Positions 1 to 64,000 of a DNA stretch of 64,000 nt are shown here, one piece after another; the stretch's first letter is position 1, and the number at the start of each line of letters is the position of its first letter. This DNA is from Haliovirga abyssi (GTDB lineage Bacteria; Fusobacteriota; Fusobacteriia; Fusobacteriales; Haliovirgaceae). The DNA lies in contig NZ_AP027059.1 in NCBI RefSeq assembly GCF_030295325.1, forward strand, positions 806,001 to 870,000, written 5' to 3'. Made by a program: the position numbers and the translations under genes. The notes beneath the pieces are model-generated. The model was not told where the DNA came from and ran no database searches. It saw only the letters and a list, made by a program, of their open reading frames with translations.

Positions 1-32
1 ATAACAAACTTATTTTTTAAATGTTATTTAGG
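1..32 (+). repeat. Partial copy (right end) of the intergenic inverted-repeat element family
   Basis: The first bases match the right-hand end of elements found elsewhere in this window. AACTTATTTTTTAAA followed by TGTTATTTAGG corresponds to AACTTATTTTTTAAA plus CGTTACTTAGG in the reverse complement of the copy at 51320-51370. The left half lies outside the window. It sits directly upstream of fliQ, and its last bases overlap the fliQ ribosome binding site. The tail of the preceding gene (fliP would be expected) cannot be identified here. Confidence 0.6.
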
Positions 33-42
33 AGAAAAAGAT

Positions 43-309
43 ATGTCGGAAGAATTGATAATGAAATTAGTGACAGATGCATTGATGTTAATTTTGAAAA
101 TAACTTTGCCAGTTTTAATAGTTGGTTTAACAGTTGGTTTAATGGTAGGGATTTTTCAAGCAACTACACAAATTCAAGAAATGACGCTAAGTTTTATTCC
201 TAAAATAATAGCAGTGTTTTTAGTTATTTTTTTGTTGGGACATTGGATGTTAATTACAATTGTAGAATATACAAAAAATTTATTTGAACTTATTTCAACA
301 CTAAGGTAG
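43..309 (+). CDS. fliQ: Flagellar export apparatus protein FliQ
   Basis: FliQ is a small membrane subunit of the flagellar type III export gate, packed with FliP and FliR in the basal body. The 88-residue product has the family's usual length. It has two hydrophobic helices (about residues 15-40 and 50-75) separated by the characteristic GIFQATTQIQEMTLSFIPK segment. An AGGAG at 31-35 precedes the ATG. Position immediately before fliR, flhB and flhA is the standard order and supports the call. A shorter overlapping frame starting at 21 is a shadow. Confidence 0.97.
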   Translation: MSEELIMKLVTDALMLILKITLPVLIVGLTVGLMVGIFQATTQIQEMTLSFIPKIIAVFLVIFLLGHWMLITIVEYTKNLFELISTLR

Positions 310-317
310 ATGAAAAT

Positions 318-1097
318 ATGAACTTTTTATATAATAATGTAATATTTTTTTTGTTGATTTTTTTAAGGCTAAGCGGAATACTTTTTTTTACTCCTGTTTA
401 TAGCAGTAATAGTATAAACAGAAGAGTTAAGATAGGATTTCTTATTTTAATAGCTTTTTTAATTTATCCAGTTGTACCAAAAGATATATCTATTTTGAGA
501 AATTTAACTTTTTTTAATTTGATACTAATAAGTATAAAAGAAGTTTTAATTGGCGCAATAATAGGTTTTTTTGTATTGTTGATTTTTTCTACAGTACAAA
601 CAGCATCTCAAATATATAGTATGGATATGGGATTTGGAATGGTAAATATATTTGATCCTGTTTCACAAATACAGGCACCTGTATTAGGGCAGTTAAACTA
701 TTTGTTTATATTGGGAATATTTTTAATAACTGGTGAATATAGAAGAATATTTGAAGTTTTAGTATCTACTTTTTATAAATATAAAATAGGCAATATTAGT
801 TATCATTATGGTACTCTAGCTAAAAATATGGCAGATAGTTTTGCATATTATTTTATGGTTTCTGTGAAAATTGCATTACCTGTTTTAGGAATATTATTTA
901 TTGTAGATGTTACATTGGGGGTTATGGCAAGAATAGCTCCACAAATGAATGTTTTTTTTATAGGTATGCCATTGAAAATTTTGGTGGGGCTTTTGTTTTT
1001 AATCACGTTTATTCCGTATTTATTTACATATCTGAATCACTTATTGAATAACGGATATATAAAATTATTATATATTATACAAAAGGTTGTGACTTAA
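318..1097 (+). CDS. fliR: Flagellar export apparatus protein FliR
   Basis: FliR is the multi-pass membrane subunit that completes the FliPQR export gate through which rod, hook and filament subunits leave the cytoplasm. At 259 residues it has the normal length. It shows about six hydrophobic segments and the family-like stretch MGFGMVNIFDPVSQIQ near residue 105, followed by LGVMARIAPQMNVFFIG near residue 200. It begins 8 bases after fliQ and its TAA is followed at once by the flhB start, so translation is probably coupled. Confident from sequence and order. Confidence 0.96.
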   Translation: MNFLYNNVIFFLLIFLRLSGILFFTPVYSSNSINRRVKIGFLILIAFLIYPVVPKDISILRNLTFFNLILISIKEVLIGAIIGFFVLLIFSTVQTASQIYSMDMGFGMVNIFDPVSQIQAPVLGQLNYLFILGIFLITGEYRRIFEVLVSTFYKYKIGNISYHYGTLAKNMADSFAYYFMVSVKIALPVLGILFIVDVTLGVMARIAPQMNVFFIGMPLKILVGLLFLITFIPYLFTYLNHLLNNGYIKLLYIIQKVVT

Positions 1098-2180
1098 TTG
1101 TTAGAGTATAAAATCGGTTATTCGATAAATTTACAGCTATTTGCGGAAGGCGAGAAAACAGAAGAAGCTACTCCAAGAAGAAGAGAAGAGTCTAGGAAAA
1201 AAGGGCAAGTCGCTAAAAGCCCAGATTTAGCTCAAACAGCAACATTATTAGTGGGTATAATTGTATTAAAAATAATGTTTAAATTTATGTATAAAATGTT
1301 ATATGTGAATTTTAAAAATAGTTTTTATAATATGGATATAACAAAATTTACAATAGAAAAGTTAGAAGAAATTTTTTTAAAAGATGCTTTACTATTTTTC
1401 ATAGTTATTTCTCCGATTTTATTAGCAATTTTAATATCTGGAGTTTTAGCTAATTATATTCAAGTTGGTTTTCTATTTACAACAGAACCTTTAAAACCTA
1501 GTTTTAGTAAGATAAATCCAATAAGTGGATTAAAAAACATGTTTTCATTAAAAAAACTAGTAGAACTAATAAAAACAATAATAAAATTAATAATAATAGG
1601 AATTTATGGATATTCAGTTGTTAAATCAAATTATAATAGCATTTTAAAAATACCGTTTTTAAATTTTTTCGACGGTTTTATATTAATTTTTAAAATAGTA
1701 TATGATGTTGTTTTAAAAATAGCTATGGCATTATTTGTATTAGCTGTTGTAGATTATTTCTATCAAAAATGGGAATATGACAAAAGTTTAAAAATGTCAA
1801 AACAAGAAATAAAAGAAGAGATGAAACAAACAGAAGGGAATCCACAATTAAAAGCTAAGATGAGAGCAATGCAAAGAGATATGATAAGAAGACGAATGAT
1901 AGAAGAGGTTCCAAAGGCTACTGTTATAATAACAAATCCAACACATTTGTCAGTAGCTTTAAAATATGATAATACAATGTCAGCACCAGTAGTAATTGCA
2001 AAAGGGGCTGATAATATAGCTTTTAGAATAAGAGAAATAGCTAAAGAAAATGATATACCAATAGTAGAGAACAAACCATTAGCTCGTGCTTTATATAAAT
2101 CAGTTGAGATAGGGGATGAAGTTCCAGAAGAATATTACAAAGCAGTTGCTACAATATTACAACATATTTATTATAACTAG
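1098..2180 (+). CDS. flhB: Flagellar export switch protein FlhB
   Basis: FlhB is the export-gate protein whose autocleaved cytoplasmic tail switches substrate class from hook to filament. The product has 360 residues. Residues about 12-40 carry the conserved basic lead-in (LQLFAEGEKTEEATPRRREE), followed by four hydrophobic segments and then a charged linker (about 230-270). The autocleavage motif N280-P281-T282-H283 is intact. The chosen TTG start directly abuts the fliR stop, with an AAAGG about 12 bases upstream. No nearer ATG precedes the conserved N-terminal motif. Confidence 0.96.
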   Translation: MLEYKIGYSINLQLFAEGEKTEEATPRRREESRKKGQVAKSPDLAQTATLLVGIIVLKIMFKFMYKMLYVNFKNSFYNMDITKFTIEKLEEIFLKDALLFFIVISPILLAILISGVLANYIQVGFLFTTEPLKPSFSKINPISGLKNMFSLKKLVELIKTIIKLIIIGIYGYSVVKSNYNSILKIPFLNFFDGFILIFKIVYDVVLKIAMALFVLAVVDYFYQKWEYDKSLKMSKQEIKEEMKQTEGNPQLKAKMRAMQRDMIRRRMIEEVPKATVIITNPTHLSVALKYDNTMSAPVVIAKGADNIAFRIREIAKENDIPIVENKPLARALYKSVEIGDEVPEEYYKAVATILQHIYYN

Positions 2181-2197
2181 GAATGTTATTATTCCTA
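2178..2197 (+). other. Small perfect inverted repeat at the flhB stop codon
   Basis: TAGGAAT, a six-base spacer and ATTCCTA form a 7-bp hairpin that includes the flhB stop codon. There is no T-tract behind it, so it is not a classical terminator. It could tune translation of flhA or mRNA stability; the function is unknown. Confidence 0.35.
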
Positions 2198-2219
2198 ACT
2201 AAAGGAGTTCGAGTGAAAT

Positions 2220-4271
2220 ATGGCTCAAAATGAAAGATTAGGATTATTAGTACCAATATTTATGCTTGGTGTAATATTAATGTTTTTTATACCGTTACCA
2301 ACATTTTTATTGGATACATTTCAAGCTTTAAATATTACTATATCCGTTACAGTATTTTTGTTATCAATGTATACTAAAGAGGCATTGGATTTTTCTATAT
2401 TTCCAACTTTGCTATTGGTAACAACTCTTTTTAGATTAGCGTTAAATGTTTCTTCGACAAAATTAATTTTATCTTTGGGAACAGCATTTAATGGAAAAGT
2501 GGTTAGAAGTTTTGGTAATTTCGTAGTTGGGGGAAATTATATTATAGGGATTATACTTTTTTTGATACTTGTTATTATACAATTTATGGTTATTACGAAA
2601 GGGTCAGAAAGAGTTGCAGAGGTTGCTGCAAGATTTACATTAGATGCGATGCCTGGGAAACAAATGAGTATAGATGCTGATTATAATGCAGGACTTATTA
2701 CAGAAGATGAAGCAAGGGATAGAAGAAAAAAAGTTCAAACGGAAGCAGATTTTTATGGAGCTATGGATGGAGCTTCTAAGTTTGTAAAAGGTGATGCAAT
2801 AGCAGGAATAATTATAACTTTTATAAATGTTATAGGAGGATTGATTATTGGTGTTATAACAAGGGGAGAACCAATTGTAGATGCAGCAGCAACATATACA
2901 ATATTAACAATTGGTGATGGTTTGGCTTCTCAAATACCTGCACTATTAATATCAGTAGCTACAGGTATTATTGTTACTAGAACAACTTCAGAAGCAGATT
3001 TCGGTTCAGATTTAATAAGACAATTTTTTCAAGAACCTAGGATCTTATATATGGTATCTGGAGTATTGGTCGTAATGGGAATTATTCCAGGAATGCCTAA
3101 AGTACCATTCTTCATATTATCTTTAAGTTTTGGAACTATAGGATATATAATGAATAAAAATATTTTAGAGGCAGAAAAAATTGCAGTAGAAGAAAAAAGA
3201 AGTTCTGAATCTAATGAAGAGATGAGTCAGCCAGAAGAGGTAAAAGATTTATTAAAAGTGGATGAAATGGAGTTAGAATTAGGATATAGTTTAATTCCAA
3301 TTGTAGATACATCTCAAGGAGGAGACCTTCTAGAGAGAATTACTATTATAAGAAAACAATTAGCAATTGAATTAGGAATAATATTACCACCAATTAGAAT
3401 AAGGGATAATATGCAGCTGAATCCTAATGAATATTCTATTAAAATAAAAGGAACAGCAGTAACAAAAGGGGAAATAATGATTGGCTATTATTTAGCTATG
3501 AATCCAGGTGGAGCAGAAGAGATAAATGGGATTCCAACAGTTGAACCAGCATTTGGATTGCCAGCAATATGGATAGGAGAAGAACAAAGAGAAAAAGCTG
3601 AAATGATAGGATATACAGTTGTAGACCCAACCTCAGTTTTGGCTACACATTTAACAGAGACTATAAAAAAATATGCACCTGAAATATTAAGTAGAGAAAT
3701 GGTAAAAGAATTAATTGAAAATATAAAAACAGAATATAGTGTTGTTGTAGATGAAGTTTATCCTAAGAAATTTGAATTAGGAGAGATTCAAACTGTTTTA
3801 CAAAATTTATTAAATGAAGGTGTATCAATAAGAAATTTACAACTTATTTTAGAAATAATGGCAGATGCTTCAAAAATAACTACAAATGTAGATATATTAT
3901 CAGAGTATGTAAGAAGTGGATTGTCAAGGCAAATTTGCTCAACAATAGTTGCTCCAGATGATAAAATTCATGTAGTGACATTAAATCCAAATTTAGAAAT
4001 AGAATTAAAAGAAAATATTCAAGAAACTGATTTTGGAAGTTATTTAAATATCGATCCAGAAAAAAGCAATAAAATAATAGTGAAAATAAGTGAAGAAGCT
4101 AAAAACAGTACAAATATGGGATATCAACCAATAGTATTAACAAGTCCAGAAATTAGGAAGCCTTTAAGGAGACTTATTGAAAGAGATTTAAAACAAGTAA
4201 TGGTTATCTCATATAATGAAATAATATCTGAGATTGATTTAGAAGCAGTGGGGATGGTGAGCGTTGAATAA
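2220..4271 (+). CDS. flhA: Flagellar export protein FlhA
   Basis: FlhA is the large export-gate component. Its membrane half conducts protons and its cytoplasmic ring docks chaperone-substrate complexes. The 683-residue length is typical. Residues about 10-310 hold roughly eight membrane segments, with the conserved cytoplasmic FHIPEP-family loop (VAARFTLDAMPGKQMSIDAD) near 140-160. The soluble domain follows from about 340. An AAAGGAG at 2201-2207 precedes the ATG. Its TAA overlaps the flhF ATG by one base (TAATG), implying coupled translation. Confidence 0.97.
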   Translation: MAQNERLGLLVPIFMLGVILMFFIPLPTFLLDTFQALNITISVTVFLLSMYTKEALDFSIFPTLLLVTTLFRLALNVSSTKLILSLGTAFNGKVVRSFGNFVVGGNYIIGIILFLILVIIQFMVITKGSERVAEVAARFTLDAMPGKQMSIDADYNAGLITEDEARDRRKKVQTEADFYGAMDGASKFVKGDAIAGIIITFINVIGGLIIGVITRGEPIVDAAATYTILTIGDGLASQIPALLISVATGIIVTRTTSEADFGSDLIRQFFQEPRILYMVSGVLVVMGIIPGMPKVPFFILSLSFGTIGYIMNKNILEAEKIAVEEKRSSESNEEMSQPEEVKDLLKVDEMELELGYSLIPIVDTSQGGDLLERITIIRKQLAIELGIILPPIRIRDNMQLNPNEYSIKIKGTAVTKGEIMIGYYLAMNPGGAEEINGIPTVEPAFGLPAIWIGEEQREKAEMIGYTVVDPTSVLATHLTETIKKYAPEILSREMVKELIENIKTEYSVVVDEVYPKKFELGEIQTVLQNLLNEGVSIRNLQLILEIMADASKITTNVDILSEYVRSGLSRQICSTIVAPDDKIHVVTLNPNLEIELKENIQETDFGSYLNIDPEKSNKIIVKISEEAKNSTNMGYQPIVLTSPEIRKPLRRLIERDLKQVMVISYNEIISEIDLEAVGMVSVE

Positions 4272-5548
4272 TGTCAGCTGGGCAAATGAAAATAAAAAAT
4301 ATGAAAACTTATATAGAAGATGAATATACAATTGCATATAAAAAAGCTAGAAAAGAATTAGGTTCTGAACTAATAATGATAGAGAGAGAAAATGTAAAAG
4401 TTGGTGGCTTTTTTGGATTGTTTTCTAAGAAAAAAGTAAAAGTTACATTTGGAATAGAAGATGTTCCTAAAAAAAAATTTAAGCAAGAAAAAGATTCTGC
4501 TAATAAAGAAGTTATAGAATTACTAAAAAGTATGGGGTATATGGATAGTAATAATAATGTTATAAAAGGAAAAGTGGAAACCAGCATTACAACTAATGAA
4601 AATAATTCATTAAATAATATAGGAATATATAATCCATATAAAAATAATGTACAAAATATTAATAATATAAATAAACAAGAAGAAAAAATAGAAGACGTAA
4701 AAGAAAAAATAAAAAAAGAATTAACAGAAGAGTTGAAAAAAGAAATCTTTAAAGAAGGAATAGCAAAGGAAGAAGTAGTAACTAAGAATAAGGATAAAGA
4801 TGAACTATTAAAAATATTAAGGGATAGTGAAATATCAGAAGAATATTGTGATGAAATAGTAGAATATTTTGTTAAAAATGAATTTAATTCTACAAATTAT
4901 AAAAAAGGACTTATAAAATATTTTTATGAAAATATTTTGACAAATGGCGGAATAAAAGATGAGAAGTTTATTATGTTAGTTGGTCCAACTGGAGTAGGAA
5001 AAACTACTTCTTGTGCAAAAATAATTGCAAATTATTGGAATTCAGGAGAAGATGTTGCTTTTATAACATCAGATAATTATAGATTAGAAGCGGTAAGTCA
5101 ATTAAAGGCATATGCTAATATAATGAGAGTTCCAGTAGAAGTTATAAAAAAATCAGATGAATTAAAAAATGCTATTGAGAAATTCAAAGAGAAAAAGTTA
5201 GTATTAATGGATACAGCAGGAAGAAGTCCTAAAAATACAGAACAAATAAAAGAGTTAGAGGAATATGTAACAAAAAATAATGGAAAAATGGCGGTATATT
5301 TAGTTCTTAGTGCTACGAGCAAGCTATCGGTAATGGTTGATACCATAGAAAAATTTAAATATTTAAACTTTTCTAGTATAATTTTCACAAAATTAGATGA
5401 AACTACTAATATTGGAGCACTATTAACGGTTTCTAAAAAGTATAATATAGCAATATCTTATATAACAACAGGACAAAAAGTACCAGATGATATTGAAGTT
5501 GCTTCAAATGATAGATTGGCAAAAATCTTTTCTGAGGAGTTAGACTAA
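4271..5548 (+). CDS. flhF: Flagellar biosynthesis GTPase FlhF
   Basis: FlhF is an SRP-type GTPase that sets the place and number of flagella, working with FlhG. The 425-residue protein has a basic N-terminal B domain (about 1-70), a poorly conserved Asn/Lys/Glu-rich linker (about 90-180), and an NG GTPase domain. Visible motifs are the P-loop GPTGVGKTT at 238-246, DTAGR at 314-318 and TKLDE at 373-377. The start overlaps the flhA stop. An internal ATG at residue 6 (MKIKNMKTY) resembles the usual FlhF start, so the true N-terminus may be a few residues shorter. Confidence 0.95.
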   Translation: MSAGQMKIKNMKTYIEDEYTIAYKKARKELGSELIMIERENVKVGGFFGLFSKKKVKVTFGIEDVPKKKFKQEKDSANKEVIELLKSMGYMDSNNNVIKGKVETSITTNENNSLNNIGIYNPYKNNVQNINNINKQEEKIEDVKEKIKKELTEELKKEIFKEGIAKEEVVTKNKDKDELLKILRDSEISEEYCDEIVEYFVKNEFNSTNYKKGLIKYFYENILTNGGIKDEKFIMLVGPTGVGKTTSCAKIIANYWNSGEDVAFITSDNYRLEAVSQLKAYANIMRVPVEVIKKSDELKNAIEKFKEKKLVLMDTAGRSPKNTEQIKELEEYVTKNNGKMAVYLVLSATSKLSVMVDTIEKFKYLNFSSIIFTKLDETTNIGALLTVSKKYNIAISYITTGQKVPDDIEVASNDRLAKIFSEELD

Positions 5549-5549
5549 T

Positions 5550-6425
5550 ATGGATCAAGCAGAAAAATTAAGAGAATTAGTAAGAAATAAAGAAAAAAAT
5601 GTTGGTGATAAACTACAATATAAAAATGCAAAAGTATTTGCAATTACATCAGGTAAAGGAGGCGTGGGAAAAACTAGCCTAGCAGTTAATGTGGCTGCAT
5701 TTTTATCTAAAATTGGAAAAAAAGTATTAATTATAGATGCAGATTTGGGATTATCTAATGTAGAAATAATGCTAGGAATAACTCCAAATCATACAATAAG
5801 AGATTTAATTAAAAATAATAAAGATATAAAAGAGGTAATAACAAAAGGACCATTTAATCTAGATTTTATATCAGGAGGAAATGGATTTTTAGAAATGGCA
5901 GAACTTTCAGATGTAGAAAGGGAAGAGATACTGATAAAATTACAAAAATTAGATGAAGAATATGATGTGATTTTAATAGATACTGGTGCAGGGATATCCA
6001 AAAATGTGATTTCATTTTTAATGGTAGCAGATGAAATTATTGTTATAACTACTTCTGAACCTACTTCGATTACAGATGCATATAGTGTTATAAAAATTGT
6101 AAAAGATAAAATAGAAAAACCAGATTTAGGTATTATAATAAATAGAGTTAAAAATATAATTGAATATAAAAAAGCTTCAAGTTTATTAATAAATACTTCA
6201 AAAGATTTTTTAGAAATGAATATAAAAAATATAGGTTTTATATATGAAGATAGTTGTGTTAGAAATACTATATTTAAAAAAACACCATTTGTTATATATT
6301 ATCCAGATAGTCAAGCAACAGGGTGTATTAAATATATTGTGGAAAAGTTAGAATTTAACTATGAAGAAAAAACCAGTGGTTTAATAACAAAATTTAGAAG
6401 CTGGTTTAAAAATGTTGGTAGGTGA
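5550..6425 (+). CDS. flhG: MinD-like ATPase FlhG (YlxH/FleN family)
   Basis: FlhG is a ParA/MinD-type ATPase that limits flagellar number and stimulates the FlhF GTPase. It has 291 residues. The N-terminal MDQAEKLRELV contains the DQAxxLR motif by which FlhG activates FlhF in other bacteria. The deviant Walker A motif is K36-GGVGK-T42 and a Walker B-like DADLGLSN follows. The C-terminus is basic and amphipathic, consistent with membrane binding. The ATG is one base past the flhF stop, and the product ends overlapping the ribosome binding region of cheB. Confidence 0.95.
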   Translation: MDQAEKLRELVRNKEKNVGDKLQYKNAKVFAITSGKGGVGKTSLAVNVAAFLSKIGKKVLIIDADLGLSNVEIMLGITPNHTIRDLIKNNKDIKEVITKGPFNLDFISGGNGFLEMAELSDVEREEILIKLQKLDEEYDVILIDTGAGISKNVISFLMVADEIIVITTSEPTSITDAYSVIKIVKDKIEKPDLGIIINRVKNIIEYKKASSLLINTSKDFLEMNIKNIGFIYEDSCVRNTIFKKTPFVIYYPDSQATGCIKYIVEKLEFNYEEKTSGLITKFRSWFKNVGR

Positions 6426-6430
6426 TGATA

Positions 6431-7504
6431 ATGATAAAAGTGTTAGTAGTTGATGATTCTATATTTATGAGAAATATTATATCTGATATGTTGGCAGAAG
6501 AACATGACATTGAAATAGTTGGTAAAGCCAGAAATGGGAAAGAAGCTATAAGATTAAACAGAGAGCTGTCTCCAGATGTAATAACTCTAGATGTAGAAAT
6601 GCCTGTGATGAATGGATTAGAGGCTTTAAAAGAAATTATGAAGGATAAGCCTACAAAAGTTATTATGGTAAGTAGTTTAACATCTGAAGGAGCAATTGAG
6701 ACAATAGAAGCTTTAGAAAATGGAGCATTTGATTTTGTACAAAAACCATCAGGAACAATCTCTTTAGATATAAGAACAGTAAAAAAAGACCTACTTGAAA
6801 AAATAAGAGTTTCATTAAAAGCGAATATAAAAATATTAGAAACAAGTGCAAAAGATGAAAAAGTAAAGCTTTCTAAATTTATGTTTAATAAACCTAAAAA
6901 AACAGTAGAAAAATTTCATAGGAACAGTAATAAAATTGTTGCAATAGGTATTTCTACTGGGGGTCCAAAAGCACTACAAAATATTATCCCTGAGTTACCT
7001 CAAAATATAAACGCAGGGATATTAATAGTACAACATATGCCACCTAAATTCACAAAATCTTTAGCAGATAGATTAGATTTATTAAGTAATATAAGAGTAA
7101 AGGAAGCAGAAGATGGAGATGAAGTTGTAAATGGGCAAGCTTATATTGCTCCAGGAAATTATCATATGGTTGTAAAAGATGAACGCGGAAAGAAAATAAT
7201 AAGATTAAATCAAGAAGCGAACTATTCAGGGCATAGACCATCAGCGAATGTTTTATTTAAGTCTGTAGCAGAAATATATAAGAAAGAGGCTGTAGGAGTT
7301 ATAATGACTGGAATGGGAGGGGACGGAGCAGAGTATTTAAAAGTTATGAAAGAGAATGGAGCAAAAACAATAGGTCAAAGTAAGGATACATGTGTTGTTT
7401 ATGGTATGCCGCGTGTGGCAAATGAATTAGGAGCAGTTGATTATGTAGAGGATTTAATGAATATTCCACAGAGAATAGTAAAATTAGTAGGGGGGGATAG
7501 ATAA
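6431..7504 (+). CDS. cheB: Chemotaxis protein-glutamate methylesterase/deamidase CheB
   Basis: CheB removes methyl groups from, or deamidates, chemoreceptors when phosphorylated by CheA. An N-terminal receiver domain carries phospho-acceptor D54 (TLDVEMPVMNG). The C-terminal methylesterase has the catalytic triad S175 (STGGP), H202 (QHMPP) and D298 (MGGDG). I chose the ATG at 6431 because AGGTGA at 6420-6425 is five bases upstream and MIKVLVVDDS is the usual receiver start; in-frame GTG 6422 and ATG 6425 are alternatives. It lies between flhG and cheA. Confidence 0.95.
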   Translation: MIKVLVVDDSIFMRNIISDMLAEEHDIEIVGKARNGKEAIRLNRELSPDVITLDVEMPVMNGLEALKEIMKDKPTKVIMVSSLTSEGAIETIEALENGAFDFVQKPSGTISLDIRTVKKDLLEKIRVSLKANIKILETSAKDEKVKLSKFMFNKPKKTVEKFHRNSNKIVAIGISTGGPKALQNIIPELPQNINAGILIVQHMPPKFTKSLADRLDLLSNIRVKEAEDGDEVVNGQAYIAPGNYHMVVKDERGKKIIRLNQEANYSGHRPSANVLFKSVAEIYKKEAVGVIMTGMGGDGAEYLKVMKENGAKTIGQSKDTCVVYGMPRVANELGAVDYVEDLMNIPQRIVKLVGGDR

Positions 7505-9535
7505 ATGGATATGTCACAATATATGTCAGTTTTTATTGACGAATCAAGGGAACATTTACAATTACTAAATGAATCATTATTAGAATTTGAAAAAGACAAT
7601 GAGAATTTGTCTATAGTAGAGGTTATTTTTAGATCAGCTCATACTTTAAAAGGTATGGCAGCTACTATGAATTTTACAAGGACAGCTGAATTAACACATC
7701 ATATGGAAAATGTGTTAGACCTTATTAGAAATAATAAATTGAAATCTAGCGCTACTATAGTAGATACTCTATTTGAATGTTTAGACACATTAACATTATT
7801 AATAGATGAAGTTATAGAAGATGGAGAAGAGACAACCGATATAGAGGATTTAAGTAATAGATTAGAAAAGTTGACAAAAGGAGAACCGTTAGAAGATTCA
7901 AAAGCAGAAAAAATTGAAGGACAAGGGAGTTCATTAAAAAGTAATAAAATAGAATTTAATGAATTTGAGAAACAGCTTTTAGACGAAGCAGAATCGAAAA
8001 AGATGAATGCATATGTTATTGAAGTGGTGTTGGACGAAGGATGTTTATTAAAAGCAGCAAGAACATATATGGTATTTAGAAATTTAGAAGAAATAGGGGA
8101 AATAATAAAATCAGAACCATCTGCACAAGATTTAGAAGAAGAAAAATTTGATAATTCATTTGAAGTTGTGCTATTAACAGATAAAAAAGAAGAAGAAGTA
8201 AAAGGATCGATTTTGTCTATAAGTGAAATATCAGAAGTGATAATAACTAATGTGAAAGATTTAGAAAAAGAGGGAAATAAAGAAATAAAAGTTAATGAAA
8301 AAAGCTCTAATAGTTCTAAAAAAGCGGAAAATTCTAAATCAACTAAAAAAGAAAAAAAATCTGCTAACAAAAAAATTGTTGTGAAAAAAACTCCAACAGT
8401 AAGAGTTGATACAGATAAATTAGATAAATTAATGAATTTAGTTGCAGAGTTAGTAATAAATAAAACTAGGCTATCTCAAATAGGTTTAGAATATAATTTA
8501 CCAGATTTATCTGAAACATTAGCTCATGTAGATAGGGTTACATCAGATTTACAAGCTGTAGTAACAAAAGTAAGAATGGTACCAATTGAAAATGTGTTTA
8601 ATAGATTTCCTAGAATGATAAGAGATTTATCAAAAGATTTGAATAAAGAGATAGAATTATTAATTGAAGGAAAAGAGACTGAATTAGATAGAACAGTAAT
8701 AGATGAAATTGGGGACCCTTTAGTTCATTTGTTGAGAAATTCCCTTGATCATGGAATAGAATTACCAGAAGAAAGAGAAAAATCTGGAAAAATAAGGCAA
8801 GGTACCATTTTATTAAAAGCGGAACATGAAGGGAATAATGTTGTTATTACAATTGCTGATGATGGTAAAGGGATAGATACTAAAGTAATAGCAAGAAAAG
8901 CAATAGAAAAAGGACTTGTAAAAGAAGAAGAACTAGAACTAATGTCAAAAGAAGAAATTTTAAAGTTTATATTTGCAGCTGGATTTTCTACAATGGAAGC
9001 AGTTACAGAATTATCTGGACGTGGAGTTGGAATGGATGTTGTAAGAAATAAGATTGAAGGTTTAAATGGACAAATAGAACTCTCTAGTGAGGTAGGGGAA
9101 GGAACAACAACAAGAATAAAATTACCTTTGACGTTAGCCATAATAGAAGCTTTATTAATAAAATTACAAGAAGAAATTTATGCAATACCATTAGCTAACA
9201 TAGTAGAAACAATTGATATCTCTCCAAAAGATATAAAAGGAGTTCAAAATGAAGATGTTATAGTTTTGAGAGGAGAGGTTGTTCCAATTATAAACTTAAA
9301 TGAAGTATTAGATGTGCCAGGTTATAAAAAATTAGATGAAGAAACATATATAGTTGTAATTGTAAAAATAGGAAGTAAAAAAATAGGATTAATTGTAGAT
9401 TCATTAATAGGGCAACAAGAGATAGTAATAAAATCTTTAGGAAAATTATTTACTGGAATAAGGGGAATAACAGGAGCTACAGTATTAGGAACTGGAGAAG
9501 TAGCAATAATATTAGATGTATTAACGCTTATATAG
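7505..9535 (+). CDS. cheA: Chemotaxis histidine kinase CheA (flagellar cluster)
   Basis: CheA autophosphorylates in response to receptor signals and passes phosphate to CheY and CheB. The 676-residue protein has the full set of domains. The Hpt (P1) domain has phospho-histidine H46 in RSAHTLKG. A P2-like regulator-docking region lies at about 155-255, followed by a Lys/Ser-rich linker (about 260-295) and the P3 dimerisation helices from about 300. The P4 ATPase has an N-box (LLRNSLDHGIE), DDGKGID and GRGVGMDVV, and a CheW-like P5 domain ends the protein. It starts one codon-width after the cheB stop. Confidence 0.96.
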   Translation: MDMSQYMSVFIDESREHLQLLNESLLEFEKDNENLSIVEVIFRSAHTLKGMAATMNFTRTAELTHHMENVLDLIRNNKLKSSATIVDTLFECLDTLTLLIDEVIEDGEETTDIEDLSNRLEKLTKGEPLEDSKAEKIEGQGSSLKSNKIEFNEFEKQLLDEAESKKMNAYVIEVVLDEGCLLKAARTYMVFRNLEEIGEIIKSEPSAQDLEEEKFDNSFEVVLLTDKKEEEVKGSILSISEISEVIITNVKDLEKEGNKEIKVNEKSSNSSKKAENSKSTKKEKKSANKKIVVKKTPTVRVDTDKLDKLMNLVAELVINKTRLSQIGLEYNLPDLSETLAHVDRVTSDLQAVVTKVRMVPIENVFNRFPRMIRDLSKDLNKEIELLIEGKETELDRTVIDEIGDPLVHLLRNSLDHGIELPEEREKSGKIRQGTILLKAEHEGNNVVITIADDGKGIDTKVIARKAIEKGLVKEEELELMSKEEILKFIFAAGFSTMEAVTELSGRGVGMDVVRNKIEGLNGQIELSSEVGEGTTTRIKLPLTLAIIEALLIKLQEEIYAIPLANIVETIDISPKDIKGVQNEDVIVLRGEVVPIINLNEVLDVPGYKKLDEETYIVVIVKIGSKKIGLIVDSLIGQQEIVIKSLGKLFTGIRGITGATVLGTGEVAIILDVLTLI

Positions 9536-9547
9536 GAGGTGTAATTA

Positions 9548-10024
9548 ATGAAAGATGTGTTAGAGGAGAAAGAAAATAATATTGATAAAATAATATTACA
9601 AATAATTGGATTTACATTAAATGGAGAAGAGTACGCTTTAGAGATAAAAAATGTAGAAAGTATAATAAAAGTTATAAAAATGACAAGAGTTCCAAGAGCT
9701 GAAAAATATATAATTGGAGTAATAAATTTAAGAGGTATTGTTATGCCAATAATAGATCTAAATAAGAAATTTAATTTAAATTCTAAGATTGAAAAATCTG
9801 ATAGTCAAAGAATTATTATATTGAAAATTGATACAATATCTTTAGGAATTTTAGTGGATGGAGTTTCTGAAGTAATAGATTTAAAACAGAAAGAACTTAA
9901 TTCAAATCCAACAATATCTTCTGCAATAAGCTCTGAATATATAAAAGGGGTTTGTAAGTTAGAAGAAGGAGATAGACTTTTAACTTTGTTAAGTATAGAA
10001 AAAATTCTAGATTTGAAAAGCTAA
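9548..10024 (+). CDS. cheW: Chemotaxis coupling protein CheW (flagellar cluster)
   Basis: CheW bridges chemoreceptors and CheA. The 158-residue product is one CheW domain with the recognisable core GEEYALEIKNVESIIKV near residue 30 and YIIGVINLRGIVMPIIDL near 60. A GGAGGTG lies eight bases before the ATG and cheA ends 12 bases upstream, so it belongs to the same operon. It is one of three separate cheW genes in the window (see 30231 and 32627), presumably serving different arrays. Confidence 0.95.
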   Translation: MKDVLEEKENNIDKIILQIIGFTLNGEEYALEIKNVESIIKVIKMTRVPRAEKYIIGVINLRGIVMPIIDLNKKFNLNSKIEKSDSQRIIILKIDTISLGILVDGVSEVIDLKQKELNSNPTISSAISSEYIKGVCKLEEGDRLLTLLSIEKILDLKS

Positions 10025-10112
10025 AGAACGTTTAAAAAGTTAGATACATTAGCTATAAAGATATTTAAATTTATTGTGTATTTAAAAATAGAAATATAAT
10101 TTTTAAGTTATT
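10022..10112 (-). repeat. Copy of the intergenic inverted-repeat element (reverse orientation)
   Basis: The left end reads AGAACGTTTAAAAAGTTAG (from 10025). This is the reverse complement of the family right end AACTT...TTTAAACGTTCT, with a few A/T bases missing. The other end, ATAATTTTTAAG at 10096-10107, matches the copy near 51351. It sits between cheW and cheC and includes the cheW stop codon. The inner part is A/T-only and diverged. The remaining bases to cheC (10113-10178) hold only the cheC ribosome binding site. Confidence 0.5.
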
Positions 10113-10178
10113 TTTAAAATAATTTAATTTTTATAAAAGTATGACAGTTTTTAAGTAAATATAGTTTGGAGGGAAAGT

Positions 10179-10802
10179 ATGTCAATGAAAATAGAAGCAT
10201 TAACTGATTCAGAATTAGATGCATTAAAAGAAGTTGGGAATATTGGGGCTGGAAATGCTGCAACAGCATTATCACAAATATTGTCAAAAAGAGTAGATAT
10301 GACAGTTCCAAGGGCAAGAGTTTTGGAATTAACAAAAGTTCCTGAGTTATTAGGTGGGGAGGAAAACTTAGTAATAGGGGTATATTTGCGTATTTTTGGA
10401 GATATACAAGGGAATATTATGTTTTTATTGCCAGTAAATAGTGCAGAAACATTAGTGGAAATGTTATTAGGAGCAGCTGAAGAAGAGGGGGTATTAGGAG
10501 AAATATCTCAATCTGCTATTACAGAAGTTGGGAATATTATTACCAGTTCTTATTTGAATGCTTTAAGTGCATTTTCTGGATTAACAGTGGTGCCATCAAC
10601 ACCATCACTAGCATATGATATGGCAGGAGCAATACTTAGCACTATTTTAATAGAACTAAGCGAAGTCAGTGATTATGCTTTATTAATTGAAACAGAATTC
10701 ATGGGAGATGGAAAAACTATAGATGGGAACTTTTTTATGCTTCCAGATTTGGATTCTTTAAATGTACTATTAAAATCAATTGGAGCTAAAAAACATGACT
10801 GA
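10179..10802 (+). CDS. cheC: CheY-P phosphatase CheC
   Basis: CheC dephosphorylates CheY-P and binds the receptor deamidase CheD. The 207-residue protein has two copies of the CheC/FliY active-site pattern: E18 and N21 (KEVGNIGAGNA) and E116 and N119 (TEVGNIITSS). It is therefore a true two-site CheC, not the one-site CheX. The ATG follows a GGAGGG ribosome binding site. The cheD start overlaps its last codons, which suits the known CheC-CheD complex. Confidence 0.95.
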   Translation: MSMKIEALTDSELDALKEVGNIGAGNAATALSQILSKRVDMTVPRARVLELTKVPELLGGEENLVIGVYLRIFGDIQGNIMFLLPVNSAETLVEMLLGAAEEEGVLGEISQSAITEVGNIITSSYLNALSAFSGLTVVPSTPSLAYDMAGAILSTILIELSEVSDYALLIETEFMGDGKTIDGNFFMLPDLDSLNVLLKSIGAKKHD

Positions 10803-11274
10803 TACTATAAAAGTAGGAATGGCTGATTATAAAGTAGGAGAGAATCCTTCTAAAATAATCACGTTAGGATTAGGTTCGTGTGTGGGAATAACCATATATG
10901 ATAAAGGGAAAAAAATAGGTGGGATGGCACATATTATGTTACCTAAAAATACTAATCCAGAGAAAAGGTCATTAAAATTTGCAGATGTGGCAATAGAAGA
11001 GATGATAGAAGAACTATTAAAGAAAGGTTCAAGATTATCAGGATTAGAAGCTAAAATTGCAGGTGGTTCTCAAATGTTTGCATTTAGTAGTTCAGATGAA
11101 AAGAAAAGCATAGGATATAGAAATGCAGTAGCAGTTAAACAAATTTTAAAAGAATTAAAAATAAATTTAATTGCAGAAGATACTGGAGGTAAGTTTGGAA
11201 GAACAATAGAACTAGATCTTTCAACAGGAGAATTGAAAATAAAAACAATAGGTCATGGTGAAAAATACATTTAA
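10795..11274 (+). CDS. cheD: Chemoreceptor glutamine deamidase CheD
   Basis: CheD deamidates glutamines on chemoreceptors and is regulated by CheC. The catalytic residues align with the family: T23, C29 (LGLGSCVG) and H46 (GGMAHIMLP). I chose the ATG at 10795, which overlaps cheC by 8 bases and has GGAG nine bases upstream. A TTG at 10780 would add five residues but would overlap that ribosome binding site. The length (159 residues) is normal. Confidence 0.95.
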   Translation: MTDTIKVGMADYKVGENPSKIITLGLGSCVGITIYDKGKKIGGMAHIMLPKNTNPEKRSLKFADVAIEEMIEELLKKGSRLSGLEAKIAGGSQMFAFSSSDEKKSIGYRNAVAVKQILKELKINLIAEDTGGKFGRTIELDLSTGELKIKTIGHGEKYI

Positions 11275-11286
11275 AGGTGATAAATA

Positions 11287-12303
11287 ATGGGAAATGAAAT
11301 TATTGAGATGATTTGTAAGAAAATTGGGGTAAATGAAAGAGTTGCAAGTAAATTATTTGAGTTGTCTAATAATGACCTAGATAAAGTGGATGAGATTTAT
11401 AGTAAAAGTGAAATATCTGAATTTTTGCTGATTAGGGGGAAATTTTTAGGAAAAAGAAAAAATATTAACGGTTTATTTTATATTAGAATAGATATTAATC
11501 AAATGGAATTAGATAGCATAGATTTTTTTGTAACATATAATAAAAATATATATTCAACAGATATAAATATAGAGTTTCATATATTTGAAAAAATCTTAGG
11601 GCATTATAAAAATCAAACAGATTTAGAATATGAAGAAGAAACTAAAAATATTATAGATTTTTTCAAGCAATATTTTCATCCAGGAACAGTTTTAGAGTTG
11701 TTAAAAAACTTTAAAAGTTCTAGAAAAGATGAAGTTAAAAATCAAATTAATTCTCAAATGAATTTGGCGATAAATGAGATAGCTTCAATAGAGATAGTAA
11801 CTGATTATGAGGTTATAATAAAATCTAAGCAAGAAGAGGATGAAAATTATCTTGAAGCCTCTTTGGAAATAGATCCTTTTAATGGGAAAAAAGTTGCGGA
11901 ATTAAAAAAAAGTGATGAAATATATATAAAATTAACTGATAATAGTGAATATGGTAGATTTATAAGTAAAACTATTGGGGCAAAAGATTCGCCAGTATTA
12001 AGACAGGTAGAAAGTATAATAGAAGTTTCAAAAGGAGCTTTAGAAACTAAAGAATATAAAATAGTAGTTAATATAGTAGATGATATTTATGCTAAAATAT
12101 ATGCTTCTGGAGAGATAAAAGTAAAAACTGACAAAATAGTTTTAAATAAAAAATTAATAGAAGAAGAGTTAAAAGAGTATGAAAAAGATGAAGAAGAAAA
12201 ATTAAATTATGAGAAAAAATCATCAGATTCATTAGTTCTAATTGTTTTCATGATTATAATTATTATCTTAATAATGTTAGGAATAATAATGCTAATTAGA
12301 TAA
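11287..12303 (+). CDS. Unknown tail-anchored membrane protein in the flagellar/chemotaxis operon
   Basis: I do not recognise the family. The 338-residue product has a short helical N-terminus (about 1-50), a mixed alpha/beta middle of about 250 residues with no motif I can name, a very acidic Lys/Glu linker (about 288-312), and a single strongly hydrophobic C-terminal segment (about 315-337). That makes it a predicted tail-anchored protein with its bulk in the cytoplasm. It has an AAAGGTGA ribosome binding site and starts 12 bases after cheD. It lies between cheD and the sigma factor, so a motility role is inferred only from context. Confidence 0.75.
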   Translation: MGNEIIEMICKKIGVNERVASKLFELSNNDLDKVDEIYSKSEISEFLLIRGKFLGKRKNINGLFYIRIDINQMELDSIDFFVTYNKNIYSTDINIEFHIFEKILGHYKNQTDLEYEEETKNIIDFFKQYFHPGTVLELLKNFKSSRKDEVKNQINSQMNLAINEIASIEIVTDYEVIIKSKQEEDENYLEASLEIDPFNGKKVAELKKSDEIYIKLTDNSEYGRFISKTIGAKDSPVLRQVESIIEVSKGALETKEYKIVVNIVDDIYAKIYASGEIKVKTDKIVLNKKLIEEELKEYEKDEEEKLNYEKKSSDSLVLIVFMIIIIILIMLGIIMLIR

Positions 12304-12359
12304 TAGTATCATAAAATTAAATAAAATAATATATATTATGACAATATAATAAAAAGCGT

Positions 12360-12388
12360 TTAGTTTTTTATCTTAATTGTGATATAAT
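12360..12388 (+). promoter_or_regulatory. Candidate promoter in the 12304-12635 gap before fliA
   Basis: A perfect TATAAT at 12383-12388 carries an extended -10 (TGA directly before it), as at other promoters here. The -35 region at 12360 (TTAGTT) is poor. The 332-base gap otherwise holds A/T-rich sequence and one 9-bp hairpin (ATTCTATTA at 12438 with TAATAGAAT at 12457) that lacks a T-tract. I see no coding sequence or known riboswitch in it. Confidence 0.45.
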
Positions 12389-12635
12389 ATGTATAATTGC
12401 TCTTATGAAAATTATAAATTAGGAAAAAAATAATTTAATTCTATTATTTTGTTAACTAATAGAATCAAATATAGTAATTGGGTTAGAAAAATATATTTTT
12501 AAAATTTAAGTTGTTAGTTATTTGAGTATGTTTTATAAATTTTAGATATTTTTTTGCTATTTTATCATTTATGTAATGGGTAAAAAATATTTTTATAAGT
12601 TTATATTATGATTTAAAAGTTTTGGAGGTAAAATT

Positions 12636-13409
12636 ATGATAGAAAATAAATCTCTTTGGATAGAATATAAAAAGAGTGGAAGTTTAGAAATTCGAGAGAG
12701 AATAATTTTACAATATATTCCTTTAGTAAAATATGTCGTGGGGAAAATGATTGGGAAGTTGCCTAAAAACATAGAATATGAGGATTTAGTTGAATATGGA
12801 ATTATTGGACTTTTGGATGCAATAGAAAAATATGATATAACAAAAGAGATAAATTTTAAAACTTATTCTATAACTAGGATTAGAGGTTCTATTTATGATG
12901 AGTTAAGAGTACAAGATTGGGTTCCACGTTCTGTTAGAAAAATGGCAAAAGATATAGAGAAAGCTTATGTATTTCTAGAGGTTAAAAATGGAGAAATACC
13001 AAAAGATAGCGAAATAGCAGATTATTTAGGAATTACAGAAAAGGAATTGAATATTGTATTTTCAAAAGTAAATATGGGGAATATATCATCATTAGATGAT
13101 GTTATATATAATAGTGGGGAATCTCCAACATTTTTATCTGAAACAGTAGAAGATAAGAAAAGTGATGGGGCTCAAAAAAATATTGAAAAAAAAGAATTGA
13201 AAGCAGCGCTTATAGAAAGACTCAAAGAAATTACAGAAAAAGAGAGATTGGTAATAACTCTTTATTATTATGAAGATTTAACATTGAGAGAAATAGGTGA
13301 AATATTAGAAGTTTCAGAATCGAGAGTATCTCAAATACATTCAAAAGCTATAATAAAATTAAGATCCAAATTAATTGCAAAATTTGGGGAATATAAAGGA
13401 ATTATATAA
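12636..13409 (+). CDS. fliA: RNA polymerase sigma factor, FliA/WhiG (sigma-28) family
   Basis: This sigma factor directs transcription of late flagellar and chemotaxis genes. The 257-residue protein shows region 2 (about 20-90, with YEDLVEYGIIGLLDAIEKYD and the -10-recognising part TYSITRIRGSIYDELR), then WVPRSVRKMAKDIEKA, the usual FliA/WhiG region 3 start. Region 4 follows, with the helix-turn-helix TLREIGEILEVSESRVSQIH near 215-235. A GGAGGT precedes the ATG. Its place beside che genes and fapA supports motility sigma over a general stress sigma. Confidence 0.93.
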   Translation: MIENKSLWIEYKKSGSLEIRERIILQYIPLVKYVVGKMIGKLPKNIEYEDLVEYGIIGLLDAIEKYDITKEINFKTYSITRIRGSIYDELRVQDWVPRSVRKMAKDIEKAYVFLEVKNGEIPKDSEIADYLGITEKELNIVFSKVNMGNISSLDDVIYNSGESPTFLSETVEDKKSDGAQKNIEKKELKAALIERLKEITEKERLVITLYYYEDLTLREIGEILEVSESRVSQIHSKAIIKLRSKLIAKFGEYKGII

Positions 13410-13444
13410 ATATTATGAAAATTTTTAAATAAAGGTGGATAAAA

Positions 13445-15205
13445 ATGAAAAAGTATAAAGTGGCAGGAAGAAACTTAGAAACATTATTAAAAAAAGTAGC
13501 TGAAAAATTTAAAGTAAATATAAATGAAGTTGGATATAATATTATAGATAAAACTAATGAAAAAATAAGTTTAGAAGTATGGAAGAAAAAAGAGAATATT
13601 ACTGTAAAAAATGAGGATGAAATTAATAAGTTTAAATTAAATGTAAGCGAAGAGGGGGTCTTTTTAACAATTGCTGAAGGAAATATAGATTTTAATGAAG
13701 TTATAGAATTTATAGCAGAAAAAGATATAGAAGCTCCTGATATGGAACAATTAAGTCTTGCGTTTGAAAATAGAAGAAAAAAAGTAAAAATAGCTGAATT
13801 TTACGAAGGAATATATAAAGAATCAGAAATAGAAGTAGAAGTTTCTCCTGATAAAATGAAAGCTTATATTATACTTTCAGAACCCAAAGGAATGAATTTA
13901 CCAGTAAAAGAAAAAATTAAAACTAAACTTTTAGAAAATAAAATAATTTATGGAATAAAGGATCAATATATAGATGAGCTTTTAAAAAATAAAAAATTTA
14001 ATATACCGCATTTAGTTGCAGAAGGTGATATGCCAGAAGATGGAATTGATGGGTATATAGATTATAAAGTTAAATCTGTAAATAAACGTTCACTGTTAAA
14101 ACCAATGGCTTTAGAAGATGGAAAAGTAGATTTTAAACAATTGGAAATAATAGAAAATGTGGTTGAAGGTCAAGTTTTAGCTGTAAAAATACCAGCAGAA
14201 CTTGGAAAAAATGGAAAAAATATTTTTGCAGAAGAGATAAAATCAAAAAATGGGAAAGATGTACCAATAAAATTAGGAAAAAATACAAAATTGTCTGATT
14301 CTGGATTTGAAATTATTTCTAAAATAGACGGTATGGTTTCTTTTTCAGAAGGTAAATTAAGTGTTGCAAATGTATATGCTACACCAGAAGTTGGGGTATT
14401 AACTGGGAATATAGATTTTGTAGGAAGTGTGATAGTAAAAGGTGATGTAAAAGATGGATATGAAATAAAGGCTGACGGCAATATAGAAGTGGTTGGGAAT
14501 GTAGAAAAAGCAAAACTTATTTCAACTGGAGATGTAGTTATAAGAGGAAGTTTTTTTGGAAAAAATATAGGGAAAATTGAATCTAAGGGTGATATAGTAG
14601 TAAATTTTGCAGAATCAGCTATTATAGAATCTGAAAAAGATGTAATAGGAAATGAAGCATTTATGAATTGCAAGATATTTGCACATGGAAAAATGAAGGT
14701 TATTGATAAAAAAGGAGTAATTATTGGAGGAAAAACTTCTGCTGGTGAGGGATTAGAAGCTATAAATATAGGCTCTCATTTAGCTGTAAAAACAGAGATT
14801 GAAGTGGGAAGCAATCCTAAAATAGTAGAAAAGATTAAAAAGTTAGAATTAGAATTAAAAGAGTCTGAAAAAAAGATGAGTCAAATAGATAAAAACATTA
14901 ATTTGTTGAATAAATTAAAGATGGCTATGAAAGAAAGTATGCCACAAGATAAATTATTACTATTAAAACAGTTATCAACAGCAAAATTTTCTATGTCAAA
15001 ACATGCAAAAGAAATAAAATATGATATAGAAGAGAACAGAAAATTATCTGAAAATATAAAAGATGCAACAGTAGATGTACATGGTATTTGTTATCCTGGT
15101 GTAAAAATAAAGATTAGAAAAGGGACATATTTTGTAAAAGAAAAAATACAAAATGTAAGATTTTATTATGAGAATGCAGAGGTAAAAATAACAGCACTAA
15201 AGTAG
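13445..15205 (+). CDS. fapA: FapA (DUF342) family protein, flagellar-associated
   Basis: DUF342/FapA proteins are large cytoplasmic proteins; some are described as flagellar assembly protein A. Residues about 1-45 resemble the Jag-N-type module that often begins this family. The middle (about 110-430) is the FapA body, rich in short Gly-containing beta repeats (ADGNIEVVGNVEKAKL, TGDVVIRGSFFGK) typical of a right-handed beta-roll. Residues about 455-545 form a Lys/Glu coiled coil. The 586-residue length fits. A strong hairpin follows the stop, so downstream genes may be expressed at a lower level. Confidence 0.88.
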   Translation: MKKYKVAGRNLETLLKKVAEKFKVNINEVGYNIIDKTNEKISLEVWKKKENITVKNEDEINKFKLNVSEEGVFLTIAEGNIDFNEVIEFIAEKDIEAPDMEQLSLAFENRRKKVKIAEFYEGIYKESEIEVEVSPDKMKAYIILSEPKGMNLPVKEKIKTKLLENKIIYGIKDQYIDELLKNKKFNIPHLVAEGDMPEDGIDGYIDYKVKSVNKRSLLKPMALEDGKVDFKQLEIIENVVEGQVLAVKIPAELGKNGKNIFAEEIKSKNGKDVPIKLGKNTKLSDSGFEIISKIDGMVSFSEGKLSVANVYATPEVGVLTGNIDFVGSVIVKGDVKDGYEIKADGNIEVVGNVEKAKLISTGDVVIRGSFFGKNIGKIESKGDIVVNFAESAIIESEKDVIGNEAFMNCKIFAHGKMKVIDKKGVIIGGKTSAGEGLEAINIGSHLAVKTEIEVGSNPKIVEKIKKLELELKESEKKMSQIDKNINLLNKLKMAMKESMPQDKLLLLKQLSTAKFSMSKHAKEIKYDIEENRKLSENIKDATVDVHGICYPGVKIKIRKGTYFVKEKIQNVRFYYENAEVKITALK

Positions 15206-15232
15206 ACAGGTTTTTTTACCTGTCTTTTTTTT
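15204..15232 (+). terminator. Rho-independent terminator after fapA
   Basis: AGACAGGT at 15204-15211 pairs perfectly with ACCTGTCT at 15218-15225 around a six-T loop and is followed by a T run. The next gene starts only 15 bases on with its own AAAGGAGG, so this may attenuate rather than end the operon. Confidence 0.85.
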
Positions 15233-15247
15233 AAAGGAGGCGAGAAA

Positions 15248-15568
15248 ATGGTAAGACCAATAGACCTTCAAGTAATAGCAAAATCAATAGATGAAGTAGC
15301 TAAAACAAGTAGAGCAAAAGAACAAAATTTAGTGGGGCAACAGATGAATGCAAAAAATGAAATGGCAAAAGAGATAAAAAAAGATACTACGATAATAAGA
15401 GAAAGCAATGAAACAGAAGGGAAAATAATAGATAATGATAATAAAGAAAGAAATAAAGAGAGAAATAAAGAGAAAAATTTAAAGGATAAAAATGAAAGAA
15501 AAGATAAGAAAGAAAAGAAACATGGGAAAGATCCAAATAAGGGGAAATTCATAGATATGGAGGGATAA
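15248..15568 (+). CDS. Small highly charged protein of unknown function
   Basis: The 106-residue product has a short conserved-looking N-terminus (MVRPIDLQVIAKSIDEVAK). It is followed by a tail that is almost entirely Lys, Glu, Asp, Asn and Arg, including near-repeats of NKERNKE, and is probably disordered. No membrane segment or signal is present. AAAGGAGG is well placed before the ATG. The next gene begins two bases after its stop. Position behind fapA suggests a flagellar accessory role, but I cannot name a family. Confidence 0.7.
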   Translation: MVRPIDLQVIAKSIDEVAKTSRAKEQNLVGQQMNAKNEMAKEIKKDTTIIRESNETEGKIIDNDNKERNKERNKEKNLKDKNERKDKKEKKHGKDPNKGKFIDMEG

Positions 15569-15569
15569 A

Positions 15570-16103
15570 ATGAATAAAATAGGATATTTTAAAATTCATA
15601 TTAAAGAAGAAAATTATTTAGGTGGAATATTAATTTCTGATGAAAGAGGAATACCAGTAGAATTTAAATATACTGAGCCAGTAAAACCTACAAAAGTTCA
15701 AAAAGTTTTATATGGAAAATCTTTAGAAAAATTTTTGATAGAAGAGATTATCATGGCTAATTTAATAGAAAAAATAGAGATAGAACCAGCAATCTATTTT
15801 ATAGATGATAAAATTAATATAAATATAAAAAGGCTTTTAAAAACAGATGTTGTAATGTTAAAGAAGACTCAATTAAAACCATCAAAAGAACCATATAAGT
15901 ATAAATTTATAAAAGAAAATGAAGCTATTGTACAATTAGAAGAAGGGACTAATCCTATTAGGGTAATTATATTAGATGAAGATATAGAAAAAAAAGATGA
16001 ATTAGTTCAAAAAATTATAGAGTTGTCAAAAGAGAGTTATATTATAGAACCATTTTTTAGATTAGAAGAAGCATTAGAAATGATATTAAAAGGCGAAATA
16101 TAA
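15570..16103 (+). CDS. Unknown protein downstream of fapA
   Basis: This 177-residue cytoplasmic protein is not one I recognise. The most ordered part is the N-terminal half, with YLGGILISDERGIPVEFKYT followed by EPVKPTKVQKVLYGKSLEKF. That looks like a conserved beta-rich module. The C-terminal half contains alternating beta and acidic helical stretches. GGAGG lies just before the ATG. Its stop overlaps the next ATG (TAATG), so it is co-translated with the following unknown gene. Function unassigned. Confidence 0.75.
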   Translation: MNKIGYFKIHIKEENYLGGILISDERGIPVEFKYTEPVKPTKVQKVLYGKSLEKFLIEEIIMANLIEKIEIEPAIYFIDDKININIKRLLKTDVVMLKKTQLKPSKEPYKYKFIKENEAIVQLEEGTNPIRVIILDEDIEKKDELVQKIIELSKESYIIEPFFRLEEALEMILKGEI

Positions 16104-16777
16104 TGTGGCAAGATCTTTTTCATACTATAAAAAATGAATTGAGAGGACCTAAAATATATTCAAAAAAATTAGACAAACCTATCTTATGTATAAAACAATC
16201 TAAATTAGAAAAGGTTAGTAATATTAACAATCTGAATCTATATGATAGGATAGATATTATTGATAAATCATTTTCTAAAAAAAAATGTGAAGTAAAATCT
16301 GCAATTGCAAACTGTAAAGTTAATAGTAGTAATGGTGTAATAAAACTAAAAGAGGATATTTCTATAGATACTAATAAAATTTATACAAAATTAGAAGCTG
16401 TAGATATAAAAAAAATTGATACAGAAAGAAGCTGGAATGAAGCTTCTAAGGTTATTAATAAAAGTACGAAAATGTTTGTTAAGGTATTAGAGGGAAAACG
16501 AAAAATATTTAAAGTTCCTAAAATTATATATAATAATTTTGAGAAATATAGTAGAGAGAAATTATTATTAAATGTAAAAAAAAGTTATTTAGAGGAAAAT
16601 TATGTGATAGGTGTATTTGCTAATATCGAATTTGAAAATATATATAATCTAAATTATGATAAGGGGAAAAATATATTAAAAATATATTTAAAAGAAAAAC
16701 AGCAGAAAGTTAAATCGCATACATTAATAATATTGAAAAATATGAAAACAAAGAAGATATCTAAAATAATTATTTGA
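16103..16777 (+). CDS. Unknown basic protein ending the flagellar block
   Basis: The 224-residue, Lys-rich product has no signal peptide, membrane segment or motif that I recognise. It starts with MWQDLFHTIKNEL and overlaps the preceding gene by one base. Its stop codon lies inside the -35 region of the tpiA promoter. It could be a scaffold or nucleic-acid-binding protein by charge alone, but that is a guess. Codon use resembles its neighbours, with no sign of transfer. Confidence 0.65.
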   Translation: MWQDLFHTIKNELRGPKIYSKKLDKPILCIKQSKLEKVSNINNLNLYDRIDIIDKSFSKKKCEVKSAIANCKVNSSNGVIKLKEDISIDTNKIYTKLEAVDIKKIDTERSWNEASKVINKSTKMFVKVLEGKRKIFKVPKIIYNNFEKYSREKLLLNVKKSYLEENYVIGVFANIEFENIYNLNYDKGKNILKIYLKEKQQKVKSHTLIILKNMKTKKISKIII

Positions 16778-16802
16778 AAAAAATTATCTTTTGTGATAAA
16801 AT
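16774..16802 (+). promoter_or_regulatory. Promoter for tpiA-gpmI-secG
   Basis: TTGAAA at 16774-16779, a 17-base spacer and TAAAAT at 16797-16802, with TG one base upstream of the -10 (extended -10), make a good vegetative promoter. The -35 overlaps the stop codon of the preceding gene. The leader would be about 110 bases, with GAGGAGG before tpiA. Confidence 0.7.
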
Positions 16803-16920
16803 AGACAAAATTATAATTAATGAAGTAATAAGAAATTATTATAGATTTAATACATGAAAAAAGTATAAAATAGAATGTTTTTTAATTTTAGGAATAAAAT
16901 ATATCGAGGAGGAAATAGTA

Positions 16921-17676
16921 ATGAGAAAATTAATAGTTGCAGGAAATTGGAAAATGAATAAAACTAACACAGAAGCAGTGAAGACAGTAAGTGAATTAAA
17001 AGAATTAGTAAAAGATGTAAAGAATGTAGAAGTTGTAGTTGGAGTTCCATTTACAGCATTATCAGATGTAGCAAAAGAATTGAAAGACTCAAATGTGAAA
17101 GTAGCAGCAGAAAATATGCATTGGGAAGAAAAAGGTGCTTTTACAGGAGAGATTTCTCCATTGATGTTAAAAGATATTAATGTTGAATATGTTATATTAG
17201 GACATTCAGAAAGAAGAGAATATTTTGGAGAAACAAATGAAATTGTAAATAAAAAAGTAAAATCAGCATTAGCTCATGATTTAAAACCAATATTGTGTGT
17301 TGGAGAACAATTAGAAGATAGAGAATCTGGAAATACAGAAAAAGTTGTAGAAGATCATGTGGTTGGGGGATTAAAAGATCTAACTAAAGAAGATATGTTA
17401 AATGTAGTTGTAGCTTATGAACCAGTTTGGGCAATAGGTACAGGAAAAACAGCTACTCCAGCACAAGCAGAAGAAGTTCATAAATTTATTAGAGGACTTA
17501 TTGCAAAATTATATGATGAAGAGACAGCAAATGAAATTACAATTCAATATGGTGGAAGTATGAAACCGGCTAATGCAGAAGAATTAATCTCTCAAAAAAA
17601 CATAGATGGAGGATTAGTTGGGGGAGCAAGCTTAATACCAGAAGATTTTTCAAAAATAGTTAAAAGTGCAAAATAA
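16921..17676 (+). CDS. tpiA: Triosephosphate isomerase
   Basis: This enzyme interconverts dihydroxyacetone phosphate and glyceraldehyde 3-phosphate in glycolysis and gluconeogenesis. All active-site residues are visible: N9 and K11 (GNWKMNK), H95 (GHSERRE) and E167 (AYEPVWAIGTGK). The phosphate-binding loops are present near the C-terminus (YGGSMKP, VGGASL). The 251-residue length is typical. It is the first gene after a clear promoter and is followed 14 bases later by gpmI, a glycolytic pairing common in bacteria. Confidence 0.98.
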   Translation: MRKLIVAGNWKMNKTNTEAVKTVSELKELVKDVKNVEVVVGVPFTALSDVAKELKDSNVKVAAENMHWEEKGAFTGEISPLMLKDINVEYVILGHSERREYFGETNEIVNKKVKSALAHDLKPILCVGEQLEDRESGNTEKVVEDHVVGGLKDLTKEDMLNVVVAYEPVWAIGTGKTATPAQAEEVHKFIRGLIAKLYDEETANEITIQYGGSMKPANAEELISQKNIDGGLVGGASLIPEDFSKIVKSAK

Positions 17677-17690
17677 TTTGGAGGTGTATT

Positions 17691-19232
17691 ATGAAAAAAC
17701 CAGTAATGTTAATGATATTGGATGGTTGGGGAATTAATAACAATTTAGATGAAAAAAATGCTATAAGAGAAAGTAATCCTGAAAATTTTAATAACTATTG
17801 GAATAGTTACCCTCATACAACTATCTTAGCTTCTGGAGAAGCTGTTGGACTACCAGAAGGGCAAATGGGAAACTCAGAAGTTGGCCATTTAAACATAGGA
17901 TCGGGAAGAGTTATATATCAACCATTAGTGAAAATTTCAAAAGAAATAAAAGATGGGAATATACTAAAAAATGAAGCTTTGTTAAATGCAATGAATAGTG
18001 CAAAAGAAAATAATAAGACTTTACATTTAATGGGACTATTATCTGATGGTGGAGTTCATTCACATATAGAGCATCTATTTGGATTATTAGATATGGCAAA
18101 AACATTGGGAGTAGAAAGTGTTGCAGTGCATGCTATTTTGGATGGGAGGGATACACCACCAAAATCATCTGTAAATTATGTAAAAAAATTACAAGAAAAA
18201 ATAAAAGAGATAGGCATAGGAGAAATAGCAACAATATCTGGAAGATATTATACAATGGATAGAGATAATAGATGGGATAGAATAGAAAAAGCTTATGATG
18301 CTATAGTAAATGGTGCAGGAGATAAAACATTTAATCCAGTTAAGTCTATAGAGCTTGCGTATGAAGATGATATTACAGATGAATTTATAAAACCAACAGT
18401 AGTATCAGATAAAGCAGGGAATCCTCTAAATCCAATAAAAAATGGTGATAGTGTAATATTTTTTAATTTTAGACCTGATAGAGCTAGAGAAATAACAAGA
18501 GCAATTAATGATAAAAAATTTGATAATTTTACAAGATTAAACAATCCAAAGGTTAATTTTGTATGTATGACTCAATATGATATAACAATAGAAGCACCGG
18601 TTGCATATACTCCAGAAAGTTTAGATAATGTTTTAGGAAAAGTAATAAGTGATAAAGGGTTAAAACAATTAAGAACTGCTGAAACAGAAAAGTATGCTCA
18701 TGTAACATTTTTCTTTAATGGTGGAGTTGAAGAACCTTTTAAAAATGAAGATAGAAAATTAGTATCTTCTCCAAAAGTTGCAACATATGATATGAAACCA
18801 GAAATGAGTGCGTATGAGGTTACAGATGGTTTACTAGAAGCATTAGATGAAGATAAATATGATATGATTATAGTAAATTATGCAAATACAGATATGGTTG
18901 GACATACTGGAGTATTTGAAGCTGCAGAAAAAGCAGTGAAAGCAGTTGACGAATGTATTGCTAAAGTTATTGAAAAAGTAAAAAGTAAAGATGGAATAGT
19001 TTTTATAACTGCAGATCATGGGAACGCGGATTTAATGGAAGATCCTAAAACTCATATTCCGTTTACAGCACATACAATTAATCCAGTTCCATTTATAGTT
19101 GTATCTGATGAATTAAAAAATGTAAAATTAAGAAATGACGGAAAATTATCAGATATTGCACCAACTATGTTAGGTGTAATGGGAATAGAAAAGCCAAAAG
19201 AGATGACAGGAAAGAATTTAATAGAGAAATAG
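17691..19232 (+). CDS. gpmI: Phosphoglycerate mutase, 2,3-bisphosphoglycerate-independent
   Basis: GpmI interconverts 3- and 2-phosphoglycerate using a manganese-dependent phosphoserine intermediate. The 513-residue protein is full length. The N-terminal metal site is MLMILDGWGIN, the phospho-acceptor S62 sits in GNSEVGHLNIG, and HAILDGRDTPP and the C-terminal ITADHGNADLM supply further ligands. A GGAGG precedes the ATG. It is co-transcribed with tpiA and secG. Confidence 0.98.
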   Translation: MKKPVMLMILDGWGINNNLDEKNAIRESNPENFNNYWNSYPHTTILASGEAVGLPEGQMGNSEVGHLNIGSGRVIYQPLVKISKEIKDGNILKNEALLNAMNSAKENNKTLHLMGLLSDGGVHSHIEHLFGLLDMAKTLGVESVAVHAILDGRDTPPKSSVNYVKKLQEKIKEIGIGEIATISGRYYTMDRDNRWDRIEKAYDAIVNGAGDKTFNPVKSIELAYEDDITDEFIKPTVVSDKAGNPLNPIKNGDSVIFFNFRPDRAREITRAINDKKFDNFTRLNNPKVNFVCMTQYDITIEAPVAYTPESLDNVLGKVISDKGLKQLRTAETEKYAHVTFFFNGGVEEPFKNEDRKLVSSPKVATYDMKPEMSAYEVTDGLLEALDEDKYDMIIVNYANTDMVGHTGVFEAAEKAVKAVDECIAKVIEKVKSKDGIVFITADHGNADLMEDPKTHIPFTAHTINPVPFIVVSDELKNVKLRNDGKLSDIAPTMLGVMGIEKPKEMTGKNLIEK

Positions 19233-19246
19233 GAGGATGAAATAGA

Positions 19247-19477
19247 ATGACTATATTTTTAACAGCAATATTGTTTATATTAGCGGTACTTTTAATAGTA
19301 TTAGTTTTGATTCAACCAGATAAAAGCCATGGGTTAGCAAGTTCATTTGGTGGTGGAGCTGCAAGTTCATATTTTGGAGTTTCAAATGACGGCGGACCGT
19401 TAGCTAGAGCAACTGAAATCGTGGCAGCTTTATTTGTAATCGTGGCATTAGTATTATATGTTATGGGGAATAAATAA
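19247..19477 (+). CDS. secG: Preprotein translocase subunit SecG
   Basis: SecG is the small SecYEG subunit that assists SecA-driven protein export. The 76-residue product has the family pattern: a first membrane helix (about 3-24), the conserved QPDKSHGLASSFGGGAASSYFG loop-like region (about 26-45), and a second membrane helix (about 53-73). A GGAGG precedes the ATG. It closes the tpiA-gpmI operon before a strong terminator. Confidence 0.95.
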   Translation: MTIFLTAILFILAVLLIVLVLIQPDKSHGLASSFGGGAASSYFGVSNDGGPLARATEIVAALFVIVALVLYVMGNK

Positions 19478-19490
19478 AAAGTGCTTTATT

Positions 19491-19521
19491 AGGTATGCTA
19501 ATCATAGCATACCTACTTTTT
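19491..19521 (+). terminator. Rho-independent terminator after secG
   Basis: AGGTATGCTA at 19491-19500 pairs perfectly with TAGCATACCT at 19505-19514 around a four-base loop, and a T-rich tract follows. Its 3' arm overlaps the start of the large palindrome at 19511-19562, so the two structures are mutually exclusive. Confidence 0.9.
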
Positions 19522-19562
19522 TAATACTATATAATTAATTATATAGTATTAAAAAAGTAGGT
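19511..19562. repeat. 52-bp perfect palindrome
   Basis: Bases 19511-19562 read the same on both strands. ACCTACTTTTTTAATACTAT and the following six bases are mirrored exactly by the next 26, with the centre between 19536 and 19537. As RNA it would form a 20+ bp hairpin; as DNA it could extrude a cruciform. Each arm holds a six-base T or A tract, so it may act as a bidirectional terminator, though no converging gene is present. The rest of the gap to 19680 holds no ORF or clear promoter. Confidence 0.9.
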
Positions 19563-19680
19563 GAGAAGTTATAAATAATTATGTTCAAAGTTTTAGAAAA
19601 AGAGGGAATAGACCATTTTTTTAAGATATAAACTTTTTTATAACAGATTATCACTAATTTTAAAATTTAAGGTGAATAAA

Positions 19681-21693
19681 ATGGATTTGAAAAAAATTAG
19701 TATTAAAAATATAGTTGTTATTATTGTAGGAATAATATATTTTGTTATTTCATATTTTATGTTTACAAATATTAGGAATAACTATTATAAAGTTTTAAAA
19801 TCTAAATTTATTGATGAGAATAAGTATTCAGAAAAAAGTGCAAAGGAATATGTTGAAAAAGAAAAAGAAAGATTACTTACAGGTGCGAGAATAATAGCTT
19901 CTGATGAACAAACATACCATGCTTTTAAAAATAATATATATTTAAAAAATAAATATGTTATTTTTCCAAAGAAAATAGAGATAAAAACAACAAAATTTAC
20001 TAAATATTGGCAAATAAAACTTGCTAATTTTCAAAAAAATAAATTATATGGGACTGGCAGAGGTTCGGAACCAATAGGAGTTGCATTTTATAGTGTTACA
20101 TATAAATTAATGGGTAATTCTAGTGATTTTGAAAGAAAATTTATAGATAATGGAAATGAAAAGTATATAAAAGATGTGATTGCATTAAAAAATTTAGGAG
20201 GAGTAGGAAATACTTTAATACAAAAAAAAGAAAATGAGTTTTATATAAAAGCTTTAGCTCCAATAGGAAAAGATTCTAGATATTTTTATTCTTCGCCGTA
20301 TGGAATAGTTGCTGTAGGAGAAAGATTAAATGGAGATTTTTTAGAAAAATTAAAAAAAGCAATAAATAGAGAAGTTATATTGTTTAATAATAACTTAATA
20401 TACAGTTCAACATTATTTTATGATACAAATAGGTATCAAAATATTAGAAAAAATTTAGAAAAAACAAAAGAAAATGGAGAGTCAGTAGTAACAATATTAG
20501 GGAAAAAATATATAATCGATTGTTTCCCAATATATAATTATGATAAAGTAGTAATAGGATATATAGGAGTTTTGGATGATTTTGAAGTGCTAAATAAATT
20601 GAATTTGGAAAATAAAAAATTATTTTTAAAAATAGAGATTATAACATTTATTATATTAATAATGATAATTTATTTTGTATTAACATCTGCCTTAAGACCG
20701 CTAAATAAAATAATAGAAGTTTTACATAATATAAAAGAAGGGAATTATAAAAGAAGAATTTCAAATAAAGGTAGTTTTGGAGAATATCGAGAGTTAGTCA
20801 AAGGGATTAATGAAATTACAAACGCTGTAGATATAAGAGAAAATTCGTTAAAAAAATTAAACAGAGAGTTAGAAAATAGAGTGATGAAGAGGACAAAAGA
20901 ATTAAATAATAAGAATTATGAATTAGCAAAAGCAATTGTAGAACTTAGAAAAAAAAGTAGAAAAATAAATGATGAAATGGAAATAGCTAAAAAATTACAT
21001 AAAGAAATGTCTAATTTTGAAAAGCCAAATTTAAAATGTATAAATTTTTTATATAAAAATTATTCGGTAAATGGAATTGGTGGGGATTTTATTGAAATTT
21101 TGTCTATTGATGAAAATAGATATGGAGTATTTTTTGGAGATATAGCAGGGCATGGAGTTTCTGCTGCATTAATGATTAGTGCTTTGAAATTTGTAATAAG
21201 AACATATTTTAGGGAGTACAGTTCTCCAAAAGAAGCTTTATATTCTTTAAATGATATTATAAATAAAAATTTTGTAGATGGGATAACCCTTAGTTGTAGT
21301 TATTTTATTTTTAATAAAAAGAACAGCGAGGTGTTAGGATCTTTTGCATCGCAAGAAAAAGTATATATTATTGGAAAGGATAGAATAGAAAATATAAAAA
21401 ATGATGCTATTATATTAGGTGTATTATCAAGTTCAGAAATAAAAGAAAGAGAAAACTTGAGATTTGAAGATAAAAAAATAAATTTGAAATTGGGAGAAAA
21501 ACTATTTTTATATACAGACGGTTTGGTAGAAAATGGATATATTGATAGAGATGACCTTGAAGAAAAATTAAGATTATTGAAAAAGAGAAGTGGAAATGAA
21601 ATTTTAGAAAAATTTGATGAAGAAATAAAAGAAATTTTAAGTTTTGGGATAAAGGATGATACAACTATTTTAATAATAGAAAAAGAATGTTAA
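19681..21693 (+). CDS. Membrane sensor PP2C-family (SpoIIE/RsbU type) serine phosphatase
   Basis: Such enzymes dephosphorylate STAS anti-anti-sigma proteins in partner-switching systems. The protein (670 residues) has a membrane helix (about 10-32), a large extracytoplasmic sensor (about 33-315), a second helix (about 318-342) and a HAMP-like segment (about 343-395). A coiled coil (about 395-445) leads into a SpoIIE/PP2C domain with metal-binding D469 (GIGGDF), GDIAGHGVSAAL and the C-terminal KDDTT. I chose the ATG 19681, five bases after AAGGTGA, over the in-frame GTG at 19672. Candidate targets are the STAS proteins at 29400, 29823 and 34916. Confidence 0.88.
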   Translation: MDLKKISIKNIVVIIVGIIYFVISYFMFTNIRNNYYKVLKSKFIDENKYSEKSAKEYVEKEKERLLTGARIIASDEQTYHAFKNNIYLKNKYVIFPKKIEIKTTKFTKYWQIKLANFQKNKLYGTGRGSEPIGVAFYSVTYKLMGNSSDFERKFIDNGNEKYIKDVIALKNLGGVGNTLIQKKENEFYIKALAPIGKDSRYFYSSPYGIVAVGERLNGDFLEKLKKAINREVILFNNNLIYSSTLFYDTNRYQNIRKNLEKTKENGESVVTILGKKYIIDCFPIYNYDKVVIGYIGVLDDFEVLNKLNLENKKLFLKIEIITFIILIMIIYFVLTSALRPLNKIIEVLHNIKEGNYKRRISNKGSFGEYRELVKGINEITNAVDIRENSLKKLNRELENRVMKRTKELNNKNYELAKAIVELRKKSRKINDEMEIAKKLHKEMSNFEKPNLKCINFLYKNYSVNGIGGDFIEILSIDENRYGVFFGDIAGHGVSAALMISALKFVIRTYFREYSSPKEALYSLNDIINKNFVDGITLSCSYFIFNKKNSEVLGSFASQEKVYIIGKDRIENIKNDAIILGVLSSSEIKERENLRFEDKKINLKLGEKLFLYTDGLVENGYIDRDDLEEKLRLLKKRSGNEILEKFDEEIKEILSFGIKDDTTILIIEKEC

Positions 21694-21780
21694 AAAAATA
21701 GAGTTTGGGAAAATTTTAGATAAAAAATATGTATAAATATAAAAGAAAAAAAGTTGAAGTATTGTTAAAAAAATAGAGTT
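21688..21780 (+). repeat. 18-base direct repeat flanking the phosphatase-rarA junction
   Basis: TGTTAAAAAAATAGAGTT occurs identically at 21688-21705, where it contains the phosphatase stop codon, and at 21763-21780, where it overlaps the -35 of the rarA promoter. The copies are 75 bases apart. Confidence 0.7.
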
Positions 21781-21790
21781 ATGGTATAAT
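21762..21790 (+). promoter_or_regulatory. Promoter for rarA, very close to the start codon
   Basis: TTGTTA at 21762-21767, a 17-base spacer and a perfect TATAAT at 21785-21790 with an upstream TGG extended -10 form a strong promoter. Transcription would be expected to begin near 21797, only about six bases before the rarA ATG and within the apparent ribosome binding site. Confidence 0.75.
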
Positions 21791-21802
21791 GGGAGAGGAA
21801 AA

Positions 21803-23053
21803 ATGAACAATCTATTTTATTCTATTTATAAAAATAAAATGCCGTTGGCATTTAGATTTAGACCTAAAAAATTAGAGGATTATATTGGACAAAATGAGAT
21901 ATTATCTGAAAATAAAATATTATTTAAATTAATAAAAAAAAAAAACATAGTAAATTCTATTTTTTATGGACCGCCAGGTACAGGAAAAACTTCTCTTGCA
22001 GAAGTAATATCCAATGAAGTCAATGGATATTTTGAAAATTTAAATGCTACAACGGCAACAGTAAAAGATATAAAGAATATAGTAGAAAATGCAGAAAAAA
22101 AGCTTAAAATAGAAGGAAAACAAACTATTCTTTTTTTAGATGAAATACATAGGTTTAATAAATTACAACAGGATTCTTTGTTACCATCTACAGAAAAAGG
22201 AACAATAGTTCTCATTGGAGCAACTACTGAAAATCCATATTATACTTTAAATAATAGTTTGCTTTCAAGATGCCTGGTATTTGAATTTAATAAATTAAAA
22301 AATAAAGATATAAAACAAATAATTAGAAATGTTGAACAAAAAATAACTAATAATAATATTCAAAAAATAGATGATGAAATTATAGATTATATATCAAAAT
22401 TATCAAATGGAGATGCAAGGCAAGCTATAAATTATTTGCAGTTAATTATAGATTTAGATTTAGAATTAGATATAAAAGAGATAAAAGAAATATTAGGAAA
22501 AAATCGAATTAGTTATGATAAAAAAGAAGATAAGTATAATATAATATCGGCATATATAAAGAGCATAAGAGGAAGCGACCCTGATTCATCTATATATTGG
22601 CTTGCTAAAATGTTGGTTGGAGGAGAAGACCCTAAATATATAGCAAGACGTTTAATGATTTTAGCAGCAGAAGATATAGGGTTAGCTAATCCAGATGCAT
22701 TAGTAATCGCTAATGCTGCATTAAATGCTGCAAAAGAGATTGGAATGCCAGAGATAAGAATAATTTTATCAGAGGCTACAATATATTTAGCAATATCAAC
22801 AAAAAGTAATAGTAGTTATGAAGCTATAAACAATGCAATTAAAGATGTTGAAAGTGGAATAAATTATGAAGTTCCAAAACATCTTTTAAATATACCTGAT
22901 TCTGGATATAAATACCCTCATTCATTTGAAGGGAATTTTGTTAATCAAAAATATGTAGGAAATAAAGTTTTTTATTATAAAGCGGGGAATAATAAAAATG
23001 AGAATATGATAATGAAAAAATTAAAAAAAATGTGGGAGTGGGACAATGAATGA
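21803..23053 (+). CDS. rarA: Replication-associated recombination ATPase RarA (MgsA/WRNIP1 family)
   Basis: RarA is an AAA+ clamp-loader-like ATPase acting at stalled replication forks. The 416-residue product has FRPKKLEDYIGQ at the N-terminus, Walker A GPPGTGKT at 56-63, Walker B FLDEIHRFNKLQQD, and sensor/arginine-finger segments (ATTENPYY, LLSRC). The C-terminal tetramerisation domain includes KMLVGGEDPKYIARRLMILA. A run of 12 A residues occurs at 21934-21945, before Walker A. An alternative start at 21839 (MPLAFRFRP) would suit a longer leader but has no ribosome binding site. Confidence 0.95.
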   Translation: MNNLFYSIYKNKMPLAFRFRPKKLEDYIGQNEILSENKILFKLIKKKNIVNSIFYGPPGTGKTSLAEVISNEVNGYFENLNATTATVKDIKNIVENAEKKLKIEGKQTILFLDEIHRFNKLQQDSLLPSTEKGTIVLIGATTENPYYTLNNSLLSRCLVFEFNKLKNKDIKQIIRNVEQKITNNNIQKIDDEIIDYISKLSNGDARQAINYLQLIIDLDLELDIKEIKEILGKNRISYDKKEDKYNIISAYIKSIRGSDPDSSIYWLAKMLVGGEDPKYIARRLMILAAEDIGLANPDALVIANAALNAAKEIGMPEIRIILSEATIYLAISTKSNSSYEAINNAIKDVESGINYEVPKHLLNIPDSGYKYPHSFEGNFVNQKYVGNKVFYYKAGNNKNENMIMKKLKKMWEWDNE

Positions 23054-23747
23054 TTTTTTTGGTGTTTATCTAAAGGAGGCAAGAGAAGCAAAAGGAATAA
23101 CAATTGAAGAGATAGCAAAAGAGACAAAAATACAAAAAAGATATTTAGAGGCGTTAGAGGCAGAAGAGTTTGAAGAAATACCAGGGGAAACTTATATTAG
23201 GGGGTTTTTAAAAAATTATTCTACATTTGTAGGATTAGATGTAAAGGAAGTTATTCAGAAATATGAGGAAACAAAAAAAACTCATGTGGAGTTAGAAGAA
23301 GAAAAGATAGTAAAAACAATAGAAAATAATAAGAAAAATTTTATTATTGGTGGAATATTATTATTGGTAATATTGATTTTTATAATTTTATTTGAAATTT
23401 CAAATAAAAAGGAGATTAAAATTGGGAAAAAAGAGGTTGAAACTTCAAATATAATTAGTAAAAAAGTAGTTGAAAAAAAAAATAGTGAAAATGGTGGCAA
23501 CATCAAATTTAAAATAGTCGCATTTAATTTGATAAAAATAAAAGCAGAAAAAAAAAGTTGGATAGTTATAATGGAAAATAAAAAAAATAAATTTTCTGGT
23601 TTTTTAGAAAAAAATAAAAGCATAAATCTAAAAACAAAAAATAAAGTTATTATTAAAGTATATAAAAAAGGCAAAATTATAGTTGATTATAATGGAAAAA
23701 GAGAAGATTTAGGAAATGATAAGAAAGATATTTGGAAGGAGTTTTAA
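23046..23747 (+). CDS. rodZ: RodZ-like helix-turn-helix membrane protein
   Basis: RodZ-type proteins link the MreB cytoskeleton to the membrane in rod-shaped cells. The 233-residue product has a Cro-like HTH_25 domain (about 1-75; FGVYLKEAREAKGITIEEIA and IPGETYIRGFLKNYS). An acidic linker, one membrane helix (about 98-118) and a Lys-rich extracytoplasmic part of about 110 residues (possible DUF4115) follow. It overlaps rarA by 8 bases. The periplasmic part is diverged, so a non-cytoskeletal HTH membrane regulator is a less likely alternative. Confidence 0.85.
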   Translation: MNDFFGVYLKEAREAKGITIEEIAKETKIQKRYLEALEAEEFEEIPGETYIRGFLKNYSTFVGLDVKEVIQKYEETKKTHVELEEEKIVKTIENNKKNFIIGGILLLVILIFIILFEISNKKEIKIGKKEVETSNIISKKVVEKKNSENGGNIKFKIVAFNLIKIKAEKKSWIVIMENKKNKFSGFLEKNKSINLKTKNKVIIKVYKKGKIIVDYNGKREDLGNDKKDIWKEF

Positions 23748-23748
23748 A

Positions 23749-23958
23749 TTGGGTAAAAAGTGTAGTGTATTAGAGATAATGGATATAAATGAAGTTTTAG
23801 AAAAATATGTAGAAAACATAGAGTTTGAAAATATGAAAAAAATAGAACAACATATGAAAAGATATTTTAAAGAATATTTAACTATGGAAAACATGAATAT
23901 AATTGATTCGACATTATTAGAAAAATTATTATTAAAAGCTGTTAGGGAGGAGCAATAA
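23749..23958 (+). CDS. Small unknown protein between rodZ and hisS
   Basis: This 69-residue, helical, charged protein has no family I recognise. The best-supported start is the TTG at 23749, seven bases after GGAAGGAG and just past the rodZ stop. An in-frame ATG at 23716 lies inside rodZ, and another at 23779 lacks a ribosome binding site. Its stop overlaps the hisS ATG (TAATG), which argues that it is translated. No membrane segment is visible. Confidence 0.6.
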   Translation: MGKKCSVLEIMDINEVLEKYVENIEFENMKKIEQHMKRYFKEYLTMENMNIIDSTLLEKLLLKAVREEQ

Positions 23959-25196
23959 TGGCATTGAAAGCGGTTAGAGGAACGAAAGATATATATGGAA
24001 TTGATTCTGAAAAATTTAGAGAAATAGTAAATAAAGCTGTAGAAATTTTTAATAATTATAATTATGAACAGATAATTACTCCAATTTTTGAAGAAACTTC
24101 TCTTTTTCAAAGAGGAATTGGAGAAGGAACAGATATTGTAGATAAAGAGATGTATACATTTATAGATAAAGGAAAAAGAAGTATCACTCTTAGGCCAGAA
24201 GGGACAGCTTCTGTTGTAAGGGCATTTTTAGAACATAAAATGTATGGGGAAAAAAAATTAAAAAGGTTCTTTTATTATGGACCAATGTTTAGATATGAAA
24301 GACCTCAAACAGGTAGATATAGAGAATTTAATCAAGTGGGAGTAGAGGCTATTGGAAGCTATTCACCAGTTTTAGATGCTGAGATTATTGCAATGGGATA
24401 TGATTTTTTAAAAAAAATAGGTATAAATGATATAGAAGTGCAAATAAATTCAGTAGGATGTCCAGTTTGTAGGAAAATTTATAGGGATAAATTAAAATCA
24501 TTTTTAGAAACTAAATATGATAATTTATGTGAAGATTGTAAAATTAGGTATGAAAAAAATCCTCTTAGAGTTTTGGATTGTAAAGTAGAATCTTGTAAAA
24601 AAGAAACTGCAGAAGCTCCTATTATAATCGATTATTTGGATAAAGATTGTAAAGAACATTTTGAGGAAGTAAAAAAATACTTAGATATATTTAAAGTACC
24701 ATATAAAATAAATCCTAGATTAGTAAGAGGGCTAGATTATTATACAAATACAGTTTTTGAGATAGTGACAAATAAATTAGGTGCACAAGGGACTGTATTA
24801 GCTGGTGGGAGATATAACAATTTGATAAATGAAATGGGAAGTAAAGATGTTCCATCAGTAGGGTTTGCAGCTGGGATAGAAAGACTTATGATGCTTGTAG
24901 ATAAAGAAGCAGATGAAATAGAAAAGGGTGTTTATTTAGCTTGGATAGGTGAAAATGTCAAAGAATATGCTTTTTTTATATCAAAAATTTTAAGAGAAAA
25001 TGGTATAAAAGTTATTATAGATTTTGAAGAGAAAAGCATGAAAGCTAATATGAAAAAGGCTTCTAAATCTAAAGTTACACATGCTGTAATTATAGGAGAA
25101 GATGAAAAGAAAACGAAAAATATGATATTGAAAGATTTAGAAACAGGAGAACAAGAACTGTATGATTTAGAAAATATTATAATTAAACTGAAATAA
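23958..25196 (+). CDS. hisS: Histidine-tRNA ligase
   Basis: This enzyme charges tRNA-His. The 412-residue class II synthetase shows the class-specific motifs. Motif 2 surrounds FRYERPQTGRYREFNQVGVE, the HisRS-specific signatures LVRGLDYYTNTVFE and AGGRYNNL are present, and motif 3 is VGFAAGIERL. A C-terminal anticodon-binding domain starts near residue 325. It overlaps the small upstream gene by one base and precedes aspS, an arrangement common in several phyla. Confidence 0.97.
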   Translation: MALKAVRGTKDIYGIDSEKFREIVNKAVEIFNNYNYEQIITPIFEETSLFQRGIGEGTDIVDKEMYTFIDKGKRSITLRPEGTASVVRAFLEHKMYGEKKLKRFFYYGPMFRYERPQTGRYREFNQVGVEAIGSYSPVLDAEIIAMGYDFLKKIGINDIEVQINSVGCPVCRKIYRDKLKSFLETKYDNLCEDCKIRYEKNPLRVLDCKVESCKKETAEAPIIIDYLDKDCKEHFEEVKKYLDIFKVPYKINPRLVRGLDYYTNTVFEIVTNKLGAQGTVLAGGRYNNLINEMGSKDVPSVGFAAGIERLMMLVDKEADEIEKGVYLAWIGENVKEYAFFISKILRENGIKVIIDFEEKSMKANMKKASKSKVTHAVIIGEDEKKTKNMILKDLETGEQELYDLENIIIKLK

Positions 25197-25236
25197 ATAA
25201 TTTAAAAATAAGAATATAGGGGAGGAATGGTAATAA

Positions 25237-27012
25237 ATGTATTATAGAACGCACGCTCTTAATGAATTGAGTAAAAAAAATATTGGAGAAAAAGTAACAC
25301 TTTCAGGATGGATAAATACAAGAAGAGATCATGGAGGGGTAATATTTATTGATTTAAGAGATAGAACAGGAATGACGCAAATAGTTTTTAATCCTGAATA
25401 CAATGCAGAAGTACATAGTAAAGCTCATGGACTTAGAAGTGAATATGTACTAAAAGTTCAAGGAGAAGTAAAAGCTAGAGATGAGATAAATATAAATCCT
25501 AATTTAAAAACAGGAGAGGTAGAAGTTTTTATAAATGAATTAGAAATTTTAAACAAATCAGAAGTTTTACCTTTTGAAATAGATGATAATACAACAGTTA
25601 ATGAAAATATTAGATTAAAATATAGATATCTTGATATGAGAAAACCTAAAATGTATAATAATTTACTAAAAAGAAGCAAAATGATAAATTCTATGAGAAA
25701 CTTTTTTATGGAAGAAGATTTTTTAGAAGTAGACACACCAGTATTAACTAAATCTACTCCAGAAGGAGCTAGAGATTTTTTAGTTCCAAGTAGAATGAAT
25801 GAAGGGAAATTTTATGCATTACCTCAATCTCCACAACTATTTAAACAAATATTAATGGTTGGTGGAATAGAGAGATATTATCAAATAGCAAAATGTTTCA
25901 GAGATGAAGATTTAAGAGCAGATAGACAACCAGAATTTACACAAGTGGATGTAGAGCTGTCATTTGTTACAGAAAATGAGATTATGGATATGATGGAAAA
26001 ATTATCTAAAAAAATAGCTAAAGATGTTGTTGATGTAGATATTGATTATAAATTTGAAAAATTAGATTATAATATAGCAATGGAAAAATATGGTTCAGAT
26101 AAACCAGATACAAGATTTGGATTAGAATTAGTTGATTTAACAGATATAGCCAAAGAATGTGACTTTAAAGTATTTAGAACAGTTGCACAAAAAGGCGGAT
26201 TAGTAAAAGGAATTAATGCAAAAGCTGGTTCAGGAAAATTATCAAGAAAAATAATAGATGATTTGACAAAATTTGTATCTATTTATGGAGCAAAAGGGTT
26301 AGCTTGGATAAAAATTAATGAAGATGGAAGTTATGCTTCTGTAATAACTAAATTTTTCTCTGAAGAACAAGTGGAACAACTTGTTAAGAGAATGAATGGA
26401 GAACCTGGAGATATATTATTTTTTGTTGCAGATAAACCAAAAGTTGTATATGATTCTTTAGGAAATTTAAGATTACAATTAGGAGAAAAATTAGATTTGA
26501 TAAACAAAGATGAATATAAATTCTTATGGGTTGTAGATTTTCCTCTTTTAGAGTGGAGTGAAGAAGAAAAAAGATATAAAGCACAACATCATCCATTTAC
26601 AGCAATAAAATCTGAAGATATGGATTTAATGGAAACAGCTCCAGAAAAAATAAGAACTGTAAGTTATGATTTAGTATTAAATGGAAATGAAGTTGGTGGA
26701 GGAAGTCTTAGAATTCATCAAGAAGAAACACAAGAAAAAGTGTTTAAGTTATTGGGATTGGAAAAGGAAGAAGCAGAAGAAAAATTTGGATTTTTCTTAA
26801 ACGCTTTTAAATATGGAGCACCACCTCATGGCGGTATTGCGTTTGGATTAGATAGATTTTTAATGGTATTGCTAAAAGAACAATCAATAAGAGAAGTTAT
26901 ACCATTTCCTAAAACGCAAAAAGGCCAATGTCTAATGACAGAAGCTCCTTCGGGAGTAGAATTTACACAATTAAGAGAATTAAACTTAAAGAGTACATTA
27001 AAGAAAAATTAA
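25237..27012 (+). CDS. aspS: Aspartate-tRNA ligase
   Basis: This class IIb synthetase charges tRNA-Asp. Over 591 residues it has the N-terminal OB-fold ([23 protein letters not shown]), motif 2 [20 protein letters not shown], the bacterial GAD insertion (about 280-400), and motif 3 [10 protein letters not shown] near the end. Whether it also charges tRNA-Asn cannot be judged from the sequence. A GGGGAGG precedes the ATG at 25237. The 6S RNA follows directly. Confidence 0.97.
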
Positions 27013-27037
27013 AAATAATTAAAAATAATTAAAAAAT

Positions 27038-27234
27038 ATTTCTGGGTTGTTCGCTTCTTTTTTGATATTTTGGCCTAATACCATATATCCGGAAACTAGC
27101 TCTTAATATTGTAACTCGGGTTAGTCACGATAGTTTTAACACAGGCTATACGGACTCCGTATGCATTATTAATCTGATTCCACCGTGTCCTTGAAGGACC
27201 AAAACAAAAAAAAGATGACGGCAACCTGGATAAA
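27038..27234 (+). ncRNA. ssrS: 6S RNA
   Basis: 6S RNA binds the housekeeping RNA polymerase as a promoter mimic. The segment begins ATTTCTGGGTTGTTCGC, close to the 5' end of enterobacterial 6S RNA. It also shares a GATATTT and a CCTTGAA segment at similar relative positions. Bases 27041-27049 (TCTGGGTTG) pair with 27222-27230 (CAACCTGGA) to form the closing stem, including two G-U pairs. The length of about 197 bases is right. It is GC-richer than its surroundings and contains no ORF. Exact ends are inferred from the closing stem. Confidence 0.82.
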
Positions 27235-27280
27235 TTACCAGTAAAAATTATTAGTAATAGTTTTTACTGGTAATTTGTTT
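27232..27280 (+). terminator. Rho-independent terminator of the 6S RNA
   Basis: Bases 27232-27247 pair perfectly with 27261-27276 (core TTACCAGTAAAAA and TTTTTACTGGTAA) around a 13-base A/T loop, and TTTGTTT follows. The 16-bp stem begins where the 6S RNA ends. Confidence 0.85.
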
Positions 27281-27307
27281 ATAAAACAATAGTTTTTATG
27301 ATAAAAT
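27279..27307 (+). promoter_or_regulatory. Candidate extended -10 promoter for argS
   Basis: TAAAAT at 27302-27307 is preceded by TGA, giving the same extended -10 as the tpiA promoter. The -35 at 27279 (TTATAA) is weak. The site lies directly after the 6S terminator. Its leader to argS would be about 12 bases including GGAGG. Confidence 0.5.
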
Positions 27308-27325
27308 TTTATACTGGAGGAAAAA

Positions 27326-28960
27326 ATGTTATTAAAAGAAAAAATTAAAAATTTAATAATTGAAGTTTTAAAAAATAAAAAAATAGAGTTAATAGAGTTT
27401 GAAGTAGAAAAACCAAAAGAAGAAAAATTTGGAGATTTTTCTTCAAATATTGCTATGAAATTAGCTAAAATATTGAGAAAATCACCAAGAGATATTGCAA
27501 ATGATTTAAAAGAAGAGTTAGAAAAGAAAGATGAATTTAAAAAGGTAGAAATAGCAGGAGCTGGATTTATAAATTTTTATTTAAAAAATGATATTATTTT
27601 AGGGATATTAGAAGAAGTATTAAAAACAAAAGATGATTTTGGGAAATTGGAAATTGGAGAAAACAAAAAGGTTATGGTTGAATATATAAGTGCTAATCCA
27701 ACAGGACACTTGCATGTGGGGCATGGAAGAGGGGCTGTAGTTGGAGATGTTATTGCAAACAGTTTGATTGCTGCAGGATATGATGTTTTGAAAGAATATT
27801 ATATAAATGATGCAGGTAAGCAAATTGAAAATTTATCTAAATCAGTATATTTAAGATATAAAGAGGTTCTTGGAGAAAAAATAGATTTTTTAGACAATGG
27901 ATATAATGGAGAGTATATTTACGATATAGCAAGAGAAATTAAAGATAAATATTCAGGAGAAAAAAATAAAGAATTTGATAGTGTAAAAGATTTCTTTACT
28001 GAATATTCTTTAGAGTGGTGTTTAAGCTCAATAAAAAAAGATCTGAATGATTTTGGAATAAAGTTTGATAATTGGTTTAGTGAAAAAAGTTTATATGAAG
28101 ATAATAAAGTTTTGGAAACTATGAAAGAACTTGAAGAGAAGAAATTTATATATGAAAAAGATGGAGCTAAATGGTTTAAAACTACAGATTTTGGAGATGA
28201 TAAAGATAGAGTTGTAATTAGAGACAATGGAACTACAACTTATTATGCTTCAGATATTGCTTATCATGAAAATAAAATAAAAAGAGGCTATACAAAGTTA
28301 ATTGACGTTTGGGGAGCAGATCATCATGGATATGTTAAGAGAGTGAAAGCTTCATTAGAGGCTTTGGGATATAGTGAAAATGACTTAGATGTAATATTAG
28401 TTCAAATAGTAAATCTTTATAAAGATGGGCAGCCTTTTGTAATGTCAAAAAGGACAGGGAATTTTATAACTTTAAGAGAATTAATGGAAGAAGTTGGAAA
28501 AGATGCTGCTAGAATATTTTTTATAATGAGAAGCAGTGATAGTCAATTTGATTTTGATTTAGAAGCAGCAAAAGAACAGTCTTCTAGTAATCCAGCATAT
28601 TACATTCAATATGCCCATGCTAGAATATGTTCAATATTAGATAAGGCAAAAATAAATCTTGACAAACCCAGAAATTATAAGCTAGAATTAATAAAAGAAG
28701 ATGAAGAGATAAAACTTATAAAAAAGATGGATGAATTAAAAGAAGTAATAGAATTGGTATCTAGAAATTATGAAGTACATAGACTTGTAAAATATTCACA
28801 AGAATTAGCAGGGCTATTTCATACTTTTTATAATAAACATAAGGTATTAACAGAAGATGAAGAATTAACAGAAGCTAGATTAGCATTACTGTTAGGCGTT
28901 AAAATAACTCTAAAAAACATTCTAACTATAATGGGAGTATCAGCACCAGAAAGAATGTAA
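27326..28960 (+). CDS. argS: Arginine-tRNA ligase
   Basis: This class I synthetase charges tRNA-Arg. The 544-residue protein has the N-terminal Add1 domain (about 1-100, with FGDFSSNIAMKLAK). The HIGH-type motif is G127-HLHVGH-133, and the KMSKS counterpart is VMSKR at 372-376. A helical anticodon-binding domain ends in the usual VSAPERM. A GGAGG precedes the ATG. The next gene starts 24 bases after its stop with no terminator between, so readthrough into the partner-switching genes is possible. Confidence 0.97.
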   Translation: MLLKEKIKNLIIEVLKNKKIELIEFEVEKPKEEKFGDFSSNIAMKLAKILRKSPRDIANDLKEELEKKDEFKKVEIAGAGFINFYLKNDIILGILEEVLKTKDDFGKLEIGENKKVMVEYISANPTGHLHVGHGRGAVVGDVIANSLIAAGYDVLKEYYINDAGKQIENLSKSVYLRYKEVLGEKIDFLDNGYNGEYIYDIAREIKDKYSGEKNKEFDSVKDFFTEYSLEWCLSSIKKDLNDFGIKFDNWFSEKSLYEDNKVLETMKELEEKKFIYEKDGAKWFKTTDFGDDKDRVVIRDNGTTTYYASDIAYHENKIKRGYTKLIDVWGADHHGYVKRVKASLEALGYSENDLDVILVQIVNLYKDGQPFVMSKRTGNFITLRELMEEVGKDAARIFFIMRSSDSQFDFDLEAAKEQSSSNPAYYIQYAHARICSILDKAKINLDKPRNYKLELIKEDEEIKLIKKMDELKEVIELVSRNYEVHRLVKYSQELAGLFHTFYNKHKVLTEDEELTEARLALLLGVKITLKNILTIMGVSAPERM

Positions 28961-28984
28961 ACTAGTTGGTTTTAGGGGGCAAGT

Positions 28985-29407
28985 ATGGAAAAAATATTTG
29001 AACTGAAAATAGCTGCATATTATAAAAATATAAAAATAATAAAAAATTTAACAGAAGCAACATTAGATCTGTTTGAATTTGATTCGAATACAAATTATAT
29101 GTTAAAATTAGCTGTTGCAGAAGCTTCAGCGAATATAATAGAACATGCATATAAAAAAGAAGTAGATAAAGATATAATCTATACTATAGAACAATATGAT
29201 GATAAATTGGTATTTATATTTAGAGATTTTGGAATAAAAACAGACATTAAAGATATAAAAAGTAGGGAATTGGAAGAATATGAAGAGAATGGATTAGGAG
29301 TTTTTCTGATTACCTCAATAATGGATGATGTAAATTATTTTCAGTTAGAAGATGGAACAAGGCTAGAGTTGACAAAATATTTTTCAGGAGATGTAAATAA
29401 TGAATAA
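28985..29407 (+). CDS. RsbW/SpoIIAB-like serine kinase (HATPase_c_2 anti-sigma factor type)
   Basis: Proteins of this type bind ATP, phosphorylate a STAS partner and, in classical systems, sequester a sigma factor. The 140-residue protein carries the GHKL fold: N-box EASANIIEHAY (about residue 50), G1-like FRDFGIKTD (about 80) and G2-like GLGVFLI (about 102). It overlaps the next gene, a STAS protein, by 8 bases, the typical kinase-substrate pairing. No sigma-B or sigma-F type factor lies nearby, so the output may be something other than transcription. Confidence 0.88.
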   Translation: MEKIFELKIAAYYKNIKIIKNLTEATLDLFEFDSNTNYMLKLAVAEASANIIEHAYKKEVDKDIIYTIEQYDDKLVFIFRDFGIKTDIKDIKSRELEEYEENGLGVFLITSIMDDVNYFQLEDGTRLELTKYFSGDVNNE

Positions 29408-29717
29408 TGGTAATAAAATAAAGGTTGAAATAAAAGGAAATAGAGGATATATAATTTTAGATCAAAATATGTCTTCTAGAGAAATACGTGATTTAAGGAA
29501 AGTGTTTGAAGAGCTTGAACAGAAAGATATTATTGATATCTATATTGATATGAATAAAGTTTATCATATAGATAGTTCTGGCATTGGAATTTTTGTTATG
29601 TATTTGAAAAAATTAAAGGAAAAAAATGGTAACTTAAGTTTAATATCTCCAACAGAAGATATTAAAAGAATATTGAAGCTTGTAAATTTAATTTCTTATT
29701 TTGATATAATAGAATGA
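29400..29717 (+). CDS. STAS-domain anti-anti-sigma-type protein
   Basis: This 105-residue single STAS domain is of the SpoIIAA/RsbV class. The phosphorylation loop VYHIDSSGIGIF carries conserved Asp-Ser-Ser around residue 58, and KLVNLISYFDI near the end is also family-typical. AGGAG precedes the ATG, which overlaps the upstream kinase gene. It is the likely substrate of that kinase, with dephosphorylation by one of the two PP2C proteins in this window (19681, 40302) as an inference. Confidence 0.9.
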   Translation: MNNGNKIKVEIKGNRGYIILDQNMSSREIRDLRKVFEELEQKDIIDIYIDMNKVYHIDSSGIGIFVMYLKKLKEKNGNLSLISPTEDIKRILKLVNLISYFDIIE

Positions 29718-29724
29718 TTGACTT

Positions 29725-29758
29725 CCCAAAAGGTATTTAGAAAGCTACCTTTTTGGGG
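29725..29758 (+). other. G/C-edged hairpin between the two STAS genes
   Basis: CCCAAAAGGTA at 29725-29735 pairs with TACCTTTTTGGG at 29746-29757, with one bulged T. There is no T-tract after it, so it is at best an unusual terminator or a processing/stability structure separating the two genes. Confidence 0.5.
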
Positions 29759-29822
29759 TCTAATCATAGAATAGTAAAAAGATATTTTAATTATTTTAGA
29801 TATAGTTTTAGGAGGGATAATT

Positions 29823-30134
29823 ATGCTTGAAAAAGAAATAGTTAATAATAGAGTTATAGTTTCAATTGATATGGATTTTACAATTCAAGAAGCTAGAGAG
29901 TTAAAAAGAGAGATGAAAATATGGGAAGCAGAAGATATTATTAATGTAGTGCTAGATATGTCAAGAGTAAAATATATAGATAGTTCTGCTATTGGAGTGT
30001 TAGTAACTTTGCTTAAATATACAAAGAAACAAAATGGAAGTTTAAAATTATATTCTGTTGGGGATGATGTTATGAGAATATTAAAACTTGTAAATTTAGT
30101 ATCATTTTTTGATATAACAGACAAACTTGAATAG
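29823..30134 (+). CDS. STAS-domain anti-anti-sigma-type protein (second copy)
   Basis: The 103-residue STAS protein is clearly related to the one at 29400. The loop VKYIDSSAIGVLV retains the Asp-Ser-Ser, and DDVMRILKLVNLVSFFDI matches the same C-terminal stretch. GGAGGG precedes the ATG. It is separated from the first STAS gene by a hairpin and precedes cheW-cheA. It may be the STAS protein controlled by this second chemosensory set, but that is inference from position only. Confidence 0.9.
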   Translation: MLEKEIVNNRVIVSIDMDFTIQEARELKREMKIWEAEDIINVVLDMSRVKYIDSSAIGVLVTLLKYTKKQNGSLKLYSVGDDVMRILKLVNLVSFFDITDKLE

Positions 30135-30139
30135 ACCTA

Positions 30140-30219
30140 TTTATTTCTATGCAAACAATAAAATAGTAATGACTATAAAGGGGAGTTGTTCTATTTTATA
30201 ATTTCTATAGAGAAATAAA
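30140..30219 (+). other. Long imperfect hairpin in the leader of the second cheW
   Basis: About 27 bases from 30140 (TTTATTTCTATGC... AATAAAATAG) pair imperfectly with 30191-30219 (CTATTTTATA... AGAAATAAA), leaving a 24-base loop. The right arm ends at the cheW ribosome binding site (AAAGGAGG at 30217-30224). It could act as a translational control element. Confidence 0.45.
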
Positions 30220-30230
30220 GGAGGCAAAAT

Positions 30231-30668
30231 ATGAAAGTAGTATCGTTTGAATTAGGAGAGGAAAAATATGCTGTTCAAGTGAAAGAAATTGGAGAGATAA
30301 TAAGAGTTCCTAAAATTGAAGAAGTTCCTAATGCAGAGGAATACATAGAAGGGGTTATAAATTTAAGGGGAGATATAGTACCAATACTTAATTTTAATGT
30401 AAAATTTAAATTGCCTCAAAAAAAACTGGATGAAGATAGTAATATTCTAATAATCAGAGAAGAAGAACAAAACGTTGGAATACTTGTAGATAAAGTAGAT
30501 GAAGTTATAAATTTAAATGAAAATAAAATTGTAGAGGCACCGGAACTTTCTATAGGAATTCCAAAAGAAAGTTTTATAGGAGTTGTAAATTATTTAGGGA
30601 AATTATTAATTTTATTAGATATAAAAAAGCTTTTATCCATTACAGAAGAAGGTGAAAGAAATGGATGA
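30231..30668 (+). CDS. cheW: CheW-like coupling protein (second chemosensory set)
   Basis: This 145-residue single CheW domain has the core EEKYAVQVKEIGEIIRV near residue 10 and YIEGVINLRGDIVPILNF near 40. It overlaps the following cheA by 8 bases, so the two are translationally coupled and probably act together. It is distinct in sequence from the CheW of the flagellar block, which suggests a separate array. Confidence 0.93.
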   Translation: MKVVSFELGEEKYAVQVKEIGEIIRVPKIEEVPNAEEYIEGVINLRGDIVPILNFNVKFKLPQKKLDEDSNILIIREEEQNVGILVDKVDEVINLNENKIVEAPELSIGIPKESFIGVVNYLGKLLILLDIKKLLSITEEGERNG

Positions 30669-32442
30669 AAATTTTGATATGAGTCAATTTAGAGGGGATT
30701 TTATTGAGGAAGCAAATGAAATCATAGAAAAATTAGATAAAGAACTTTTAGAATTGGAAAAAGCTCCAAAAGATTATGAACTAATAAATTCTATTTTTAG
30801 ATCTATACATACTTTGAAGGGTTCATCTGCTTTTTTAAATTTTACAGTAATGGGAGAATTGGCCCATAAAATGGAGAGCTTGTTAGATAAATTGAGAAAC
30901 AAAGAGATGTTTGTAGATGAAAAGATAATAAATATCTTATTAGAAGGAATAGATAAAATTAAATTAATGATAAATGATATTATGAATAATGGTAATGGGG
31001 AACAAAATATAGATGAAGTATTAAAAAAAATAATTGAATTAACTGAAAAAAAAGTTGTAAAGGAGAATTCAAAAGAAGAAAATATAGAAAGATCAATAGA
31101 TACAAAAATAGATAAAATATTAGAAAATTATAATCAAGAGAATATAGAAGAAATAAAAATTAAAAATTCACAAAAAATAACTTCAATAGAAAAAGAAAAA
31201 AATATAGGCGAAGAAAAAAAGAAAATAGAATCACATTTAATAAGAGTAGATACAAGAAAAATAGATGATATTATGAATTTAGTTGGGGAACTTGTCACTG
31301 GAAGAAATAGGCTTTTACAAATAGGTTCTAAATTTAAATCAGAAGAATTAAATGAAAATTCAAATTTTATTAGTAGATTAACAACTGAATTACAGGGCTC
31401 TGTTATGAAAATGAGAATGATACCGTTAGAGAAAGTTTTTAATAAATTTCCTAGAGTAGTGAGAGATTTATCAAATAAATTAAATAAAAAAGTCGAATTT
31501 GAAGTTTCTGGACAAGATACAGAGCTAGATAGAGTAGTATCTGAAGAGATATATGAACCATTAGTTCATATGATAAGAAATGCTTTGGATCATGGAATTG
31601 AAACTCCAGAAGAAAGAATGGCAAATGGGAAAGTTGCAACAGGACTAATATCTATAAATGCCAAGCAGGAAGATAATTTTGTATTTATAGATATTAAAGA
31701 TGATGGGAAAGGTATAAATTCAGATATTATAAGAAAAAAAGCTTTAGAAAAAGGAATATTAACTCAAAAAAAGATAGATAATATGGGAAAATATGATATT
31801 ATTAATTTAATATTTCATCCTGGATTTTCAACAGCAGAAGAGATAACGGATATATCTGGTCGTGGAGTAGGGATGGATGTTGTAAAAACAAGCATAGGAA
31901 AACTAGGTGGAATTGTAGATGTTATAACTGAAGAGGGAAAAGGGACTACTTTTAGAGTTAGATTACCACTTACATTAGCAATAATGCCTGTATTAATAAT
32001 AGGAATTTCAGATAAAAAATATGCTATACCGCTTAATAATGTAATAGAGACAAGAAGAATTAATAAAAATGAGATACAAACAATATCAGGAGAGCAATTA
32101 ATATTTTTAAGAGAAAAAACTTTAAATATAGTTTATTTAAGTAGTGTATTTAATATTGAAGAATTTGAAAGAGAAGAAGAAAAAATAAATTTAGTTATAA
32201 TTGGTTTTGGTGAAAAAAGAGTGGGATTAGTAATTGATGAAATGTTAGGGAAACAAGAAATTGTAATAAAACCACTTGGAAAATATTTAAATAATGTAAG
32301 TGGAATTAGTGGAACAGCAATTCTTGGAGACGGCAATATAATAATGATTTTAGATTCTAGTTTAATAGTTAATAAAGGCAAATCAAATGTAAAGATGAAA
32401 AAGATAAAATATAAAAATATAAAAAACAATGGGAAGGATTAA
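30661..32442 (+). CDS. cheA: CheA-type histidine kinase lacking a P2 domain
   Basis: This second CheA (593 residues) has an Hpt domain with H50 in RSIHTLKG and then only a roughly 90-residue Lys/Glu/Ile linker, where the other CheA has its regulator-docking P2 domain. P3 (RVDTRKIDDIMNLVGEL, about 195) and P4 (MIRNALDHGIE, DDGKGINS, GRGVGMDVV) follow, then a C-terminal CheW-like P5. I chose the ATG at 30661, six bases after AAGGTGA, over in-frame upstream codons. Its partner regulator is not obvious; the receiver at 37931 is one candidate. Confidence 0.92.
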   Translation: MDENFDMSQFRGDFIEEANEIIEKLDKELLELEKAPKDYELINSIFRSIHTLKGSSAFLNFTVMGELAHKMESLLDKLRNKEMFVDEKIINILLEGIDKIKLMINDIMNNGNGEQNIDEVLKKIIELTEKKVVKENSKEENIERSIDTKIDKILENYNQENIEEIKIKNSQKITSIEKEKNIGEEKKKIESHLIRVDTRKIDDIMNLVGELVTGRNRLLQIGSKFKSEELNENSNFISRLTTELQGSVMKMRMIPLEKVFNKFPRVVRDLSNKLNKKVEFEVSGQDTELDRVVSEEIYEPLVHMIRNALDHGIETPEERMANGKVATGLISINAKQEDNFVFIDIKDDGKGINSDIIRKKALEKGILTQKKIDNMGKYDIINLIFHPGFSTAEEITDISGRGVGMDVVKTSIGKLGGIVDVITEEGKGTTFRVRLPLTLAIMPVLIIGISDKKYAIPLNNVIETRRINKNEIQTISGEQLIFLREKTLNIVYLSSVFNIEEFEREEEKINLVIIGFGEKRVGLVIDEMLGKQEIVIKPLGKYLNNVSGISGTAILGDGNIIMILDSSLIVNKGKSNVKMKKIKYKNIKNNGKD

Positions 32443-32487
32443 ATGTATCGCTTTATATAGAAAAAACATTTAAAATAAAAAATATAC

Positions 32488-32592
32488 TTAGGAACGGCTT
32501 AAAAATAACCTTCCGATTTTGTTTTAAAATACGCAATGGTTTAAGCGTTTTTATAACAAAAAATGAGAAACTTATTTTTTAAACGTTCCTTA
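32488..32592. repeat. Full-length copy of the intergenic inverted-repeat element
   Basis: AGGAACGGCTTAAAAATAA at 32490-32508 is mirrored by the end at 32572-32590 (TTATTTTTTAAACGTTCCT). The pairing continues inward to ACGC/GCGT around a ten-base loop at 32535-32544, giving a 45-bp imperfect hairpin. TTA flanks the GGAACG/CGTTCC ends on both sides and could be a target duplication. It lies between the second cheA and the third cheW. Other copies are at 1, 10022, 51320 and 55815. Confidence 0.8.
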
Positions 32593-32626
32593 AAGAAATA
32601 AAAAAAATATTTAGGAGGGGATAATT

Positions 32627-33100
32627 ATGGCAATAGAGGAGAAGAGTGTAAAAGAATTACAAGTGGTGGTCTTTAAATTAGAAAATAGTTATTATGGTGT
32701 TCATATACTGCAAGTACAAGAAATAATAAAAATGGCGGATATAACAAAATTACCAAATACACCATATTTTATTGAAGGAGTGGTAAATCTTAGAGGGAAA
32801 ATAATACCAGTAATGGACCTTAGAAAAAGATTCGGACTTTCTACAGTAGAGATAACAAGAGAATTTAAAATATTAATATTAAAAACAGAAGAATTAGAAT
32901 TTGGAGTGTTAGTAGATGATATTTCAGAAGTGGAAAAAATTCCTGTAAATATAATTGAAAATCCGCCCAAAATAATTTCTGGAATTAATGGAGAATTTAT
33001 AAATGGGATAGCTAAAACAGAGGGAAGATTGTTAATATTATTAGATATAGAAAAAATATTAAGTGTAGAGGAAAAAGAAGTATTGAAAGATATCGAATAA
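32627..33100 (+). CDS. cheW: CheW-like coupling protein (third copy)
   Basis: This 157-residue CheW domain has ENSYYGVHILQVQEIIKM near residue 19, YFIEGVVNLRGKIIPVMDLR near 45, and FGVLVDDISEV near 88. It has its own GGAGGGG and is bounded by the inverted-repeat element upstream and a strong terminator downstream, so it may be a separate transcription unit. It is the third CheW in the window and would give CheA2 an alternative adaptor. Confidence 0.93.
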   Translation: MAIEEKSVKELQVVVFKLENSYYGVHILQVQEIIKMADITKLPNTPYFIEGVVNLRGKIIPVMDLRKRFGLSTVEITREFKILILKTEELEFGVLVDDISEVEKIPVNIIENPPKIISGINGEFINGIAKTEGRLLILLDIEKILSVEEKEVLKDIE

Positions 33101-33123
33101 AAGGCGGATTTCCGCCTTTTATT
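33099..33123 (+). terminator. Rho-independent terminator after the third cheW
   Basis: AAAAGGCGG at 33099-33107 pairs with CCGCCTTTT at 33112-33120 around an ATTT loop, followed by ATTT. The first A bases overlap the cheW stop codon. Confidence 0.85.
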
Positions 33124-33143
33124 TAGAATTAAGGGGAAAACAA

Positions 33144-33596
33144 ATGAAAAAAATCATATTAATTATTAGTTATATATATTTTTTTAATATTTTATATTCT
33201 CAGGAATTAAAATTAAAAAATTATAATATGCAGTTAAAAAATATATTAAAAATAAAATCATTGAATGAGATAAGTAACGGAGAAGAAATAAATGAAAATA
33301 TAAAAAAAACCTTAAATTTAAAAGTAACAAACTCAGAGATGATAGATTATTATAAAAATATTTTTAATAAAAATAAGCTGTTAATGTCTACATATGAGTA
33401 TTATAGATACTATTACAAATACTATGAAAAAGGAATTATTTTAATTCAAAATTATAAAAATAAAATTTTAATATTAAGAGGTTTAGATATAAAAGTTGAA
33501 GGAATTTTAAAAGGAAAAATTAATTATAGTATGGCATATAGATTTAAAATTTATTTTGATCTAGAAAAAATTATAAAAGGTGAGTTGAGATGGTAA
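33144..33596 (+). CDS. Predicted secreted protein of unknown function
   Basis: The 150-residue product starts with a short basic/hydrophobic segment (MKKIILIISYIYFFNILYSQ) that looks like a signal peptide cleaved near residue 19. The mature part is Lys-, Asn- and Tyr-rich, with a cluster of tyrosines (YEYYRYYYKYYEK, about 83-95). No family is recognised. It overlaps the following kinase gene by 7 bases, so it may supply an extracytoplasmic part of that signalling module. Confidence 0.65.
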   Translation: MKKIILIISYIYFFNILYSQELKLKNYNMQLKNILKIKSLNEISNGEEINENIKKTLNLKVTNSEMIDYYKNIFNKNKLLMSTYEYYRYYYKYYEKGIILIQNYKNKILILRGLDIKVEGILKGKINYSMAYRFKIYFDLEKIIKGELRW

Positions 33597-34912
33597 ATTA
33601 TATTTTTTTGGGAATAATAATAGTGTTAGTGATTTTATTAATAAAAGAGAGAGAAAAATCAAAAAAAGATATTAAAAAATTAATTATGAATATTAATGAG
33701 AATTTGGAAAAGATAAGTTATAAAATATATTTAAAAGTGAATGAAGAAGAAATTACAAATATGGATATAAAAACATTGGATAAAATTAAAAAAAGTGATA
33801 ATGGAATACATGAGTTAAATGATGAATTTAAATTTATGAAGAAAGATAATATAGCGTACTTAAAAAGCAAGTTGTTATTAAATGAAATAAAAGAAATAAC
33901 TGAAAATTTAAATTTAAAAGAAAAAGAGTTAGATTTAACTCGTGAAAAAGAATATTATTACTACAAGGATTTTTCAAAAAAATTGACCTATCTATTAAGT
34001 GAAATAGATAATCTTCCTATTTATGAAAATTTAAACTATTTTAATCCTGTAATATTAGGAATAAAAATATTGAAATATAAAATATTTTATTTAATAGATA
34101 TTTTTAAAAATAGAGGGGATATAAGTATTAGAAAATATGAAATGATAAAAATGCAAGATTTTATTGAAATAATATCAGAAGAACTTGATTTTAATTTAAA
34201 TGTAATTACTTCTAATGATAATATATTAAAATTAAAATTATATTTTGAAGTTGATAAAATAAAAAATTTAATTAAATTATTTTTTTATTCTATATTAAAG
34301 GAGTTTAAAATAAAAAAGGAGCTTAATTTAAAAATATGTTTAGAAGAAGATAAATTGATATTTGAATATGAATTAGGAAAAAATAATTTTAATATAGAAG
34401 ATATAATAGATGAAAGTTTTATAAATTTATCAGAAATGAATGAAATGACTATTAATGTAAGTATAAAAAATGGAAATATAATTATATCGGATGATATTCG
34501 AAAAATAAAAGCAGATGATGCAATAGTAAAGAGTATAACGGTAAATTCTACATCAGAAGAGATTAGAAATGTGATGCAAACAATAATGTATGACGTTAAT
34601 AGGGAAATAATATCTAATGAAAAAATCGCAGATATAAATTTAGTTGTTGATGAAATTTTACAAAATGCATTAGAACATGGGAACAAATATGAATTAGAAA
34701 AAAAGATAGTGGTGACTTATACTATTAATAATAGTGACTTTATAATAGAGGTATTAGATGAGGGCGATGGATTTGAATATGATGAAAAAAAAGGTATGGA
34801 TATATTAGGGGAAAGAGGAAGAGGAATATTTTTAATAAAACAACTTTCAAAAAAAATAGAGTATTCTGAAAATGGAAGGAAAATAAAAGTTGTTATTGAA
34901 AAAGAGGTGTAA
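33590..34912 (+). CDS. Membrane-anchored HATPase_c_2 protein (anti-sigma/serine kinase type)
   Basis: The 440-residue protein has one N-terminal membrane helix (about 4-20), a long helical middle with no recognised fold (about 20-330), and a C-terminal RsbW-like ATP-binding domain. In that domain the N-box is LVVDEILQNALEHGNKYE (about 352-369), G1-like is LDEGDGFEYD and G2-like is ERGRGIFLIKQLS. It overlaps the secreted-protein gene and is followed 3 bases later by a STAS gene, its probable substrate. The membrane anchor is unusual for this small-kinase family. Confidence 0.82.
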   Translation: MVNYIFLGIIIVLVILLIKEREKSKKDIKKLIMNINENLEKISYKIYLKVNEEEITNMDIKTLDKIKKSDNGIHELNDEFKFMKKDNIAYLKSKLLLNEIKEITENLNLKEKELDLTREKEYYYYKDFSKKLTYLLSEIDNLPIYENLNYFNPVILGIKILKYKIFYLIDIFKNRGDISIRKYEMIKMQDFIEIISEELDFNLNVITSNDNILKLKLYFEVDKIKNLIKLFFYSILKEFKIKKELNLKICLEEDKLIFEYELGKNNFNIEDIIDESFINLSEMNEMTINVSIKNGNIIISDDIRKIKADDAIVKSITVNSTSEEIRNVMQTIMYDVNREIISNEKIADINLVVDEILQNALEHGNKYELEKKIVVTYTINNSDFIIEVLDEGDGFEYDEKKGMDILGERGRGIFLIKQLSKKIEYSENGRKIKVVIEKEV

Positions 34913-34915
34913 AAT

Positions 34916-35227
34916 ATGTTAATAAAAAAAGAAAAAATAGAAGAAAATTTAATAATAAGATTTATAGGAAAATTATCACAAGAAGAAGTTGACAAAATTT
35001 CTGGGAGATTAATTTATGATATAGGTGAAGATAATAGTAAGAATGTTATTATTGATTTTTCAGGCTTAGAATATATTAGTAGTTTAGGAATTGCTATGCT
35101 TATAAAATTATATAAATTTACAAAAGATGAAGAAAAAAAAATGATTATATATAATCCATCTAAAGAAGTTTTGAAAATATTAAATTTAACTAGAATAGAG
35201 AAAATAATAAAAATAGAGGTGAATTAA
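34916..35227 (+). CDS. STAS-domain protein (third copy), altered phosphorylation loop
   Basis: The 103-residue STAS domain has the usual VIIDFSGLEYISSLGIAML stretch. Where the other two copies read Asp-Ser-Ser, this one reads Ile-Ser-Ser, so the acidic residue next to the phospho-acceptor is missing. Sequence end: LKILNLTRIEKIIKI. It lies three bases after the membrane kinase gene and directly before rapZ. Its phosphorylation may be weaker or differently controlled; that is inference. Confidence 0.85.
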   Translation: MLIKKEKIEENLIIRFIGKLSQEEVDKISGRLIYDIGEDNSKNVIIDFSGLEYISSLGIAMLIKLYKFTKDEEKKMIIYNPSKEVLKILNLTRIEKIIKIEVN

Positions 35228-36097
35228 TTGAAAAAAAATGATTTGGAGTTTTTGATTATAACTGGAATGTCTGGTGCAGGGAAAACTCAAGCTATGAATT
35301 TTTTTGAAGATAGAGGATATTTTTGCATAGATAATTTGCCAGCAACTCTTTTAAGTAATTTTATTTCATTATATTTCAAAAGTAAAGGGAAAATAAAAAA
35401 ATTGGCTTTTGTTATAGATATTAGAAGCTGGGGATTTTTTGAAGATTTTTTTGAAGAGATAAAAAATTTGAGAAATAATAATATTAATTATAAAATATTA
35501 TTTTTAGATGCAAAAAATGAAATTTTGTTAAATAGATTTAATTTAACAAGAAGAAAGCATCCTTTAGATGTATATAATACACTTTTAAAAAATATAGAGG
35601 AAGAAAGAAGAAGATTAGAAGACTTAAGAAATATGGCAAGTATAATTATTGATACAACTAATTTAACAATAAAAAATTTGTCAGAAAAATTAGAAAATGA
35701 ATTTAAAGGAGAATTTACAAAAAAATTATCTATAACTTTTATCTCTTTTGGATTTAAATATGGGATTCCTATTGACTTAGATATGATGTATGATGTTAGA
35801 TTTTTACCTAATCCATTTTATGTAGAGTCTTTAAAAAAGAAAACAGGGAATGATTTAGAAGTTCAAGAATATGTTATGAAAGCAGAAGAAAGCAAAGAGT
35901 TTTTTTATAAATTACAAGATATGATAAGTTTTTTGATTCCACATTTTGAAAAAGAGAGAAAATCTCACTTAAATATAGGAATTGGGTGTACTGGCGGCAA
36001 GCACAGATCAGTTACATTTGTAAACAAATTATATGATTATTTTTCTGGTTTTGGAAAATATCAAATTAGAATTTCACATAGAGACATAAATAAATGA
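35228..36097 (+). CDS. rapZ: RapZ-family nucleotide-binding RNase adapter (YvcJ/YhbJ)
   Basis: RapZ proteins bind nucleotides and, in enterobacteria, guide RNase E to small RNAs controlling amino-sugar synthesis; in Firmicutes the homologue is YvcJ. The 289-residue product has the P-loop GMSGAGKTQ (about 12-20), the family motif CIDNLPATLL and the C-terminal GCTGGKHRSV. The TTG start follows GAGGTGA by five bases and directly abuts the STAS stop. Its role in this lineage is not known to me. Confidence 0.93.
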   Translation: MKKNDLEFLIITGMSGAGKTQAMNFFEDRGYFCIDNLPATLLSNFISLYFKSKGKIKKLAFVIDIRSWGFFEDFFEEIKNLRNNNINYKILFLDAKNEILLNRFNLTRRKHPLDVYNTLLKNIEEERRRLEDLRNMASIIIDTTNLTIKNLSEKLENEFKGEFTKKLSITFISFGFKYGIPIDLDMMYDVRFLPNPFYVESLKKKTGNDLEVQEYVMKAEESKEFFYKLQDMISFLIPHFEKERKSHLNIGIGCTGGKHRSVTFVNKLYDYFSGFGKYQIRISHRDINK

Positions 36098-36138
36098 TTT
36101 AAATATAGGGAAATAACTTGATTTTTTAGGAGTAAATT

Positions 36139-37905
36139 ATGATAAGTTTAGATGATATTCCAGAAAATCCTGGGATTTATATTATGAAATCTAAGGGTAA
36201 AATAATATATATAGGTAAAGCAAAAATATTAAAAAGAAGAGTTATGAGTTATTTTCATAAGAACCACGATAATGCACCGAAGACTAAAGAATTAGTAAAA
36301 AAAATTGAGGATATTGATTATATTTTAACAAATAATGAGATAGAGGCTTTAATACTTGAAAATAATCTTATAAAAAAATATAGCCCAAAATATAACATAG
36401 CTTTAAAAGATGAAAAAACATACCCATATATAAAAATAACAAAAGAAAAATTTCCTAAAATAGAAATTATTAGAAGTACAAAAAGAATTAATGGCTCAAA
36501 AGAGGAATTGTTTGGACCATATCCTATGGGAGTTTATAAATTTATAAAAGCTGTAAAAAGAGTGTTAAAATTAAGAGATTGTAAAAGAGATATGACAAAA
36601 ATTTATCAAAGGCCATGTTTGAAATATAATATGGGAATGTGTAGTGGTCCATGTGTATATAAGAATGTTGAGAAAGAGTATAGAGAAAAAATTGAAGAAT
36701 TAAGAGATATATTAAAAGGAAAATATCAAAATTTAATAAAAGAGTTTGAAAAAAAAATGTATGAGTATTCAGAAAAATTAGAATTTGAAAAAGCTATTGT
36801 TTATAAGGAAAAGATTGAAGCAGTAAAAAATTTGAAAAATAGTTTAACAATGGAATATGGTCAAAATGTAGATGAAGATGTATTTGTAGTAGTTCAGAAA
36901 AATATGAAAATATTTATTTATATATTAAATGTAAGAGAAGGGAAAATTTTAGGTAAGAATTTTATTGATGTAGATTTAAAATTAGAAGAAAATGGAGAAT
37001 TAGATAATATATTTATACAATATTATTCAAAATTTCCAATGCCTAAAAATATAATATTAGAAGAGAAATTTGAATCTAGTGCAAAGATATTAGAGAGTTG
37101 GTCTAAAATTAGCAAAACTAAAAAAATAAATATATTTTTTCCGAAAATAAAAAGCAGAAGATTAAATCTTTTAGAAATGGCAAAATTAAATTTAAATAAG
37201 GAAATTGAAAAATTTTATAATAAAAAGGAAAATTTGGAAAGAGGATTATATAAATTAAGAGAAGAGTTACATTTAAAAAAAATACCTATGAGAATAGAAT
37301 GTTTTGATATATCAAATATTCAAGGCAAGGATGCAGTCGGTTCAATGAGTGTTGCAATAGAAGGGAAAAACATTCCAAAAGAGTATAGAAGATTTAAAAT
37401 AACAGTAAAAGATACTCCTGATGATTTTAAAATGATGGAAGAGGTATTAACAAGACGGTATTCAAAGTTAAAAGAGTATGAACTTCCACAATTAATTTTA
37501 ATAGATGGTGGATTAGGACAACTTGGAATAGCGGAAAAAGTATTAAAGAGTGTAGGTAAGTTTGAATATTTGGATATTATAAGTATAGCAAAACGGGAAG
37601 AATTAATATATAAAGCTGAGGAAAAAGAACCTTATGTTTTTTTGAAAAGTGAAGAGGCATTAAAAATTTTACAAAGATTAAGAGATGAATCGCATAGATT
37701 TGGAATAACTTATCATAGAAAACTGAGGAGTAAAAGAGTTTTGAAAAGTGAATTAGATGATATAAAAGGGATTGGAACAATAAGAAAAAATAGATTATTA
37801 AAGAAGTTTAAAACAGTAGAAAAAATAAAAAAAAGTAGTCTTGAAGAACTGTCGGAGATAATTCCTACAGAGATAGCAAAAAAAATATTAAAATTAAAAA
37901 ATTAA
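36139..37905 (+). CDS. uvrC: Excinuclease ABC subunit C (UvrC)
   Basis: UvrC makes both incisions in nucleotide excision repair. The 588-residue protein has an N-terminal GIY-YIG nuclease (NPGIYIMKSKGKIIYIGKAK, about 10-29), the Cys-containing RPCLKYNMGMCSGPC (about 156-170), and a UVR motif (about 195-230). The RNase H-like C-terminal nuclease has ECFDISNIQGKDAVGSM and LILIDGGLGQL, and tandem helix-hairpin-helix motifs end the protein (DIKGIGTIRKNRLL). It follows rapZ by 41 bases. Confidence 0.96.
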   Translation: MISLDDIPENPGIYIMKSKGKIIYIGKAKILKRRVMSYFHKNHDNAPKTKELVKKIEDIDYILTNNEIEALILENNLIKKYSPKYNIALKDEKTYPYIKITKEKFPKIEIIRSTKRINGSKEELFGPYPMGVYKFIKAVKRVLKLRDCKRDMTKIYQRPCLKYNMGMCSGPCVYKNVEKEYREKIEELRDILKGKYQNLIKEFEKKMYEYSEKLEFEKAIVYKEKIEAVKNLKNSLTMEYGQNVDEDVFVVVQKNMKIFIYILNVREGKILGKNFIDVDLKLEENGELDNIFIQYYSKFPMPKNIILEEKFESSAKILESWSKISKTKKINIFFPKIKSRRLNLLEMAKLNLNKEIEKFYNKKENLERGLYKLREELHLKKIPMRIECFDISNIQGKDAVGSMSVAIEGKNIPKEYRRFKITVKDTPDDFKMMEEVLTRRYSKLKEYELPQLILIDGGLGQLGIAEKVLKSVGKFEYLDIISIAKREELIYKAEEKEPYVFLKSEEALKILQRLRDESHRFGITYHRKLRSKRVLKSELDDIKGIGTIRKNRLLKKFKTVEKIKKSSLEELSEIIPTEIAKKILKLKN

Positions 37906-37930
37906 TTTTAAAAAGTGGGGAGATGTGGAT

Positions 37931-38302
37931 ATGAATAAAAAAAAAGTATTAGTTATTGATGATGAACTAACAATTAGATTGGTGCTTAAGGAGTTAATTG
38001 AAGATTTGGGATATGATTTTTTAGAATCGGGAAGAGCCATGCAAGGAATTGAAATTCTAAAAAACAATAAAGTTGATCTAATTTTATTAGATATACAGTT
38101 ACCACAAATGAATGGATTGGAAGCAATTCAAAAAATAAGAGAAATTAATAAAGAAGTTCCTGTATTTATGATTACGGCGTTTCATAATTTAAAGGATGTT
38201 GTAGAGATGCTAGATGTAGAAATTCAAGAATTTATTTCAAAACCATTTGATTTGGAAAATTTACAAAATAAGATGAAAGAATATTTAAAAGGAGATGAAT
38301 AG
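37931..38302 (+). CDS. Single-domain response regulator (CheY-like receiver)
   Basis: This receiver domain of about 123 residues has the acidic pocket (VIDDE), phospho-acceptor Asp in LILLDIQLPQMNG (about residue 54), a conserved Thr (ITAF) and Lys (SKPF). I chose the ATG at 37931, with GGGGAG eight bases upstream, over GTG 37925. It is followed at once by an HD-GYP gene, so phosphorylation may control that enzyme. It could also be the phosphate target of the P2-less CheA; neither link is proven. Confidence 0.92.
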   Translation: MNKKKVLVIDDELTIRLVLKELIEDLGYDFLESGRAMQGIEILKNNKVDLILLDIQLPQMNGLEAIQKIREINKEVPVFMITAFHNLKDVVEMLDVEIQEFISKPFDLENLQNKMKEYLKGDE

Positions 38303-38303
38303 A

Positions 38304-39356
38304 ATGAAAAAATATAGTTCAGAATTAAAGGCAGGTATGAAATTATTAAAACCGGTATATTATGAAAATTCAATACTTATAAATGAAGATGTAATATTAG
38401 ATAGAAATGCTATAGAAAAAATAAAAAAGTTTAATATATTAGAAGTAGATATTGTAGATGAAAATGGTTTAAAAATAGAAGAAGAATTAGAAAAAGAGAA
38501 TATGTTAAAAGAAGTATTTGAATTAGAATATGAGAATTCTATAGAAAAAGCAAAAGAAATATTAGAAAATGCTGTTTCTAGTGGAATAGAAGCAGAAGAG
38601 ATAGAAAATATAATAGGTGAATCTATTAAAAATTTAGAATTAGATTCAGATGTTTTAATTAGAATATTACAAGGTGAAAGTGCTGCAGACTATTTATTTC
38701 AGCATTCATTAAATACGGTAATTATATCTTTATTGATTGGAGATTCTTTGGGGTATTCTAAAGAAAAGCTAGAACTATTAGGAAAAGGAGCATTATTACA
38801 TGACGTTGGGATGTTAAAAATAAAAAAAGAAACATTAGAAAAATCAGAAGATTTATCTTCAGATGAAATAATGGAAATAAAGAAACATACAGCTTATGGA
38901 GAAGAAATCATTGGTGATAAAATAGAAAAAGATGTTTTGGACATAATTAAATATCATCATGAAAAAATGGATGGAACTGGATATCCAGAAGGACTAAAGG
39001 GCAATGAAATTCCTGAAATGGCAAAAGTTGTAAATATAGCAGATATTTATTGTGCGCTTATAGAAAATAGAAATTATAGAGAAAGATATGATTATTATGA
39101 TGCAATGAAAATAGTGATGAAATCATCTATAAGTTTAGTTGATGATAAAATATTAAAAAGTTTTTTAAAACGTATGCCAATATATCCAATTAATACAAAA
39201 GTAATATTAAATGATGGAAGAAAAGGAGTTGTTTCAAAAGCTAGTTCAAATCCATTTAGACCAATTATTGATATAGTTACAAAAGGAGTTGCAGAGAGAA
39301 TTAATTTGACAGAAGAGGGAAATTTAACTAAATATATTGTTGGAGTAGATAAATGA
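38304..39356 (+). CDS. HD-GYP domain protein (predicted cyclic-di-GMP phosphodiesterase)
   Basis: HD-GYP proteins usually hydrolyse cyclic-di-GMP. After an N-terminal alpha/beta region (about 1-100), the HD-GYP domain shows LLHDVGML for the HD pair, the HxxH region KYHHEKMDG and the signature TGYPEGLKGNEIP. I chose the ATG at 38304, nine bases after GGAG, over ATG 38295, which would abut the ribosome binding site. It overlaps the lipoprotein gene by 4 bases and follows the receiver gene directly, so the two resemble a split two-part regulator. Confidence 0.9.
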   Translation: MKKYSSELKAGMKLLKPVYYENSILINEDVILDRNAIEKIKKFNILEVDIVDENGLKIEEELEKENMLKEVFELEYENSIEKAKEILENAVSSGIEAEEIENIIGESIKNLELDSDVLIRILQGESAADYLFQHSLNTVIISLLIGDSLGYSKEKLELLGKGALLHDVGMLKIKKETLEKSEDLSSDEIMEIKKHTAYGEEIIGDKIEKDVLDIIKYHHEKMDGTGYPEGLKGNEIPEMAKVVNIADIYCALIENRNYRERYDYYDAMKIVMKSSISLVDDKILKSFLKRMPIYPINTKVILNDGRKGVVSKASSNPFRPIIDIVTKGVAERINLTEEGNLTKYIVGVDK

Positions 39357-40300
39357 GAAAAATAGTAGCATTAGTATTACTTTTTTTGTTTGGTTGTAGT
39401 AACATTGTATTAAAAAAAGAAGTTAAAGAAAAAATTCCTTTTAAAATAAAAAAAGGGGATTATAAAATAGTATTAAATCATATAAAATATCCAACTAAAT
39501 ATGAAGAAAAAGAAGTTTTTTTTAAGAAATTTGATCTATTTTTAAAAAAAAGTTTATTGGAAAATAAAAAAGATATAATATTGTTTGATATGAGTTTTTT
39601 TAAAGATTATGAAGAGATAGAAAACAGTGGGCTTTTACCTGAAGAGAAAATTTTAACTAAAGTAGCTTCTTCTTTAAATGAAGAAGAAAAGAAAAAATTG
39701 TTAGAACTAAATAAGAAAAAATATATAGAAAAAGATCCAGTACAAGTGATTTTAAAAAATCAAATATTAAAATTAAAAAATATTTTAGAAGATTCTACTT
39801 TTGATGAGAGTAAAATATATACAGAATTAGACAAAGAAGAATTAATTAATTTATTAAGGAATAAAAGAAAGATTCTAACTAAAGTTATCAAAAAATCTAA
39901 AATAGAGATGGTAGCATTGATAAAAAATCCTTATAAAAAAATAGATAAGATAAAGAGAAAATATTATACAAAAGATATAAATTTAAATGTAAAAACAGAT
40001 TTAAGAGAGGATATAAAGAAATATAAATATCCTATTCTTATAGAGAATTTGAAAGATAGCGATTTTAAATTGATTTCTAACAGTGAAATTAATTTGAACA
40101 ATAAAATAATTATACTTAAAAATAGTAAATATGTTGGATATGATTATTATAAAGGAAACTATATTTTTTATTATGGTGGGGTTGAAAAACATTATTTATA
40201 TAACGATTATAATATAAATGTAATCTACAAAGATGTAACTTTGAGAAAATTATTGAGAAATAGTGAGGGAATAACTTTTAAAGAATTGATTGGAGGATAA
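39353..40300 (+). CDS. Predicted lipoprotein of unknown function
   Basis: The 315-residue product begins with a lipoprotein signal (MRKIVALVLLFLFGCSN) with the lipidated Cys at 15. The mature part is Lys/Glu-rich without a recognised domain. Its ATGA start overlaps the HD-GYP stop and it ends just before the PP2C gene, so it belongs to the signalling operon. It could be an envelope sensor or ligand for this pathway, which is inference from position. Confidence 0.75.
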   Translation: MRKIVALVLLFLFGCSNIVLKKEVKEKIPFKIKKGDYKIVLNHIKYPTKYEEKEVFFKKFDLFLKKSLLENKKDIILFDMSFFKDYEEIENSGLLPEEKILTKVASSLNEEEKKKLLELNKKKYIEKDPVQVILKNQILKLKNILEDSTFDESKIYTELDKEELINLLRNKRKILTKVIKKSKIEMVALIKNPYKKIDKIKRKYYTKDINLNVKTDLREDIKKYKYPILIENLKDSDFKLISNSEINLNNKIIILKNSKYVGYDYYKGNYIFYYGGVEKHYLYNDYNINVIYKDVTLRKLLRNSEGITFKELIGG

Positions 40301-40301
40301 A

Positions 40302-41894
40302 ATGATATATTTTATAATATTGGAAATAATACTATTATTTTCTTTAGTAATTTTTCAATTTGATATATATATGAAATTCATTATATTTTTGTTTATATCT
40401 TTTTCTTTAATAGTATATGAAAGTATAAGAAAAAAAGATATTAAAGAATATTTTATAAATATATTAAAGAATATTTATAATGAAAAGAGTAGCGAAACTT
40501 TAGATATAAAAGAATTTGATAATGAAGTATTAGAAGTTTATAATGAAACAATAGAAAAATTCAACAAAAAAGAGTTTGATTTAAAAGAAGCAATGACGGA
40601 AATAAATTCATATAGAAATGAATTAGAAAAAGCATATAAAAGTTTAATTGCAAAATCAACAGAATTAGAATATACAAATGACCTTTTGGAAAAAAAAGTA
40701 GGGACTTTATCAAGTCTGAATGCACTTGGGAAATCGGTATTATCAGCAATAGATGAAAATAAAGCAATCGATATATTAATAGATACATATTTTATAATGA
40801 CTTCAGCAAAGAAAATTGCTGTTTTTTTATGGGAAGATGGGAATTTATTAAATAAAGCTATGAAAGGAGAAATTAATTTTGTAGATTTTAATTATGATAA
40901 TAGTGAAAATATAATTGCACTAAATGCTAAAGATAAAGTAGAATATAAAGAGTTAGCTAATAAAATGATACAAGCTGGAGAAAAAGTTGTATATAGTGAA
41001 ATAGCAATAAAATCTAAAGCTTTTGGGGTAATATATATTATTGAGAAAGCTGATGAGAACTCATATTTAGAAGAAAAAGATATAATTTTAGCATTATCTA
41101 TGTATGCGGCTATTTCATTAAATACGTTGGGAATGTATAAAGAAATTTCTGAAAAAAAACAAATGCAGAAAGAAATTTCAATTGCTGCAGATATCCAGAG
41201 AAACTTACTGCCTTCAAATATAAAAAATGTATTTGGATTAGAAATATCTAATTATTTTAAACCGGCAAAAGAGGTTGGTGGAGATTATTATGATTATTTT
41301 TTATCTGCAGAAGGTAAATTTGGTATTACAATAGGCGATGTAAGTGGAAAAGGAATACCAGCAGCTTTATTAATGGCGTTAGTGAGATCAGTTTTAAGAG
41401 CTGTAGCTTCATATGATATTTATCCAAATATTATACTAGAGAAACTGAATAAAATCATAGAAGATGATATATCTGATGAAAGATTTATAACTCTTTTTTA
41501 TAGTTTATATGATCAAGAAACAAATATGCTATATTATTCAAATGCAGGACATAATCCTTTGATTTATTATAATAAAGAAGAAGATATGATAACAGAAGAA
41601 AACGTTAAGGGAGTAGCAATAGGATTTGTTAGAAATTATAAATATAAAATAGGGGAAATAAAATTGAATAAAGGAGATGTATTAGTATATTATACAGATG
41701 GAATAACAGAGGCTGAAAATAGCAAAAAAGAACTGTTTGGTATAGATAGGTTAAAAAATATTGTTTTTAAAAATAGACTAAACTCATCAGAGAATATAAA
41801 GGCAGAGATATTAAAAGAAGTTTCTAGTTTTAGAAAAAAAGCAATTCAAAGTGATGATATAACTTTGGTTGTGGTAAAGGTAGAAAGAAGGTGA
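40302..41894 (+). CDS. Membrane PP2C/SpoIIE phosphatase with GAF-like domain
   Basis: This is a predicted phosphatase for STAS proteins. The 530-residue protein has two N-terminal membrane helices (about 2-45), a coiled coil (about 75-135) and a GAF-like sensor (about 140-280). A SpoIIE/PP2C domain follows, with metal-binding D328 (EVGGDYYD), IGDVSGKGIPAALLMA and a final QSDDITLVVVK. I chose the ATG at 40302, after GGAGG, over the TTG at 40290. It is in an operon with two HD-GYP genes, and a second PP2C protein is at 19681. Confidence 0.9.
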   Translation: MIYFIILEIILLFSLVIFQFDIYMKFIIFLFISFSLIVYESIRKKDIKEYFINILKNIYNEKSSETLDIKEFDNEVLEVYNETIEKFNKKEFDLKEAMTEINSYRNELEKAYKSLIAKSTELEYTNDLLEKKVGTLSSLNALGKSVLSAIDENKAIDILIDTYFIMTSAKKIAVFLWEDGNLLNKAMKGEINFVDFNYDNSENIIALNAKDKVEYKELANKMIQAGEKVVYSEIAIKSKAFGVIYIIEKADENSYLEEKDIILALSMYAAISLNTLGMYKEISEKKQMQKEISIAADIQRNLLPSNIKNVFGLEISNYFKPAKEVGGDYYDYFLSAEGKFGITIGDVSGKGIPAALLMALVRSVLRAVASYDIYPNIILEKLNKIIEDDISDERFITLFYSLYDQETNMLYYSNAGHNPLIYYNKEEDMITEENVKGVAIGFVRNYKYKIGEIKLNKGDVLVYYTDGITEAENSKKELFGIDRLKNIVFKNRLNSSENIKAEILKEVSSFRKKAIQSDDITLVVVKVERR

Positions 41895-41899
41895 ATTAA

Positions 41900-44314
41900 A
41901 TGTATAAAAAAGCAACAATAATTACAATAACTATAGCACTATTATTATTATTGCTATTAAATACAATAATTAATAATAATAATAACAATATATATAATAA
42001 TGTTATAAATGAATTTCAAATTGAAAAGAGTAAAGGCATTAATGTTTTTTTGAATAAATTAAAAGAAAATAATATTTTAAAATTAAAAGAAATATTATTT
42101 TTAAAATCAGAAAAAAGTTTAAGCAAAAATTATAATTTATATATATTTAATTTATCTGGAGATTCTGAAAAAAAATATAATAATATGAATATTTATCCTA
42201 CTTTTATGGAGTTTTTTAAAATTTTAGATAATAGAAACCAGGAGAAAGAATTTGAAATTTCATATTTTATTTTAGAGGATAATTTTTTATTATTAAGAAC
42301 AATAATAAAATCTAAAGATAAATATTATGTGTTAGATAGCAATTTAAAAGAAATATTATTAAAAGAATTGTCTATAAATTTTTCTGGGAAATTTCTTTTA
42401 GAAATTAATGGGAATGAATTTCCTAAGGAAAATATAGAGTACTTTAAAACAAAAGACACATGTATAGCAAAGATAGATTTGAAAAATTTAGATGGATTTA
42501 AAATAGCTACAATAAAAAACTCTGAAAATTTAAAAGAGTATTTTAAAAATTCTAATATTTATAATTTTGATATATTGATATTGATAATTATAATTGGAGT
42601 CTTAATAGTAATAACAGCATTAATTTATAACATTGGAGATGATAGAGAAAAATTAAAAATAAAAAAAATAATATCAAAACTTTTGGAAGAAGATTCTGAT
42701 TTTGTAATAGAAAAAAATTATATAAAAGATAGAGGCGTACTTGGAGAAATATTTAAAAGTTTAAATAAATTAAAGGGTAAGATTTTGAGTTCTAAAAATA
42801 AAATAGATTATTATAATAAAAAATTGGAAAATTCTTATAAAGATTTAAAAAATTATACATATATTATAGAATTAAAAAATAAAGAATTACAAGACAAATT
42901 AAAATCTTTTCAATTGATAAAAAATGTATTAAACCAAGGGATAAGAGAGATATCGGAAATTAATAATTTTTTTAAATCTTTTATGAAAGAACTTTGTGAG
43001 TATAGGAATTATAAAAGAGGTGAAATAATATATAAAAATACAATTGATTTTACATATGAAAAAATAATTTATGTTTCTGGAGAAGATAAATTTATAGAAA
43101 ATTCATATAATGAAAATTTGAAATATTTGATTCCAGATAGAATAATAATAAAAGAAAACTATATAGAGATTCCTTTAATAATAAAAAATAAATTTGTGGG
43201 AAGTTTAAAATTTGAAGGGATAGAATTAGACGGAAATGTAGAAAAAACTTTATCTGTGTTAACAAATGAAGTAAATTTAATATTAGAAAATTCGAACTTA
43301 TATTATAAGATGGAAAGAAAAATCATGGATCTTTCATTTTTAAATAGTATAGTTCTTGCTATGTCATCGGTTAAAAATATTGGAGAAATGAAAGATATGA
43401 TGGAAGATTCCATAGCAATATTATTTGGAATTAAAAACTATAAGATATTATTATATGAAAAAGGATATTTTTTAGAATTTAAACAAGTAAATGATGATAT
43501 TGTAAAAATAAAAAATAGTTTAGTAGAAGAAAAAAGAGCTTTTATAGAAAAAAAATATGAAATTATAAATATAAATGGAGAATATTATATTCCATTAGTA
43601 GCAAAAGAAAATTTAATTGGAGTCATTAAATTGTTAGGAAATTTTAATTTGAAAAAATTAGATGATAATATAGTTAAAATATTTTTAACACAAATATCTA
43701 TAATATTACAAAATAACTTTATGATGTTAGAGCATAAAAAGCAAAATTTTAATATTATAAAAAGTTTAGCACAGTCAATAGATGAAAAAGATACCTATAC
43801 TCGTGGGCACTCTGAACGTGTTATGGAATATGCAGTATCAATTTCAAAAAAGATGGATTTATCAAAAGAGTTTATTGAAAAGATTAGATATGCAGGTATT
43901 TTACATGATGTAGGTAAAATTGGAATTCCTGAAAATATTCTTCAGAAAAAAGGAAAATTAACAGACTATGAATATAATATTATAAAGCAACATCCTGAAA
44001 AAGGAGTAAAAATATTATCTCACATAAGCGAATTAGATGAAATTATAGATATGGTAAAGTATCATCATGAAAGACCAGATGGGCTAGGATATCCAGAAGG
44101 ATTAAAAGGAATAGAAATACCTTTTGGAGCTAGAATTTTAGCTGTAGCAGATACATTTGATGCTATGACATCAGATAGACCATATAGAAAAGGGTTATCA
44201 ATTGATATAGCTAAAAAAGAGTTAGAAAAATATGCAGGCACTCAATTTGACGAAGAAATAGCTAAAGTAGCTATACAAATGATAGAAACTGGAGAATTAA
44301 AAATTAAGGGGTAA
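41900..44314 (+). CDS. Large membrane sensor HD-GYP phosphodiesterase
   Basis: This 804-residue protein has a first membrane helix with an Asn run (about 5-35, encoded by AAT/AAC triplets), an extracytoplasmic region (about 36-215) and a second helix (about 222-244). A coiled coil and GAF-like regions (about 340-600) lead to a C-terminal HD-GYP domain: DTYTRGHSERV, GILHDVGKIGIPE, KYHHERPDG and LGYPEGLKG. All catalytic motifs look intact, so it should degrade cyclic-di-GMP. It lies 5 bases after the PP2C gene. Input signal unknown. Confidence 0.92.
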   Translation: MYKKATIITITIALLLLLLLNTIINNNNNNIYNNVINEFQIEKSKGINVFLNKLKENNILKLKEILFLKSEKSLSKNYNLYIFNLSGDSEKKYNNMNIYPTFMEFFKILDNRNQEKEFEISYFILEDNFLLLRTIIKSKDKYYVLDSNLKEILLKELSINFSGKFLLEINGNEFPKENIEYFKTKDTCIAKIDLKNLDGFKIATIKNSENLKEYFKNSNIYNFDILILIIIIGVLIVITALIYNIGDDREKLKIKKIISKLLEEDSDFVIEKNYIKDRGVLGEIFKSLNKLKGKILSSKNKIDYYNKKLENSYKDLKNYTYIIELKNKELQDKLKSFQLIKNVLNQGIREISEINNFFKSFMKELCEYRNYKRGEIIYKNTIDFTYEKIIYVSGEDKFIENSYNENLKYLIPDRIIIKENYIEIPLIIKNKFVGSLKFEGIELDGNVEKTLSVLTNEVNLILENSNLYYKMERKIMDLSFLNSIVLAMSSVKNIGEMKDMMEDSIAILFGIKNYKILLYEKGYFLEFKQVNDDIVKIKNSLVEEKRAFIEKKYEIININGEYYIPLVAKENLIGVIKLLGNFNLKKLDDNIVKIFLTQISIILQNNFMMLEHKKQNFNIIKSLAQSIDEKDTYTRGHSERVMEYAVSISKKMDLSKEFIEKIRYAGILHDVGKIGIPENILQKKGKLTDYEYNIIKQHPEKGVKILSHISELDEIIDMVKYHHERPDGLGYPEGLKGIEIPFGARILAVADTFDAMTSDRPYRKGLSIDIAKKELEKYAGTQFDEEIAKVAIQMIETGELKIKG

Positions 44315-44318
44315 AAAT

Positions 44319-45848
44319 ATGAAAATATACAGTTCTGACCAGATGAAAAATATAGATTTTGAAACGATAAAAAAATATATACCAGGTAATATTTTAATGG
44401 AACATGCAGGAATAGAAACAGTAAGAATAATAGAAAAAAAAATTCAAAATTTGTCAGAAAAAAAAGTAATAGTTTTGGCTGGGGCTGGAAATAATGGTGG
44501 AGATAGTTTTGTTGTTGCAAGGGGATTATCTTCAAAAGTTTCAAAATTAGATATATATTTCATTGGAGAAGAGGAGAAATTATCTGAAGATTCTAGATTA
44601 AATTATAATATATGTAAAAAACTTAATTTAAATTTCATAAAAAACTTTGAAGAATTAATGGAATTAAATGAAAAATTTAAATATGATATAATTATAGATG
44701 GAATATTTGGAATTGGATTAAATAGAAATGTTATAGGAGAGCATTATAATCTAATAAGTTTTGTAAATAATTTGAAAAATAAATTTGTAATATCTTTGGA
44801 TATACCTTCTGGAGTTAATAGTAATACAGGAGAAATACAAAAAATAGGGATAAATGCAGATTTAACAATTGCTTATCATGGTGGGAAATTAGGTCATTTT
44901 TTATATCCTGGTAGAGAATACAGAGGAAAATTATCCATTGTAGATATAGGAATACCAAATATTGTTGAAAGTGAAGATGATTTGGATGATATATACGAAA
45001 TAATTAAAAAAGAGGATATAAAATTTAAAATTAGAAATAAAAATATACACAAAGGAAATGCTGGGAAAGTGGTATGTATTGGAGGTAAAACAGGATTTAG
45101 TGGAGCAATATATATGGCAAGTGAAGCAGCTCTAAATAGCGGAAGTGGATTAGTTTATTCTATTATTCCAAAAGGTATAAATACTATTTTAGAACAGAAA
45201 AGCACTGAAACAATTACAGTTCCAATTGGAGATGAGAAAAGGGAATATTTTAGAGCAATTGATTATGTTGAAACAATTAATTTTATAAATGAAATAAAAC
45301 CAGATGTAATTATTTTAGGTCCAGGGATTGGAAGAGAAGAAGAAACAATAAATTATATATTAAAATTGTTAAATGAAATAAATGATATTAATATAGTGTT
45401 GGATGCAGATGGATTATATGCTATAAAAGATGATTTAGCCATATTATATGGAAAAAATATTATAATGACACCTCATATGGGAGAATTTAAAAGAATAATA
45501 AAAAGTGATATAAAAAATAAATTAGAAAAAGCTAAATTATTTTCTGAAAATTATGGAGTTATAACAGTATTAAAAGGAGCGGATACAATAATAAGCAATG
45601 GAAAAAAAACATATATAAATTTAACAGGAAATCCAGGTATGGCAACAGCTGGAACTGGAGATGTACTAGCAGGAATTATTGCTTCTTTTGTGGGACAAGG
45701 GTATAATAGATTAGAAGCAAGTAAAATTTCTGTTTTTTTGCATGGATATATTGGAGATAAAATAGCTGAATATGAATCAGAAGAGGGAGTAACTGCTAAT
45801 AAAATAATAAAAAAAATAGGAGAATGCATAAAAGATATAAAAAAATAA
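44319..45848 (+). CDS. nnr: Bifunctional NAD(P)HX epimerase/dehydratase
   Basis: This enzyme repairs hydrated NAD(P)H. The N-terminal half (about 1-215, YjeF_N epimerase) contains VIVLAGAGNNGGDSFVVAR and SLDIPSGVNSNTG. The C-terminal half (about 235-505) is the ribokinase-like ADP/ATP-dependent dehydratase, with VCIGGKTGFSGA, ILGPGIG, MTPHMGEFKR and NPGMATAGTGDVLAG. The 509-residue fusion matches the common bacterial NnrD/NnrE form. It is a housekeeping gene at the end of the signalling operon, starting 4 bases after the HD-GYP stop. Confidence 0.95.
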   Translation: MKIYSSDQMKNIDFETIKKYIPGNILMEHAGIETVRIIEKKIQNLSEKKVIVLAGAGNNGGDSFVVARGLSSKVSKLDIYFIGEEEKLSEDSRLNYNICKKLNLNFIKNFEELMELNEKFKYDIIIDGIFGIGLNRNVIGEHYNLISFVNNLKNKFVISLDIPSGVNSNTGEIQKIGINADLTIAYHGGKLGHFLYPGREYRGKLSIVDIGIPNIVESEDDLDDIYEIIKKEDIKFKIRNKNIHKGNAGKVVCIGGKTGFSGAIYMASEAALNSGSGLVYSIIPKGINTILEQKSTETITVPIGDEKREYFRAIDYVETINFINEIKPDVIILGPGIGREEETINYILKLLNEINDINIVLDADGLYAIKDDLAILYGKNIIMTPHMGEFKRIIKSDIKNKLEKAKLFSENYGVITVLKGADTIISNGKKTYINLTGNPGMATAGTGDVLAGIIASFVGQGYNRLEASKISVFLHGYIGDKIAEYESEEGVTANKIIKKIGECIKDIKK

Positions 45849-45896
45849 GAGTTATAGATTTTTTTTGAAAAAACTCTGTATAAATTTGGAGGTACA

Positions 45897-46508
45897 GTGA
45901 AGCGGGGAAAAAAAGATTATAAAATTTTAATAGTCAGTGATGAAGATATGTTAAAAATATTTTCTGTATCGCAATTAAAAGAGAAGTTTGGATATGTTGA
46001 TTTTATTATTTCAGCAGGAGATGTGAGCAATGGATATTTAGATTATCTATTTTCTGCATTAGATAAAGATGTTATATATGTAAATGGAAATCATATCTAT
46101 GAACAAAATCATAAAATAGAATTTTGTAAAAATATAGATGGGAAGATAATAAAATATAAAAATATAAAAATTTTGGGATTAGATGGTTCAAGAGTGTATT
46201 CATTTGGAGAACATCAATATACGGAATATGGAATGTGGAAAAAAATATTAAAGCAGATAATCAAAATAGCTATTAGAAGACCAGATATAGTAGTAACACA
46301 TGCTCCAATAAGAGGAATTCACGATAAAGAAGATCATGTACATAAAGGATTTCGAGCGTTTAGGTATATATTGAAATATTGTAAGCCTAAATTATGGATA
46401 CATGGACATATTCATCTTTCTAGTCAATATGAAAAACAGGAAACAATAGTAAATGGTACAAGAATAATAAATGCATATGGATATAAAGTTATTGAATTAA
46501 AAAAATGA
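45897..46508 (+). CDS. Calcineurin-like metallophosphoesterase
   Basis: The 203-residue product has the metallophosphoesterase motif series: ILIVSDEDM, ISAGDVSNG, VNGNHIYE, VVTHAPIRG and WIHGHIH. The first motif reads SDE where the family usually has DxH, so one metal ligand differs. The start is GTG 45897, four bases after GGAGG. A 6-bp hairpin (45848-45877) lies upstream but has no T-tract. The following DGNHR-motif gene begins just after its stop, suggesting a pair. Substrate unknown. Confidence 0.85.
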   Translation: MKRGKKDYKILIVSDEDMLKIFSVSQLKEKFGYVDFIISAGDVSNGYLDYLFSALDKDVIYVNGNHIYEQNHKIEFCKNIDGKIIKYKNIKILGLDGSRVYSFGEHQYTEYGMWKKILKQIIKIAIRRPDIVVTHAPIRGIHDKEDHVHKGFRAFRYILKYCKPKLWIHGHIHLSSQYEKQETIVNGTRIINAYGYKVIELKK

Positions 46509-46509
46509 G

Positions 46510-48330
46510 GTGATAAAAATAGAAACATATATTGATGCAAAAAATTCATATTCAAAATTTTTAAAAGAATCAAAAGGTTTCTTATGGTTTGGTAAAAAAG
46601 ATGAAAATTTAAAAAGTTTTATAGAGGTTCAAAAAGAAAATAGTGCATATACAAGCGTTAATTTAGGAATAAAAGATGTTTTAATAAAAGATATAAAAGG
46701 TAGTGTTCAAAAATATATGGATTTTAATAAAAACTTTGTACCTAAAAATAGTGTTATTGAAGAAAGATGGTGTAGTATTTATTTGGCATTTGTAAATGAA
46801 AAACCTTTGCCACCTTTGGAGCTATATAAAATAAAAGATGAGTATTTTGTATATGATGGAAATCATAGAGTTTCTGTTGCAAAATTTTTAAATTTTGTTA
46901 GGATAGAAGCAGAAGTAAAAGAATTCATACCTTCTCCAACTACCAAAGAAAATGCTATTTATAATGAAAAATTTAATTTTGAAAAAAAGACAGGATTAAA
47001 TAATATTAATTTTACAGAGATGGGACAATATAGCAGATTGTTAAAGGAGATAAATGACTACAAAGAATATGTAGAAAATTTCGAAAAAAAATCATTAGAT
47101 TTAGAAAAAGTTTCAAAATTATGGTATGAAAAAATTTATGAACCATCAATAAAAATTTTAGAAGAAAACAATATATTATCTAATTTTAAAGATCGAACTT
47201 ATGATGACCTGTTTATATATTTATTAAATCACAAATATTTTACAAGTGAAAAAAAAGGAAGAGATATAGGGTTTAGTTATGCTGTTATTAATTTTATAAA
47301 TATGTTAAAATTAGAAGATAGTGAAGATAGTATAATAAAAGTAAATGAAAAGGTTGAAGAAAATTTAGAAATATTAAAAGAAACAGATGCAAGAAAAAAA
47401 TTGGATGAAGTAATAGTGAGAAAAGATGATATATTAAAAAAGGAAACAGGATTAAATTTTAAACATAACTTTTTAATAATTTTTGAAATTGATGAGTTTA
47501 TGTATAAAAATGAAATAGAAGATTTTCAAAATGGGGTAAAGCTATGGTATAAAGATGAATTTATGGAATTTTTTAAATGTTTTAAAAAAAAGATAGCTTT
47601 CTTAAGTAATATGTATTTAGAAAAATTTAAAATAATAACAAAAAATAGAGAAAGAGCATACTATTCATTAAAAAATTATGCAATAAAACAGTCAAATTTT
47701 GAAAGTGAGTTATTAATTGCAAATTATATTTTAGAAAGATATATTCCAATTATAGATCAATTAAAAGAGGTTGAATTAGGTGAAGATGAATTTATAGAAA
47801 GTTATTTTGGAATAGAATCAGAATATAATTATATATCTAAATATGAAGATATATCTTTTAAAGATGCTAAGGAGCGTTATTTTAATTCTATAAATAAAAG
47901 TTATTTGCAATCACATGGTTGGTTATTATTAAGATTTAAAGATGAAGAAAGAAAAAAAGATATATTAGATTATATAATTAATAAATTTAAAGAAAAATTA
48001 TTAAATAAAAATTTATTTGACGAAATAGTGAAAAAATATGGACCAATAAAAAGATATGGAACAGTTTTTAAGTTAGAGACTGCAATGAAAGTTTATGGAG
48101 ATTCAAATTGGTTAAGTGAAAAAGTATTGAAAGATTTAGAAAAATTAAGCAACAATAACGAGATATTAACTGAATTTAAAACAAGAATAACTTTGTATAA
48201 ATTAAAAGAAAAGAGAGAAATGTCATTAATAGATTTTTATGCGAGAGTTCTTAATTATGGTACTTATTTGGGAAAAGATATGAAATATGTGGATATAATT
48301 GATTTGGCGATAGAATATTTAAACAATTAA
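46510..48330 (+). CDS. Large protein with a ParB/sulfiredoxin-like DGNHR motif
   Basis: The 606-residue protein has near residue 115 the segment [16 protein letters not shown], typical of ParB-N/Srx-like folds found in nuclease- or kinase-like proteins. The rest is helical, Lys/Glu-rich and unrecognised. The start is uncertain. GTG 46510 overlaps the only ribosome binding sequence (GAGGTGAT, 46507-46514), whereas that sequence is ideally spaced for ATA at 46519, a rare initiation codon. It directly follows the metallophosphoesterase gene. Function unassigned. Confidence 0.72.
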
Positions 48331-48355
48331 AATATTTGGTACTATCATTTATAAT
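48327..48355 (+). promoter_or_regulatory. Candidate promoter for the chemoreceptor-hemerythrin gene
   Basis: A perfect TATAAT at 48350-48355 lies 17 bases after TTAAAA at 48327-48332, which overlaps the upstream stop codon. No sigma-28 consensus is evident. The leader would be about 15 bases with GGAGGGG. Confidence 0.4.
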
Positions 48356-48376
48356 TGGGTATTGGAGGGGAGTAAA

Positions 48377-50413
48377 ATGAAAATTAAAACGAAAGTATCC
48401 ATGACAATATTATTAATATTAATTTTTATAATAGTAAATTTTATAGTAGTATTTTATACAATTAATCTAACAAAACAAGATAGTTTGTTAGTTAATTTAT
48501 CTGGAAGGCAAAGAATGTTAACACAAAAAATTAGTAAAAATATTTTTAAATATATTAGTATAAAAGATTTAGTAAAAAAACTAGAAGTGGAAAAAGAGAT
48601 AAAAGGTGAAGTGAAATTATACGATAACACTAAAAATGCGATATTATATGGTGGTATAACATTGGATGGAGTAGGTAAACCTGTAAAAATAATAAGAGCA
48701 AAGTTAAGTAATTCATATATTGAACTAGAAAAAACTTGGAAAGAGTTTAAAAATTCAATAAATAAAATTATGAGTGGAGATAAAAATGCAGTAAATTATA
48801 TTGATATGAATAACTTGAAGTTATTAAATTTATCAAATGAATTAGTAACCGAGCTTGAAGAAAATTCACAACAGAAATGGAGACTATTAAAATTATTTGA
48901 AATAATTTTTGCAATTATAATAGGGATTGTAATGTTATTTGTATCTCTGCATATTAAATTAAAAATCATAAATCCGCTTAATAAATTATTGAGACTGTTA
49001 AGAAAGGCAGAAAAAGGAGAAACAAATATAAAAATAGATATTAACTCAAATGATGAAATAGGAGAAATTAGTAAAATATTTTCAAATTATTTTAAAGTAT
49101 TGAATAAAATTGTAAATAATATAGTTCTAGTTTCAGAAAATATTAATAATACAAAAGATGGAATAAAAAAATATTTTTTAAATATAGAAAATAGTTTTGA
49201 AGATTTAAGAGAAAGTATAGGTACTACATCTGCAGCAATAGAAGAATTATCTGGAACGTCAAGAAGTATAGCAGATAATGCAGTTCATATGAATCAAAAT
49301 GTGGATAAGACTAAAAATTATATAGAAAAGGGTATGGAAATTGTAAATAGTACAACAGATGAAATAAAAAATTTGAAAGAACATATTAATAACGGGAAAG
49401 ACGAAGTAAAAAAATTGGGGATTAAAACAGATGAAATAGGAGAAATAGTAATAGTAATAAATGAAATTGCAGCTCAAACAAATTTATTAGCATTAAATGC
49501 AGCAATAGAAGCCGCAAGAGCAGGAGAACATGGAAGAGGTTTTGAAGTGGTTGCAGAAGAGGTAAAAAAATTAGCTAATAGAACATCTAATGAAACAAAA
49601 GAGATATCTCTTATGATAAAGGATATACAAGAACAAATGGAAAATCTAATAAAACAAATGGGAAATATAGTAAAAGGTGCAGAAAAAGGTGAGGCTATGG
49701 TAAATTCTACTAATAATATGTTTAGTAAAATAGAGGAAAAGGTGGAAGGAATTTCAATTATGACAAACACAGTATCTATAGGAGTAAAAGAGGAGTCAAT
49801 TGCAATAGAAGAATTATCTATTCAAGGTGACAATATAATAAATAATTTAGATGAAAATAGTTATGTGATAGAAAACTCTTTGAAATCAGTAGAAAAATTA
49901 GAAGAATTATCCAAAAGTCTAATTGAATTAACTGAATTTTTTGATATAAAAAGTATATCAAAGAGAAATAAAATTGTAGAAAGAAAGAATAAAGATAATT
50001 ATAAAGGAAAAGAGTATATAAATTGGAATTCTGATTTTATAATTGGAATAGAAAAAATAGATAAAGAACATAAAAGCTTGGTAGATACAGTAAATGAATT
50101 AATTAATGCAATTGAATTAGGGAAGTCAAATGAAAAAATATATAATATAGTGGATTTTTTAGTGAAATATACAGCAGAACATTTTGCTGATGAAGAAGAA
50201 ATAATGAAGAGAGAAAATTATCCGGGATTAGAGGAGCAAAGGAAAACTCATAAAAAGTTTGTGGAGTTTGCTATCAATTTACAAAAACAATTAGAAATGG
50301 AAGGAATTAAGTCAGGAACAGGAATAAAAATTAAAAAATTTGTAGGAGATTGGATAGTCGAGCATATAAAAGGAATGGACAGAAAAATAGGGGAATATTT
50401 AGGAACAATATAA
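48377..50413 (+). CDS. Methyl-accepting chemotaxis protein fused to a C-terminal hemerythrin domain
   Basis: The 678-residue receptor has a first membrane helix (about 8-30) and a PilJ-type sensor ([15 protein letters not shown], about 42-56). A second helix (about 175-195), a HAMP region and the MCP signalling helices with hairpin [20 protein letters not shown] follow. Residues about 545-675 form a bacteriohemerythrin domain with ligands H565, H602, E606, H625, H663 and D668. The seventh position, normally His four residues before H625, is Q621. This suggests oxygen or redox sensing inside the cell. I chose ATG 48377, after GGAGGGG. Confidence 0.92.
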
Positions 50414-50417
50414 AATA

Positions 50418-50452
50418 GAAAAAGAGTTGAACTAAAAATTCAACTCTTTTTA
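50418..50452 (+). terminator. Rho-independent terminator after the chemoreceptor gene
   Basis: AAAAGAGTTGAA at 50420-50431 pairs perfectly with TTCAACTCTTTT at 50439-50450 around a seven-base loop, ending in a T tract. Confidence 0.9.
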
Positions 50453-50477
50453 ATATATTTAAGAAAGAAGGCAAAAT

Positions 50478-51023
50478 ATGATATTAAAAACAAAAAGATT
50501 GTTATTAAAAACCTTAGATGAAAGTTATGCAGAAGAAGTATTAGAATTTTACAAAAAAAATATAATTTTTTTGAAAGAGTGGGAACCAGAAAGAAATAAT
50601 GATTTTTATAAAATAGGAGTTCATAAATTAAATTTAAGAAACGATGTATTAAAAAATGAAAAAAAAGAGTTATTTAGAGTTTGGATATTTAGATCAGGAG
50701 AAGAAAAAATATTGGGTACAGTAGCTTTATCAAATATTATTTATGGAGTATTTAAATCTTGCCATTTGGGATATAAATTTGATAAGGATGAAGTGGGAAA
50801 AGGATATGCAATAGAATCGGTGAAAAAAGTTATAGAATATGGATTTAATGAATTAAAATTACATAGAATAGAAGCAAATATAATGCCAAAAAATAAAAGA
50901 TCGTTAAATTTAGTGAAAAAACTTGGATTTGAAGAGGAAGGATTAGCAAAAAATTATTTAAAAATAAATGGGGAATGGGAAGACCATTTACATATGGTGA
51001 AATTTAATGAGAAAATTATTTAG
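50478..51023 (+). CDS. GNAT family N-acetyltransferase (RimJ/RimL-like)
   Basis: The 181-residue product shows the RimJ/RimL-type layout: an N-terminal MILKTKRLLLKTLDESYAEE, a central beta sheet (ILGTVALSNIIYG), the acetyl-CoA loop YKFDKDEVGKGYAIESVKKV (about 95-114) and HRIEANIMPKNKRSLNLVKKLGF. Such enzymes acetylate N-terminal or small-molecule amines using acetyl-CoA. It stands alone between a terminator and a repeat-rich region. Substrate cannot be deduced. Confidence 0.92.
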   Translation: MILKTKRLLLKTLDESYAEEVLEFYKKNIIFLKEWEPERNNDFYKIGVHKLNLRNDVLKNEKKELFRVWIFRSGEEKILGTVALSNIIYGVFKSCHLGYKFDKDEVGKGYAIESVKKVIEYGFNELKLHRIEANIMPKNKRSLNLVKKLGFEEEGLAKNYLKINGEWEDHLHMVKFNEKII

Positions 51024-51055
51024 AATTATATTTAAGCCATTTCTAACTAGTGACA

Positions 51056-51148
51056 ACGCAGAGCCGCAGAGGAATCAGAGGTTCACAGAGGAAATAATTA
51101 AAAAATCTTATAATATGCGAACTTTGTATTCTCTGTGGCTTTGCGTTG
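51056..51148. repeat. Less AT-rich inverted-repeat element with CACAGAG-type motifs
   Basis: AACGCAGAGCCGCAGAG at 51056-51072 and CTCTGTGGCTTTGCGTT at 51132-51148 are inverted repeats matching at 15 of 17 positions. Between them are more AGAGG-type motifs (AATCAGAGGTTCACAGAGG) and an A/T-rich centre. Base composition is unlike the surrounding DNA. Similar GCAGAG/CACAGAG dispersed repeats are familiar from other bacterial genomes, which I recall but cannot verify here. It lies in the 51024-51395 gap, which also holds a promoter and another repeat. Confidence 0.75.
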
Positions 51149-51199
51149 AAGATCCTCTTTTCTTACAATTATTTCATGCTATCAATTTATTTTTTATCC

Positions 51200-51228
51200 T
51201 TGACAAACGTGTGTATTTAAGGTATATT
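51200..51228 (+). promoter_or_regulatory. Strong promoter for the fructokinase-amylosucrase operon
   Basis: A consensus TTGACA at 51200-51205, a 17-base spacer and TATATT at 51223-51228 make this the best -35 box in the window. The expected leader is about 160 bases and contains the inverted-repeat element at 51320-51370. Confidence 0.8.
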
Positions 51229-51319
51229 CTAATTATAGGATAATTTTTAGTATAACTTTCTAAAAATATTGAGTATAGTTTTTGATAACTGCTATAAAAA
51301 AGTAAGTTATTTCTATGTT

Positions 51320-51370
51320 TCCTAAGTAACGTTTAAAAAATAAGTTTTTCATAATTTTTAAGCCTTACTG
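51320..51370 (-). repeat. Short copy of the intergenic inverted-repeat element (reverse orientation)
   Basis: AGTAACGTTTAAAAAAT at 51325 and ATTTTTAAGCCTTACT ending at 51369 are imperfect inverted repeats. The reverse complement contains the family signatures GGCTTAAAAAT and AACTTATTTTTTAAACGTT. It lies in the transcribed leader before the fructokinase gene and could fold into a hairpin in that mRNA. Confidence 0.7.
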
Positions 51371-51395
51371 AATAAATTTTGGAGGTGCAAATATA

Positions 51396-52343
51396 ATGTT
51401 TAAAGTTGCTTGTATAGGAGAAATGTTGATAGATTTCATATGTTCAGATATTGATGTTGATTTAGAAAATGGGGAGAATTTTACTAAAAAAGCTGGAGGA
51501 GCGCCAGCAAATGTAGCAATTGCAATAAGTAAATTAGGTGGGGAATCTTTTTTTATAGGTAAAGTAGGTGATGATCCATTTGGGAAGTTTCTTATAAATA
51601 AAATAAAAAAAAATGGAGTCGATATATCTTTAGTATCAATTGATAAAAAAAATAGAACTACATTGGCATTTGTATCTTTGCAAAAAAATGGAGAAAGAGA
51701 TTTTATTTTTAATAGAGGTGCAGATGAAAATTTAAAATTTTCAGATATTAATTTAGAAAATTTAAAAGATGCTGGGATAATACATTTTGGATCTGCAACT
51801 GCACTTTTAGGTGGAAAATTGAAAAAAAGTTATGATAGCACATTAAAATATGTAAAAGAAAATGGAAATTTTATATCATTTGATCCAAATTATAGAGTTG
51901 ATCTATGGAAAGATAGAATAGAAGAATTTATAGAAAAATCAATAGAATATGTTAAATATTCTGATTTTGTAAAAGTTAGTGAGGAAGAACTATTTTTATT
52001 AACTAAAAAAACAAAAAAAGAGGAAGCTGTAAAAAAATTACATTATTTAGGTGCTAAAATAGTTGCAGTAACGTTAGGGAAAAATGGAACTTTAATAAGC
52101 AATGGTAAAGAATCAAAAATAGTATCAAGTATAAAAGTAAAATCAATAGATTCAACAGGAGCAGGAGATGCATTTATAGGAGCTGTCTTGTATAAGATAT
52201 CTAAATTAGAAAAAATAGAAGAGATAAATAATATGGAAACATTAGAAGAGATAGTAAACTTTGGGAATAAAGTTGGAGCGATAACTTGCACAAAATATGG
52301 AGCTATGGATGCTTTACCAACATTAGAAGAAGTGGAGGGGTAA
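51396..52343 (+). CDS. PfkB-family sugar kinase, probable fructokinase
   Basis: The 315-residue protein is a ribokinase/PfkB kinase. The N-terminal signature is GGAPANVAIAISKLGGESFF (about 33-52), the catalytic/anion-hole motif is DSTGAGDAFIGA near 250, and a typical lid region lies between. Phosphorylation of fructose is inferred from context: amylosucrase, which releases fructose from sucrose, starts three bases after its stop. GGAGGTG precedes the ATG and a strong promoter lies about 170 bases upstream. Confidence 0.9.
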   Translation: MFKVACIGEMLIDFICSDIDVDLENGENFTKKAGGAPANVAIAISKLGGESFFIGKVGDDPFGKFLINKIKKNGVDISLVSIDKKNRTTLAFVSLQKNGERDFIFNRGADENLKFSDINLENLKDAGIIHFGSATALLGGKLKKSYDSTLKYVKENGNFISFDPNYRVDLWKDRIEEFIEKSIEYVKYSDFVKVSEEELFLLTKKTKKEEAVKKLHYLGAKIVAVTLGKNGTLISNGKESKIVSSIKVKSIDSTGAGDAFIGAVLYKISKLEKIEEINNMETLEEIVNFGNKVGAITCTKYGAMDALPTLEEVEG

Positions 52344-52346
52344 TTA

Positions 52347-54302
52347 ATGGGGAGAGAATATTTAAGATTTATGAGTGAAATATTAGAAAAATTGCGAGAC
52401 AGAAAAGAATATAAAAATATAGATTTTTCAATATTTTTTGCTAGATTTGGAAATAATTTTGAAATTTTATTTAATAATTTTAGAAGTTTATACGGGGATA
52501 GAAAAGATTTTGCGATAAAATTGGAAGAATTAATGTTTGTAGTGCAAGACTTTTATGTGAAAAGAGATGAAAGATTAAAAAAGATTGATTTAGAAAGAGA
52601 AAAAGAGCCAGATTGGTTTTTAAGTAATAATTGGGTTGAAATGATGTTATATATAGATAGATTTTCAAAAGATTTAAAAGGGTTTAAAGAGAGGATATCA
52701 TATTTAAAAGATTTGGGAATAAATATAGTTCATTTTATGCCGTTATTACAGGCTAGAGAAGGAGAAAATGATGGTGGATATGCAGTAAGCGATTACACAA
52801 AAATAGATAGTAAATTTGGAGATATGAAAGATTTAAAAGATATTTTAAAAATATTTAGAAAAGAGAATATGTTGCTAGAATTGGATTTAGTTTTAAATCA
52901 TACTGCTGATACACACGATTGGGCAAAACGAGCATTGGATGGAGATAAAAAATATCAAGATTATTATTATATGTATAATAATAGAGAAATTCCAGATAAA
53001 TTTGAAGAAAGTTTGCCTGAAGTATTTCCTAAGACAGCACCTGGAAATTTTACATATAATAAAGAAATAAATAAATGGATTTTTACAGTATTTAATAATT
53101 ATCAATGGGATTTAAATTATACCAATCCAGATCTATTTATAGAAATGACAAAGATTTTATTATTTTTAGCAAATGTAGGAATAGATATATTAAGATTAGA
53201 TGCAGTAGCATTTTTATGGAAAAGAATTGGAACTAATAGTCAAAATTTGCCAGAGGCACACACAATATTACAAATGTTTAAAGCTTGTGCAAAAATTGTT
53301 GCCCCAGGAGTTGTATTTAAAGCAGAAGCAATTGTTCAGCCAGTAGAAATTGTTAAGTATTTAGGAGAAGGAGATTTAGAGGGAAAAGAGTGTGATATAG
53401 CGTACAATGCTTCATTTATGGTATTTTTATGGGATGCGATTGCTACTAAAAACACGAAACTATTACAAAAAGGACTTGAACATATGCCTAGATTACCAAA
53501 AGGAACTACTTGGGTAAATTATATTAGGTGTCATGATGATATAGGACTTGGATTTTCTGATTTGGATGCAATAGAATCAGGATATAATCCAGTATTACAT
53601 AGAAAATTTTTATTAGAATATTATACAGGAAAATTTTATGGAAGCATGGCTTCTGGAATTCCATTTATGTATAATCCTAAAACTGGAGATGCGAGAATAT
53701 CAGGAGAGTTAGCCTCATTATGTGGATTAGAAAAATCATTTAAAAATAAAAATTTTGATGAAATAGAAAAATCTATTGAAAAAATTATACTTTTGCATAG
53801 TGCAATAATGTCTTTTGGTGGGATTCCTTTAATTTATTATGGTGATGAATTGGGGATGACTAATGATTATAGTTATGAATTAGATGAAGAGAAAAAAGAT
53901 GATAATAGATGGATACACAGACCTGTTATTGATGAAGAAAGACTGAATATAAGAAAAAAAATGGGTTCTATTGAAAATAGAATATTTGAAAACATAAAAA
54001 AATTGATAAAAATCAGAAAAAATACTCCTGAGTTTTATGGAGAAAATAATTATAAGATTGTAGGAAATGATAATTTAAACAGTTTTATATTTATAAAAGA
54101 GCATAAGGATAGTAAAATAATGGTAATAATGAATTTTTCTGATAGAGAACAAGAAATAGAATATAGCATTTTGATGAAAAATGGATTTTTTGGAGAAGTA
54201 ATTGATAAATTTACAAATAAAATACCTGAAATTAGAAAAGGAAAAATTATAATAAAAAGATATCAATTTTATTGGTTAAAAGAAAAGGAAAACAGAGATT
54301 AA
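52347..54302 (+). CDS. GH13 amylosucrase-like enzyme
   Basis: Amylosucrase transfers glucose from sucrose to alpha-glucan and releases fructose. The 651-residue length and segments match the GH13_4 type: LQAREGENDGGYAVSDY, region I LDLVLNHTAD, the typical FPKTAPGNFTYN, then FNNYQWDLNYTNPD, region II DILRLDAVAFLWKR (nucleophile Asp), region III FKAEAIVQP (acid/base Glu) and region IV RCHDDIGLGF. There is no signal peptide, so it acts inside the cell. It shares an operon with a fructokinase. Sucrose hydrolase is an alternative within the same subfamily. Confidence 0.9.
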   Translation: MGREYLRFMSEILEKLRDRKEYKNIDFSIFFARFGNNFEILFNNFRSLYGDRKDFAIKLEELMFVVQDFYVKRDERLKKIDLEREKEPDWFLSNNWVEMMLYIDRFSKDLKGFKERISYLKDLGINIVHFMPLLQAREGENDGGYAVSDYTKIDSKFGDMKDLKDILKIFRKENMLLELDLVLNHTADTHDWAKRALDGDKKYQDYYYMYNNREIPDKFEESLPEVFPKTAPGNFTYNKEINKWIFTVFNNYQWDLNYTNPDLFIEMTKILLFLANVGIDILRLDAVAFLWKRIGTNSQNLPEAHTILQMFKACAKIVAPGVVFKAEAIVQPVEIVKYLGEGDLEGKECDIAYNASFMVFLWDAIATKNTKLLQKGLEHMPRLPKGTTWVNYIRCHDDIGLGFSDLDAIESGYNPVLHRKFLLEYYTGKFYGSMASGIPFMYNPKTGDARISGELASLCGLEKSFKNKNFDEIEKSIEKIILLHSAIMSFGGIPLIYYGDELGMTNDYSYELDEEKKDDNRWIHRPVIDEERLNIRKKMGSIENRIFENIKKLIKIRKNTPEFYGENNYKIVGNDNLNSFIFIKEHKDSKIMVIMNFSDREQEIEYSILMKNGFFGEVIDKFTNKIPEIRKGKIIIKRYQFYWLKEKENRD

Positions 54303-54322
54303 TATCTCTGTTTTCCTTTTTA
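54283..54322 (+). terminator. Rho-independent terminator overlapping the end of the amylosucrase gene
   Basis: AAAAGGAAAACAGAGAT at 54283-54299 pairs perfectly with ATCTCTGTTTTCCTTTT at 54304-54320 around a four-base loop, and a T tract follows. The 17-bp stem includes the last codons of the gene. Confidence 0.92.
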
Positions 54323-54361
54323 AATTTAATTTTATAATGAAATTATAAAGTAAAATTTCAT

Positions 54362-54390
54362 TTGAAATAAAAGTGTAAATATGGTACAAT
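54362..54390 (+). promoter_or_regulatory. Promoter for miaB
   Basis: TTGAAA at 54362-54367, a 17-base spacer and TACAAT at 54385-54390, with TGG before the -10 (extended -10). The leader to miaB would be about 105 bases; I see no riboswitch in it. Confidence 0.75.
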
Positions 54391-54503
54391 ATTTTATAAT
54401 AGGGTAAGTGTTATGAGTATAAAAAACGAATAATTGATAATTAAAAAAAAGAAAAATTATTAATTTTTAATTTTGCATTATAAAAAAGGAGAATTGTAAA
54501 TAG

Positions 54504-55817
54504 ATGAATAAAAAAGCAATGGTAATAACGTATGGATGCCAGATGAATGTTAATGATAGTGCCAAAATAAAAGCTCAATTAACAAAACAAGGATATGAAA
54601 TAACAGAAAACTTAAAAGATAGTGATTTAGTATTTATAAATACATGTACAGTAAGAGAAGGAGCTTCAAAAAAAGTATATGGTAAATTAGGAGAACTAAA
54701 AACTTTAAAAAAAACTAAAAAGGATATGATTGTTGGAGTAACTGGGTGTCTTGCACAAGAAAAAAAAGATGAAATTTTGAAAAGAGCACCTCATGTAAAT
54801 CTTGTACTAGGGAATCAAAATATATATCAAATTCCAGAATATCTTAGTAAATTAGAAAATGATGAAATAAAACATGTTGTATTAGTAGATAATGAAGATG
54901 AATTACCACCAAGATTAGATGCAGATTTTGATTCTAATTTTTCAGGTTGTGTTTCTATAACATATGGTTGCGATAATTTTTGTACTTATTGTATAGTTCC
55001 GTATGTGAGAGGAAGAGAAAGAAGTGTACCTGTTAAAGATATAATTACTGATATAAATAATCTTTTGAAAAAAGGGTATAAAGAGATAATTTTATTAGGG
55101 CAAAATGTAAACTCATATGGAAAAGGGTTAACAAATGGTGAAAATTTCGCAAAATTATTAAAAGAAATATCTAAAATAGAAGGGAAATTTAGACTTAGAT
55201 TTATGTCGCCACATCCAAAAGATTTTACAGATGATGTAATAGAATCAATAATAGCAGATGAAAGAATTAGCAGAAATATTCATCTTCCGCTTCAAGCAGG
55301 CTCAACTTCTGTTCTGAAAAAAATGAATAGAGGGTACACAAAAGAAGATTATTTGAAATTAGTTGAAAAATTAAGAAGTAAAATAAAAAATATTGCATTA
55401 ACAACAGATATTATTGTAGGATTTCCATATGAAACTGAAGAAGATTTTAAAGATACTTTAGATGTTGTTGAAAAAGCAAGATATGAAAACGCATATATGT
55501 TTATGTATTCTAAAAGGGATGAAACTCCAGCGGCTACTATGGAAAAGCAAGTTAGTGAAGCAGAAAAAAAAGATAGATTACAAAGATTAATAGAAGTTCA
55601 AACTAGGATTACTAAAGAGGAAAGTAATAAATATTTAAATAAAGAAATAGAAATTTTAGTAGAAGGGTTGTCACCTAGAAATAAAGAGATGTATATTGGG
55701 AGAACTGATAGTAATAAAGTTGTAATATTTAAGGGTGATGAAACTCTTATAGGAAAATTTGCAACAGTTAAGATAAATGAAGCAAATACATGGACTCTTT
55801 ATGGAGAGTTAATATAG
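54504..55817 (+). CDS. miaB: tRNA-2-methylthio-N6-dimethylallyladenosine synthase MiaB
   Basis: MiaB is a radical-SAM enzyme that adds the methylthio group to ms2i6A37 of tRNAs reading U-starting codons. The 437-residue product has the N-terminal cluster cysteines (TYGCQMNVND, FINTCTVRE, GVTGCLAQE). The radical SAM CxxxCxxC is CDNFCTYC (about 153-160), with YVRGRERS after it. A C-terminal TRAM domain ends the protein. Its stop codon is the first triplet of the inverted-repeat element at 55815. It has its own promoter. Confidence 0.96.
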   Translation: MNKKAMVITYGCQMNVNDSAKIKAQLTKQGYEITENLKDSDLVFINTCTVREGASKKVYGKLGELKTLKKTKKDMIVGVTGCLAQEKKDEILKRAPHVNLVLGNQNIYQIPEYLSKLENDEIKHVVLVDNEDELPPRLDADFDSNFSGCVSITYGCDNFCTYCIVPYVRGRERSVPVKDIITDINNLLKKGYKEIILLGQNVNSYGKGLTNGENFAKLLKEISKIEGKFRLRFMSPHPKDFTDDVIESIIADERISRNIHLPLQAGSTSVLKKMNRGYTKEDYLKLVEKLRSKIKNIALTTDIIVGFPYETEEDFKDTLDVVEKARYENAYMFMYSKRDETPAATMEKQVSEAEKKDRLQRLIEVQTRITKEESNKYLNKEIEILVEGLSPRNKEMYIGRTDSNKVVIFKGDETLIGKFATVKINEANTWTLYGELI

Positions 55818-55872
55818 GAATGGCTTAAAATGAATAGATATAAAAAATTTATTTTTCAAACGTTCTATAGGA
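55815..55872 (+). repeat. Copy of the intergenic inverted-repeat element
   Basis: TAGGAATGGCTTAAAATGAAT from 55815 is imperfectly mirrored by ATTTATTTTTCAAACGTTCTA ending at 55868. Both ends match the element at 32488-32592. It lies between miaB, whose stop it contains, and the GH13 gene. Confidence 0.7.
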
Positions 55873-55901
55873 CTAGGGAAAATATTATATGGAGGTAATA
55901 T

Positions 55902-57203
55902 ATGAAAAAAGGTATAAGAGTATACAATTTATATCCAAAACTTATAGGTAGTATGGAGAAATGGATTGAACATTTTGACAGAATAAAAGAGATGAATTTT
56001 AATTGGATATATATAAATCCATTTCATTCGCCAGGATTTTCAGGTTCTGATTATGCAGTGAAAGATTATAATTTATATCATCCATTATTTGTAACTGGAG
56101 AAATGGATTTTTCAGATTTACATGGACAAAAAGAAAAGGGAGATTTTCTTTTAGAGAAAGTTTGTAATGAAGCTGAGAAAAAAGGTATGAAAATAATGAT
56201 GGATTTGGTAATAAATCATACAGCTATAGATTCGCCATTAACAAAAGAACATCCTGAATGGTATATGAAAAATAGTGATGGAAGTATAAAAAATCCAGGT
56301 GCAATGGATGGAAATAATTGGATAGAATGGGGTGATTTAGCTCAAATTGATAATGAATATTCCATTGATAAGGATAATTTATGGGAATATTGGTTAGATA
56401 TGATTTTGAAATATGCCAAATTGGGAGTAAGAGGATTTAGATGTGACGCAGCATATCATATACCAAGGAATTTATGGGAATATCTAATTAGTAATGTGAA
56501 ATCTAAATATCCAGATTCTGTATTTATAGCAGAAACATTAGGATGTACTCCAAAACAACTGATTAATACAGCAGATGCAGGATTTGATTTTGTAATGAAT
56601 AGTTTTAAGTGGTGGGATTTAAAAGCAGATTATTTTTTAAAAGATTATGGAGAATGGGCAGATAAATATCCTTCTTTAACTTTTCCTGAAAATCATGATA
56701 CAGAAAGATATTCAAAAGAAATTAATGGGAATAAAGATTTAGCAATAGCTAAATATGCTTTAGGAGCTTATTTTTGTTCAAGTATAGCAATAACAATTGG
56801 GTTTGAATTTGGATTTGAAAGAAAAATAGATGTGGTCCAAACAAATCCTAGTTGGATGGAAGATAAAAAATATGATATTTCGAAAGAAATTTCTAGGATT
56901 AATCAGATTAAATCAGAATATGATATATTACAAGAAGACAATATTATAGAACCTATATATTTTAAAAATCATAATATTTTTGCATTTACAAAAGAAAGTT
57001 TAGATAAGTCAGAAAAAATATTGGTAATGATAAATAATGATGGAGAACATATTAATACAATCTATTATAATGGGTTATATAATTTAATGGGTGGAGAAAA
57101 AGTAATAGATATTTCTCACGGACATAGAATGGAGAATATTCCAGATAATTTTGAATATAATCTTTCTCCAGGAGAAGTAAAATTATTTTATATAAAAAAA
57201 TAG
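55902..57203 (+). CDS. GH13 alpha-amylase family protein, GlgE-like catalytic domain
   Basis: The 433-residue enzyme has the four GH13 regions: MDLVINHTA (I), GFRCDAAYHIP (II, nucleophile Asp), FIAETLG (III, acid/base Glu) and FPENHDTER (IV). The opening KKGIRVYNLYPKLIGSMEKW, then WIYINPFHSPGFSGSDYAVKDYN, resembles the catalytic part of maltosyltransferase GlgE, but the extra N-terminal domains of GlgE are absent. It has no signal peptide. Substrate and whether it transfers or hydrolyses are not determined. It probably belongs to alpha-glucan metabolism with the amylosucrase upstream. Confidence 0.85.
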   Translation: MKKGIRVYNLYPKLIGSMEKWIEHFDRIKEMNFNWIYINPFHSPGFSGSDYAVKDYNLYHPLFVTGEMDFSDLHGQKEKGDFLLEKVCNEAEKKGMKIMMDLVINHTAIDSPLTKEHPEWYMKNSDGSIKNPGAMDGNNWIEWGDLAQIDNEYSIDKDNLWEYWLDMILKYAKLGVRGFRCDAAYHIPRNLWEYLISNVKSKYPDSVFIAETLGCTPKQLINTADAGFDFVMNSFKWWDLKADYFLKDYGEWADKYPSLTFPENHDTERYSKEINGNKDLAIAKYALGAYFCSSIAITIGFEFGFERKIDVVQTNPSWMEDKKYDISKEISRINQIKSEYDILQEDNIIEPIYFKNHNIFAFTKESLDKSEKILVMINNDGEHINTIYYNGLYNLMGGEKVIDISHGHRMENIPDNFEYNLSPGEVKLFYIKK

Positions 57204-57231
57204 TTGCCGATAATTATAAAGAGGTGGAAAA

Positions 57232-57609
57232 ATGTCAAAAAATATATTAATAGTTGATGATGAAGTTGATGTTGTAGAGGTAATTGAAATGTTATTAAAG
57301 AATCAAGGATATAATGTTATAACTGCACATAATGGAATTGAGGCATTAGAAAGAATAGAAAAAAAAATTCCAGATTTAGTTATATTAGATATAATGATGC
57401 CGCAAATGGATGGGCTAGAAGCGTGTAAAAAAATGAGAGAAAATGAGAAAATGGAGAATGTTCCTATTGTTATGTTTTCTGCAAAATTATCAGCAGTTGA
57501 TAAAAAAGAAGCATTTGAAGTGGGAGCAGATGGTTTTATTACAAAACCGTTTAATGCAAGAGGATTTATTGCAGGAATAAGAACCTATTTAGAATTAGGT
57601 CATATGTGA
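57232..57609 (+). CDS. Single-domain response regulator (CheY-like receiver)
   Basis: The 125-residue receiver domain has the acidic pair in LIVDDEVDV, phospho-acceptor Asp53 in LVILDIMMPQMDG, a conserved Ser (MFSAK) in the Thr/Ser position and Lys in FITKPFNA. There is no output domain. GAGGTGG precedes the ATG and rho follows 14 bases later. It resembles receivers of the PleD/PatA type more than the motor-binding CheY, so a role as the flagellar CheY is possible but unproven. Confidence 0.92.
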   Translation: MSKNILIVDDEVDVVEVIEMLLKNQGYNVITAHNGIEALERIEKKIPDLVILDIMMPQMDGLEACKKMRENEKMENVPIVMFSAKLSAVDKKEAFEVGADGFITKPFNARGFIAGIRTYLELGHM

Positions 57610-57623
57610 AAAGGAGTTGAATA

Positions 57624-58910
57624 ATGGATTTTAATGAGTTGAAATATGAGGACGTTGTAAATTATAAATTAAAAGAGTTACAAAAATTAGGAAAAGAGTT
57701 AGGTATAGAAAAAGCATATAAATTAAATAAAGAAGATGCAATGCTAAAAGTAATTGAAGCTCTAGGAGAAAAAAAAGGAGAGCTTGTTGGTCATGGAGTT
57801 TTAGATGTATTACCAGATGGATATGGATTTTTAAGAAACAGCAGTCTTGGAAATGATATTTATGTATCTGCCTCTCAAGTGAAAAAGTTTTCTCTTAGAT
57901 TAGGAGATATTGTAGCTGGAGAATGTAGAAAGCCAGTAAGTGATGAAAGTAATTTTGCAATATTAAAAATATTTACTATAAATGGGATTGATTTAGAAAA
58001 AGCTAAAAATAGACCTAAATTTGAAGATTTGATTCCATCTTATCCAGATAAATTATTAAAATTAACATCATCTAAAGATAAAGAAAATATACCTGGTAGA
58101 ATAATAGAATTAATCTCTCCAATTGGATTAGGACAAAGAGGGATAATAGTGGCACCGCCAAAAGCAGGAAAAACAGTATTAATAAGTAGTTTGGCAAATG
58201 GTATTATTGAAAATAATCCTAATGTAGAAGTTTGGATATTGTTGATAGATGAAAGGCCAGAAGAGGTAACTGATATAAAAGAAAATGTGCAGGGAGCAGA
58301 AGTTTTTGCTTCAACATTTGATGAAGAGCCTAGAAATCACGTTAAAGTTACAGAAGCTATATTAGAAAAAGCAAAACGTCTTGTGGAAGATGGTAAAGAT
58401 GTAGTAATATTAATGGATAGTTTAACTCGTCTTGCTAGAGCATATAACATAATTATACCATCAAGTGGGAAACTTATATCTGGAGGTATTGATCCAGGAG
58501 CTTTATATTTTCCAAAGAATTTTTTTGGTGCAGCAAGAAATATAAAAAATGGTGGAAGTTTAACAATATTAGCGACAGCTTTAATTGATACTGGAAGTAA
58601 AATGGATGATGTAATTTATGAAGAGTTTAAGGGTACTGGTAATATGGAAGTACATTTAGATAGAAATTTATCAGAACTTAGAATATTTCCAGCAATTGAC
58701 ATTAAACGTTCTGGAACTAGAAAGGAAGAACTGTTATTAAGTGAAGCTGAATTAATGGTAATATGGAGAATGAGAAGATTTTTAAGCAAATATTCATCAG
58801 CGGAAGCTACAAAACGATTAATAGATTTATTGAAAAAAACAGATAATAATGCTTCAGTTTTAAATCATTTTTTGAAGGGCGGAGATTTTAATGGCGACCA
58901 ATCTAAGTAA
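57624..58910 (+). CDS. rho: Transcription termination factor Rho
   Basis: Rho is a hexameric RNA helicase that ends transcription. The 428-residue protein has the N-terminal Rho_N helices (about 5-50), the RNA-binding cold-shock-like domain ([20 protein letters not shown], about 60-79), Walker [20 protein letters not shown], Walker [16 protein letters not shown], the Q/R-loop region and the C-terminal ATPase end. There is no extra insertion, unlike the long Rho of some phyla. The next gene starts 20 bases before its stop. Confidence 0.97.
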
Positions 58911-59916
58911 ACGGAAAATTATTAAAATATTTGTTTATATAATGTTATTTTTTTCAACTGTGTTTATACTAACAATAGTTAAAGGGAATTATCAAGAGAG
59001 TGGGAATGGAACAGATGCAATAACAAAAGGAGATATTTCTAAGATAAATAGTGAAAATGCAGGAATACAAATAATAGATTATCAATATTATACTTTTGAA
59101 AAAGATTATTCTGATGTAGTGAATAATTTAGAAACAGATAAAAAAGAAAATGAAAATAAGAAGCTTAAAGAGATATATTACACTGTAAAGCGTGGGGATA
59201 CTTTGCATGGAATATCTCAAGCAGTTGGTCAAGACATGAATATAATTGTAGCAAATAATCCAAAAGTTAAAAATGGAAAAATTTATGCTGGGCAAAAGTT
59301 GAAGATATTAAATAAAGATGGAATATATTATACAGTAAAATCAAGAGATACTTTAGGAAAAATTTCAAATAAATATAAAGTTAAATTAGCAAGTATATTA
59401 GAGGCAAATAATTTAAACGATACTCAAATAAAAAAAGGTGAAAAAATATTTATACCTAATCCAAATTTAGATTTTGTTATAAAAGCTAATAGAACTAGAT
59501 ATGCTAAAAAAACATTTAGTAATAGAACAAAATTTGGTTGGCCAGTAAGGTATAGAGGAGTAACGAGCCCATTTGGGAATAGATATCACCCTGTATTAAA
59601 AAGATATATATTTCATACAGGTGTTGATTTGAGAGCTAGAACAGGAACAGCATTGTATTCTGCTTTGGATGGGAAAGTTACATATTCAGGTTGGATGTCA
59701 GGCTATGGGAGAATTGTTATAATTAAACATAGTAAAGGGTATTCTACAAGATATGCTCATTTAAGTAAGTCTTACGTGAAAGTTGGACAATATGTAAAAA
59801 AAGGGCAACAAATAGGAAAAACAGGAAAAACAGGTAGAGTTACAGGACCACATTTACATTTTGAAATTAGAAAGTATGGAAAACCATTAAATCCAATGCG
59901 ATTTTTAAAAAGGTAG
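58891..59916 (+). CDS. LysM and M23 peptidase domain protein (cell-wall endopeptidase type)
   Basis: The 341-residue protein has a membrane/signal helix (about 10-30), a linker, two LysM modules ([16 protein letters not shown], about 91-138, and [16 protein letters not shown], about 147-190), and an M23 lysostaphin-type domain. That domain has [15 protein letters not shown] and HLHFEIR, and the metal-binding His/Asp residues are present, so it should be an active peptidoglycan endopeptidase acting outside the inner membrane. It overlaps rho by 20 bases. A terminator follows. Confidence 0.92.
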
Positions 59917-59933
59917 GGGAAACCCTACTTTTT
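59911..59933 (+). terminator. Rho-independent terminator after the M23 peptidase gene
   Basis: AGGTAGGG at 59911-59918 pairs with CCCTACTT at 59923-59930 (one G-T pair) around a GAAA tetraloop, followed by T residues. The stem contains the stop codon. Confidence 0.85.
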
Positions 59934-59958
59934 ATAATATTATACTGAGGTGAAATTT

Positions 59959-60786
59959 ATGAAAAAATTAAAAAAAATTATTATTATATTTCTTTTTTTT
60001 AGTTCTGTAATTTATGCAGAAGATATTACAGTAGATGATTATTTAAATTTAGGAGATGCATATTATAAAGAAAATAATTTAAAAGAAGCTAAAGATTTAT
60101 ATGATAGAGCTTTAGAAATAGATAGCAGTAATATTACAGTTGTAATGAAGATTTTAAAAATTTATGAAACTAATAAAAAGTATGATGATGAATTAAAGTT
60201 TTTAGAGAATTTTTTAAGTAATAATGTAGATAAAAATAATTCAGAAATATATTTTAAGATAGCTGATATTTACAATAATTATAAAAAAAATAAAAAAAAA
60301 GCATATGAATATTATGAAAAATTTTTAAATAGTAGTGGTTCTAATAATTCAGAAAGAATTTTTTATATTGGAGATGTATATTTCAAAGATTTTTTATATG
60401 AAAAAGCCATGAATACATTTTTATTGGATAAAACTGGTAATTATAAAAATGAATTTGGAGCAGCAATAACATTGAGATTTTTAGGATATTATAAAAAATC
60501 GATATTATATTATAAAAAAGTTATAAAACAAAAGCCAAATTTTTTAGAGGCATATTTAGGGATTGGAATAAGTTATCAATTAAATAGTGATTTTGATAAT
60601 GCTATTAAATATTTTTTGAAATATATAAGTGAAAAAAAAGATGAACAAGTATATATAGAATTAGTAAAATTATATATGATAAAGAAAAATGATAAGAAGG
60701 CAAAAACAATTGGACAAGAAGGGTTAAATTTTTTTCCTAATTCGAAAGAATTACGAGATTTAATGTTGACAATTTATTCTAATTAA
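59959..60786 (+). CDS. Secreted tetratricopeptide-repeat protein
   Basis: The 275-residue product has a signal peptide (MKKLKKIIIIFLFFSSVIYA) and then TPR repeats from about residue 28 to the end. Examples are YLNLGDAYYKENNLKEAKDL, EYYEKFLNSS and YLGIGISYQLNSDFDNAIKY. It is probably periplasmic, acting as a protein-protein scaffold. I chose the ATG at 59959, six bases after GAGGTGA, over the GTG at 59950. The ABC transporter genes follow 12 bases later. Confidence 0.85.
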   Translation: MKKLKKIIIIFLFFSSVIYAEDITVDDYLNLGDAYYKENNLKEAKDLYDRALEIDSSNITVVMKILKIYETNKKYDDELKFLENFLSNNVDKNNSEIYFKIADIYNNYKKNKKKAYEYYEKFLNSSGSNNSERIFYIGDVYFKDFLYEKAMNTFLLDKTGNYKNEFGAAITLRFLGYYKKSILYYKKVIKQKPNFLEAYLGIGISYQLNSDFDNAIKYFLKYISEKKDEQVYIELVKLYMIKKNDKKAKTIGQEGLNFFPNSKELRDLMLTIYSN

Positions 60787-60798
60787 AAGGAGATATAT

Positions 60799-61437
60799 AT
60801 GATAGTAGAATATAGGAATATAAATTTGAGTTTTAAAGAAATAGAAATTTTCAAAAATTTTAATTTAAAAATAGAAAATGGGGAGAAAATTTTATTAAAA
60901 GGAAAATCTGGTTCTGGAAAAACATCTTTAGGAAATTTTTTACTTGGATTTACTCAGCCGAATAGTGGAGAAATCTATTTTCAAAATGAATTGTTAAATG
61001 AAAAAACAATTTGGAAAATTAGACAAAAAATAGCTTATGTCAGTCAAGATGTAGATTTAGATGAGAAAAAAGTGATGAAAATAATAGCAGAAACTTTTGA
61101 ATTTTCTGGAAATAAAGATAAAAAATTAAATAAAAAGATGTTAAAAAATTTATTAAAAAAATTTCGTTTAGAAGATATAATATTAGAAAAAAATGTGTCA
61201 AAATTATCAGGAGGAGAAAGACAAAGAGTAGGTATAATTTTATCAATATTATTAGATAGAGATATATTTGTTTTAGATGAAGCAACTGCGTCTCTTGATA
61301 AAGAGTTAAAAGCTATTGTAGCAAACTATTTTTCAGAGATAAATAAAACAGTAATCTCAATTTCCCATGATAAAGAGTGGGAAGATACAAATAAATATAA
61401 AGTCATAAATATAGGAGATGATAAAGATGGCCAATGA
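60799..61437 (+). CDS. fetA: ABC transporter ATP-binding protein, FetA/YbbL-like
   Basis: The 212-residue ATPase has Walker A GKSGSGKTSLG (about 34-44), a Q-loop (YVSQDVDLDE), signature LSGGERQRVG (about 135-144), Walker B IFVLDEATASLD and the switch His in ISISHDKEWED. It overlaps the membrane partner gene by 11 bases. The pair resembles E. coli FetA-FetB, an iron exporter aiding oxidative-stress resistance. The substrate here is inferred from that similarity. Confidence 0.88.
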   Translation: MIVEYRNINLSFKEIEIFKNFNLKIENGEKILLKGKSGSGKTSLGNFLLGFTQPNSGEIYFQNELLNEKTIWKIRQKIAYVSQDVDLDEKKVMKIIAETFEFSGNKDKKLNKKMLKNLLKKFRLEDIILEKNVSKLSGGERQRVGIILSILLDRDIFVLDEATASLDKELKAIVANYFSEINKTVISISHDKEWEDTNKYKVINIGDDKDGQ

Positions 61438-62212
61438 TATATCAATTCTTTCATTATTTTTAGCTGCGTTAATGTTCCTTATACCTATTGGATTTAGCTT
61501 TTATTTTAAGCTATTTATGACAAAAGATATTATTATTTCTGGAATAAGAATGTTTGTTCAACTGTTTTTAGTTGGTGTTTTTTTGAAATATATATTTCAA
61601 TTAGATAATTTTATGTTAAATATTTTATGGCTATTTTTAATGCTAATAGTGGCTGCATTTTCAATATTAAGTAATATAGAATTTAATAAAAAATTATTTT
61701 TACCACCAATTATAGCTTCTCTGTTTTTAGTGGTAGCATTTGTAGGAATATATTTCAATTATTTTATTATAGGATTAAAAGATATTTTTCAAGCAAAGTA
61801 TTTTATACCAATAGGTGGAATGCTATTAGGAAATTCTTTAAAAGGAAATATAATAGGATTAGATAATTTTTATAAAAATATATCAAAGCAAGAAAAAAAA
61901 TATTTTTATAAATTATCATTAGGTGCTACAAGATATGAGGCACTTTTACCATTTATTAGAAAAAGTATAAAGATATCATCTAAGCCAACACTTGCAACGA
62001 TGGCAACTATTGGAATAGTATCTTTGCCAGGTATGATGACTGGTCAAATATTAAGTGGAGAAAGCCCTATGAATGCTATAAAATATCAAATAGCAATAAC
62101 AATAGCGATATTAGTAACAAGAATGTTAGGAATAGTATTAACTTTATTATTTACAATACCAATAGCTTTTGATGAATATGGTGTATTGAAAAAAGATGTG
62201 TTTGGAAATTAA
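61427..62212 (+). CDS. fetB: ABC transporter permease, FetB/UPF0014 family
   Basis: This multi-pass membrane protein (about 261 residues, six to seven helices) carries the UPF0014 signatures IPIGGMLLGNSLKG (about 122-135), LSLGATRYEALLPFIRKSI and LPGMMTGQILSGESPMNAIKYQ. I chose the ATG at 61427, nine bases after AGGAG, over the ATG at 61418, which would abut that sequence. With FetA it probably exports iron or a similar metal; no metal regulator is seen nearby. Confidence 0.9.
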   Translation: MANDISILSLFLAALMFLIPIGFSFYFKLFMTKDIIISGIRMFVQLFLVGVFLKYIFQLDNFMLNILWLFLMLIVAAFSILSNIEFNKKLFLPPIIASLFLVVAFVGIYFNYFIIGLKDIFQAKYFIPIGGMLLGNSLKGNIIGLDNFYKNISKQEKKYFYKLSLGATRYEALLPFIRKSIKISSKPTLATMATIGIVSLPGMMTGQILSGESPMNAIKYQIAITIAILVTRMLGIVLTLLFTIPIAFDEYGVLKKDVFGN

Positions 62213-62231
62213 TTATTTTTAACAATATGAG

Positions 62232-62260
62232 TTGATAAAATATTTAAATTTAAGTATAAT
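62232..62260 (+). promoter_or_regulatory. Promoter for hslO
   Basis: TTGATA at 62232-62237 and a perfect TATAAT at 62255-62260 are separated by 17 bases. The leader to hslO is about 32 bases with GGAGGAG. Confidence 0.8.
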
Positions 62261-62298
62261 CATTATACAATAATTATAAAAAATAACTGGAGGAGAAA

Positions 62299-63171
62299 AT
62301 GGGATATTTAATAAGAGGAATAACAAAAAATAAAAATGCTAGATTTTTTTGCGTAGATTCAAAAAATATAGTAGAAGAAGCACAAAAAATACATAAATGT
62401 AGTGCCACAACAATAGCTGCTTTTGGAAGAGTATTGACAGCAGGAGTAATAATGGGAAGTGACTTAAAAGGAGAAAAAGATTTATTAACAATTAAAATAA
62501 CTGGAGATGGAGCATTAAAACAAATAATTGTAACAGCAAATAGCAAAGGATATGTAAAAGGATATGTGTCTAATCCATATGCCGATTTACCATTAAATGA
62601 AAATGGGAAATTGGATGTTGGTGGGATAATAGGAAGAGGTAATTTACAAATAATAAAGGATATGGGGCTAAAGGAACCATATGTTGGGATTAGTAATCTC
62701 GTGAGTGGCGAGATTGGGGAAGATTTAGCAAATTATTTTTTCTATTCTGAGCAAGTTCCGTCAGTAGTTGGAGTAGGAGTTCTTGTAGATAAAGATTTAT
62801 CAATTAAAAGAGCAGGTGGTTTTATAATTCAGCTTTTACCTGAAGCAGATGAAGAATTTATAAACAGATTAGAAGAAAAAATTAAAACTATAAAATCTGT
62901 GACAGAAATGTTAGAATCGAATATGTCTCCAGAAGATATTATAAATTCAATATTTGAAAATGTTGAGGATATAGAAATATTGGATAAAAAAGAGGTGAAA
63001 TATAATTGTGACTGTGATAAAGATAGATTTTATAGAGGGCTTATAACTTTAGATAAAAACGAAATAAAAGAGATGTTAGAAACAGATAAAGAGATAAAAG
63101 CTAAATGCCATTTTTGTCACAAAGAGTATATTTTTACAGAAGAAGATTTTAAGGAGTTTTTAGAAAATTAG
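62299..63171 (+). CDS. hslO: Redox-regulated chaperone Hsp33
   Basis: Hsp33 is a holdase activated by oxidative unfolding of a zinc-binding C-terminus. The 290-residue protein has the conserved N-terminal domain (KCSATTIAAFGRVLTAGVIM, GYVSNPYADLP, GEIGEDLANYFFYSEQ). The zinc site follows as CxC (NCDCDKDRF) and CxxC (KCHFCHKEY), both intact. It has its own promoter and is followed 17 bases later by purU. Confidence 0.96.
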   Translation: MGYLIRGITKNKNARFFCVDSKNIVEEAQKIHKCSATTIAAFGRVLTAGVIMGSDLKGEKDLLTIKITGDGALKQIIVTANSKGYVKGYVSNPYADLPLNENGKLDVGGIIGRGNLQIIKDMGLKEPYVGISNLVSGEIGEDLANYFFYSEQVPSVVGVGVLVDKDLSIKRAGGFIIQLLPEADEEFINRLEEKIKTIKSVTEMLESNMSPEDIINSIFENVEDIEILDKKEVKYNCDCDKDRFYRGLITLDKNEIKEMLETDKEIKAKCHFCHKEYIFTEEDFKEFLEN

Positions 63172-63188
63172 AAAAAGGAGACTAAGAA

Positions 63189-64000
63189 ATGGAAGAAAAA
63201 AGTATTGTATTGATAGAATGTACCGATAAAAAAGGTCTAGTAAATAAAGTAACATCTGTAATATTTGGGCTTGGATTAAATATTGTTAGTAATAATCAAT
63301 TTGTAGATGAAGAATCAAATCATTTTTTTATGAGAACTGAAATTGTAGGAAAAGTCTCAAAAGATATATTAGTTGATAAAATAAAAGAAAATTTACCAGA
63401 TGATGCTATGATAAAAGTAATAGAATCAAAACCTAAAAGAATAGTTATAATGGGAACAAAAGAGCATCACTGTTTTTCTGATATAATAATTAGAAGTGAA
63501 TACAAAGAGATAAATGCAGATATAGTAGGGGCGATAGGGAATTATGATGAATTAAGAGGATTGGCAGAAAAATTTGATATACCATATAGCTTTATTACTC
63601 ATAATGAAAAAACAAAAGAGGAACACGAAGATGAAATAATAAAAAAAATTGAAGAATATAATCCTGATTATATAGTTTTGGCAAAGTATATGAGGATATT
63701 AACGCCTAAATTTGTAGAAAAATATGAACATAAAATAATAAATATACATCATTCATTCTTACCAGCATTTATTGGAGCGAATCCATATAGACAGGCATAT
63801 AATAGAGGGGTAAAAATAATAGGAGCTACAGCACATTTTGTAACAAACGATCTTGATGACGGGCCTATTATAGCTCAAGAAGTTTTAAAGATAGATCATA
63901 CTTATAGTGCAAAAGAGATGAGAAATGCAGGAAGAGATGCAGAAAGAGCAGCTTTTTCAAAAGCATTAAAATTAGTTTTTGAAGATAGAGTGTTTATAAA
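63189..64000 (+). CDS. purU: Formyltetrahydrofolate deformylase (partial, runs off the window)
   Basis: PurU hydrolyses 10-formyltetrahydrofolate to formate and tetrahydrofolate, balancing one-carbon pools. The frame is open from the ATG (after AAAGGAG) to the window end, giving 270 residues. An N-terminal ACT domain (LIECTDKKGLVNKVTSVIFG, about 8-27) precedes the formyltransferase fold with NIHHSFLPAFIGANPYRQAY, the catalytic His region, and AHFVTNDLDDGPIIAQE. The sequence stops at DRVFI; homologues end about ten residues later, so almost the whole gene is present. Confidence 0.95.
   Translation, partial: MEEKSIVLIECTDKKGLVNKVTSVIFGLGLNIVSNNQFVDEESNHFFMRTEIVGKVSKDILVDKIKENLPDDAMIKVIESKPKRIVIMGTKEHHCFSDIIIRSEYKEINADIVGAIGNYDELRGLAEKFDIPYSFITHNEKTKEEHEDEIIKKIEEYNPDYIVLAKYMRILTPKFVEKYEHKIINIHHSFLPAFIGANPYRQAYNRGVKIIGATAHFVTNDLDDGPIIAQEVLKIDHTYSAKEMRNAGRDAERAAFSKALKLVFEDRVFI

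Follow-up and report, generated by a model that had tools for sequence, protein, structure and literature searches.

A dispersed, very probably non-autonomous MITE family with 3-bp target duplications in the genome of Haliovirga abyssi

Tourist-like, PIF-Harbinger and IS5-type elements have G-rich ends and insert at TWA/TTA targets. Canonical Harbinger duplications are 3 bp long (PMC12730594). Among bacterial elements, Correia/NEMIS of Neisseria is an A+T-rich hairpin of ~107 bp, with a ~155-bp class that carries ~50 bp of extra internal sequence, and its transcripts are proposed substrates of RNase III (PMC2229807). RUP of Streptococcus pneumoniae is 107 bp long, is present in ~108 copies, and carries stop codons in all frames (PMC2229807). 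Chunjie of Geobacter and QMITE1/2 of Coxiella are variable in size and have conserved ends and duplications; QMITE2 lies mainly in 3′ untranslated regions (PMC10969869).

We analyzed a stretch of 64,000 nucleotides (the window; C1:806001-870000) from the H. abyssi genome, which comprises 2.73 Mb in two contigs (C1 and C2). The family described here is new within a familiar class of selfish DNA, and Correia and RUP come closest to it in size, copy number, and habit (PMC2229807, PMC10969869). It shares with Correia/NEMIS a copy number above 100, a mostly non-coding location, and duplications on insertion, and its 99-bp and ~146-bp classes parallel the 107-bp and 155-bp classes of that family; however, Correia has TA-type termini (PMC2229807) whereas the duplications here are 3 bp, and the two sequences are unrelated as far as searches show. 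The resemblance to RUP likewise covers size, copy number, and stop codons; RUP, however, has ends in common with IS630-Spn1 and a TA target, whereas the searches here revealed no IS that has the ends of this family. Chunjie and QMITE1/2, compared by description rather than by sequence, are longer.

Copies in the window and in the genome

The element at 32491..32589 (+ strand) is a near-complete but imperfect palindrome of 99 bp with left end GGAACGGCTTAAAAATAAC, right end TTATTTTTTAAACGTTCC, arms of ~45 nt, and a loop of ~10 nt. It is flanked by a TTA target-site duplication at 32488..32490 and 32590..32592. An earlier reading of the sequence alone had described a 45-bp hairpin flanked by TTA at this site; the flanks were as described, but the size was too small. 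The same reading had grouped this copy with four others in the window, and end matches and a model match showed that all four are members of one family. Positions 1..27 (+ strand) hold the right end of a 109-bp copy whose left part precedes the window; the whole copy (C1:805919-806027) has TTA on both flanks, the right one being window positions 28-30. A decayed full-length copy lies at 10025..10112 (- strand) with target TAA at 10022-10024, and the interval 10022-10112 matched model positions 6-104 (19.7 bits, E 1.9e-7, 231 bases searched). The short copy of ~43 bp at 51326..51368 (- strand) has a right end that matches the 20-mer exactly, a degenerate left end, and mismatched flanks (TAA vs TGA). 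A 50-bp copy at 55817..55866 (+ strand) has an ATA duplication at 55814-55816 and 55867-55869. When up to three mismatches were allowed, the window contained four occurrences of the right-end 20-mer, vs 0.16 expected.

A DNA search of the genome revealed ~40 further places with 88-97% identity (40 scored among 275 candidates), the window element at 32491..32589 reaching 97% identity with copies elsewhere. A model based on sequence only and built from 32 copies gave 182 genome matches at E≤1. At least 130 copies are present genome-wide: in stretches taken around these matches, 133 copies at 129 loci were delimited by both ends. The family is real and far larger than the five copies first described. 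Both orientations are common, and copies are found on the chromosome and on the second replicon.

Copy length ranged from 35 to 201 bp and was mostly 99 bp; no protein is encoded. The 133 copies fell into bins of 35-64 bp (n=10), 95-104 bp (n=89), ~115-165 bp (n=21), and 195-204 bp (n=13), and the recurring lengths were 35-54, 99, ~146, ~152, and 199-201 bp. The ~146-bp class has ~47 bp of extra sequence in the center. Every length class has the same two distinguishable ends, GGAAYGGCTTAAAAATAA and GGAACGTTTAAAAAATAA; these inverted ends, ~18-20 bp each, are all that copies of different lengths have in common. Read inward, positions 7-10 are GCTT at the left end vs TTTA at the right end; this difference was consistent in nearly all length classes, and the element therefore has polarity. 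Copies of 35, 41, and 43 bp (C1:1636665-1636699, C1:1857758-1857798, and C1:718914-718956) have matching 3-bp duplications and are hardly more than two ends placed back to back.

Target-site duplications and nested copies

In a set of 33 copies located without regard to their flanks, 31 had identical 3-bp flanks: TTA (14), TAA (12), AAA (2), TGA, TAT, and CTA (1 each). Flanks matched in 108 of the 133 copies of the larger set, vs 38 expected by permutation (maximum 54 in 2000 permutations); because delimitation of this set gave matching flanks some preference, 31/33 is the cleaner figure. The 108 matched duplications consisted of TTA/TAA (82), ATA/TAT (15), AAA/TTT (4), TGA/TCA (3), CTA/TAG (2), and CAA/TTG (2). 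The predominance of the first two pairs, which are of 3-bp TWA type, is, along with the G-rich ends, a point of resemblance to Tourist-like, PIF-Harbinger, and IS5 elements; unlike in IS5/Harbinger, however, no such transposase domain was detected in the genome, and the family was for that reason not filed under PIF/Harbinger or IS5. Letter-identical 99-bp copies occurred in groups of two to four at unrelated sites, and 25 of 70 copies had a neighbor at 0-1 differences. Where copies lie in tandem (e.g., C1:346791-347107 and C1:1553511-1553710), one target triplet is common to both members.

Thirteen copies of 199-201 bp are composites whose loop holds a second, somewhat diverged element, always at the same loop TTA. 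Uninterrupted elements have GGTTTAAGCG, or a sequence close to it, at this site; the composites read GGTTTA-[97-99 bp]-TTAAGCG. TTA flanks the inner element on both sides in 12 of the 13, and deletion of the insert plus one TTA restores an element of 98-99 bp. These junctions fix the duplication at 3 bp, and nested and uninterrupted copies are a natural pair of filled and empty sites inside one genome. A separate inner insertion in each composite was considered and is disfavored: the inner element has the same orientation in 13/13, and inner-type left ends outside the listed composites were found only twice (among 93-103-bp copies), one of these apparently being a composite remnant. We therefore read the nesting as one old event. 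The composite then spread as a unit, since 12 of the 13 have their own matching outer duplications. The outer arms match different 99-bp subfamilies, from which we infer exchange between copies, and the 147-152-bp forms without the 47-bp insert look like deletions between repeated arms.

The elements are short and protein-less, with terminal inverted repeats, a fixed 3-bp duplication, and dispersed, mostly intergenic copies; these are the general features of bacterial MITEs. The suggestion of a miniature mobile element, one of two made by the sequence-only reading, is thus strongly supported by the duplications, the identical dispersed copies, and the nested insertion with its empty site. We conclude with high confidence that this is a non-autonomous MITE family with 3-bp TWA-type duplications that spread through one genome.

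Hairpin structure and position relative to genes

The other suggestion was a dispersed RNA hairpin with a regulatory role. Such an element, or one that takes part in mRNA processing (a terminator or an RNase III site), would be kept for its function and have spread only secondarily. The predicted fold is stable: -27.4 kcal/mol for the + strand and -31.8 kcal/mol for the - strand of the window element, vs ~-13 kcal/mol for shuffles (z -4.7 and -6.1), as such a hairpin would have. Changes on both sides were found in 8 of 31 modelled pairs, and paired sites changed less than unpaired sites (8.5% vs 21%). Pair 30/68 has T-A, G-C, and C-G forms and stays intact in all 63 distinct sequences. Compensatory changes between the arms were present above both types of control: covariation totalled 35 cells, vs 5.3 for shuffled and 3-14 for slid controls, although relatedness of the copies inflates such counts. 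However, DNA-level copying of one arm onto the other explains the covariation as well as RNA selection does. G-U and A-C departures look about equally frequent outside the two end pairs; no strand is therefore favored, which speaks against an RNA role.

Gene context was drawn from 568 kb around the copies with ORF calls made in this analysis. In this sampled DNA, ~84% of which is coding, 128 of 129 loci were intergenic. Gene 3′ ends lay within 10 nt of a copy or inside it in 42 of 130 cases, and gene 5′ ends in 8 of 126. Of 88 nearby upstream genes, 28 terminate at the duplication or in the first 33 nt of the element; their stop codons fall on the TAA duplication, on the TAG formed by TTA and the first G of the element, or on stops at end positions 10-12, 9-11, and 16-18. 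Two cases lie in the window: the CheW-domain gene at 9548-10024 has as its stop the target TAA of the decayed copy, and the gene at 54504-55817 has a TAG completed by the first G of the 50-bp copy. The observation that copies lie outside genes or begin in a stop codon holds for nearly all loci of the family. The neighbors of the window copies encode a FliR-type export protein, CheC, CheA, CheW, a PfkB kinase, and a glycosidase. The chemotaxis, flagellar, and sugar-metabolism neighbors pointed out in the sequence-only reading are therefore real, but the association is not meaningful, because the window is a flagellar/chemotaxis region; genome-wide placement is generic.

The many copies directly after stop codons speak for a transcript-processing hairpin, as does the bias in head-to-tail gene pairs, where 73 copies lie along the gene direction and 41 opposite to it (p 0.0035). 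On the other side, both orientations are common, the size of the structure varies from 35 to 201 bp, no Rfam match was found in the window, no terminator-like T-tract is present in or around the window copy, and an RNA role gives no reason to expect exact 3-bp duplications. We consider an RNA element kept for its function unlikely. A regulatory role of the hairpin has no direct support, and is neither shown nor needed to explain the family.

A second possibility is a foldback element in which arm complementarity is itself maintained, the hairpin being the substrate of an unrecognized enzyme, or replication of the palindrome copying arm onto arm. The compensatory changes are consistent with this. 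So are the 43-bp and 35-bp copies, in which the arms match at positions 7-10, as though sequence had been transferred from one arm to the other. A point against the MITE reading is that arm complementarity in older copies exceeds the prediction of plain decay; purely neutral fossils would not have to behave in this way. An element that maintains its complementarity by either route is unlikely; if it does occur, the smallest copies would be near the lower size limit of mobile elements.

Under the MITE reading, copies would persist where they are harmless, between genes and at stop codons. Their persistence at stop codons would be explained by insertion that duplicates TAA, or by TTA plus the first G giving TAG; both ends hold further in-frame stops within 18 bp.

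Candidate transposases and distribution of the family

The genome had no match to PF01609, PF13359, PF13586, PF13612, or PF07592; an IS5-type DDE transposase sharing the MITE ends was thus not found by PF01609, PF13359, or PF13586. PF13358 gave a match at chance level only. PF00665 revealed an IS3-family IS (8 copies), an IS with a 479-aa rve transposase (3 copies), and a single disrupted rve gene. Both intact rve-domain ISs were rejected as autonomous partners, their ends being different from the MITE ends. In the sampled stretches, all left/right end pairs with a spacing of at most 3.2 kb were listed, and for none of them was a transposase demonstrated in between; the long pairs inspected turned out to be independent short elements or isolated decayed ends. 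The family is thus an orphan, which counts against the MITE reading; the source of its transposase may have disappeared, may reside elsewhere, or may belong to a family other than those searched.

The IS3-family IS (equal-scoring matches with the same 454-aa open frame, e.g., at C1:1187069 and C2:104083) encodes a 447-aa transposase (NF033516) and has ends TGTACCC...GGGTACA. The 479-aa rve transposase, which was below every NCBIfam cut-off, is encoded at C1:1120138, 2010919, and 2046808 between ends GGTAGTGTCAAA...TTTGACACTACC. The genome also contains a second dispersed repeat with a ~145-bp unit (TTAGGAAAGTATAAATTTATTCAGAAAATAAGCTACGCC...CTACCAGATGAAGCGTAGCTTATTTTTTTA) in at least 40 copies of 87-99% identity, e.g., C1:870373-870462 just past the end of the window. 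It has two interleaved inverted pairs in a pseudoknot-like order, no Rfam match, and some tandem copies at 144-146 bp. On C1 it lies on the + strand below ~1.13 Mb and on the - strand above, with one exception (2016808); its orientation therefore seems to follow the replichore. Several copies of the IS3-family IS lie at the same point of this repeat, between ..CAGAT and GAAGCG.., which suggests targeted insertion. A piece of the repeat is also found in the center of a 133-bp MITE copy (C1:2335448-2335580).

The ends, duplications, and nesting, as read from the DNA, are features of cut-and-paste transposition in trans by a putative enzyme. The enzyme would be a DDE-type transposase acting in trans, encoded by an element that has since disappeared or belonging to a type missed by the searches; it would cut at GGAACG-type ends and join them to 3-bp staggered TWA targets. 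The sequences themselves show that insertion at a TTA/TAA-type target leaves the 3-bp duplication and that one copy entered the loop TTA of another; the resulting composite is present at 13 sites. A MITE of IS630/Tc1-mariner type, with a TA target and misread ends, is very unlikely. TA lies within most duplications, as in Correia and RUP elements; however, its position relative to the ends varies (TTA, TAA, ATA) with all three bases matching, AAA, TGA, and CAA duplications exist where a 2-bp TA duplication would be expected, nested copies show gain of TTA, and PF13358 had no significant match. REP/REPIN-like palindromes moved by a Y1 HUH transposase would also be palindromic, intergenic, and numerous near gene 3′ ends, but Y1 enzymes are not known to produce a target duplication, and 3-bp duplications with paired inverted ends of defined left and right are cut-and-paste features, so this origin is hardly credible.

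A search of 59 genomes of the order, all from other genera and families, gave no match to the sequence model, and there was no match in phages or plasmids. The exact left end gave 12 isolated matches in 84,980 species genomes, with no element around any of them; in viral contigs it gave 11 single matches, and the exact right end gave none. The MITE family is apparently new and specific to this genome.

Literature searches gave no described MITE for this genome, and the elements form a clean, well-populated bacterial MITE family. Its history can be read from identical copies of recent origin, from recombinant length forms, and from a nested composite at 13 sites. The family illustrates the survival of such elements in a compact genome through insertion between genes and replacement of stop codons.
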